The notes under the pieces: generated by a model | Database searches by the model: none | Seen by the model: only the letters and a program-made list of their open reading frames with translations | What the model was told of the DNA's origin: nothing | Part shown: piece after piece, positions 1 to 35,994 of the stretch | Position numbering within the stretch: the stretch's first letter is position 1 | How the letters are laid out: each line of letters opens with the position of its first letter | Source: Planctomycetota bacterium | Lineage (GTDB): Bacteria > Planctomycetota > Phycisphaerae > Phycisphaerales > SM1A02 | Assembly: GCA_009926625.1 (NCBI GenBank) | Contig: RFON01000029.1 | Span: 1-35,994 of the forward strand | Direction of reading: 5' to 3' | Length of the DNA: 35,994 nucleotides | Translations under genes and position numbers: made by a program

Positions 1-1288
1 CGTTGTTGAGATCGATTCGCTTGCGTGCGGGGCGACCGCCGACATCGAACTCGACCGCAGCGTGCAGCAGCACGCCACTTCGGTGCAATCCCACCGCATG
101 CGCAGCGTCGTCCAGCAGCAGGTGCTCGGTGATCGCACTGCGCGCAGCGACCGCAGGCACCGCAGCGCACAGCAGCGCCAAGTTCGCTCGAGCCCACGCC
201 GCCGCAACCCGCAGTTCAGCAGCTGCGTTCTCCGCCGCGAGCAAGTGAAGGCCGCGCGCGTCGACTGCAAGCACGACGCGCGGCGCGTCTGGGCAGTTGA
301 ACGCGAGTGGCTGCAGTTCGGGGAACAGCGATGCAAGCGCACTCGCATCGGCGACCACTTCCGTCACCGCTGCAGCGACAGTTGGCACAACCGCGGGCTG
401 CGCCGCTTCGACCGGCGCGACCGCGCGCGGTGCGGTCACGGCAACCGCCGCAGGCCAGCCTGGTGGCGGTCCATCGGCAGCGCGCGCGTCGACAGCGCGC
501 GCGTCATCGAGGCGAAGCCGCGGCACATCGCGCTCGCTGCGGCGAGATGCGTTGCCTTGCATCGCCATCGACACCATCTCAATCGCGCTCGGCGCATCAA
601 GCGCACCCAACACGCTCAACGGCACGGGACCAGACGACTCCACGCGGTCCACGCGCTGCGCATGCGCGGCGAGCGCCAGCCGCACCAAGAGCGACTTGCC
701 GCGCGCCCACTCTGCAAGCGACTGCACCGATGCCTCGGCAGCGTCGAACGAACAACCAACGAGCGCGAGCCCCACCGCCAATGATCCACCGCGTGCGGCC
801 GATGCGACCGCCAGCGACTCAATCGTGCGCCGCACGCCTGCCATCGCGGTCTCGTCGGTGCCACTGAGCAGCACGATCTCCCCGCCCGGATCGAGCACGA
901 CTGCGGCATCGGTCAGCGAATCGACGCACACGATCCAGCGGCGCGCAAACGCGCTCGCCCGTTCGAGCCATGCACTGCCGTCACTCGGCAGCGCACGCCC
1001 CTCGCTGCGGTAGATCTCGCCGCGCGTTGCAGCCCCATCCAGCCGAATGAGCGCCACAGGTCCATCCGCGCGCGCGCACTGATCCGCATACTGCGCGATC
1101 CAGATTCCAGCGAGCGTCGGCACATTCCCCACGAGCAGCACCCGAGGAGCAGCCGCCACGCCGACCGCGCGAAGCGCGCGACCGCTCGACCCAGCGGTTG
1201 ACTGCCCAGTGGCATCACCGCCGCGCGCGGCGGCGCCGCTCATGAACAGGTCCGCGAGACCACCGAACTCATCCGCGCGTCCGCTCAT
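1..1288 (-). CDS. Hypothetical protein, C-terminus cut by window edge
   Basis: I translated this frame by hand. It stays open from an ATG at 1288 to the window edge, giving at least 429 residues with no stop. The start overlaps the stop of the upstream ParA-type gene as ATGA, so the two are probably translationally coupled. The protein is rich in Ala and Val. Near residues 50-70 it has a segment reading VLLVGNVPTLAGIWIAQYAD, followed by alternating hydrophobic stretches that suggest alpha/beta structure. There is no Walker A motif, signal peptide or obvious membrane span. A low-complexity Ala/Val/Pro linker (about residues 280-320) separates an N-terminal and a C-terminal part. I do not recognise the family. 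Its coupling to ParA suggests a partner or cargo protein of that ATPase, but this is inference. It is not a ParB: no ParB-type motif is visible in the part present. Confidence 0.75.
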   Translation of the reverse strand, partial: MSGRADEFGGLADLFMSGAAARGGDATGQSTAGSSGRALRAVGVAAAPRVLLVGNVPTLAGIWIAQYADQCARADGPVALIRLDGAATRGEIYRSEGRALPSDGSAWLERASAFARRWIVCVDSLTDAAVVLDPGGEIVLLSGTDETAMAGVRRTIESLAVASAARGGSLAVGLALVGCSFDAAEASVQSLAEWARGKSLLVRLALAAHAQRVDRVESSGPVPLSVLGALDAPSAIEMVSMAMQGNASRRSERDVPRLRLDDARAVDARAADGPPPGWPAAVAVTAPRAVAPVEAAQPAVVPTVAAAVTEVVADASALASLFPELQPLAFNCPDAPRVVLAVDARGLHLLAAENAAAELRVAAAWARANLALLCAAVPAVAARSAITEHLLLDDAAHAVGLHRSGVLLHAAVEFDVGGRPARKRIDLNN

Positions 1289-2298
1289 GCGCTGCGGTCC
1301 ATGGGAGCGTTCCTCGGCGCGCTCGATGCCGCACTGCGCAGGCGCGCAGCGACTTCACCCAATCTCCCCTCGCCATGACTCGGCGCGTCGACCGCATCAG
1401 GCATCTCCACGAGCGGCGGCTCCACTGCACGCGTTGATGCGCGCGGGGCCGTCAGCTGGGCCATCAGCGCTGCGTCAGGTGCATCGGCACTGCCCGCGGG
1501 AACGCCTCCCGCACGCTGCACGCTTGTGGCGTTCAACAACAACCACTCGGCAAGGCGATCAAAGTCGCGCCGCGCATCCGATGTTGGCGCGTACTCGGTC
1601 ACCGGCTGACCGAAACCGGCCGCCTCGCGCAACACATCATGCTCGTGGATCATCGTCGGCACGACATCGTCGCCGAAGTTGCGGCGGATCGACGCAAGTA
1701 TGTCCTGCGAAATCCTCGACGAACCTCGAACGAGGGTCGGCAAGACGCGAATCGCGATGGACCGACCGAGCCGCTCCGCCACCGTGCGGATCGTCGCCAC
1801 TTGCCGATCAGCAGCGCGCAGGGCGAAGTAGCCCGTCTCGATGGGAATGATGGCTTCATCGCACGCACGAAGCGCGTTGAACACCAGCAGTCCGATGTGG
1901 GGCGGGCAATCAATCAGACACCAATCGAAGCGCGGCGCGAGCCGATCCAGCAACGCCGCCAGCCGCCGATCGCGGTCGGGCGCATCCTGCAGCGGACCGC
2001 CTGGCGCCTCGAGCGCCGCCAATTGCACCGTGCATGGGGCGAGCGCCAATCCAGGCGTTGGCTCCCACAGCAGTCCCTCATCGAGCAGCGCAGAACCTGC
2101 CCCTTGCATCAGCGCCGACTCGATTCCAACTTCGATGCGAGACACTGGAACGCCCAGCGCCACGCCGCAGTGACCCTGCGGATCGAGATCGATCAACAGC
2201 GTTCGTTGACCGCGCGCGGCGAGGACAGCGGACAGATTGACCGCGGAAGTGGTCTTGCCGCTCCCGCCCTTCTGGTTCACGACGGCGATCACACGCAT
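1285..2298 (-). CDS. ParA/MinD-type ATPase (SIMIBI class)
   Basis: A 337-residue ParA/Soj-like P-loop ATPase. The start chosen is the ATG at 2298 because the protein then begins MRVIAVVNQKGGSGKTT, with the deviant Walker A at residues 10-17 (signature Lys10 and Lys15). A longer frame to 2499 would add an Arg-rich, non-homologous tail. LLIDLDPQG forms the A' motif and CLIDCPPHIG the Walker B region. The family uses ATP-dependent dimerisation on DNA or membrane to segregate chromosomes, plasmids or protein complexes. After about residue 250 there is an unusual Ala/Pro-rich C-terminal extension. No parB or parS is next to it; the gene follows aroB by 64 bp and overlaps an unknown gene. A role in positioning a cellular cargo is as plausible as chromosome segregation. 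Confidence 0.9.
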   Translation of the reverse strand: MRVIAVVNQKGGSGKTTSAVNLSAVLAARGQRTLLIDLDPQGHCGVALGVPVSRIEVGIESALMQGAGSALLDEGLLWEPTPGLALAPCTVQLAALEAPGGPLQDAPDRDRRLAALLDRLAPRFDWCLIDCPPHIGLLVFNALRACDEAIIPIETGYFALRAADRQVATIRTVAERLGRSIAIRVLPTLVRGSSRISQDILASIRRNFGDDVVPTMIHEHDVLREAAGFGQPVTEYAPTSDARRDFDRLAEWLLLNATSVQRAGGVPAGSADAPDAALMAQLTAPRASTRAVEPPLVEMPDAVDAPSHGEGRLGEVAARLRSAASSAPRNAPMDRSA

Positions 2299-2362
2299 GC
2301 TGCACCCAAAGGATCGACCGACCCGCACCAAATCCTTGAGGCAGCGACGCCGCGAGCGAAAG

Positions 2363-3493
2363 TCAGTCGGCGCCGACCGCGGCAAAGCCGACCCGCAGCA
2401 GCCGTTCATCCGCGCCGCGCACGATCTCCGCCCCGCCCCCGCTCCGCGGCAGGACGAGGGTCCAAGCGCCGCCACGTCGCTTCTTGTCCGACCCGGCAAC
2501 CCGAATCAGCAGCTCCAACCCAAGCGGCGACGGCAGCTGAGCGGGCAGCCCGAGCGCCTCCACCAGTTGGCGCACAGAGTCCGCCTCCTTCGGCGACATC
2601 AGCCCCGCCTCGACCGATGCCGCAGCAGCGGCAACCAGCCCAACCGCCACCGCCTCGCCATGCAGCATCTCATCGGGCACAAGCCCTTCAATCGCATGCC
2701 CGAATGTGTGGCCGAGGTTCAGAAGCATCCGCCGCCCATCCTCGCGTGGATCGGACTCCACGATGTCCAACTTCACCTGCGCAGAACGCGCCACCAAATC
2801 CACCAGACGCGACTGCGCATCGGCATCCGCAGCCCGCGCATCCGCTGCCGCGCCGGCAAGACACTCGGCCAGCGACCTGTCCGCGAGCAACGCGTGCTTC
2901 AAGCACTCTGCCAGACCAGCGCGAAGTTCACGAATGGGAAGCGTCGACAAGAGCGACACATCACTCGAAACGAGGCGAGGCGGCCAGAACGCGCCAGACA
3001 TGTTCTTCGCCAGGCGCCCGTCAGCGAGCCGCACATTGATCCCCGTCTTGCCGCCGAGCGCAGCGTCGACCATCCCGAGCAGCGTCGTTGGAATCGCCGC
3101 CCACGCAATGCCGCGGAGCAAGCTCGCCGCCACGAACCCGCCGAGATCGGTCAACACTCCCCCACCAACGGCAATCAGCAACGCACCACGATCCACGCCC
3201 ATGGCGATCGCATCGCGCTGCAGCCGCAACCACTCCTCGCCGACCTTGGCGCGCTCCGACGCTTCGACCTGCAGGCGGTGAACGATCAACCGTGGTTGCG
3301 CGGCGGCGAGTGCCTGAACGAGCGGTTCCACTGCTGAACGCGCGACCGCGCCATCAAAGATGATCAGCACGCTCGAGGGCGCACTGCCGCCGCACAGCGA
3401 CAAGCAGCGTGTTGCAGTGACCGCGGTCAGCCGACTGCCGATGATCACTGGCGCGGTGTTCACACCGCAGACCTGCGTCAACTCCCGCATCAT
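2363..3493 (-). CDS. aroB: 3-dehydroquinate synthase
   Basis: Second step of the shikimate pathway: NAD- and metal-dependent cyclisation of DAHP to 3-dehydroquinate in the cytosol. Family motifs are clear: GGGVLTDLGGFVAA (NAD binding), AIPTTLLGMVDAALGGKTGIN, the ECLKHALL helix and GHTFGHAIE, which carries metal-binding histidines. From the ATG at 3493 the product is 376 residues, close to the usual 350-370. An ATG further upstream (3649) would add a Cys/Arg-rich tail that does not look like protein. The chosen ATG overlaps the upstream stop (ATGA), supporting an operon with the membrane protein before it. The N-terminal substrate domain is rather divergent, but the catalytic core is intact. 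Confidence 0.95.
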   Translation of the reverse strand: MMRELTQVCGVNTAPVIIGSRLTAVTATRCLSLCGGSAPSSVLIIFDGAVARSAVEPLVQALAAAQPRLIVHRLQVEASERAKVGEEWLRLQRDAIAMGVDRGALLIAVGGGVLTDLGGFVAASLLRGIAWAAIPTTLLGMVDAALGGKTGINVRLADGRLAKNMSGAFWPPRLVSSDVSLLSTLPIRELRAGLAECLKHALLADRSLAECLAGAAADARAADADAQSRLVDLVARSAQVKLDIVESDPREDGRRMLLNLGHTFGHAIEGLVPDEMLHGEAVAVGLVAAAAASVEAGLMSPKEADSVRQLVEALGLPAQLPSPLGLELLIRVAGSDKKRRGGAWTLVLPRSGGGAEIVRGADERLLRVGFAAVGAD

Positions 3494-4140
3494 GCGCTGC
3501 CTCCCCCCGAGACGCCCGCTGTTGCGCCGCGCGCGCGCGCATGGGCGGCAGCCGCATGAATCGCACTGACGCCGCCGCCCCGACGAACGAGACGCCGCAG
3601 CACGAACCAAGCCACAATCAGCGCAAGCACCGCACCACCCGACACCCAAGGCCAGAGTGCTCCAGCGCCCAGACCTGCACTCCCCCGCGCCGCAACCGCC
3701 GGTCGACCGTCGGCGCTCACCACAACACGGCCGATCACCGCTGGATACTCGCGCATTTCACCGCGCCGATCAGTCATCCGCAGTGGTCCAAGCACGCGGC
3801 CGACGACGCGGACGCGTTCGCCGGCGTTGACCTTGGGCGCATCGATCACATAAGCGGCAACGGGAACACCAGTCGCGCCGCGAACGAACCACTCCTCGCC
3901 ACCTTCGTGCAGCGTTCCGAGGGGCGCGCGCTGCTCGAGTCGGCCTTCCACGCAGACCCACGCTTCGCGCGGCGGGTTCGACCAGTCAGGCGCAGCGACT
4001 ACGGGCAGTCGTCCCACCGCTTCCACCGTGAATGATCCCGCACTTGTCCCCGCCGACACATCGCTCCACAACGACTCGAAGCGGTCGCTCGGCCAGTCGA
4101 GGTTCGCGCCCGTTTGCTCAGTGATCCTGCATCGAGTCAT
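3490..4140 (-). CDS. Membrane-anchored hypothetical protein, C-terminal TM segment
   Basis: About 216 residues from the ATG at 4140 (an alternative ATG lies at 4176). The central part contains alternating beta-type segments such as WVCVEGRLEQR and GERVRVVGRVLG, like an OB-fold or small beta-barrel. One hydrophobic span follows near the C-terminus (ALWPWVSGGAVLALIVAWFV) and then a short Arg-rich tail, which suggests a protein with its main domain outside the cytoplasm and its tail inside. The arrangement resembles GIDE-type or NfeD-like membrane proteins, but I cannot make a firm assignment. It sits between the secreted beta-helix gene (67 bp upstream) and aroB, which it overlaps by 4 bp. Function unknown. 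Confidence 0.75.
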   Translation of the reverse strand: MTRCRITEQTGANLDWPSDRFESLWSDVSAGTSAGSFTVEAVGRLPVVAAPDWSNPPREAWVCVEGRLEQRAPLGTLHEGGEEWFVRGATGVPVAAYVIDAPKVNAGERVRVVGRVLGPLRMTDRRGEMREYPAVIGRVVVSADGRPAVAARGSAGLGAGALWPWVSGGAVLALIVAWFVLRRLVRRGGGVSAIHAAAAHARARGATAGVSGGGSA

Positions 4141-4207
4141 GGGCGTGCCCGCCCCCGATGCTAGTGGCGCACGCACGAACGAAGTCCCTTGCCGCGACCG
4201 ACTGCGC

Positions 4208-5674
4208 TCAGGGGCATGGACCCCAAGCGCTCAGCGCTTCCGTGAGGTCGGCACCATCGGTGATCCCGTCGCCGTTCACATCGGCGTCCGCCGTGGCCCA
4301 TGCCGAAAGGATCGATGCCAAGTCGCTGCCACCAACCGCGCCGTCGTTGTCGAGATCAGCAGGGCACGCTGGTGGCGGAGGCGGCTGCACCTCAAAGGCG
4401 CCCATGTCCACCACGGGCGCTCCCCCGACACCCGAATCCGTCACCGCAACGATGTCGACGCGGCGGGCATTGCCGTCATGGTCCACGGTCACGCCCGCAG
4501 GGATCAGCGAATTGCTGCCCGCATCGATGCCAGCCGAGTTCGCTTGCAAGCGGACATTGGACGCAGCCTGATCCACGAATGTCGGCGCCGCCGAGATGTT
4601 GCCCGTTCCCGCGATGCCACCCTGCACGAGCGAGTACGACACGGTGTTCGTACCGCCAGCTTCGGTCACCTGATTGTTCGTGGTCGCTCCACTGTTGCCG
4701 GTGTTCGCCCAGAAGATGCAGTTGGCCAGCGTGCTCGTGCCGCTCGTGTTGTAGAAACCGCCGCCCGAGGTTGCGGCCGCAGAGTTGCCGACGAATGTGC
4801 TGTTGCGCACCGTCACCACCGAACTCGTGCCTGCCCAGACCGCGCCGCCCGAGTTGGAAGTCGTCGCGCGATTGAGCACGAACACGCAGTTGATGATCGT
4901 GCTCTGCGAACTGCCGTACGACTCGATCGCGCCCGCGCGCGACGCTTGATTGTTGCGGAACAAGCAGCGCTCCCAGCGCACAGTCGTTCCATTTGTATCG
5001 AACGCACCGCCGTACGAACCACCGATGTTGTCGGTGAACTCGCAGTCCACAAAGCTGCCGTTCGCACCAAAGATGTACCCCGCGCCTCCACCAAAGGTGC
5101 AGCGGTTCCCGATGAAACGGCACTGCCGCACCGTGGGGTTGCCGTTCGTCAGCACGAGGATGCCGCCACCCTTGTCGTAGTTCGACCCAGTCGCCCCATT
5201 GGCATATCCGCCGCGGATCGTGAACCCATCCAGCACCGCGGAAGTCGCCACGCTGCTGCCGACCACCACGTGATACGAGTTGTCCGCCAAGTTGGTCGTC
5301 GTGCCGTTGTCGTTCCCCAACAGATCGCCTGTCAGCACCGTGACATTCCCGCTCACGCTTCGCTGCGACACCTCGGTTTCCATTCCAGCGAATCCGCCGT
5401 ACACGGCAACACCTGTCTTGAGCGTGATGAACACCGTCCGCGAAGTGCCCGCGGTCGGCTTGTATGTCCCCGCGGCGACCCAGATCTCATCGCCCGACAC
5501 CGATGCGGCAAGCGCGCGCGACACGCCGTCAACGGTGCGGTATGCGTTGTCCCAGCTTGTGCCGTTGTCAGCTCCGCCAGCGAGTGCCACATTGACATAG
5601 CGCACCGCTGCTTCCGCGCGACCCGCCAAGACTGCAACCAAAGCGGCCGCAACACAAGCAACTGCACTTCGCAT
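4208..5674 (-). CDS. Secreted right-handed beta-helix protein with dockerin-like C-terminus
   Basis: A 488-residue exported protein. The first ~22 residues form a Sec signal peptide ending near AEA. A mature region rich in Gly, Asn, Ser and Thr carries repeated short coils (VRQCRFIGNRC, VDCEFTDN, WERCLFRNNQA, INCVFVLNRA, VRNSTFVGNSA). This spacing is typical of right-handed parallel beta-helix (polymorphic outer-membrane/pectate-lyase-like) proteins. The last ~50 residues hold two Ca-binding dockerin-like repeats, DLDNDGAVGGSDL and DVNGDGITDGADL, each followed by an LSAW segment, and end in GPCP. This tail is common in exported planctomycete proteins and is thought to act in sorting or anchoring. 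No catalytic polysaccharide-lyase residues can be assigned, so the substrate is unknown. The gene is divergent from the methyltransferase cassette. Confidence 0.9.
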   Translation of the reverse strand: MRSAVACVAAALVAVLAGRAEAAVRYVNVALAGGADNGTSWDNAYRTVDGVSRALAASVSGDEIWVAAGTYKPTAGTSRTVFITLKTGVAVYGGFAGMETEVSQRSVSGNVTVLTGDLLGNDNGTTTNLADNSYHVVVGSSVATSAVLDGFTIRGGYANGATGSNYDKGGGILVLTNGNPTVRQCRFIGNRCTFGGGAGYIFGANGSFVDCEFTDNIGGSYGGAFDTNGTTVRWERCLFRNNQASRAGAIESYGSSQSTIINCVFVLNRATTSNSGGAVWAGTSSVVTVRNSTFVGNSAAATSGGGFYNTSGTSTLANCIFWANTGNSGATTNNQVTEAGGTNTVSYSLVQGGIAGTGNISAAPTFVDQAASNVRLQANSAGIDAGSNSLIPAGVTVDHDGNARRVDIVAVTDSGVGGAPVVDMGAFEVQPPPPPACPADLDNDGAVGGSDLASILSAWATADADVNGDGITDGADLTEALSAWGPCP

Positions 5675-5778
5675 AGGTCACGCAACCTACCCCAGCCCCA
5701 TTGATCTGCAAGCGCGAGGCGAGGCATTTTGAGCCCAAACGAGTCAAAACGCATCCGTTCCCACGCCAATTGGGCTGC

Positions 5779-5875
5779 GGCATAGCCGTGCTGGGGCTCA
5801 GACAGTCTCTCGCCTGCTCCACGCGGCTGGCGCCGCGCGTTCGCAGGCTCAACAACTCGCCCAGCACAGGCATGC
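5779..5875. repeat. Palindromic MITE-like repeat, copy 1 (inverted relative to copy 2)
   Basis: This ~97-bp element reappears in reverse orientation at 8412-8507. The 5790-5866 core matches the reverse complement of 8421-8495 almost perfectly; the main difference is a 2-bp change near 5806. The unit has imperfect terminal inverted repeats (GGCAT...TGCTGGG at one end, CCCAGCA...ATGCC at the other). A central hairpin (CGCGGC-TGGC-GCCGCG) is nested inside GCCTGC/GCAGGC arms, so the whole unit could fold into one long imperfect hairpin. It lies in the otherwise gene-free 5675-5946 interval upstream of the methyltransferase. It could be a REP/MITE-type mobile repeat or a bidirectional terminator. 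Confidence 0.85.
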
Positions 5876-5946
5876 CGCAGCCCACCCGCGGGGCGCGTTT
5901 CGGCTCGCGCGGTGCTCGGCAGACCATGGCGAGTACAGTGCAGGCC

Positions 5947-7173
5947 ATGTCCAAGAGGGCATCACGCAAGGGGCTCGGGCGGACCGGCAATTCACCGGGC
6001 GCACCAACGCAAGTGAAAACCCAGCCATTGAATCGAAGCTTGAGCGCTGCGAAAGCTGCCAAGCAGGACGAGTTCTACACCCAGTACATCGACATCCAGA
6101 AAGAGGTCGAGGCCTACCTCGAGTTCGACCCCAACACCTTCCGCGGCAAGGTCGTCTACTGCAACTGCGATGACCCGTTCGAGAGCAACTTCTTCAAGTA
6201 CTTCGCCGCCAACTTCAACAAACTCGGCCTCACGCGGCTCATCTGTACCAGCTACGACGGCTCCCCCATCGCCGGGCAGATGACGCTCTTCCCCGAGCAC
6301 ACCGAAGGCAACAGCACGCGCTCAAAGCCAAAGGCAATCGCCGTCATCGTCGACCACGTGAAGGACGAGAACAACGACGGCACGGCCGACATCGAGGACG
6401 TAAAGCTCTTCCTCAAGAAAAACAAGGCCAACCGAATCGCCCTCAAGGGCAACGACCAATACCCCGGCGGCGACTTCCGAAGCCCCGAGTGCATTGCCCT
6501 CCTAGAACAAGCCGACATCGTCGTCACCAATCCGCCGTTCTCGTTGTTCCGGGAGTACATCGCGCAGCTCGTGGAGCACGGGAAGAAGTTTCTGATCATC
6601 GGCAGCAAGAACGCGATCACCTACAAGGAGATCTTCCCGCTCATCAGAGGTGACAGGATGTGGGTTGGAGCAGGTTTCGCCCAAGGGAATGCGTACTTCA
6701 GCATTCCAGCGGATCGGGCGCGTGAGTTCGCCCACGGTGTCTATGACAAGCAGACTGGACTGGTCAAGTTCCGCAACGTCGGGTGGTTCACGAATCTCGA
6801 CCACGGGCGCCGCCACGAAAAGTTGAAGTGCATGACCATGGCGGACAACTTGAGGTTCAGTAAGCACAAGGAGATCAAGGGCAAGCCCGCCTACGATCGG
6901 TACGACAACTACGACGCGATTGAAGTGCCGTTCACCGACGCGATTCCCAGCGACTACGACGGTGTCATGGGCGTCCCGATCACCTTTCTCGACAAGTACA
7001 ACCCTGCCCAGTTCGAGATCATGAGCGCGAATGACATCCGGAGGGATTCCGGTGTCCCCTATAAGGAACATGGGCTAATCAAGGACAAAGACAGCGCGAT
7101 CAAGGGGAAGCCGACCTACGTCCGCATCGCCATCCGCCACCGTCGCCCCGCGAAAGGAGGGAAGAAGAAGTGA
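5947..7173 (+). CDS. EcoRI-family adenine-specific DNA methyltransferase
   Basis: About 408 residues from the ATG at 5947; in-frame ATGs at 5926 and 5701 are possible, but the latter would run through the upstream repeat. Family features are a Lys-rich N-terminus leading into [20 protein letters not shown], the segment [21 protein letters not shown], and the catalytic amino-methyltransferase motif NPPF at residues 195-198. This layout matches the M.EcoRI-type (EcoRI_methylase) family, which transfers a methyl group from S-adenosylmethionine to adenine N6. The usual partner would be a cognate restriction enzyme; here the next gene, overlapping by 4 bp, is a DUF262-HNH nuclease. Lys, Asn and Tyr are frequent compared with the Arg-rich neighbours, consistent with horizontal acquisition. 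The recognition sequence cannot be read from the protein. Confidence 0.9.
7155..7160 (+). promoter_or_regulatory. Strong ribosome binding site for the DUF262-HNH gene
   Basis: AGGAGG, a full Shine-Dalgarno match, lies inside the end of the methyltransferase gene, nine bases before the GTG at 7170. It decides the GTG start and shows that the nuclease has its own strong translation signal as well as the GTGA overlap. Most other starts in this window lack such a site. Confidence 0.8.
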
Positions 7174-8336
7174 AAACCACTCTCAAGACCGACATCACCG
7201 TCGCCAAGATCTGCGACGGTTTCGTCTACAACCAACTGGAAGGCAAGGGGCTGTTCGGTCTCCGCGGGAAGCTCACGATCCAGCCGGAGTACCAGCGCAA
7301 CTACATCTACGCCGACGGCGGCGGGAAGAAGGAGCAGGCGGTCATCGAATCGCTCCTCAAGGGCTATCCGCTTGGGGTGATCTACTTCAACTCGGTCGCT
7401 GGCGACAGGTTCGAGGTGCTCGACGGCCAGCAGCGCATCACCAGCATCGGGCGGTTCGTCACCGACAAGTTCGCGATCATGGAAAACGGCAACCCGAAGA
7501 TGTTCAGCACCATGCCCGCTGACCAGCAGAAGAAGATCCGCGAGTCGAAGCTGCTCATCTACGAGTGCGAAGGGACGGAGACTGAGATCAAGGCGTGGTT
7601 CAAGACGGTCAACATAGCCGGCGTGCCGCTGAACGACCAGGAACTGCTCAATGCCGTCTACTCCGGCTCGTTCGTCACGCTTGCCAAGGCCGAGTTCAGC
7701 AACAGCCAGAACGCGAACATCCAGAAGTGGAGTGCGTACGTGCGCGGCAGCGCTAACCGCCAAGACTTTCTGGAACGGGCGCTTGACTGGGTGAGCAAGG
7801 GCGACATCGGTACCTACATGAGCGACCACCGCACCGACGAGAACATCAAAACACTCAAGGCCCACTTCAACACCGTGATCGATTGGGTGTCCACCGTGTT
7901 CACGGATGTTCTCCCCGAGATGCGCGGCCTAGATTGGGGCAGGCTGTACGAGGCATATCGCGGCGAGAGTTACGACCCGAGGAAGATGTCCGCCGCAGTC
8001 CAGAAACTCGCGGCTGACCACTGCGTCACGGATCGCAAGGGAATCTTCGAGTACCTCCTTGGTCGCTCAAAGGAAAAGCAGCTGCTGTCCGTGCGAGTGT
8101 TCGACGATAGAACCAAGAAGGTCTCATACAACAAGCAGACGAAGGAGGCGAAGACCAAGGGCAAGTCCAACTGCCCACTTTGCGCGATTGGCGACAACGC
8201 CAACAAGGACCGAATCTACGACCTCGACGAGATGGACGCCGACCACGTCGCGGCATGGAGCAAGGGCGGCAATTCCTCAGCTCAGAACTGCCAATTGCTC
8301 TGCACGACCCACAATCGAGCCAAAGGAAATCGATAG
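7170..8336 (+). CDS. DUF262-HNH endonuclease (GmrSD/DndB-like ParB-fold plus HNH)
   Basis: 388 residues, GTG start overlapping the methyltransferase stop. The N-terminal half is a DUF262 (ParB/Srx-like) domain with the hallmarks [23 protein letters not shown] and [13 protein letters not shown]. In GmrSD/Brx-type enzymes this fold binds and hydrolyses nucleotides and controls cleavage. The C-terminus is a complete HNH nuclease: CPLC at 335-338, D358-H359, N373, and C378 with H381 near the end, forming a beta-beta-alpha metal site with a zinc pair. Coupling to an EcoRI-like methyltransferase suggests a restriction enzyme that spares DNA carrying the partner's methyl mark, or an NTP-regulated antiphage nuclease. 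Which one cannot be told from sequence. Composition is Lys-rich like the methyltransferase, so both genes probably arrived together. Confidence 0.9.
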
Positions 8337-8346
8337 TAAGGACGCA

Positions 8347-8363
8347 CCGCGCGAGAGGCGCGG
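8347..8363 (+). terminator. Short GC hairpin after the nuclease gene (weak)
   Basis: CCGCGC-GAGAG-GCGCGG forms a perfect 6-bp stem 11 bases after the nuclease stop codon. There is no following T-tract, so intrinsic termination is only possible. The downstream palindromic repeat at 8412 is an alternative terminator. Confidence 0.3.
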
Positions 8364-8411
8364 GCGGAGCAGCTGAACCAAGGTGTTGTGCGTTCGGCCG
8401 CGCGCGCCCGA

Positions 8412-8507
8412 GGCATCCCCTGCTGGGCGAGTTGTTGAGCCTGCGAACGCGCGGCGCCAGCCGCGTGGAGCAGGCGAAACTGTCTGAGCCCCAGCAGGGT
8501 GCATGCC
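8412..8507. repeat. Palindromic MITE-like repeat, copy 2 (inverted)
   Basis: Reverse-orientation partner of 5779-5875. Together the copies bracket the methyltransferase and DUF262-HNH genes symmetrically. This copy shows the terminal arms best: GGCAT-CCCCTGCTGGG at the left and CCCAGCAGGGTGCATGCC at the right, with the GCCTGC/GCAGGC and CGCGGC/GCCGCG stems inside. The rest of the 8337-8567 interval is very G+C-rich with three repeats of TAGAGGCGCG-like sequence; I see no gene in it. Confidence 0.85.
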
Positions 8508-8553
8508 GAGGGCGCGCGTGGTAGAGGCGCGGCGCGGGCGCGCACTAGAGGCG

Positions 8554-8565
8554 CGCTTCGAAGCG
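8554..8565. repeat. Perfect 12-bp palindrome next to the tRNA-Glu 3' end
   Basis: CGCTTCGAAGCG is self-complementary and begins two bases beyond the 3' end of tRNA-Glu(TTC). It may be a processing or termination signal for the tRNA transcript, or chance in G+C-rich DNA. Confidence 0.4.
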
Positions 8566-8567
8566 AA

Positions 8568-8642
8568 TGACCCCAATGGGATTTGAACCCATGTGTCCTC
8601 CTTGAAAGGGAGGTGTCCTGGACCAGGCTAGACGATGGGGCC
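8568..8642 (-). tRNA. tRNA-Glu (anticodon TTC)
   Basis: A 75-nt cloverleaf can be drawn. The acceptor arm is GGCCCCA paired with TGGGGTC plus discriminator A. The D-arm follows ATCGTCTAG. The anticodon arm is CCTCC-CTTTCAA-GGAGG with anticodon TTC, and the T-arm is ATGGG-TTCAAAT-CCCAT. CCA is not encoded. It lies downstream of tRNA-Glu(CTC) on the same strand and probably shares its transcript. Confidence 0.95.
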
Positions 8643-8653
8643 GAGACTGGAGA

Positions 8654-8703
8654 CCTCGCACCTTGCGCAGTATTCGTTTGAAACTGAGTCTGTCGGTGCG
8701 AGG
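8654..8703. repeat. Inverted repeat in the spacer between the two tRNA-Glu genes
   Basis: CCTCGCACC at 8654-8662 and GGTGCGAGG at 8695-8703 are perfect 9-base inverted arms separated by 32 bases, filling most of the 95-bp tRNA spacer. In the transcript they would form a long stem between the two tRNAs, perhaps a processing substrate. Confidence 0.55.
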
Positions 8704-8737
8704 CGTTCCTGTGGCAGTTGTTGGCTGCCGAGTCGAA

Positions 8738-8811
8738 TGACCCCAAGGGGATTTGAACCCCTGTTCCATCCGTGAGAGGGATGTGTCCTAGCCGGGCTAG
8801 ACGATGAGGCC
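8738..8811 (-). tRNA. tRNA-Glu (anticodon CTC)
   Basis: A 74-nt tRNA: acceptor GGCCTCA with TGGGGTC (one G-T type pair) and discriminator A, anticodon arm CATCC-CTCTCAC-GGATG giving anticodon CTC, T-arm AGGGG-TTCAAAT-CCCCT, no encoded CCA. With its neighbour it supplies both Glu isoacceptors. An ORF start at 8804 on the plus strand falls inside this gene and was rejected as the nadD start. Confidence 0.95.
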
Positions 8812-8822
8812 AACGGGCAAAG

Positions 8823-8850
8823 AGTATAGCGTTGCGAAAATCGAAGGCAA
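8823..8850 (-). promoter_or_regulatory. Sigma-70-type promoter of the tRNA-Glu pair
   Basis: On the minus strand, TTGCCT (-35, 8845-8850) and TATACT (-10, 8823-8828) are separated by 16 bp. Transcription would begin around 8816, a few bases before the 5' end of tRNA-Glu(CTC) at 8811. The placement fits a stable-RNA promoter. It lies just before the start of the divergent plus-strand gene. Confidence 0.65.
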
Positions 8851-8851
8851 G

Positions 8852-10264
8852 ATGATCGGTATCACGGATCGGTCCATGACGACGGCGACGGTGCTCTGCC
8901 CCACGGCATTCGAGGCATCGCGCATTCGTGCGGCGCTTGGCGGGCTCGGCTGCGCGATGGATGTGCGGTGCATTGGCGTTGGTGCGCATGCGGCGAGCCG
9001 ATGGGCGGCGCGCGAGTCTGCGCGCGGTGCGGTGTTGCCTGCGCGCGGGGCTGTCGTGATTCTCGCTGGGCTCGCGGGCGGGCTGCGGGCGCCGTTTGTG
9101 CGCGGATCGATGTGGTGCGCGTCGAAGGTCATGGCGAGCGACGGGCGCGTGTTTGTTCCGCCGCTTGCGGCGGCTGCTTCGGGCGGGGCTGGTCGTGCGT
9201 GCGTTGTTTCGGTGGAACGCGTGTGCGGCAGCCGTGCGGAGAAGTCGGCGCTGCACGCGAACTCAGGTGGTGATCTCGTGGATGTGGAGTCGGGTGGATT
9301 CTGCGAGGTCGCAGCTGCGTTCGGCTGGCGCTTTGGCGTGGTGCGCGCGGTGAGTGATGGGATCGACGATGACTTGCCGTCATGGATGTCGAGCCTCGTT
9401 TCGGTGGACGGATCGCTTGCGGTGCCTGCGTTGGTGCGTGCGGTGGCAACTGCGCCGCTGCGAACCGTGGCACTCGCGCGCTGGGGAGCGATGTGTTCGC
9501 GAGCGCTTGCGCGCGCCGGCGAAGTGATCGCACAGGTGGCTGCTGCAGCGACGATTCGGCGCACGCTTGTCTTCGGCGGCACATTCGATCCGCCGCATTG
9601 GATGCATGTTCGCATGGCGGTCGATGCGGCGCGGATGCTCGGTTGCCCGCGAATCGTCGTGATCCCCGCGGGGCGCGCGCCGCTGCGCGATGCGGTCGAT
9701 GGTGCCGGCCGCGACGATCGGTTGGCAATGGCGCGACTTGCGTTTTCGCAGGTCGCGGGCGCGGAGGTGGATGCGGTTGAACTGGATCGGGAGGGCGAGT
9801 CGTTCACGGTGGACACGCTGTCGTTCCTGGCGGCGCGCGATGGATTGACGCGCGCGGATCTCGTGCTGCTGATCGGCGCAGACCAGGCGCTGCAGTTCGA
9901 TCGCTGGCGTTCGTGGCGGCGCATCGCGGATGAGTTGGCGCAGGTGGCGGTCGTGCCGCGTCCGCCGTGGGATACGGCGTCGCTCGCGCGGGCGCTCGCG
10001 GAGAAGTTCGCTGCGCTCGGATGCGACGGGCAGGCATGGGCTCGTGCCGTGCTGCCGATGCCCGCGGTGCCGATGGCCGCGACCGAAGTTCGTGCTCGGT
10101 GGCGCGGGCTGGGCGATGGCGTTCAAGCGCCCGATGCAACACGCGACTTGATCGATCCCGCGGTGGCGCGTTTCATCCGTGAGCGCGGGCTTTACCGCGA
10201 CGCGGACTCCCCCGCCGCGCCTACGATGGCGAACGATGCCCGCCGCACGAAAGCCCACGACTGA
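8852..10264 (+). CDS. nadD: Nucleosidase-like domain fused to nicotinate-nucleotide adenylyltransferase
   Basis: About 470 residues from the ATG at 8852 (alternative 8876). The C-terminal part (about 235-458) is NadD, which adenylates nicotinate mononucleotide in NAD synthesis. It has the nucleotidyltransferase motif GGTFDPPH at 242-249, then LVLLIGADQ and MAATEVRARW, the latter corresponding to the ISSTxxR region. The N-terminal part (about 10-225) resembles the nucleoside-phosphorylase/MTA-SAH-nucleosidase fold: D144-V-E146 stands where the purine nucleosidases have the ribose-binding Glu, and RAVSD (165-169) matches their RAxSD with the catalytic Asp. It looks most like the HpnG-type phosphorylases. 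I know of no standard NadD with this extension, so the fusion is unusual. The end overlaps rimO by 29 bp in another frame. Confidence 0.88.
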   Translation: MIGITDRSMTTATVLCPTAFEASRIRAALGGLGCAMDVRCIGVGAHAASRWAARESARGAVLPARGAVVILAGLAGGLRAPFVRGSMWCASKVMASDGRVFVPPLAAAASGGAGRACVVSVERVCGSRAEKSALHANSGGDLVDVESGGFCEVAAAFGWRFGVVRAVSDGIDDDLPSWMSSLVSVDGSLAVPALVRAVATAPLRTVALARWGAMCSRALARAGEVIAQVAAAATIRRTLVFGGTFDPPHWMHVRMAVDAARMLGCPRIVVIPAGRAPLRDAVDGAGRDDRLAMARLAFSQVAGAEVDAVELDREGESFTVDTLSFLAARDGLTRADLVLLIGADQALQFDRWRSWRRIADELAQVAVVPRPPWDTASLARALAEKFAALGCDGQAWARAVLPMPAVPMAATEVRARWRGLGDGVQAPDATRDLIDPAVARFIRERGLYRDADSPAAPTMANDARRTKAHD

Positions 10265-11804
10265 TGCCGTCGAACGCGTTGCGTTCGTGAGCCTCGGCTG
10301 CCCGAAGAATCTTGTCGACAGCGAGAAGATGCTCGGATTGCTCGCGGCGGACGGCTTGCGATTGGTGAACGAGGATCAGTCACCCGATGCGCTCGTGGTG
10401 AACACCTGCGGCTTCCTCGAAGCGAGCAAGGATGAGTCGCTTGGCGTGATCCGTGAGGCGATCGAGCGCAAGCACCGAGGCGAGTTGAAGCGCGTGGTGG
10501 TGGCGGGCTGTTTGGTGCAGCGCCACCGCGCGAAGATGCTCGAGTGGGCGCCAGGAATCGATGCGCTCATCGGCGTGTTCGACCGCGATCATGTGGTGGA
10601 CGCCGTGCGAGGCGCGCGAGCCGAGCGCGCGGGGCTCGGCGATGCGACCGAGCGCCCTGGCTACTGGATCTCGTCGAACGCGCTGCTCGCTGCGGCGGAG
10701 CGCGGGCGCGAGACGGTCGGGCTCACCGTGCACGGGAAAGACGGTCTGGGGATCGGCTACTGGGAGGGGGACGAGGGACGATTCCGCCTCACGCCTCGCC
10801 ACTGGGCATACCTGCGCGTGAGCGAGGGATGCAACCAGCGCTGCTCGTTCTGCACGATCCCTTCGATCCGCGGCAAGATGCGGTCGAAGTCCGCCGATGC
10901 CGTTGCAGCCGAGGCACGCGGACTGATGCGCGACGGCGCGTTCGAGTTGAACCTGATCGGTCAGGACACGACGAGCTGGGGTATGGACATCGGCGACTCG
11001 TCGGGGCTGGTCGGCCTGTTGGAGCGGCTCGACGGCGTGGTGCAGGAGCACGGCGGCGGCTGGCTGCGACTGATGTACGCGTACCCGTCGAACTTCACGA
11101 ACGAGATGATGGATGCGATCGCGCGGCTCTCTGGTGTGGTGAAGTACATCGACATGCCGCTGCAGCACGCAACCGACCGCATGCTTGAGCGCATGCGTCG
11201 TCATGTCACCGCCGCGCAGCAAGAACGCGTGGTCGAGGAGTTGCGTGAACGCATTCCAGGCATGGCGATCCGCACGACCTTCATCACGGGGCACCCCGGC
11301 GAGACCGAGGAAGATCACGAACGCCTCTGCGCGTTCATCGAGCGCGCGCAGTTCGACGCGCTTGGCGTCTTCCGCTACTCGCCAGAGGATGGGACGCCAT
11401 CGGGCACGATGCACGATGATGCATCGCTCCGCGTTGACCCAGAGGTTGCCGCGCGCCGCGAGGCGGAGATCATGGAATTGCAGCAGTCGATCGCGTTCGA
11501 GAATGCCCGATTCGTCGCGGACCAACGGTCTGCGTTCGATGTGCTGATCGATGGCGAGTCGTCGGCGCGCGTGACGGGGCGTTCCACCGCGGGTGTCACG
11601 CGCGGCAAACTGCACCTGCATGTGGGGCGCGCGTATCACCAGGCGCCGCAGATCGACAGCGTCACGCATGTGGTGAGTCGCACACCGCTGACCCCCGGCG
11701 AATTGGTGCGATGCACAATCGTGGATGCCGACGGTTACGATTTGATCGCACAACCCACGAGCGATCTCGATCCGTCGATCCAGCTTCCCGTGCTCCGATC
11801 ATGA
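10236..11804 (+). CDS. rimO: Ribosomal protein S12 methylthiotransferase RimO
   Basis: A 522-residue radical-SAM methylthiotransferase that modifies an Asp of ribosomal protein S12. The N-terminal UPF0004 domain carries the cluster cysteines in SLGCPKN, VNTCGF and VAGCLVQ. The radical-SAM motif CNQRCSFC lies at residues 199-206, followed by SIRGKMRS. A C-terminal TRAM domain (about 440-510) ends the protein. RimO is preferred over MiaB because of the SLGCPKN form, the IPSIRGK context and ITGHPGETEEDH. It is somewhat longer than usual RimO (~440) because of an insertion before the radical-SAM motif (about 130-185). The ATG at 10236 was chosen since the upstream alternative at 10179 lies deep inside nadD. 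Confidence 0.93.
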   Translation: MPAARKPTTDAVERVAFVSLGCPKNLVDSEKMLGLLAADGLRLVNEDQSPDALVVNTCGFLEASKDESLGVIREAIERKHRGELKRVVVAGCLVQRHRAKMLEWAPGIDALIGVFDRDHVVDAVRGARAERAGLGDATERPGYWISSNALLAAAERGRETVGLTVHGKDGLGIGYWEGDEGRFRLTPRHWAYLRVSEGCNQRCSFCTIPSIRGKMRSKSADAVAAEARGLMRDGAFELNLIGQDTTSWGMDIGDSSGLVGLLERLDGVVQEHGGGWLRLMYAYPSNFTNEMMDAIARLSGVVKYIDMPLQHATDRMLERMRRHVTAAQQERVVEELRERIPGMAIRTTFITGHPGETEEDHERLCAFIERAQFDALGVFRYSPEDGTPSGTMHDDASLRVDPEVAARREAEIMELQQSIAFENARFVADQRSAFDVLIDGESSARVTGRSTAGVTRGKLHLHVGRAYHQAPQIDSVTHVVSRTPLTPGELVRCTIVDADGYDLIAQPTSDLDPSIQLPVLRS

Positions 11805-12553
11805 AACGACCCGCCCCCACTGTCTGCTGCGCGCTCGCGCTGGTTGTGACCGCGCTGTCCAGCCGCGCACTGTTCGCGCAGCAGTCGGCGCCGCCGATCA
11901 TTCCCAAGGGTGCGAACCTCGACATCGATCCGACCGAGCAGATCGACATGTCGGGGTGGTGGTCGAATGGCGCGGTGGTGCTTTCCGTGAAGCGCGATGG
12001 TTCGTTCCTGATGTGGGATCAGCCCAACCGCTACCGCGAGCCTTCGGCGCGCGGGCGGTGGCACCGACAGAACTATCGCACCTTCTGGATCGAACCGTAC
12101 TTCGACCCCAAGACGCCTGGGAACGCACCCCCTCGCACGCGCTGCGCGCTTCGGCGCACGAATGGCGTGCTGCTTGTGGATGTGGGTGCTGCGTCGGGAC
12201 TGGCGCATTCGACGACGCCGCCGCTCGCCCCTGAAGATGCGCATGTCGGCCGCTGGAACGGTCCCGGCGGCACACTTGACCTGCGCGCCGATGGATCGTT
12301 TTCTCTCACGGCGGCGCCGCTGCCAAACTCTTCGGCCCCGCCTTCCGTGCAGGGCGGTCGATGGACCTTCGATGGAAAACTGATCCAACTCTTCCGCGGC
12401 GAGGAGCGCGATGCGCCACTCCGCTGCGTTCCAGTGCAGCGACCGGGCGCCGTGTCTTCAGACGGCAGCATGACGAACGAGATCGTTGCCCTTGCGACGC
12501 CCATCGGCGAACTGCGTCGACTGCCGACGAACGGCAAGGACGCCGTGAAGTGA
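11801..12553 (+). CDS. Exported hypothetical protein
   Basis: 250 residues, beginning with a Sec signal peptide (MKRPAP, hydrophobic core, cleavage probably after LFA, residue ~25). The start overlaps the rimO stop as ATGA. The mature protein contains two similar beta-rich blocks: DMSGWWSNGAVVLSVKRDGSF (about 50-70) and HVGRWNGPGGTLDLRADGSF (about 145-165). Each has a G-R/W-W start and a D-G-S-F turn followed later by GRW, which suggests a duplicated lipocalin/META-like strand motif. No enzyme residues are recognisable. It ends 6 bp before the convergent OmpH-like gene. Confidence 0.85.
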   Translation: MKRPAPTVCCALALVVTALSSRALFAQQSAPPIIPKGANLDIDPTEQIDMSGWWSNGAVVLSVKRDGSFLMWDQPNRYREPSARGRWHRQNYRTFWIEPYFDPKTPGNAPPRTRCALRRTNGVLLVDVGAASGLAHSTTPPLAPEDAHVGRWNGPGGTLDLRADGSFSLTAAPLPNSSAPPSVQGGRWTFDGKLIQLFRGEERDAPLRCVPVQRPGAVSSDGSMTNEIVALATPIGELRRLPTNGKDAVK

Positions 12554-12559
12554 TCGGAG

Positions 12560-13285
12560 TCAGCCCTCGGGGGGCTGAAGCCCGAGTTCCTTGAAGACAT
12601 CGTCGGTGAGATCCATCCCCCGCGGATGCCGCAGGAACGGCCGCGCCTGCACCGCGACCATCACCGCGCCCACATCGCCCGCTTCGAAGGGGCGTTCGGC
12701 GGGCACGAATCGAAAGACGAGATCGACGCGGCGTCGGTCTGCGACCACCTCAAGCGCCGAGAGCATCTCGCGATATCCCTTCTCGATCTGCTCTGCCATG
12801 TGCTTCGCCTGAATCTGCTGGATAGCCAGTCGCCACTTCTCGAACTCCTGCTGAAGCGACACGAACTCTTCGCGCGCCTGATTGAAATTCGGGTCATCCG
12901 GCTTGATGTCGGGGTACTTCGCGCGCAGCGCCTTGTCGCGCTGCTCGAATGCCTCCCCTTGCGACTGCGCTTCCTGCTCGAAGGTCCTGCGTTCCTCCAC
13001 ATAACGGTCCGTGGCGAGAATCGCCTTGATGACCGAATCAATGTGAACGCACCCGATGCTCCATGCCCGCGCCGCGGCATCTTCCGACCATCCGATGCGG
13101 CCATCACTGTTGCGAACAACCAGCGGCGCATCCTTGCCGCTCAGCACGAGCGCATCGGCTGGACCGAGGTCTGCCGGCATCAAGCGCGTGGCATCCACAC
13201 GATCGCCGCCGAGGGTCCACACCACCAGCGCGCCGGTGGCGCCCGCGATGACCGCACCAAACGCCTGCGCGAACAGCTTGCGCAT
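12560..13285 (-). CDS. OmpH/Skp-like periplasmic protein (second of a tandem pair)
   Basis: 241 residues. An N-terminal hydrophobic segment (signal or anchor) is followed by LGPADALVLSGKD, GRIGWSEDA, and then a long charged coiled-coil region (about 85-175). The ordered C-terminal part contains VVADRRRVDLVFRFVP, like the core of Skp/OmpH chaperones. Skp binds unfolded outer-membrane proteins in the periplasm. The protein is a clear paralogue of the gene just upstream: the same segments occur in the same order. A GTG at 13288 is an equally good start and would overlap the upstream stop; the ATG at 13285 is one codon later. Confidence 0.85.
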   Translation of the reverse strand: MRKLFAQAFGAVIAGATGALVVWTLGGDRVDATRLMPADLGPADALVLSGKDAPLVVRNSDGRIGWSEDAAARAWSIGCVHIDSVIKAILATDRYVEERRTFEQEAQSQGEAFEQRDKALRAKYPDIKPDDPNFNQAREEFVSLQQEFEKWRLAIQQIQAKHMAEQIEKGYREMLSALEVVADRRRVDLVFRFVPAERPFEAGDVGAVMVAVQARPFLRHPRGMDLTDDVFKELGLQPPEG

Positions 13286-14010
13286 CACTCCTCCTTCGGC
13301 GCGGTCAGGTTCATCTCGCGCAGGATGTCTTCGGTGATGTCGATCGACTCGGGAACGCGCACGAATGTGCGGCTCATCATCTGCTGCACGATCGCGTCTT
13401 GGTCGCCGGGGCGGATCTTGTCCGTGGGCGGAATGAAGCGGAGCACGAGATCGATCTTGCGTCGATCAGCGACGACATCCACCGCATCGCGCAGCCGCGA
13501 ATACGCATCCTGGTACTGGCGCGACTGCAGCGCCTCCGCCTCCGCCTGCGTTGCCTCGTTCCAGGCGGAGAACTCCGCTTGGAACGCCTCAAACTCCTCG
13601 CGCGCAGCTGGGATGTCGGGCGACTCCTTGTCCATGGAACGCGCCTTCTCGACGAGCGATCGGTAACGAGCCTCGAACTCCTTGCCCCTCGCCTCGTTCG
13701 CCTCGGCGATCTGCTCGCGCTCCCTCGTGAATGCATCGGATTGCAGCAGCGCCGACATGATCCGACCGACATGCAGCGTGCCAACCGAATGGCTCCGCGC
13801 GGTTGCGTCCTCCGACCAACTGATGCGGCCGCTGCGGTTGCTGACGGTGAGCGTGCTGTCCTTTCCGCTCAGCACCAGCGCATCGGCGGGGCCGAGGTCC
13901 CCCAACGCTGCCGCAGCATTCGCGCCTGCGGGGCGATCCACTCGAAGGATGAACGCCGTCAGCGTGCTCGAGAGCACCGATGCGGCGACGATGGCGGCGG
14001 CAATTCGCAT
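13285..14010 (-). CDS. OmpH/Skp-like periplasmic protein (first of a tandem pair)
   Basis: 241 residues from the ATG at 14010 (an alternative ATG is at 14028). It has an N-terminal hydrophobic signal/anchor, then LGPADALVLSGKDSTL, GRISWSEDATARSHSVG, a Glu/Arg/Ala coiled coil (about 90-175), and VVADRRKIDLVLRFIPP, followed by DITEDILREMNL. It is the same length as its downstream neighbour and parallel to it, so the pair arose by tandem duplication. The role suggested is a holdase for outer-membrane or exported proteins. The invariant SGKD/SED block before the coiled coil is not part of classical Skp and looks lineage-specific. Confidence 0.85.
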   Translation of the reverse strand: MRIAAAIVAASVLSSTLTAFILRVDRPAGANAAAALGDLGPADALVLSGKDSTLTVSNRSGRISWSEDATARSHSVGTLHVGRIMSALLQSDAFTREREQIAEANEARGKEFEARYRSLVEKARSMDKESPDIPAAREEFEAFQAEFSAWNEATQAEAEALQSRQYQDAYSRLRDAVDVVADRRKIDLVLRFIPPTDKIRPGDQDAIVQQMMSRTFVRVPESIDITEDILREMNLTAPKEE

Positions 14011-14073
14011 GAAGGCAAGGCTATGCAAAACGCAGCGCGGAGGCGCTCTGCCGCGAAAGCGGCGGCGGGGCGT

Positions 14074-15888
14074 TCAATCACCCTGCTCGAGCACTGCAAG
14101 GAACGCTTCCTGCGGGATCGAGACGGAGCCGATCTGCTTCATGCGCTTCTTGCCTTCCTTCTGCTTCTCGAGCAGCTTGCGCTTGCGGGTGATGTCGCCG
14201 CCATAGCACTTCGCGGTGACGTTCTTGCGCATCGCGGAAATCGATTCTCGCGCGATGATCTTGCCACCGATGGCGGCCTGGAGGGCGATCTCGAACTGGT
14301 GGCGATCGATCTGCTTCTTCAGCTTCGCGAGGATCGCGCGGCTTCGCTGCTCGGCGGTCGATCGATGGCAGATGAGGCTGAGCGCCTCGACCGGATCGCC
14401 GTTCACGAGGATGTTGACCTTGACGAGGTTGTCCGCGCGGTACGCGACGACCTGGTAGTCCATGGTGCCGTACCCGCGGGTGATCGACTTCAGCTTGTCG
14501 TAGAAGTCGTAGATGATCTCCGCCATCGGCAACTCGTAATCAAGGATCTGCCTGCCTTCACCGAGGAATCGCTGCGCCTTGAAGGTGCCACGGCGACTGT
14601 CGCAGAGCTTGATGAGATCGCCGATGTTTTCGGAGGGGCACATGATCTCAAGCTTCGCGATCGGTTCGCGAATCTCGGCAATCAGCGATGGATCTGGCAG
14701 CTCCGACGGATTGTGGATCTCCACTTCGTCGCCTGCGGTCAGCTTCAGGACATATTTCACGGTCGGAGCCGTCTGCACGATCTCCACGCCGCCCTCGCGC
14801 TCGAGACGCTCTTGCACGATGTCCATGTGCAGCAGACCGAGGAATCCGCATCGATAGCCGAAGCCGAGCGCCTCCGAATGCTGCACCTCGAAGGTGAAGC
14901 TGGCGTCATTCAGGTTGAGTTTTTCGATTGCCTCGCGCAGCGCTTCGAAGCTTGCCTTCTTCCCCGTGCCCGCCTCCGCGTCGGCACTGGAAGGGTAGAA
15001 GTCGCAGAACACCATCTGCTTCGGCTCCTCATAGCCAGGCAGCGGCTCGTCGGCAGGGTTGCCCTCGAGCGTGACGGTGTCGCCCACGCGCACATCCTTG
15101 AGGCTCTTGATGCTGGCGCTGATGGAACCGACCTGCGCCCAGCCCAACTCCTTCACGCGCGTGACATGCGGCGTGTAGCGGTTCAACTCGCTCACCGCAA
15201 AGGTGCGCCCCGTGCCCATCATGCGGATCTTGTCACCCACGCGGAGTACGCCATCGAAGATCCGCACATAGACAACAACGCCGCGGTAATCGTCATATTT
15301 CGCGTCGAAGATCAGTCCTCGCAGTTTGTCGGTGCGCGGCGGTCGCGGCGCAGGCAGCTTGCGGCAAATGAGATCGAGCAGTTCCTGGATTCCCTTGCCC
15401 GACTTCGCCGAGACGCTGATGCAGTCTTCGGCCGGCAGTCCGAGCACCTGCTCCACTTCCATCGCCACGCCATCGGGGTCCGCAGCCGGCAGGTCGATCT
15501 TGTTGATGACGGGGATCAGTTCCAGCCCCGCCTCCACCGCGAGATACGCGTTCGCCACCGTCTGCGCCTGAACGCCCTGCGTGGAGTCCACCACCAGCAC
15601 CGCGCCTTCACATGCCGTCAGCGCGCGGCTGACTTCGTAAGTGAAGTCGACATGTCCTGGCGTGTCGATGAAGTTCAGCTCGAAGTCGCGTCCGTCACAG
15701 GTGTGGTGCACGGTGACCGCGCTCGCCTTGATGGTGATGCCGCGCTCGCGCTCAAGGTCCATGGAATCGAGGAACTGCGCGCGCGCCTCGCGAGCGGACA
15801 CCGCGTTGGTCGCCTGCAGCAGCCGATCGGCAAGCGTGCTCTTGCCATGGTCGATGTGCGCGATGATTGAAAAGTTGCGGATGTCCAT
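14074..15888 (-). CDS. lepA: Elongation factor 4 (back-translocating GTPase LepA)
   Basis: 604 residues from the ATG at 15888, which has a GAAGG-type site just upstream; another ATG at 15906 is possible. The G1 motif AHIDHGKSTLADRL begins near residue 8, followed by DTPGHVDF (G3) and NKIDLPAADP (G4). The EF-Tu-like beta-barrel, two EF-G-type alpha/beta domains and the LepA-specific C-terminal domain (VNILVNGDPV, then IGGKIIARESISAMRKNVTA) come next. The length matches the family (~600). LepA is a ribosome-associated GTPase acting on stalled or mis-translocated ribosomes and in small-subunit assembly. lipB lies 74 bp upstream on the same strand. Confidence 0.98.
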   Translation of the reverse strand: MDIRNFSIIAHIDHGKSTLADRLLQATNAVSAREARAQFLDSMDLERERGITIKASAVTVHHTCDGRDFELNFIDTPGHVDFTYEVSRALTACEGAVLVVDSTQGVQAQTVANAYLAVEAGLELIPVINKIDLPAADPDGVAMEVEQVLGLPAEDCISVSAKSGKGIQELLDLICRKLPAPRPPRTDKLRGLIFDAKYDDYRGVVVYVRIFDGVLRVGDKIRMMGTGRTFAVSELNRYTPHVTRVKELGWAQVGSISASIKSLKDVRVGDTVTLEGNPADEPLPGYEEPKQMVFCDFYPSSADAEAGTGKKASFEALREAIEKLNLNDASFTFEVQHSEALGFGYRCGFLGLLHMDIVQERLEREGGVEIVQTAPTVKYVLKLTAGDEVEIHNPSELPDPSLIAEIREPIAKLEIMCPSENIGDLIKLCDSRRGTFKAQRFLGEGRQILDYELPMAEIIYDFYDKLKSITRGYGTMDYQVVAYRADNLVKVNILVNGDPVEALSLICHRSTAEQRSRAILAKLKKQIDRHQFEIALQAAIGGKIIARESISAMRKNVTAKCYGGDITRKRKLLEKQKEGKKRMKQIGSVSIPQEAFLAVLEQGD

Positions 15889-15962
15889 GACCAACCTTCG
15901 CGCCATCGACAGCGAAGCCCTGAAGTGTAGTGCGGTTCCCGCGCGCAGCACGCGCGGGGCGT

Positions 15963-16703
15963 TCATGCGGGCGAATCCGCCCTCGCGACGACCGCCGCAT
16001 CGATCGCGCGCAGCAACTGCCGCACAAGCTCGCCGCGAACCTCCTCCATCGTGGGCTCCGCCGCGCCGAGTTCGCGCCGCATGCTCGTCACCGCACGCCC
16101 ATGCAGTCCGCACGGAACGATCAAGTCGAACTGTTGAAGGTCTGGTCGGACATTCAGCGCCAGCCCATGCATCGAGATCCAGCGCGACAGTCGCACGCCG
16201 AATGCACACACCTTCGCACCGTTGATCCAGACTCCAGTGGCGCCCTGCTCGCGCGCACCCACGAGACCGAACGCCGCGAGCGTGTCGATCACGGCCCCCT
16301 CCAGCATTCGCAAGTACCCATGCACGCGGACACCGACGAGATTGAGGTCGAGCACCAAGTACGCAACGAGCTGCCCTGGTCCGTGCCAGGTCACATCGCC
16401 GCCGCGGTCCGTCTCCACGCGCTGCACGCCGAGTGCGGCGAGGCGTTCATCGGACACCAGCACATGCGACGGCGCCTCCGCGCGTCGAGTCACGGTGATG
16501 ACGGGCGGCTCGTGCTCGACGAGGAAGATGGTCCCGAGGGGAAATGGCGTCGCGCGGGTTGGGGTCTCACGCTGTGCAAGCAGGCGCGCGTGCTCGGCGC
16601 GCTGCAGGTCATACGCAGCCGCATAGGGAATTCGCCCAAGATCCTCGATGCGAACGAGCGGCGAACGATCATCGGCACCGAGCTGCATTTCGCCTGCACA
16701 CAT
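15963..16703 (-). CDS. lipB: Octanoyltransferase LipB
   Basis: About 246 residues from the ATG at 16703 (16730 is an alternative). LipB transfers the octanoyl group from acyl carrier protein to lipoyl domains. Family blocks present are RGGDVTWHGPGQLVAYLVLDL, the catalytic-Lys segment INGAKVCAFGVRLSRW, and HGLALNV...FDLIVPCGL with the catalytic Cys. The C-terminal helix (EVRGELVRQLLRAI) is usual. The gene is divergent from lpxA with a gap of about 44 bp; GATAAT on the minus strand at 16729-16734 is a possible -10 box. Confidence 0.95.
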   Translation of the reverse strand: MCAGEMQLGADDRSPLVRIEDLGRIPYAAAYDLQRAEHARLLAQRETPTRATPFPLGTIFLVEHEPPVITVTRRAEAPSHVLVSDERLAALGVQRVETDRGGDVTWHGPGQLVAYLVLDLNLVGVRVHGYLRMLEGAVIDTLAAFGLVGAREQGATGVWINGAKVCAFGVRLSRWISMHGLALNVRPDLQQFDLIVPCGLHGRAVTSMRRELGAAEPTMEEVRGELVRQLLRAIDAAVVARADSPA

Positions 16704-16747
16704 GGAGTCCTCAAGCCTACGCCGAGGCATTATCCTCCCCTGCCCTC

Positions 16748-17557
16748 ATGCCGACCATCCATCCGACTGCGATCATCGAGGGGGATGTGTGCCTCGCGGA
16801 TGATGTCATCGTTGGTCCGTGGTGCCACCTTCGAGGCGTGCTTGGTCCCCTTCGCGTCGGCGCAGGAACGCGGCTTCGCTCGCTCGTGATGCTGGAAGGA
16901 CCGCTCGACCTCGGCGCGCGCAATGACCTCCACCCGCATGTGTGCATCGGTGGTGCGCCGCAGGATCTCGGCTTCAGCCCCGACACCCCCGGCGCGGGCA
17001 TGGTGGTCGGCGACGACAATGTGTTCCGGGAGGGAGTCACGCTGCACCGACCGAAGACGGCGCTCCAAGGCCGCATCGGCAACGGCAACTACTGGATGGC
17101 GAACTCGCACGCGGGACACGACTGCATCGTCGGGAACCACTGCACCTTCGCCAACGGTGTCCTGTTGGCCGGTCATGTGGAGATTGCGGACCGCGTGATC
17201 ATCGGCGGCAACGCCTCGGTGCATCAATTCGCCAGGGTCGGGCGCGGCGCCATGATCAGTGGCATGTCTGGCGCGGTGCAGGACATTTGCCCATTCTTCC
17301 TCGTCACGGAGATCAATGTGGCATGGGCGGTGAATGTGGTGGGTCTCAGACGGCAAGGCGCCAGTTCCGCGACGATCGACACCGTCCGGTGGGTTCATAA
17401 GACCCTCTGCCGAAGTGGACTTCTGCTGAAGTCCGCGGTGGAGGTATTGCGTTCACGCGCGGGCGATCCACTGGTCGATGAATATCTTGCGTTCATTGCC
17501 GCTTCCAAGCGTGGGGTCGCGACCGCCCGCGGACGCGGCTCGATCCGAAGCGCCTGA
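16748..17557 (+). CDS. lpxA: UDP-N-acetylglucosamine O-acyltransferase (LpxA)
   Basis: 269 residues, starting at the ATG at 16748 (MPTIHPTAIIEGDV), which puts the hexapeptide repeats at the N-terminus as in LpxA. It catalyses the first step of lipid A synthesis. The left-handed beta-helix carries SHAGHDCIVGN with the catalytic His, then LAGHVEIADRVIIGGNASVHQF and GMSGAVQDI. The C-terminal helical domain starts at NVVGLRRQG. Length is near the E. coli protein (262). Its presence with kdsA elsewhere in the window argues for a lipopolysaccharide-type outer membrane. Confidence 0.95.
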   Translation: MPTIHPTAIIEGDVCLADDVIVGPWCHLRGVLGPLRVGAGTRLRSLVMLEGPLDLGARNDLHPHVCIGGAPQDLGFSPDTPGAGMVVGDDNVFREGVTLHRPKTALQGRIGNGNYWMANSHAGHDCIVGNHCTFANGVLLAGHVEIADRVIIGGNASVHQFARVGRGAMISGMSGAVQDICPFFLVTEINVAWAVNVVGLRRQGASSATIDTVRWVHKTLCRSGLLLKSAVEVLRSRAGDPLVDEYLAFIAASKRGVATARGRGSIRSA

Positions 17558-17661
17558 CGGCGCATCACGAGCTCCACCCACGCGGACGAAGCCAAGGAAG
17601 GCACACCATTGACCAAGAACGAGTTCGCCGAAGTTGACGCCCGACGCGTGAGGCATCGCTC

Positions 17662-18516
17662 ATGAGCGCACAGGTCTGCGTCTTGGCGAGCAGTTCGCGT
17701 GGCAATGCGACGGCGATCTCATTCGACTCGAGCGGGCGCTTCATCCTCGTCGATGCGGGGCTGACTCCGCGGGGCGTGCGCACGGCGCTGTCACAGGCGC
17801 ACGCCATCGGCAGCTTCCACACGCTGCGTGCGATCTTCCTGACCCATCTCGACCGCGATCACTGGTCGCCCGCCTGGACTCGTCAGCTGAATCGTGCGCC
17901 CGTGCCCGTGGTGGTCCGCGCCGAGCATGCGGAGTCGGCGCTGCAACTCGGCGTGCCGAAACAGTGCTTGCGTTCGGTGCGCGGTCGTTTCGCGCTCGGC
18001 GAGACTGCGCAGGCGCTCGCGGTGGAGGTGCCGCATGACGAGGTGGGCTCCACGGCATTTCGCTTCGACTGCGAATCGGGGTCGATCGGCCACGCCACAG
18101 ACCTTGGTGCGGTCGAAGATCAGCTCGTCGATGCGTTCGGCGGACTGGATCTCCTTTCGATCGAAAGCAACTATGACCTCGCGCTGCAGCAGGCATCGAG
18201 CAGGCCGTGGTTCCTGAAGCGGCGAATCATGGGTGGCAGAGGGCATCTGTCGAATGACGAGTCCGCCGCCGCCGTTGCACGACTGGCAGCGGGCGGCACG
18301 ATCCGCCAACTGGTGCTGCTGCACCTGTCGATCGAGTGCAACCGCCCGTCCATCGCTGCCGAAGCCATGAGCGCGGCCGTCCCTGCCCTTGCGGCAACGA
18401 TGGTGGTGACCAAACCGTTCGAACCATCGCCCGTCCTCCGTGTCCGCTGCATGAGCGAGTGCGTGTCGGCAGACGCCGATCGAGGCGCCGCGCTCGCATC
18501 CGCTCCGCTCCGCTAA
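17662..18516 (+). CDS. Metallo-beta-lactamase-fold hydrolase, YycJ/WalJ-like
   Basis: 284 residues. Motifs are SSSRGNAT near the start, FILVDAGLT, a metal motif at residues 62-67 reading HLDRDH, GHATDLG, LSIESNYD and GRGHLSNDESA. The SSSRGNA start and the ESNYD/GHLSN blocks match the YycJ/WalJ subfamily, a putative 5'-3' exonuclease-type phosphodiesterase. The canonical HxHxDH metal motif is changed here to H62-x-D64-x-D66-H67: the second His is an Asp. This may alter metal content rather than abolish activity. A GAGG site sits 7 bases before the start. It precedes the PurF-like gene by 14 bp, so they are probably cotranscribed. Confidence 0.85.
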   Translation: MSAQVCVLASSSRGNATAISFDSSGRFILVDAGLTPRGVRTALSQAHAIGSFHTLRAIFLTHLDRDHWSPAWTRQLNRAPVPVVVRAEHAESALQLGVPKQCLRSVRGRFALGETAQALAVEVPHDEVGSTAFRFDCESGSIGHATDLGAVEDQLVDAFGGLDLLSIESNYDLALQQASSRPWFLKRRIMGGRGHLSNDESAAAVARLAAGGTIRQLVLLHLSIECNRPSIAAEAMSAAVPALAATMVVTKPFEPSPVLRVRCMSECVSADADRGAALASAPLR

Positions 18517-18530
18517 CCTTCGTTCGCTCC

Positions 18531-20447
18531 ATGAGCGACGCCCTGACCCATGAATGCGGCCTCGCGCTCGTTCGCCTGCGCAAGCCGATCGAGTGGTACC
18601 AGCGGCAGTACGGCGACCCCGTGTGGGGACTCCGCAAGCTTTACCTCCTGATGGAGAAGCAGCACAACCGCGGCCAGGATGGGGCGGGCATCGCAGCGGT
18701 CCGTTTCGATGCGCTGCCGGGCGAACCGTTCCTCGAACGCGAGCGGTCGGGCAAGCGCAATCCCGTGGAGCGGCTCTTTGATGACGCGCTCGCCCCCGTC
18801 CGAGCGCTCGGCGACGAAGCGCTGCGAACAGCCGCGGTGGCTGAACTCAAGCGGCGCATCCCGATGCTCGGCGAGGTGCTGCTCGGGCACCTTCGCTACG
18901 GCACCTTTGGCGGACGATCGGCGGACGCATGCCATCCGTTCCTTCGCCGATCCATCGTGGCGAGCCGAAACCTCGCACTCGCGGGCAACTTCAACCTCAC
19001 GAACGCCCCTGAGCTGTTCGACTTGCTGGTGGAGTACGGACTCGCGCCAGTGGGCGGCAGCGATACAGGCGTGGTGCTCGAGAAGATCGGCCACGCCATG
19101 GACTGCGAGCATGATGCACTCGTGTCGACCTCGGGTCCTGGATCGTTCAAGAATCTCGAGGGGCGCGAACTGGCAGCAGAAGTCAGCGCGCAACTGGACT
19201 ACGGTCGCATCCTTCGCCGTGCCGCGGAGAAGTTCGACGGCGGCTACACGCTCGGCGCGCTCGTGGGCAACGGCGACTGCTTTGCCTGCCGCGACCCCGC
19301 GGGCATTCGACCCGCGTTCATGCTGGTCACGGATGATGTCGTTGCCGTTGCCAGCGAACGCCCTGCGCTTGCATCGGTTTTCGATGTGCCGATTTCGCAG
19401 GTCGAAGCGCTCGAGCCCGGTCATGTGCTGACGGTCAAGCGCAGCGGGGAGATCCGTTCGCAGCGATTCGCTGCCCCAGCACCGATCCGCCAATGCACAT
19501 TCGAGCGCATCTACTTCAGCCGCGGCAACGATCCCGACATCTACGAAGAACGCAAGCGGCTGGGCACGCAGCTTGCGCCGCGAATCCTCGAGCGGCTCGG
19601 CGGGGATGTCGAGCATGCCGTGTTCTCGTTCATTCCCAACACCAGCGAGAGCGCGTACTTCGGGCTGGTGCAGGAAACCGAGCGGATCCTGCGGGCGCGC
19701 GGCGCCGAGCGCGTGGTGCAACTGCAGGCGCAAGGTCCCGTTGCCGAGTCCGTCATCGTCAAGCTGATGGATGTGCGCGTGCGAGCCGAAAAGGTTGCGC
19801 ACAAGGATCAGCGGCTCCGCACATTCATCACGCATGATGCGGCGCGGCGCGATCTGGTGGCGCATGTGTACGACATCACCCACGGCACCGTGCAAAGCGA
19901 GGACACGCTTGTGGTCGTTGACGATTCAATCGTTCGCGGCACCACGCTTCGCGATTCGATCATCACGATCCTCTCACGCCTTCGCCCAGCGCGCATCTTG
20001 ATTGCGAGCAGCGCACCACCGATCATGTATCCGGACTGTTACGGCATCGACATGAGTCAACTCGGGCGTTTCATCGCCTTCGAAGCGGCGATCAGCCTCT
20101 TGCACCAGCGCGGCGACGCGCGGATCCTGCAGGATGTTGAGGCACTCTGTCGTGAGCAGGAATCCCTGCCACCCGACCGCATGCAAAATCATGTGCGCCT
20201 GATCTACGAGCGGTTCACGCACGATGAGATCTCAGGCGAAGTGGCTCGACTGATACGACCGCGAAGCGGTGAATGGGATGGGCCGGTCGAAGTCGTGTAC
20301 CAGACGATCGAGGGACTGCGGCTCTCGATGCCTGACCACCTCGGTGACTGGTACTTCACGGGCGACTACCCCACCCCTGGTGGACTGCGCGTGCTGAACC
20401 GTGCATTCCTCAACTGGTGCAGCAAGAACGACTCTCGCGCCTACTGA
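18531..20447 (+). CDS. purF: Amidophosphoribosyltransferase (PurF-like, long form)
   Basis: 638 residues from the ATG at 18531. The first step of de novo purine synthesis: PRPP plus glutamine to phosphoribosylamine. The N-terminal nucleophile is Cys9, preceded by MSDALTHE as a short propeptide. NRGQDGAGIA, LLGHLRYGTFG and GNFNLTN form the class II glutaminase domain. The PRPP-binding loop VVVDDSIVRGTT is at about 461-472. It is longer than typical PurF (~470-510) because of insertions in the glutaminase part and a C-terminal extension of ~100 residues. Similar long forms are known from Bacteroidetes and planctomycetes. Another PurF could exist elsewhere, so the pathway role is probable, not certain. 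Confidence 0.9.
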   Translation: MSDALTHECGLALVRLRKPIEWYQRQYGDPVWGLRKLYLLMEKQHNRGQDGAGIAAVRFDALPGEPFLERERSGKRNPVERLFDDALAPVRALGDEALRTAAVAELKRRIPMLGEVLLGHLRYGTFGGRSADACHPFLRRSIVASRNLALAGNFNLTNAPELFDLLVEYGLAPVGGSDTGVVLEKIGHAMDCEHDALVSTSGPGSFKNLEGRELAAEVSAQLDYGRILRRAAEKFDGGYTLGALVGNGDCFACRDPAGIRPAFMLVTDDVVAVASERPALASVFDVPISQVEALEPGHVLTVKRSGEIRSQRFAAPAPIRQCTFERIYFSRGNDPDIYEERKRLGTQLAPRILERLGGDVEHAVFSFIPNTSESAYFGLVQETERILRARGAERVVQLQAQGPVAESVIVKLMDVRVRAEKVAHKDQRLRTFITHDAARRDLVAHVYDITHGTVQSEDTLVVVDDSIVRGTTLRDSIITILSRLRPARILIASSAPPIMYPDCYGIDMSQLGRFIAFEAAISLLHQRGDARILQDVEALCREQESLPPDRMQNHVRLIYERFTHDEISGEVARLIRPRSGEWDGPVEVVYQTIEGLRLSMPDHLGDWYFTGDYPTPGGLRVLNRAFLNWCSKNDSRAY

Positions 20448-20544
20448 CCCGTCTGCGCGGTGGCTTGAGCGGCGCTCGCATGGACCGAGCCGAGGGGCGC
20501 GACCGCCGAAGGTCCGAAAACCCAAGTCCCCACAGGCGGTTGGC

Positions 20545-20573
20545 TTGACATGGGATGCCTCACAAGGTTCAAT
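20545..20573 (+). promoter_or_regulatory. Sigma-70-type promoter of rpsD
   Basis: A perfect TTGACA (-35, 20545-20550) and TTCAAT (-10, 20568-20573) are spaced by 17 bp. Initiation would be near 20580, only about 7 bases before the rpsD ATG at 20587. The 140-bp gap after the PurF gene otherwise shows no gene. Confidence 0.75.
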
Positions 20574-20586
20574 GCCCCGTTCCCCC

Positions 20587-21186
20587 ATGGCACGATACAC
20601 AGGCCCCAAGGTCAAGCTCTCTCGCCGCGTCGGAGTTCCGATTGCGGATACGCCAAAGCACACTGTGAAGCGGCAGTTGACCCCGCCTGGCATGCACGGC
20701 TTCCGCGGTCGTCGCGCAAAGCCGTACGGCATGCGCAAGGACGAGAAGCAGAAGCTTCGCTACCACTACAGCGTGCTGGAGCGGCAGTTCCGTCGGTACC
20801 TCGATGAGGCATCGCACAGCCGCGGCAACACCGGCGAAGTCCTGCTGCAGAACCTTGAGCGTCGACTCGACAATGTCGTCCGACGTGCCGGGTTTGCTCG
20901 AACGATTTGGGCCGCTCGACAACTCGTGGTGCATGGACATGTGAAGGTCAACGGTGCGAAGGTTGATCGCCCCTCCTATGCCTGCGAGCCTGGAATGGTC
21001 ATCACGATGCGCGACGGCGTTCACAAGCTGGTTCGCGAGACGATGGAAACCATGACGGGCCACATCGTTCCAGGATGGATGGAAGTGAATCCCGCGGAAC
21101 TGTCGCTGAAGGTCCTCTCCATGCCTTCGTCGGAGCAGATTCCGTTCGATGTGAACACCAACCTGATCGTCGAGTTCTACCGCTGA
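20587..21186 (+). CDS. rpsD: 30S ribosomal protein S4
   Basis: 199 residues, starting MARYTGPKVKLSRR as in S4. It nucleates 30S assembly by binding the 5' domain of 16S rRNA. The S4 RNA-binding domain covers about 90-150 (RRLDNVVRRAGFARTIWAAR, then VHGHVKVNG). The N-terminal zinc-cysteine cluster found in some S4 proteins is absent, so this is the zinc-free type. It stands alone rather than in the alpha operon with rpsM, rpsK and rpoA, and has its own promoter and terminator. No Shine-Dalgarno precedes the start. Confidence 0.98.
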   Translation: MARYTGPKVKLSRRVGVPIADTPKHTVKRQLTPPGMHGFRGRRAKPYGMRKDEKQKLRYHYSVLERQFRRYLDEASHSRGNTGEVLLQNLERRLDNVVRRAGFARTIWAARQLVVHGHVKVNGAKVDRPSYACEPGMVITMRDGVHKLVRETMETMTGHIVPGWMEVNPAELSLKVLSMPSSEQIPFDVNTNLIVEFYR

Positions 21187-21206
21187 TCGTCCCACGCCGT
21201 TTCCTT

Positions 21207-21242
21207 GGGCGCACGGACGACCAAAGTCCGCGCGCCCATTTT
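21207..21242 (+). terminator. Intrinsic terminator after rpsD
   Basis: A 12-bp stem (GGGCGCACGGAC with GTCCGCGCGCCC, one mismatch) and a 7-base loop, followed by ATTTT at 21238-21242. It is 20 bases after the rpsD stop and isolates rpsD from the downstream membrane-protein gene. Confidence 0.8.
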
Positions 21243-21271
21243 CATTCCCAGACTTCCCACGGAGCCGCCGC

Positions 21272-23203
21272 ATGCTGAAGTTCTTTCGACAGAACGAGAA
21301 ACTCACCCGCTGGATCCTCGTGATCGGCATGACGTTCCTCATGGTGTCGTGGCTTGTGTTCGACCAGAGCAGCACCTTCCTCACGCAGTTGCTCGAGGGG
21401 CGATCGACCTGGGCAACCACGCGCGATGGCACCTCGTTCTCCGAGTCGGACCTGCGGCGCCTGCAGCAAGAGACCCGCGTCATCGGCATGCTCGGCGATC
21501 CCATCGTCCGTCAGTTGCAATTCGACAAGGACCCCGTCCATTGGTGCTTGCTCGCGAAGGAGGCGGAGGCTGCTGGCCTGGTGGGAGGCGCCGCCGATGG
21601 GCAGTCGCGCATCAGCGAGATGGCCACGACCAGCAAGTTGCCGGAGTCGAACTTGGTGGGCGCGCTTTGCCGCGAGGGCGGCATGTCACCCAAGGAGGTG
21701 TTTGAGACGATCGCGAAGCTCAACGGCGTCGAGCGGTACATCAATCTCATCCTGAGCGGCCCGACGCGTATGTCCGTGGTACGCATCGAGCAGACCGCCG
21801 CATCGCTGCTGAATGCAGTCTCGGGTGAAGTGACGGTGCTCGATGGGGTGAACGCAAAGGTGGATGTTCCCGCACCGAGCGATGCGGAACTCGCGGAGCA
21901 GTTGGAGGAGTACGGCGATCAGGCGCCAGGCGCCGGCAAGTATGGCTTCGGCTACAAGACGGCAGACCGCATTCGGCTGGAGTGGTTGGTGGTGCCGACG
22001 ACCTCGATCACCGCGGCCGTGGAGGCAAGCCCCGCGCTGTCGAACATCGAGCTGCGCAAGTATTGGCTGGAGAATCCAGGGGATTTTGCGGCGCCGCAGT
22101 TGGCCTCGACGCCTGAGGCCGCCTCGTTCGAGTCGAACCGCGAGGCGGTGCGCTCCAAGGTGCTGACGAAGGTCAGCACGGACAAGCGTGCGGAGATCGC
22201 GAAGTTCATTTCCGATCGGTTGCAACTCTCCATGCGCGGCATCGAGCAGGTGAACGGCTACTACTCGCTGCCGGCGGACTGGAGTGCGCGGCAGCTGACG
22301 ATGACGGCGCTTGCTTCGGAGGTTGCGCAGAAGTTCTCGATCCCCCAGCCTGCCGTCGAATCGCGCACGGAGGAGTGGATCGGCGTGAAGGATGTGGCCG
22401 CGCTTCCAGTGCTCGGTGGCGCAACGACGAACCGCTTTGGATCGCAGCCCGTGGCGGCGACACAGATCATCCAGTCGCTGCGCGAGTTCGGTGGCAAGCC
22501 GACACTGGTGGCACAGGTTGCGGTCGCGGGTCCCGTGTTGCAGACGGCGCTCGGCGATGTTGTTGCGTTCCGCGTGACCGCTGCGGAGGCTGCCGCCGCC
22601 CCGGCGTCCGTCGATGCAGCGCGAGAGGCGCTGACGAAGGATGTGGCGCGCGTGGAGCGCTTCGAAAAGCTGGAGACCATGATCGGGGACATCCAGAAAC
22701 AGGCTGGTGACCAAGGACTGTCCGCCGTGGCGCAGGCGTTCGGCACGAAGGTGGAACCATTCACCGACCTTCGTCAAGGTGAGAAGCAGTTCCTGCAGTA
22801 CGGGCTCAAGTTTCCTGGATCCCTCCCCACGCTCGGCTCGGATGCGGCTGTCGCCAAGGCAATCGTGCTGAAGGCCATGTCGCTTCCTTCGGGGCGGAAC
22901 ATCGCGGATTTGCCAGTGGCAGACCGCACGGTCGTCGTTGCTGCGCCGGAGAAGTTGGCGGTCGTTGCCGCACGGATCGACTCGGTGACGCCGATGCACC
23001 GCGGCGACTTGGCGCCGCTCCTGACGAACGACCGCTTCAAGGGAGTCGCTGCATCGGAGATGGCCGAAGGATCGCCGCTTGACCTGTTCACGCTCGAAGC
23101 GATCACGGAGCGCCAGGGCTTCACGCTCGCCAACCCACGCCCCGAACAGGACTCCGCGGATTCTGATGAGGCGAAGAGCGAATCGAAGGCGAGCAAGTCA
23201 TGA
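21272..23203 (+). CDS. PpiD/SurA-like membrane-anchored periplasmic protein
   Basis: 643 residues. A short cytoplasmic N-terminus (MLKFFRQNEKLTR) leads into one membrane span (about 13-33), followed by a long periplasmic region. The start resembles PpiD/SurA_N-type chaperones: a single anchor, then an R/GTSFSESDLRRLQQ segment and helices. PpiD acts on proteins leaving the Sec translocon. I do not see a convincing parvulin PPIase motif in the middle, so it may be a chaperone-only relative. The Ala-rich C-terminal half is repetitive in style and ends in an acidic/Lys tail. The stop overlaps the next start (ATGA). Confidence 0.8.
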   Translation: MLKFFRQNEKLTRWILVIGMTFLMVSWLVFDQSSTFLTQLLEGRSTWATTRDGTSFSESDLRRLQQETRVIGMLGDPIVRQLQFDKDPVHWCLLAKEAEAAGLVGGAADGQSRISEMATTSKLPESNLVGALCREGGMSPKEVFETIAKLNGVERYINLILSGPTRMSVVRIEQTAASLLNAVSGEVTVLDGVNAKVDVPAPSDAELAEQLEEYGDQAPGAGKYGFGYKTADRIRLEWLVVPTTSITAAVEASPALSNIELRKYWLENPGDFAAPQLASTPEAASFESNREAVRSKVLTKVSTDKRAEIAKFISDRLQLSMRGIEQVNGYYSLPADWSARQLTMTALASEVAQKFSIPQPAVESRTEEWIGVKDVAALPVLGGATTNRFGSQPVAATQIIQSLREFGGKPTLVAQVAVAGPVLQTALGDVVAFRVTAAEAAAAPASVDAAREALTKDVARVERFEKLETMIGDIQKQAGDQGLSAVAQAFGTKVEPFTDLRQGEKQFLQYGLKFPGSLPTLGSDAAVAKAIVLKAMSLPSGRNIADLPVADRTVVVAAPEKLAVVAARIDSVTPMHRGDLAPLLTNDRFKGVAASEMAEGSPLDLFTLEAITERQGFTLANPRPEQDSADSDEAKSESKASKS

Positions 23204-23628
23204 CCGACACGCAGCAGCCAGCCGCGCAGACAGCCGCGCAGCCAGCAGTTCTGCCGACGATTGCCTACGACCTCTTTGCGAAGCTTGACCTTCGCGTCGC
23301 GACGATCGTGAGTGCGGAGCCGCATCCGAATGCGGACAAGCTCCTGAAGATCCGCCTCGATGACGGAACCGCAGAAGGTCGGCAGGTGTGTGCCGGCATC
23401 AAGGCTTGGTATGACCCGTCGACGCTCGTTGGGCGACAGGTGATCATCGTGGCCAACCTGGAGCCGCGGATGTTGCGGGGCGAAACAAGCGCCGGCATGA
23501 TCCTCGCGGCAAGCGATCTGAAGGAGGGCGCCGTGCCCGCGATCGACGGCAAGCCGGGCGCGGATGCGCGCGATGTGCTGCTGCTGACGGTGGATCGCCC
23601 CGTCAAGGCTGGATCGAAGGTCAGCTGA
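23200..23628 (+). CDS. Stand-alone tRNA-binding (OB-fold) domain protein, MetRS C-terminal/CsaA type
   Basis: 142 residues. After a 25-residue Ala/Gln linker the protein is one EMAP/Trbp111 OB-fold: LDLRVATIVSAEPHPNADKL, VCAGIKAWYDP, IIVANLEPRMLRGETSAGMIL. This matches the C-terminal domain of methionyl-tRNA synthetase and the free proteins Trbp111 and CsaA, which bind the tRNA elbow. It is probably the separated beta unit of a MetRS that lacks the domain; metG is not in the window. Coupled by ATGA to the PpiD-like gene and convergent with ileS (12-bp gap). Confidence 0.92.
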   Translation: MTDTQQPAAQTAAQPAVLPTIAYDLFAKLDLRVATIVSAEPHPNADKLLKIRLDDGTAEGRQVCAGIKAWYDPSTLVGRQVIIVANLEPRMLRGETSAGMILAASDLKEGAVPAIDGKPGADARDVLLLTVDRPVKAGSKVS

Positions 23629-23640
23629 ACGCGCGGCGCT

Positions 23641-26457
<2,817 letters not shown>

Positions 26458-26507
26458 GGAGCGCGGGAGTGTAAGCCGCACCACCCCACGAGGGTGGCGA
26501 CGCGAAC

Positions 26508-26687
26508 TCACTCCGGCGTCGGGTCGCCAGGCTTCACCACCTCATCGAGGTACTTCTGGAATTCACCCATGCGATAGGAGATGAAGCAGAACGCATGATG
26601 CAAGGCGAACCACTCGATGTCGGTCGGGTCCTTGGGGAGATCGCTTCGTTGGCGGTTGAGTTCGGCAAGAATGGGTTCGACCTTCAT
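26508..26687 (-). CDS. Small hypothetical protein (59 residues)
   Basis: Read by hand: ATG at 26687, TGA at 26508-26510, 59 residues beginning MKVEPILAELNRQRSDLPKD and continuing with ALHHAFCFISYRMGEF before QKYLDEVVKPGD. The mixture of amphipathic helix and conserved-looking aromatic residues, and its position 32 bp after the DUF1444 gene and 50 bp before ileS on the same strand, support a real gene. Family not recognised. Confidence 0.65.
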   Translation of the reverse strand: MKVEPILAELNRQRSDLPKDPTDIEWFALHHAFCFISYRMGEFQKYLDEVVKPGDPTPE

Positions 26688-26719
26688 GCCGAAAGCGTAC
26701 GCCTGCGTCTGCGACGCGG

Positions 26720-27595
26720 TCAGGCAGCGATGGCGGCCGTGCCTGCGATGCCGTCGCGGGTCACGATGAACAGTTCGCTGGTGATCGGGTACGGAAGTCG
26801 CGAGAAGTCGCGCGCCACCCTCGTGCGGACGCGGTCGATGAACGGACCAGGTCCGTACGAGAGTGCGATGAAGACATCGCGCGCAGGCGTGGCGACATAG
26901 AAGTCGCCGCGCAATTCACGCGCGAGGCGATCATGGAGTTTGGTCAACAGCAGCCTCGCCGCGTCGTAGCCATCCTTGAGCGAGAGCAAGGCTGCACGGC
27001 CACCGTCGTGGCTGGTGATGACCTGCGCCTGCAACTCGGGTGTATGTGCTGAGAGATTGGTCCGCGCAACCGACTCCAGTTCGTCCACGGACACCCCCCA
27101 GCGCACCATCTGCTCGGTCGAGATGCTGACGGTCATTTCGGGCATGTCAAGAACGAACACCACAACGGTCCCATTCACCCAAGGCATGTGTGCGATCGTC
27201 TCGCGGCTCACGCCTTCGAAGATGGTCTCCGGTTGGATGCGTGGCATGATGCGATGCCGAGCCACGGAGAATGGAATCGGTGTTGCACCGATGCTGTCAC
27301 CCTCGAAGACGCGGTCAAAGTAGGAGCGCACGAAGCCCTGGTCGCGCGAGGGATCCTGATGCATCATCCGGAACAGGTTGCCGAGCGCAAACGACTTGCC
27401 GTCGATCATCAACTGGAGTGGCGCGACGACCTGCACTTTGCGCTGTGCATACCATTCGCGAAGCCAGTTTCCGACATGCTCCGTGAACTCACCGGACTCC
27501 TCCGCAAACCAATTGGACCCGCCTTCACCCATTTCCTTGCTCCTTTCAGGTGCTGCACCAATGCAGTCCTGCAGGAACAATCGGATAGATTTCAT
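26720..27595 (-). CDS. DUF1444 (YtpQ-like) family protein
   Basis: 291 residues, no signal peptide. The segments PQLMID-like APLQLMIDGKSFALGNLFRM, IMPRIQPETI, VVVFVLDMPEMTVSIS and LSLKDGYDAARLLL match the DUF1444/YtpQ family in order and spacing: an initial helical region, then a beta-rich domain that begins around residue 55. The function of the family is not established. It is the first gene of a likely three-gene unit (DUF1444, 59-residue protein, ileS) and is divergent from kdsA with a 60-bp gap. Confidence 0.75.
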   Translation of the reverse strand: MKSIRLFLQDCIGAAPERSKEMGEGGSNWFAEESGEFTEHVGNWLREWYAQRKVQVVAPLQLMIDGKSFALGNLFRMMHQDPSRDQGFVRSYFDRVFEGDSIGATPIPFSVARHRIMPRIQPETIFEGVSRETIAHMPWVNGTVVVFVLDMPEMTVSISTEQMVRWGVSVDELESVARTNLSAHTPELQAQVITSHDGGRAALLSLKDGYDAARLLLTKLHDRLARELRGDFYVATPARDVFIALSYGPGPFIDRVRTRVARDFSRLPYPITSELFIVTRDGIAGTAAIAA

Positions 27596-27655
27596 GGCAC
27601 TTCAAGCGAACTGGTCGATATTTCAGATCGGGCGACACTTTCCTCTCGCGATTGA

Positions 27656-28492
27656 ATGAAGCACACTCCGCTTGACTTTTCCCGATTCTTTGCCAAGGAC
27701 ACACCCGCTGGTCGGCGAGGCCCGCTCGTCGTGATCGCGGGGCCATGTCTGCTTGAGTCGCACGACATGCACCGCCGCATCGCCGACGAGCTCTGTCGTT
27801 CCTGCGGCCGCCACGGCATGGTGCCGATCTTCAAGGGCAGCTTCGACAAGGCGAACCGATCGAGCGTGCGGAGTCCACGCGGCCCCGGCATCGACGCTGG
27901 ATGTGAGATGCTTGCACGAGTCCGAAGCGAGTTTGGCGTTGCACTGACGACGGACATCCACGAGCCTGCGCAGGCTGCGCGTGTTGCCGCCACCGTCGAC
28001 ATGATCCAGATTCCTGCGTTCCTCTGCAGGCAGACGGACTTGCTTGCGGCTGCGGGAGCCACGGGCCGTGCCGTCAACATCAAGAAGGGGCAATTCATGG
28101 CTCCATCGGAGATGCGCGGTGCGGTCGGAAAGGTCCATGAAGCTGGTTCGCAGCAGGTCATGCTCACGGATCGCGGCACATTCTTTGGGTACCACAGGCT
28201 TGTGAACGACTTCGTCGGCCTCGCGGATATGGCGGAGCTTGGCGTACCCGTTTGCCTGGACGCGACACACAGCACGCAGCGCCCGGGTGAGGGCGAGACG
28301 AGCGGCGGTCACGGCCGACACGCCCCGATGCTCGCTCGCGCAGCCGTTGCGGCGGGCGTCGACGCGGTGTTTCTTGAATGCCATCCTGATCCCGCATCAT
28401 CGCCAAGTGACCGCAGCACGATCCTGCCGCTGGCGCAGCTTGATCCCCTGCTCATGCAACTCGCCGCAATCCGACAATCCATCACCGCATGA
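27656..28492 (+). CDS. kdsA: 3-deoxy-8-phosphooctulonate synthase
   Basis: 278 residues. It condenses phosphoenolpyruvate with arabinose-5-phosphate to Kdo-8-phosphate for the inner core of lipopolysaccharide. Visible motifs are VVIAGPCLLESHDM, FKGSFDKANRSS, TTDIHEPAQA, IQIPAFLCRQTDLL, NIKKGQFMAP, DRGTFFGY and FLECHPDP. The Cys in DIHEP-adjacent and CxxxTD positions plus LECHPDP hint at the metal-dependent class, but I would not assign the class firmly. The stop overlaps the mcsA start (ATGA), so the gene leads an operon with the arginine-kinase pair. Confidence 0.95.
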   Translation: MKHTPLDFSRFFAKDTPAGRRGPLVVIAGPCLLESHDMHRRIADELCRSCGRHGMVPIFKGSFDKANRSSVRSPRGPGIDAGCEMLARVRSEFGVALTTDIHEPAQAARVAATVDMIQIPAFLCRQTDLLAAAGATGRAVNIKKGQFMAPSEMRGAVGKVHEAGSQQVMLTDRGTFFGYHRLVNDFVGLADMAELGVPVCLDATHSTQRPGEGETSGGHGRHAPMLARAAVAAGVDAVFLECHPDPASSPSDRSTILPLAQLDPLLMQLAAIRQSITA

Positions 28493-29013
28493 ACTGCGAT
28501 CTCTGCAACAAGCCCGCCGTCGTGCACGAGGTGATCATCCACGGCGGCAAGTCCACGGAACTGCACTTGTGCGCCGAGCACGCCATCGAGAAGGGGCTGC
28601 CCGTACCGATGCAGCAGCCGCTCGCGGACATCCTGCCTGCGCTCGGCGGGGTGCTGAAGGTCGAGGGCGTGATCGGCAAGGGACAGCAGCCGTCGCGCTG
28701 CCCAGCCTGCGGGCTTACATTTGCGGAGTTCAAGAAGTCAGGCGCACTCGGCTGCCCCGCGTGCTACGACTCGTTCATGCCGATGATCGGGCAAGTGATC
28801 GAGCGCGCGCAGGCGGGAGCCACGGCACATGTCGGGAGTCTGCCCGCACCGTCGAAGGATGCCGCGCAGGCCGCGGAGCGCGTGCAGCGCCTGCGTTCAA
28901 AGCTGATGACGGATCTGGAGCGGGCGATCGCCGCCGAGCAGTATGAGCGCGCGGCGCAGTTGCGCGACGAGCTGAAGGCACTCGATACGGCGCCGCAGGT
29001 GCCCGATGAGTGA
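28489..29013 (+). CDS. mcsA: McsA, zinc-binding activator of protein arginine kinase
   Basis: 174 residues. Two zinc-knuckle units are visible: CDLCNKPAVVHEV with LHLCAEHA (about 4-35), and CPACGLTF with GCPACYDSF (about 69-95). A UvrB/C-type motif near the C-terminus (LRSKLMTDLERAIAAEQYER, then AAQLRDELKAL) completes the McsA layout. McsA stimulates McsB and helps regulate stress responses in Firmicutes. It overlaps both kdsA (4 bp) and mcsB (8 bp). Confidence 0.92.
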   Translation: MNCDLCNKPAVVHEVIIHGGKSTELHLCAEHAIEKGLPVPMQQPLADILPALGGVLKVEGVIGKGQQPSRCPACGLTFAEFKKSGALGCPACYDSFMPMIGQVIERAQAGATAHVGSLPAPSKDAAQAAERVQRLRSKLMTDLERAIAAEQYERAAQLRDELKALDTAPQVPDE

Positions 29014-30052
29014 GGCGTTTTCCGCTGCGCTCACGCAACTGGGGCCAGAGAGTGATGTCGTCATCACCAGTCGCGTGCGCTTCGCGCGCAATCTGCGGGG
29101 CTTTCCCTTCACTTCGCGCGCGAGCGGACCAGTTCGGCAGGAAATCATGCGCCTTGTTCGCCGCGCGGTCGAGAAGTCGGGTCCGCACGCCATGGCGGGC
29201 TGCGACATGCGCTGGATCGACTTGCAGACGGCGACATTGCGTGATCGCCAACTCCTGTGCGAGCGGCACTTGGTATCGAAACACTTCGCATCGCTCGATG
29301 CGCCGCGAGCGCTGGCACTGTCGACCGACGAGCATGTCAGCATGATGATCAACGAGGAAGACCACCTGCGTATCCAGGCGATCGGTGCAGGCGCATGCAC
29401 ACGGGAGTGCTTTGTACGCGCTGCCAAGGTCGAGCGTGAACTTGCCCGTTCACTGCTGTTTGCATTCCACGAGCGTTGGGGTTTCCTCACCGCTTGCCCC
29501 ACCAATGTCGGTTCGGGCATCCGCATCAGCGCGATGCTGCACCTGCCGGCGCTCACCCTCCTGAAGGAGTTGGAACGCGTCAAGCGCGCGGCACGCGAAC
29601 TGCACCTCGCGGTGCGCGGGTACCACGGCGAAGGATCCGAGTCCCTCGGCGACCTCTACCAATTCTCCAACCAGACCACGCTCGGCGTACCCGATGAAGC
29701 GCTGCTGAGCGAATTTTGCACCTCGATACTGCCACGACTCGTGCAGTATGAGCGGGAAGCGCGCACGGCAGCCATGGAGAAGGCGCGCATCCGCATTGAG
29801 GATCTGGTGCACCGAGCACTCGCCGCACTTCGCTCCGCACGACTCATTTCCGCGGAGTACGCGGTGCGGGACTTGTGCCGCGTGCGGCTGGGTGTTGCTC
29901 TTGGACTGCTCCCGACCGATCTCGCGACGATCCAGCGGCTCCTGCTCCAGGTCCAGCCTGCGCATCTCTCCGTGCTGCATCCGCAAGCACTCGAAGGCGA
30001 TGAGACCGAACGCGAACTGCGCGCGACACTCATCCGCCAAGCCCTCGGCTGA
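29006..30052 (+). CDS. mcsB: Protein arginine kinase McsB
   Basis: 348 residues of the phosphagen-kinase fold. It phosphorylates Arg residues of proteins, marking them for Clp degradation in Firmicutes. Motifs: ITSRVRFARNLRGFPF (20-35), NEEDHLRIQ at 116-124, ACPTNVGSG with Cys at about 164, YHGEGSES and a C-terminal LRSARLISAEYAVRDLCRVR. Compared with the B. subtilis protein from memory, the C-terminal pArg-binding motif RDxxRA is eroded here to ERELRAT. No ctsR or clpC lies next to it. The last 23 bp overlap the convergent metK-like gene tail to tail. Confidence 0.92.
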   Translation: MSEAFSAALTQLGPESDVVITSRVRFARNLRGFPFTSRASGPVRQEIMRLVRRAVEKSGPHAMAGCDMRWIDLQTATLRDRQLLCERHLVSKHFASLDAPRALALSTDEHVSMMINEEDHLRIQAIGAGACTRECFVRAAKVERELARSLLFAFHERWGFLTACPTNVGSGIRISAMLHLPALTLLKELERVKRAARELHLAVRGYHGEGSESLGDLYQFSNQTTLGVPDEALLSEFCTSILPRLVQYEREARTAAMEKARIRIEDLVHRALAALRSARLISAEYAVRDLCRVRLGVALGLLPTDLATIQRLLLQVQPAHLSVLHPQALEGDETERELRATLIRQALG

Positions 30053-31130
30053 ACGCCACCATTGGTCGGTCGCGGTCATGCTCGACCTGGTGAAGGGCGA
30101 GACCTGACGGCGTCAGCCCCCTGACCACCGAAGCCACACGGAAGTCGCGGTCGCCGGGGTGGATGGCGAGAGTGACGGTGCACTCGCGGCAGCCGTGGCG
30201 CAGTACCTGATCGACGGCGATGCGGCGGGCGAGCTTCGGCCCGCGCACATCGGCCTTCCAGCGGTCCTTGCCTGCGGTCGCGCCGCCGCCGATCGGCACG
30301 CGCGGGCCATACGCATCCATCACCAGCTTCTTGCCGGACAGCCCGTTGTCGCCCCACGGCCCGCCCTCGATGAAGTCGCCGATCGGATTGATGCGCAGGT
30401 CAAGGTCGCCCGACACCGAGAGCCCCGGCACCACGGCCGCCAGCTCCCGCGTGTGCTGCATCAGGCACGCGCGGATCGCCGCATGCGCCGCGATCGCGTT
30501 CCACGATGCCACATGCTGGATCGAGGTCGTGATCTGATCGATCGACCAGCGCAGCGATCGCGCGCCGACTTCCTCGCGCACGAGCACGATGACCTTGCCG
30601 TCGGGTCCGAGCCCAAGCTTCGGTTGCTTACGGCGCAGTGCATCAAGCGCCGCCGCCAAACGCTTGGCGAGAGCATGCTCGACTGGGTTCATGTCGGTGC
30701 CAGGCGTGCTGCATGCATAGCCAACACTGATGACCTGATCGTCAGACACCTCGCGGAACGGCGCTTCACCTGGTAGCAGCGGGCCAACGCTGAGATCAAG
30801 CTTGATCTTCAGTCGCCGCGGCTCTGGCGTAAACACCTTGCCGTAACCAATCTGCGCGTACACGCCGCGCGTGATTGCTCGCACATCGATTTCATCAGCG
30901 CCCTGCCCTGCGATGCGGCCATCGATGAACACAGCATTGCGGTGCAGCGCCACCTCAATCCCCACGAGCGCACGCGGATCGCGACGCGACGCCTCGTGCA
31001 CGATTGCGTCGGCGATGGCGTCGGCGAGCTTGTCGGGATGACCCGGCAGCACAAACTCGGCTGGCCGGTGGGTGACACACACTTCCTCATCAGCTGGAAG
31101 AACAAGATCCGAAGGATGGTCCTGACTCAT
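30030..31130 (-). CDS. Divergent S-adenosylmethionine synthetase
   Basis: 366 residues, ATG at 31130 overlapping the VWA-gene stop. It would make S-adenosylmethionine from methionine and ATP. The family layout is recognisable: GHPDKLADAIADAIV at 30-44, DDQVISVGYACS (cf. the GDQGxMFGYA block), INPIGDFIEGGPWGDNGLSG and GGGATAGKD with Lys for ATP phosphates. Changes from the usual sequence: the SEGHPDK start is PGHPDK here, the active-site loop is shorter, and the DxYGGxARHGGGAFSGKD block reads DAYGPRVPIGGGATAGKD. Length is below the usual ~380-400. It could be the cell's only MetK or a specialised paralogue serving the MoxR-VWA operon it belongs to. Confidence 0.85.
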   Translation of the reverse strand: MSQDHPSDLVLPADEEVCVTHRPAEFVLPGHPDKLADAIADAIVHEASRRDPRALVGIEVALHRNAVFIDGRIAGQGADEIDVRAITRGVYAQIGYGKVFTPEPRRLKIKLDLSVGPLLPGEAPFREVSDDQVISVGYACSTPGTDMNPVEHALAKRLAAALDALRRKQPKLGLGPDGKVIVLVREEVGARSLRWSIDQITTSIQHVASWNAIAAHAAIRACLMQHTRELAAVVPGLSVSGDLDLRINPIGDFIEGGPWGDNGLSGKKLVMDAYGPRVPIGGGATAGKDRWKADVRGPKLARRIAVDQVLRHGCRECTVTLAIHPGDRDFRVASVVRGLTPSGLALHQVEHDRDRPMVAFSRGLGG

Positions 31131-32488
31131 TCGTTGCCTCCGTTCAGATCAAGCCACAGGTCGGTCACTGCATCAAGATCGCTGCGCTGCGTGGACGAAC
31201 CGATCAATGCCACGCCGAGCCGGCACTGCTGGAGCGTGGCGAGCGCCGTCACGCCTGGCGTGCCCACGAACCCATCGGTCACGATCACCGCGCGGCGCAC
31301 ACCATGCTGGTGCATGTGCGCGGCCACGCATTCGATCGAGGTGCCGCCGGTGCTCTTCACCACGCCTCGGCCGAGTTCGCGAAGCGCGACCTCGGCGATC
31401 TTGGTCGAGAAGAGATGCACCACCGGATGCACGAGCGCCGAGCAATCCATCGCCGCGCCATAGAGCGGACCGAGCACGCTGTTCATGCTCCCCGACACAT
31501 CGAGATACAGGTGCACGCGTTCGCCGCCCCGTCCGCCACGCGGGTTCGGAAGCGCGTGGCGGTAGAACGCCGGCCGATGTCCAAGGCCATGCAGCACCGC
31601 CGCGCGGCGGTCCAGCATCGGCACCGGGGTCTCGATCGCACGGAACGACTCCTGCGCGTGCAACCCCGTGGCCGTACCGCGCCGACCCGCGATCCGCTGC
31701 AGCAACCACCGCAGGCGCGATCGCTTGGACGGCGGCTTGACCTCGATGCGCGTGCCCTTCACGAAGTCGGCCAGCGACCGGCCGATGATCGGCGTGGGCG
31801 GCTGAGGCCAGCGCTCGACGATGCGCCGGATCTGCTCGAGCATCTCGGGGCATCGCAGCTCGAGGTCGCCATCGCTCGAGCTGCCTGATCCGTGGGGGCG
31901 ATGGTCGCCCAGCAGCACCACATCGGGCTCGTCGACCGCGGCATCGGCAAGCGCCGAGCGCAGTTCGTCATAGCCCACCCCCTGCTCGCCGTAGAGCCGC
32001 CTGTGCAGGTCGCGCAGCGGCGCCTTGTCGAGGGCGGCGAGCGCCGCGGGCGGGCTGCCGTCTGCGACCGGCGTCCAGTCCGGCGATGGCCGAAGGAAGC
32101 ACTCGGGAAACAGGTCGTCACGGTAACAGTCGGTGAACATCGATCTCGTGGCAGGCTCGGGCAGCATGCGGCAGAGCATGCTGTTGATGACCGCATCGAA
32201 GACGAGGTTGTCCAGCGGGGTCATGCGCGGATACAGCCGCGTGTGGCCCAGGATCACATGGTGCAGCTCATGCATCACGAGCATCGCGAGCTTCTCGGGT
32301 GTGTTCGCGTGCTTGGCCACGAACTCGGGGTTGATGAGCATCCGCGGGCGGCGCGTGCACTCGACCGCAGCGGTGGGCACGGCGGTCGACTCGACGATTT
32401 CGGAGAGTTGCAGCAAGGCTGGCAGTCCGTGCGATGCGGACGGGAGTGCGTTGATCAGGCTGTCGGCGATCGAGGCGTGGAGGGTCAT
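31127..32488 (-). CDS. Predicted metallopeptidase with C-terminal VWA domain (DUF2201/COG3864-like)
   Basis: 453 residues from the ATG at 32488, which overlaps the previous stop (ATGA). The N-terminal half has a zinc-peptidase helix HELHHVILGH at 73-82 (HExxH). The C-terminal third is a von Willebrand A-like domain whose MIDAS is intact: DVSGS at 330-334, a Thr in KSTGGTSIE, and VTDGFVG. Between them is a Pro/Arg linker. In MoxR-VWA systems such proteins act with the MoxR ATPase in metal-dependent assembly or remodelling; here the peptidase part may be active or only structural. A frame from 32707 adds no recognisable sequence. Confidence 0.9.
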   Translation of the reverse strand: MTLHASIADSLINALPSASHGLPALLQLSEIVESTAVPTAAVECTRRPRMLINPEFVAKHANTPEKLAMLVMHELHHVILGHTRLYPRMTPLDNLVFDAVINSMLCRMLPEPATRSMFTDCYRDDLFPECFLRPSPDWTPVADGSPPAALAALDKAPLRDLHRRLYGEQGVGYDELRSALADAAVDEPDVVLLGDHRPHGSGSSSDGDLELRCPEMLEQIRRIVERWPQPPTPIIGRSLADFVKGTRIEVKPPSKRSRLRWLLQRIAGRRGTATGLHAQESFRAIETPVPMLDRRAAVLHGLGHRPAFYRHALPNPRGGRGGERVHLYLDVSGSMNSVLGPLYGAAMDCSALVHPVVHLFSTKIAEVALRELGRGVVKSTGGTSIECVAAHMHQHGVRRAVIVTDGFVGTPGVTALATLQQCRLGVALIGSSTQRSDLDAVTDLWLDLNGGNE

Positions 32489-32949
32489 GGTGTCAGGCTC
32501 CAAGAAGTTGGGATGATGAGGGTCACGGGAAGTCGGAAACGATCGGTGGTCAAGGTGGGTGCGCCATCGCGCAGGTAGACATGACTCGCCGCGCGCGCGA
32601 GCACGGCGAGCACCACGCTCGGGTCGTCGGTCAGGCCGGCGAGCGCATCCCCTGGAGCGTTGCGCAAGACGCCCGCGACCGGCGGCAAACGGACCAGCGT
32701 TGGGCACGGCTGCGCAGCGGCTGCGGCGAGCCGCGTGTAACCATCGTCATCTGGCGCACACGCGACGCCGAACACTTGGCACACCTCGCGCCAGGTCGAG
32801 AGGGTCGGGACCAAGGCATCCACCCAGAAGCGCAGTCGTTGGCACGCATCGCGGCCGCTGTACTGGGCAGTCGCATCGGGATTGCAGCTCATGTTGTGCA
32901 GGAGCGGTGTGGGCATCGCGCCCGCGAAGGACTCGGGAGTGCGCGTCAT
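32485..32949 (-). CDS. Unknown protein between MoxR and VWA genes
   Basis: 154 residues from the ATG at 32949, overlapping the MoxR stop (ATGA); its own stop overlaps the VWA start. It shows Cys residues at 22, 36, 57 and 64, a Trp-containing helix (RLRFWVDALVPTLSTW, about 38-53) and a helix VVLAVLARAASHVYL (about 112-126), but no known motif or membrane span. The tight coupling on both sides suggests an adaptor of the MoxR-VWA complex. Family not recognised. A frame open to 33339 lies antisense-like within moxR and was not used. Confidence 0.75.
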   Translation of the reverse strand: MTRTPESFAGAMPTPLLHNMSCNPDATAQYSGRDACQRLRFWVDALVPTLSTWREVCQVFGVACAPDDDGYTRLAAAAAQPCPTLVRLPPVAGVLRNAPGDALAGLTDDPSVVLAVLARAASHVYLRDGAPTLTTDRFRLPVTLIIPTSWSLTP

Positions 32950-34430
32950 CGCTGTGCCCCCGCGGCCTGCGGACGCTTGCGTGGGCGCCGAGTTGACCAT
33001 GAGGCAACGGCTGGTGCGGCGCCGGCTGCAGCGAGCGCGGGTCGTTCGGCCAGCAGCGCGCGGACCTCCCTCCAGGATGCGAGAACGGCGTCGGTGTCGA
33101 CGGGGCGGACGAGTTCTCCCTTGCTGAAGAGCCCCGCGAGGAGGTTGGCGAACGGCTCGCCGTCGACCTTCTCCTCCTCGATCGTGCTCATGATGCTGCG
33201 CCACGCCTTGTACGCCATGGAGCCCGATGCGAGCCTGGTCGAGACATCCTGCTTGCTGGCGACGAGCGAGTAGAGCTCGCCGCACTGATCGGCGACGGCG
33301 GTCATCAAGCCGGCGGCGAGCCCCTGCTCCACGAGCCAATGCGCCAAGGCATGCCGACCGCCCGCGGGCAGGTGCGCCAGTGCGTCGGCGACATACGCGG
33401 AGCGTTCATGCAAGCTCAGTTGCGGCATCGCAGCAGCGCGAATGGCACGGCGCGTCGGATCGGGTTCGGTTGCGAGCGCACGGCGTGGGTCGGCGGACGA
33501 GAGCCGCGCGACTTTCCAGGCTGCGTCGTGCGCCACCATCAGGCGCGTGTCATCGACGGCGATCCCCTGAGCGCGCTGCGGGATGCTGGCGCCGACGGCA
33601 ATCCAACTCGATTCAACGATGTCCGCGGATGGCAGGGCCGTGAGCCGCGCAGCGTGCACCGTTGCGATGTTGCGGTAGAGCATGGCGGCGCGGCGACCCG
33701 ACAGCGGCACGCCGAGCTTGGCGGCGTGGCGGATCATCTCGCGCACCACATCGGTGATCGCGCTGCCGGCGTACTCGAGCACGAGCGGGATCTCGCGTTC
33801 GATGAGTGCGATCGACTCCTGCACGGCGCGGCGGGCTGCGTCATCGGGCTGCGTGTCCTGGCTGGTGATGACGGCGGCCTGGTCAGCCTCGGTGAGCTGC
33901 GCCCAGGCGGGCACGGTGATCACGAAGCCGAAGCGGTCGGCCAGCGCCGGGTCGAGCGCTTCGCTGCCCAGGTAGTCCTGACCTGCCACCGCATCGTCCT
34001 GCCGCGTGGGCGGGTTCATGGCCGCCCATCGGTGGCGCAGCGCATCGAGCGGCATCCCCTGCACCACGCGTTCGTGGATGATCGGAAATAGCCGGTTGAG
34101 CATGTCGGGGCGCGCGCGGCTGAGCTCGTCGATGAAGACGGCCTGTGCTCCCCAGATGGACGCGGGCGTCTGAACGAACTTCAGCGTGCCGCTGGCATCG
34201 GGAAGTGGGTAGCCGATCAGGTCGTCGTAGTTGACGAGGCTGGCGTTGTAGTGGCGCCAGGCCAGGCCGAGCGCCTGCGCGAGCCGCGTGAGCAGCAGGC
34301 TCTTGGCGGTGCCGTGCTCACCGATGAGCAGGAGCGGCGTCTGCGTGGCGAGTGCGGCGAGGATGACGGGCTCGAGGTGGTCGTAGCCCACGATGCCCAG
34401 TGAACGAAGGACGGTTCGATGCGTGGCCAT
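32946..34430 (-). CDS. MoxR-type AAA+ ATPase
   Basis: About 494 residues from the ATG at 34430, with GGAG nine bases upstream; an alternative start at 34487 adds 19 residues. The AAA+ core has Walker A GEHGTAKS at 37-44, Walker B AVFIDEL with D101-E102, sensor 1 in AAMNPP and the arginine-finger region ADRFGFVI. The lid domain follows, and beyond about residue 300 there is a long helical C-terminal part ending in a basic Arg/Lys/Ala tail. MoxR ATPases pair with VWA proteins as chaperones (RavA-ViaA, CoxD-like). It is the promoter-proximal gene of the four-gene operon MoxR-154aa-VWA-MetK. Confidence 0.92.
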   Translation of the reverse strand: MATHRTVLRSLGIVGYDHLEPVILAALATQTPLLLIGEHGTAKSLLLTRLAQALGLAWRHYNASLVNYDDLIGYPLPDASGTLKFVQTPASIWGAQAVFIDELSRARPDMLNRLFPIIHERVVQGMPLDALRHRWAAMNPPTRQDDAVAGQDYLGSEALDPALADRFGFVITVPAWAQLTEADQAAVITSQDTQPDDAARRAVQESIALIEREIPLVLEYAGSAITDVVREMIRHAAKLGVPLSGRRAAMLYRNIATVHAARLTALPSADIVESSWIAVGASIPQRAQGIAVDDTRLMVAHDAAWKVARLSSADPRRALATEPDPTRRAIRAAAMPQLSLHERSAYVADALAHLPAGGRHALAHWLVEQGLAAGLMTAVADQCGELYSLVASKQDVSTRLASGSMAYKAWRSIMSTIEEEKVDGEPFANLLAGLFSKGELVRPVDTDAVLASWREVRALLAERPALAAAGAAPAVASWSTRRPRKRPQAAGAQR

Positions 34431-34843
34431 GGATGGCTCCAACGCATGCCGACGGTTGGGCACCTCGAAGGTCCGCGCGGCGACCATCGCCGCTCAAGAT
34501 CCGGCGCGGGGTGGACCGCCGATGAATGGTCGTAGCGCGCGGGCGGGCGCGCAGAAGTGCGCGACCGTCGCGGGCCGCGACCGAATCAAGGCGGACGCTG
34601 AGTCGTGTGATCGCAGGATGCGATCCACGCGGCGGCCGCCTTGGTGGCGGGCCCCGCGGGCGTGTTGCGTGATGAGCGAAAAATGCTTCGTTTGAAGCGC
34701 TTTTGCGCACCGCGCCGCATGCCCCTTTCGGGGTGTCCTCCGCACCGTGGCGCACGCGTGATGCGTGGGCTCGGTTGCGATCCGGCTCTCAGAGGACTGC
34801 CGGAGATCGGAATGCTGTAAGGAAGACCGGAGATCGGAATGCT
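34431..34843 (-). promoter_or_regulatory. Long leader of the MoxR operon with several stem-loops
   Basis: From the predicted start near 34843 to the MoxR ATG is ~410 nt without a convincing gene. Visible structures: a perfect 7-bp stem GATCGCA/TGCGATC at 34609-34625; a hairpin GCTTC/GAAGC at 34685-34698, which on the minus strand is followed by ATTTTT and so resembles a weak terminator; and CCCC-GAAA-GGGG at 34722-34733, a GNRA tetraloop in the minus-strand RNA. No known riboswitch class is recognised. Confidence 0.45.
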
Positions 34844-34853
34844 GTAAGGAAGA
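34800..34853. repeat. Two perfect tandem copies of a 27-bp sequence
   Basis: Copies at 34800-34826 and 34827-34853 are identical; each starts CCGGAGATCGG and ends TAAGGAAGA, with no spacer. They begin at the -10 box of the MoxR-operon promoter and extend through the predicted start site. This position suits an operator for a cooperatively binding regulator. They are not a CRISPR array: only two units, no spacers. Confidence 0.9.
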
Positions 34854-34877
34854 TATACCGCAGCGCACGCTTGTCAA
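34850..34877 (-). promoter_or_regulatory. Sigma-70-type promoter of the MoxR operon
   Basis: On the minus strand a consensus TTGACA (-35, 34872-34877) and TATCTT (-10, 34850-34855) are separated by 16 bp; TATATC two bases nearer is an alternative. It points to the MoxR operon and overlaps the tandem 27-bp repeats. Confidence 0.65.
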
Positions 34878-34916
34878 GGGCGAGGTGTGTGTGGAGCGCG
34901 ACTAGCCTGCGGGGAG

Positions 34917-35894
34917 ATGGTGCGGCGGCACATGGGCTCACTTCAAGCATCACCCCGCACCGCGGCCGGGCGGCATCTCATGCTGCTCGAGCGGTTGCAG
35001 GAGCTGCTGCGCGACAGCCGGTACACCACGACCTACAAGTTCGCGGTGCTGCATGCGTTGTGTGATCTTGCGCTTGAGATGCCGGCACAGGAACAGCGGG
35101 TGCCGATCTCCCGGCTGGCCGAACGCGTGATGGATCTCTACTGGCAGCAGGTCATTCCCTTCCAGGCGCCCAGTGCGCGCAACCCGGTTTCGTTGCGCCA
35201 GAGCACCGGGGGGCCCGCCGCGGTGGTGCAGCTCGTGGCAAGCTGCCGATCGGCAGGACGCGGTCGCCGTGGCGGCAGATCACCGGTGCGCCGCCGGCTT
35301 GACTACACACCGATGTTGCTGGCCCTGCTGAAGAAAGACGTGCTGCGCCGGTTGCAGCCGGGGGCTACTCCATTCCTCTACCGAACGCCGATCGGCCGTG
35401 ATGAACTGGAGCTGTATCCCGGCGTGGCGGCCGCTCTGCGTCGCTTCCACGGTTTGCTCACCGACACGATCCAGGCACGGTGGACGGCGTGGATAGAACA
35501 ACGCAACCCGCAAGTACGAGGCAGTGATGCGCTTCGCGAACACTTGTTCGGCGTTGACCGAGTCAGCCTTCGAGTTGTGGTGAAACCAATGCTGGTGTTA
35601 CAGAACGGTTGCTGTTTTTACTCGGGCGTCCGTATCACTGAACGCACGGCCGAGGTCGACCATGTGCTGCCCTGGAGCCTGACCCGCAACAACTCGGTCG
35701 GCAACCTTGTGCTGGCCAGCAAGCGCACAAACCTCGCGAAGGGAGATCGCTTGCCGACGGCGGAAGAGGTGAAACGTTGGATCGCGCGGAATCGGGACTA
35801 TTCCGATGAGCTTGCGCGGATTGCCGAGGAGGCGAATCTTGAGTGTAGGCCGGAGGGGCTGGCGCGACTGGCGCACGCTCTCTCGATGCGCTGA
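34917..35894 (+). CDS. HNH endonuclease-domain protein, divergent from the MoxR operon
   Basis: About 325 residues from the ATG at 34917; the start is uncertain, with GTG 34887 or ATG 34932 or 34980 possible. The N-terminal part contains YTTTYKFAVLHALCDLALE, a segment typical of a group of HNH proteins found in defence and mobile regions. The C-terminal part (about 240-295) is an HNH nuclease: CCFYSGVRI, AEVDHVLPWS, NNSVGNLVLAS, and KRTNLAKGDRLP. The D-H, N and N/K positions of the metal site are present; the zinc-binding Cys pairs are mostly absent, so this is the zinc-poor type. An Arg-rich stretch (about 120-140) may contact DNA. Substrate unknown. Confidence 0.8.
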   Translation: MVRRHMGSLQASPRTAAGRHLMLLERLQELLRDSRYTTTYKFAVLHALCDLALEMPAQEQRVPISRLAERVMDLYWQQVIPFQAPSARNPVSLRQSTGGPAAVVQLVASCRSAGRGRRGGRSPVRRRLDYTPMLLALLKKDVLRRLQPGATPFLYRTPIGRDELELYPGVAAALRRFHGLLTDTIQARWTAWIEQRNPQVRGSDALREHLFGVDRVSLRVVVKPMLVLQNGCCFYSGVRITERTAEVDHVLPWSLTRNNSVGNLVLASKRTNLAKGDRLPTAEEVKRWIARNRDYSDELARIAEEANLECRPEGLARLAHALSMR

Positions 35895-35909
35895 TTGCAT
35901 TCCCACCGA

Positions 35910-35994
35910 CTAGCGCGCTCGCGAAGCAATCTCGAACCAAATTGGCGGCAAGGGCACGGCGAGTTCACCAATGACACTGATGGGTCGTTCACCC
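35910..35994 (-). CDS. C-terminus of an unidentified protein, cut by window edge
   Basis: Minus-strand frame entering from the right edge: 27 residues ending PISVIGELAVPLPPIWFEIA-SRAR, TAG stop at 35910-35912. It reads like ordered protein rather than random translation and converges on the HNH gene with a 15-bp gap. Family cannot be told from the fragment. Confidence 0.45.
   Translation of the reverse strand, partial: GERPISVIGELAVPLPPIWFEIASRAR

Follow-up and report, generated by a model that had tools for sequence, protein, structure and literature searches.

A 35,994-nt stretch of planctomycete DNA (the whole stretch analysed, called the window) contains two overlapping genes lying between facing inverted repeats, beside a pair of tRNA-Glu genes. 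This raises the question of whether the repeats are the ends of a mobile unit that carries the two genes, or structures of another kind between which the genes have come to lie. The features of the locus are as follows.

5766..5893, + strand: hairpin element A (left), R side towards the cargo; match to covariance model R1 of 123.8 bits, A being in its training set
5911..5914, + strand: GGTG, left cargo junction, placed by comparison with the empty pair L012
5947..7173, + strand: EcoRI-type adenine-specific DNA methyltransferase, 408 aa (Pfam PF13651 and PADLOC MTase_II)
7170..8336, + strand: DUF262/GmrSD_N-HNH nuclease, 388 aa (Pfam PF03235 and PF01844; PADLOC REase_II)
8382..8385, + strand: GGTG, right cargo junction, beginning the spacer common to the empty pair; homology with the genome G010 restarts at 8382
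8394..8520, − strand: hairpin element B (right), R side towards the cargo; match to model R1 of 112.9 bits, B also being in its training set
8568..8642, − strand: tRNA-Glu (ttc)
8737..8812, − strand: tRNA-Glu (ctc)

The bracketed gene pair

The bracket is based upon two pairs of inverted arms found in a repeat search of the window. Those at 5810–5866 and 8421–8477 (57 nt) are 100% identical, and those at 5786–5809 and 8476–8499 (24 nt) are 92% identical; with a seed of 14, no repeat of 40 nt or more besides the 57-nt pair turned up in the 36-kb window. The sequence-only reading had described two overlapping genes bracketed by inverted repeats, and the arms and the overlap are both confirmed. 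The nuclease gene starts with GTG inside the end of the methyltransferase gene, so that the two share 4 nt (7170–7173), and both have family matches. Other parts of that description also hold. Both genes are Lys-rich (K39/R25 and K35/R21, against K3–12/R20–54 in four neighbours), the two tRNA-Glu genes lie beside the unit, and neither bracketed gene matches a transposase or an integrase in Pfam. Hairpin B begins ∼50 nt past the 3′ end of the tRNA-Glu (ttc) gene, on the same strand. The GC content of the cargo is 58.5%, compared with 64.9% for the window.

In profile scans run on a 5998–7173 version of the gene, the methyltransferase matches Pfam PF13651 with E = 1.2e-125, together with PADLOC MTase_II; an alternative ATG at 5926 would give a protein of 415 aa. 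The nuclease matches PF03235 (E = 7.4e-20), PF01844 (E = 3.4e-6) and PADLOC REase_II (E = 4.7e-82, covering 368 of its 388 aa). The pair comprises a PF13651 methyltransferase and a neighbouring gene with the two endonuclease domains, as in known restriction–modification (R–M) families. Sequence searches of the PDB gave no match for either protein. The same pair is adjacent on two plasmids of distant bacteria (Lactiplantibacillus and Dietzia), and the genome G027, from another genus, has a methyltransferase 81% identical to that of the window, with a matching gene pair; neither hairpin model matched G027. In all of these the domains, order and adjacency are those of a Type II R–M module made of an EcoRI-family methyltransferase and a DUF262/HNH nuclease. 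The window differs from these known pairs in its planctomycete host and in the placing of the module between hairpin repeats. We infer that the two enzymes form a working R–M system.

A family of long structured repeats

Hairpins A and B belong to a lineage-specific family of long structured repeats and are not the ends of this one unit. The sequence-only reading had proposed a search of related genomes for the repeat, and had named its occurrence throughout the genome at gene ends as speaking against a mobile unit; this is largely what is seen. They are scattered as single copies or direct tandems, with 17 places in the host's own draft genome (all genomes are drafts, and eight of the 17 copies are ≤410 nt from a contig end). 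Up to 52 matches occur in the congener G011 (E up to 0.1, so that some may be due to chance), and matches are confined to three genera of one family. No hairpin was seen in viral contigs scanned with the core pattern or in phages scanned with one copy. At gathering score the only matches of the window in Rfam 15 are the two tRNAs, and a permissive search with one further hairpin copy gave none below E = 0.01, the best (0.01 and 0.026) both being far under gathering score. Literature searches, covering listings, found nothing on the element, a result that does not exclude earlier publication.

The hairpins are ∼130–160 nt in length. The RNA folds of A and B are better than those of shuffled sequences, with z-scores of −4.3 and −5.1 respectively, and none of 200 shuffles was as good. 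The stems covary, 12 of 32 pairs having changed on both sides, a number that none of 500 shuffles reached; in neither of the two covariation tests do further pair types exceed the shuffles (475/500 and 284/500 as high). The internal loop is nearly invariant, a constancy that is partly built in since the copies for most counts were gathered by a pattern requiring the loop. Four sites were dropped in which the first half of the loop had no second half near enough for the pattern, which also failed to pick up L016 and L059:3572 in the host genome. Minimum free energy is lower for the bottom strand, giving it the more stable fold, in 112 of 115 copies. There is also a strand bias in wobble pairs, which involves few independent positions in copies that are themselves non-independent, and two groups of outer stems lack it or show the opposite.

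Many of the hairpins follow closely behind a gene. The nearest gene on the L side has its stop codon towards the hairpin in 62 of 85 clusters. The proportion is 34 of 38 in G011 and G002 taken together, and the rule is weak in the host's own clade (16/27) and in genus g18 (9/17); the simple gene caller used is doubtful in GC-rich DNA, and some exceptions are real. Hairpin A is one of these, its L side pointing at where the next gene starts and not at a stop. In the best-read genomes the hairpins lie ∼40–95 nt (medians) behind stop codons. Several stand behind one and the same gene across species, and some follow apparent housekeeping genes. They are not ordinary intrinsic terminators because they have no T-run; at least five consecutive T occur in one of 112 copies on the top strand, and in three on the bottom strand.

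REP units are short. Dispersed extragenic palindromes with insertion sequences beside them are described for REP/BIME in passages of PMC1525189, and the hairpins resemble these in dispersal and in having insertion sequences alongside. They differ in length, in the near-invariant internal loop with covarying stems, and in the Y1 (RAYT-type) transposase, for which PF01797 matched none of the 19 genus genomes; as a control, the same search gave matches in 5 of 14. An identity as REP/REPIN elements with RAYT was rejected on this ground. A diversity-generating (DGR) target repeat was likewise rejected, as a DGR-type reverse transcriptase was not found alongside the element: RVT_1 matches occur in 6 of the 19 genomes and not in the hairpin-bearing G010, G003 and G006, and that of the host genome is closest to retron types.

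The same site in related genomes

In the sister species G010 the flanks of the site are 83% (3001–5907) and 82% (8382–12160) identical to those of the window, and the cargo is without similarity. It comprises a C5 methyltransferase (PF00145, E = 2e-58) and an unnamed 223-aa open reading frame, a candidate R–M pair by its methyltransferase only. A 29-bp direct repeat flanks this cargo, which could reflect site-specific insertion or a deleted copy of B. A third species may hold a SUMF1-type gene at the tRNA-Glu site. In 10 of the 19 genus genomes ∼57–196 nt separate the left gene from tRNA-Glu, and the sites free of both hairpin and cargo are too diverged to align in search of target-site duplications. 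An empty hairpin pair in the A(+)/B(−) arrangement, its members ∼50 bp apart, is present elsewhere in the host genome (C22:5433–5689). The GGTG sequences at the two cargo junctions may form a 4-bp repeat, a weak one that is possibly due to chance. Empty orthologous sites of single hairpins were also sought; no truly empty one came out, and in the one clean case an internal deletion had removed the hairpin in G010.

The right-hand orthologous hairpin of G010 has a core different from that of the window, and the 57-nt identity in the window is limited to the hairpin cores. The two cores show a gene-conversion-like exchange. Inversion of the cassette, which the sequence-only reading had considered, is not supported: a crossover in the cores would have shuffled the outer arms, and in both hairpins these still match. 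That reading had also taken the segment for a mobile cargo unit, and this survives in part. The cargo is accessory and its place by the tRNA-Glu genes is variable: searches of the 18 other (draft) genomes of the genus did not find the methyltransferase, and the cargo of G010 is unrelated. Presence of the cassette in all relatives, the other observation which that reading had named as refuting, is not what is seen. Copy number and placement behind stop codons do not support the view that the hairpins are ends of one unit. The site is like a system in which genes turn over at a fixed place without a recognisable mobile element, and differs from it in that two structured repeats, their cores recombined, enclose the cargo.

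How the cargo may be exchanged

On balance, the locus is probably a turnover spot flanked by hairpins that were already there, now holding a horizontally spread R–M module. The putative module (m6A methyltransferase and DUF262-HNH nuclease) would sit in the short spacer between facing hairpins that predate at least one cargo, B lying behind the tRNA-Glu unit and A, opposite to it, preceding the next gene. Species differ in the cargo they keep, some having none, and the exchange would take place when incoming DNA recombines homologously with the shared flanks and hairpins. In transcripts the hairpins may act as 3′-end structures or insulators, and insertion between two facing hairpins would be tolerated because of this action. 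A role at mRNA 3′ ends does not explain the more stable fold of the bottom strand.

The tRNA-Glu neighbourhood might instead be a general insertion spot that the hairpins flank by chance, and there are other inserts at this place in genomes where no hairpin was seen (1.9 kb in G015; 1.1 and 2.1 kb in G004). Such a coincidence is unlikely. The cargos of the host genome (G000) and of G010 are both inside the hairpin spacer, an empty pair exists elsewhere, and other hairpins have accessory genes grouped at their R side. Of 22 copies, 16 have matches to the listed kinds of cargo on the R side, as against 5 of 32 on the L side, a comparison based on a biased query set, the proteins having been chosen after sighting at R sides, with orthologues and both hairpins of one cassette counted separately.

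The possibility that hairpins and cargo constitute a composite mobile unit, with the hairpins recognized by a transposase acting in trans, appears improbable. It would account for the inverted pair occurring both with cargo and empty, for at least two unrelated cargos and for the possible GGTG repeat; in addition one hairpin (L017) has an rve-type transposase fragment at its R side, and IS-like ends or open reading frames were seen by eye beside two more (L011 and L018). The dispersal of single and tandem hairpins, often behind genes and several behind the same gene across species, argues against such a unit, as do the orthologous hairpins around other cargo in G010 and the lack of a Y1 transposase in the 19 genomes. 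The cargo with its hairpins was not seen at a second site. The transposase expected of a terminal-inverted-repeat transposon was not found: neither bracketed gene is one, and Y1, the family sought genome-wide, gave no match.

Still harder to sustain is an integron-like process in which the hairpin would be a folded single-strand attC-like site, accessory genes being exchanged at its R side. attC sites sit at gene 3′ ends, a placement common to the hairpins. Passages of PMC2727003 and PMC6393395 describe attC as hairpins with conserved unpaired parts and a favoured bottom strand; the hairpins have a conserved unpaired loop within covarying stems, and may share the strand preference. The excess of cargo on the R side and direct hairpin–gene–hairpin units in L079 and L080 also fit. 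However, RYYYAAC and GTTRRRY, which we take to be the attC R-box motif, were both within 70 nt of the core in none of 113 copies (0.1 expected from shuffles), so attC R boxes were rejected. Only two PF00589 matches at E = 1e-8 occur in the host genome, the only one typed. XerD and XerC are their best-scoring types, with scores just short of the respective cut-offs; they reach 113–114 bits, compared with the 265-bit cut-off of the integron-integrase model TIGR02249, and an integron integrase was rejected on this basis. The placing of hairpins behind apparent housekeeping genes, and cargo genes that seem by eye to have their own promoters, also speak against an integron-like process. An integrase-free cassette system, in which the hairpins would be folded single-strand recombination sites dispersed over the chromosome at gene ends and served by XerC/XerD or an unrecognized enzyme, with genes for defence and surface proteins inserted and exchanged on the R side, is a long shot.

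For the host and its relatives the finding means that accessory genes turn over beside hairpins. With unrelated methyltransferase modules at one site in sister species, how defence genes move without an integrase becomes directly testable. A multi-copy hairpin family lacking an Rfam match, and matched in three genera of one family, is a clear target for finding new RNA- or DNA-binding activity.

Two facing hairpins and the genes between them

The window contains one long inverted repeat, with 57 nt identical and a further 24 nt at 92%. Its two copies are covariance-model matches:

within 5766-5893, + strand: hairpin A (left copy)
within 8394-8520, - strand: hairpin B (right copy)

Folded as RNA, A and B have z scores of -4.3 and -5.1 respectively, and none of 200 shuffles is equally stable in either case. 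The repeats bracket two overlapping genes, as the sequence-only reading had described; both have family matches, and they overlap by 4 nt. The first encodes an EcoRI-type adenine methyltransferase (PF13651, E 1.2e-125), and the second a protein with GmrSD_N/DUF262 (7.4e-20) and HNH (3.4e-6) domains. This nuclease matches the PADLOC type II restriction enzyme model across 368 of 388 residues, and contains the motif DGQQR, given as a feature of the GmrS domain in PMC4619093.

The methyltransferase has no match in the 18 other genomes of the genus (drafts, 70-97% complete). Among 61 genomes searched, relatives of near full length are present in G027, from another genus (81%), and in G041 (71%), with short partial matches in G059 and G043 and elsewhere in G027 at a second place. 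The methyltransferase relative is followed directly by a nuclease gene in G027, and by a 181-aa ORF in G041. Relatives also occur in 77 of 72,556 plasmid records. Three of these were examined; a DUF262 gene follows the methyltransferase in those of Lactiplantibacillus and Dietzia, while the Paracoccus record has too few annotated genes to judge the neighbour. A Pseudarthrobacter plasmid record, listed under the nuclease match, names both genes. The GC content of the cargo is 58.5%, compared with 64.9% for the window. Given the relatives in G027, G041 and plasmids, the lack of a methyltransferase match in the other genomes of the genus and the lower GC, the cargo looks like a travelling restriction-modification (R-M) module that is not bound to the hairpins. 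The gene pair appears to be an ordinary mobile R-M module.

A structured repeat family

The repeat is matched at 17 places in the draft genome containing the window (G000; E below 1e-6), the weakest match being 44 nt and several being truncated by contig ends. For eight of the 17 a contig end lies within 410 nt, so further copies may be hidden at assembly breaks. The close subtype is found in four of 19 genomes of the genus (G000, G003, G006 and G010) in the search of 61 genomes, with a single 21-nt match in G024. Among named records the exact core pattern occurs in 19 stretches, from MAGs with the isolate names K_DeepCast, M_DeepCast, K_Offshore and F1-60. Under stricter filters a covariance model built from 23 copies matches 14 of 151 genomes of the family, including diverged copies elsewhere in the genus and in a second genus, g18; at E up to 0.1 it matches 14 of 17 genomes of the genus, with 52 matches in the congener G011. 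A second such model, trained on 23 diverse copies, has matches in 21 of 301 genomes from the order, and these all belong to three genera of one family. No description of the structured repeat family was found in Rfam or the literature searched.

In the 23 close copies two-sided changes occur in 12 of 32 pairs, and 98.8% of cells are paired; none of 500 shuffles reaches either value. In the 23 diverse copies 65 cells have changed on both sides, compared with 20 in shuffles (0/500), and 11 pairs have a two-sided change, compared with eight (6/500). By contrast, further pair types show no excess over shuffles in either alignment (475 and 284 of 500 as high for close and diverse copies respectively). 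The loop, CTCAGACAG..CTCG / AACTCGC, is nearly unchanged among copies, a constancy that is partly built in because the diverse copies were collected with models and patterns containing the loop. Complementary arms could also arise from quasi-palindrome correction by template switching; this alone would be insufficient to hold the loop constant.

In G011 and G002 (L199-L232) the hairpins are frequently direct tandem pairs, ~180-630 nt apart, behind one gene. Hairpins are also present on contigs labelled Betaproteobacteria or Verrucomicrobia (L072, L079, L080 and L082, VGHO01; L076, VHDM01), which are probably mis-binned. One g18 genome (G169) has a hairpin, L158, whose arms resemble type B of the window's genus, without the apical part; the other copies listed for that genome are of a different type, which suggests transfer or contamination.

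Position, strand and neighbours of the hairpins

Loop orientation is defined from L to R, with the hairpin base placed 40 nt outside the core. The stop of the nearest L-side gene points towards the hairpin in 17 of 19 G011 clusters, 17 of 19 G002 clusters and all three G008 clusters, with median gaps from stop to hairpin base of 43, 94 and 38 nt; in g18 it does so in 9 of 17 clusters, and in the window's own clade in 16 of 27. The R-side stop is likewise more often facing (13/16 in G011, 13/18 in G002), which places many copies between convergent genes. In several cases copies lie behind the same gene across different species, as judged by comparison of C-terminal sequences, and hairpin B is 3′ of tRNA-Glu on the same strand in G000 and in the sister species G010. 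A T-run follows the stem in only one of 112 copies. The hairpin would most likely act at transcript ends.

A role at mRNA 3′ ends would predict the top strand and does not account for the strand preference. Folding energy is lower on the bottom strand for 112 of 115 copies. Counts of top-strand A.C versus G.T mismatches, in which copies within one genome are not independent, favour the bottom strand in both outer and inner stems of the remaining genus members (109:23 and 64:5 respectively), and in the inner stems of g18 (28:8) and the own clade (28:0). Outer stems are neutral in the own clade (15:15) and reversed in g18 (1:6); the counts for four other copies are 3:1 and 3:0.

Among the 37 own-clade copies that were examined, R-side sequence of 380 nt or more is available for 22 and L-side sequence of that length for 32. 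SUMF1-type, R-M or IS-like queries, a set picked after these genes had been observed, match the R side of 16 of the 22; five of 32 match on the L side, all SUMF1. Among the IS-like pieces on the R side, one is a transposase fragment of rve type (PF00665), and by eye IS ends and a short ORF lie beside two other hairpins. Such pieces recall REP elements, reported as insertion targets in PMC1525189. Ends of an insertion-sequence-like element were seen by eye at L018 (about 5570-5615), L011 (3505) and L315. At L018 two such ends meet head to head, separated by 3-4 bp, as would be seen at an IS circle junction or where two copies are neighbours. In L017 (contig C34 of G000) a further AAA_14/DUF4143 ATPase gene (4162-5505) lies beyond the transposase fragment on the hairpin R side. 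Directly oriented hairpins flank SUMF1-type genes in L079 (20-3134) and L080 (235-1713), which gives the appearance of a repeated unit of gene plus hairpin.

Proposed exchange at the tRNA-Glu site

Synteny in the genus covers both sides of the site: the left neighbour (488 aa) on one, and on the other the tRNA-Glu pair and a gene that we take to be rimO. Over 19 genomes, five of which (G013, G009, G003, G006 and G007) are unreadable at the site, the left gene and tRNA-Glu are about 57-196 nt apart in 10, and an insert separates them in four (G000, G010, G015 and G004). G010 retains orthologous hairpins with flanks 82-83% identical, and its cargo, a C5 methyltransferase and a 223-aa ORF with no match in Pfam, PADLOC or NCBIfam, has no similarity to that of the window. 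In G003 the contig ends ~160 nt beyond hairpin B, and the bases past it are similar to the leader that precedes a SUMF1-type gene (PF03781) of G006. An empty pair, with A and B facing ~50 bp apart, is present in G000 itself (C22:5433-5689). In G015 an AAA_14/DUF4143 ATPase insert lies near the same tRNA-Glu genes (L147 1874-3097), in G004 the two tRNAs are separated by an amidohydrolase gene (L144 3978-5486), and G008 has ~2.3 kb extra past the tRNAs (L143).

The cargo junctions of the two genomes differ. GGTG is common to both junctions in the window. In G010, spacer sequence is directly repeated over 29 bp on either side of the cargo, which we infer to be the remnant of a deleted B copy beside A rather than a target duplication. 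At the site of C38 of G000, G010 has lost the hairpin through an internal deletion. The cores of A and B in the window are identical across 57 nt; G010 has this core once, in A, and its B core is clearly different. Each window hairpin retains its own outer arms, which match one another. The pattern is consistent with gene conversion in the core, not with a crossover, and so argues against a fixed inversion; the suggestion that repeat recombination could flip the cassette is not supported.

Two PF00589 matches are present in G000 at E 1e-8; their best NCBIfam models are XerD and XerC, with scores just below the curated cut-offs of those models. Y1 transposase is found in none of 19 genomes, RVT_1 in six, its presence not tracking that of the hairpin, and attC R boxes in none of 113 hairpin copies. 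A retron-like reverse transcriptase gene lies in L326 (contig C67 of G000; 620-1672, - strand), adjoining a partial ORF (1-627, - strand) that matches a DNA methylase family weakly and below the cut-off (PF01555, E 1.3e-4).

The simplest mechanism is that cargo would be exchanged by homologous recombination in the flanks and hairpins. The proposed exchange resembles the hotspots without mobile elements described in PMC5635113. The R-M module occupies an exchange site made by a pair of hairpins from a structured repeat family.
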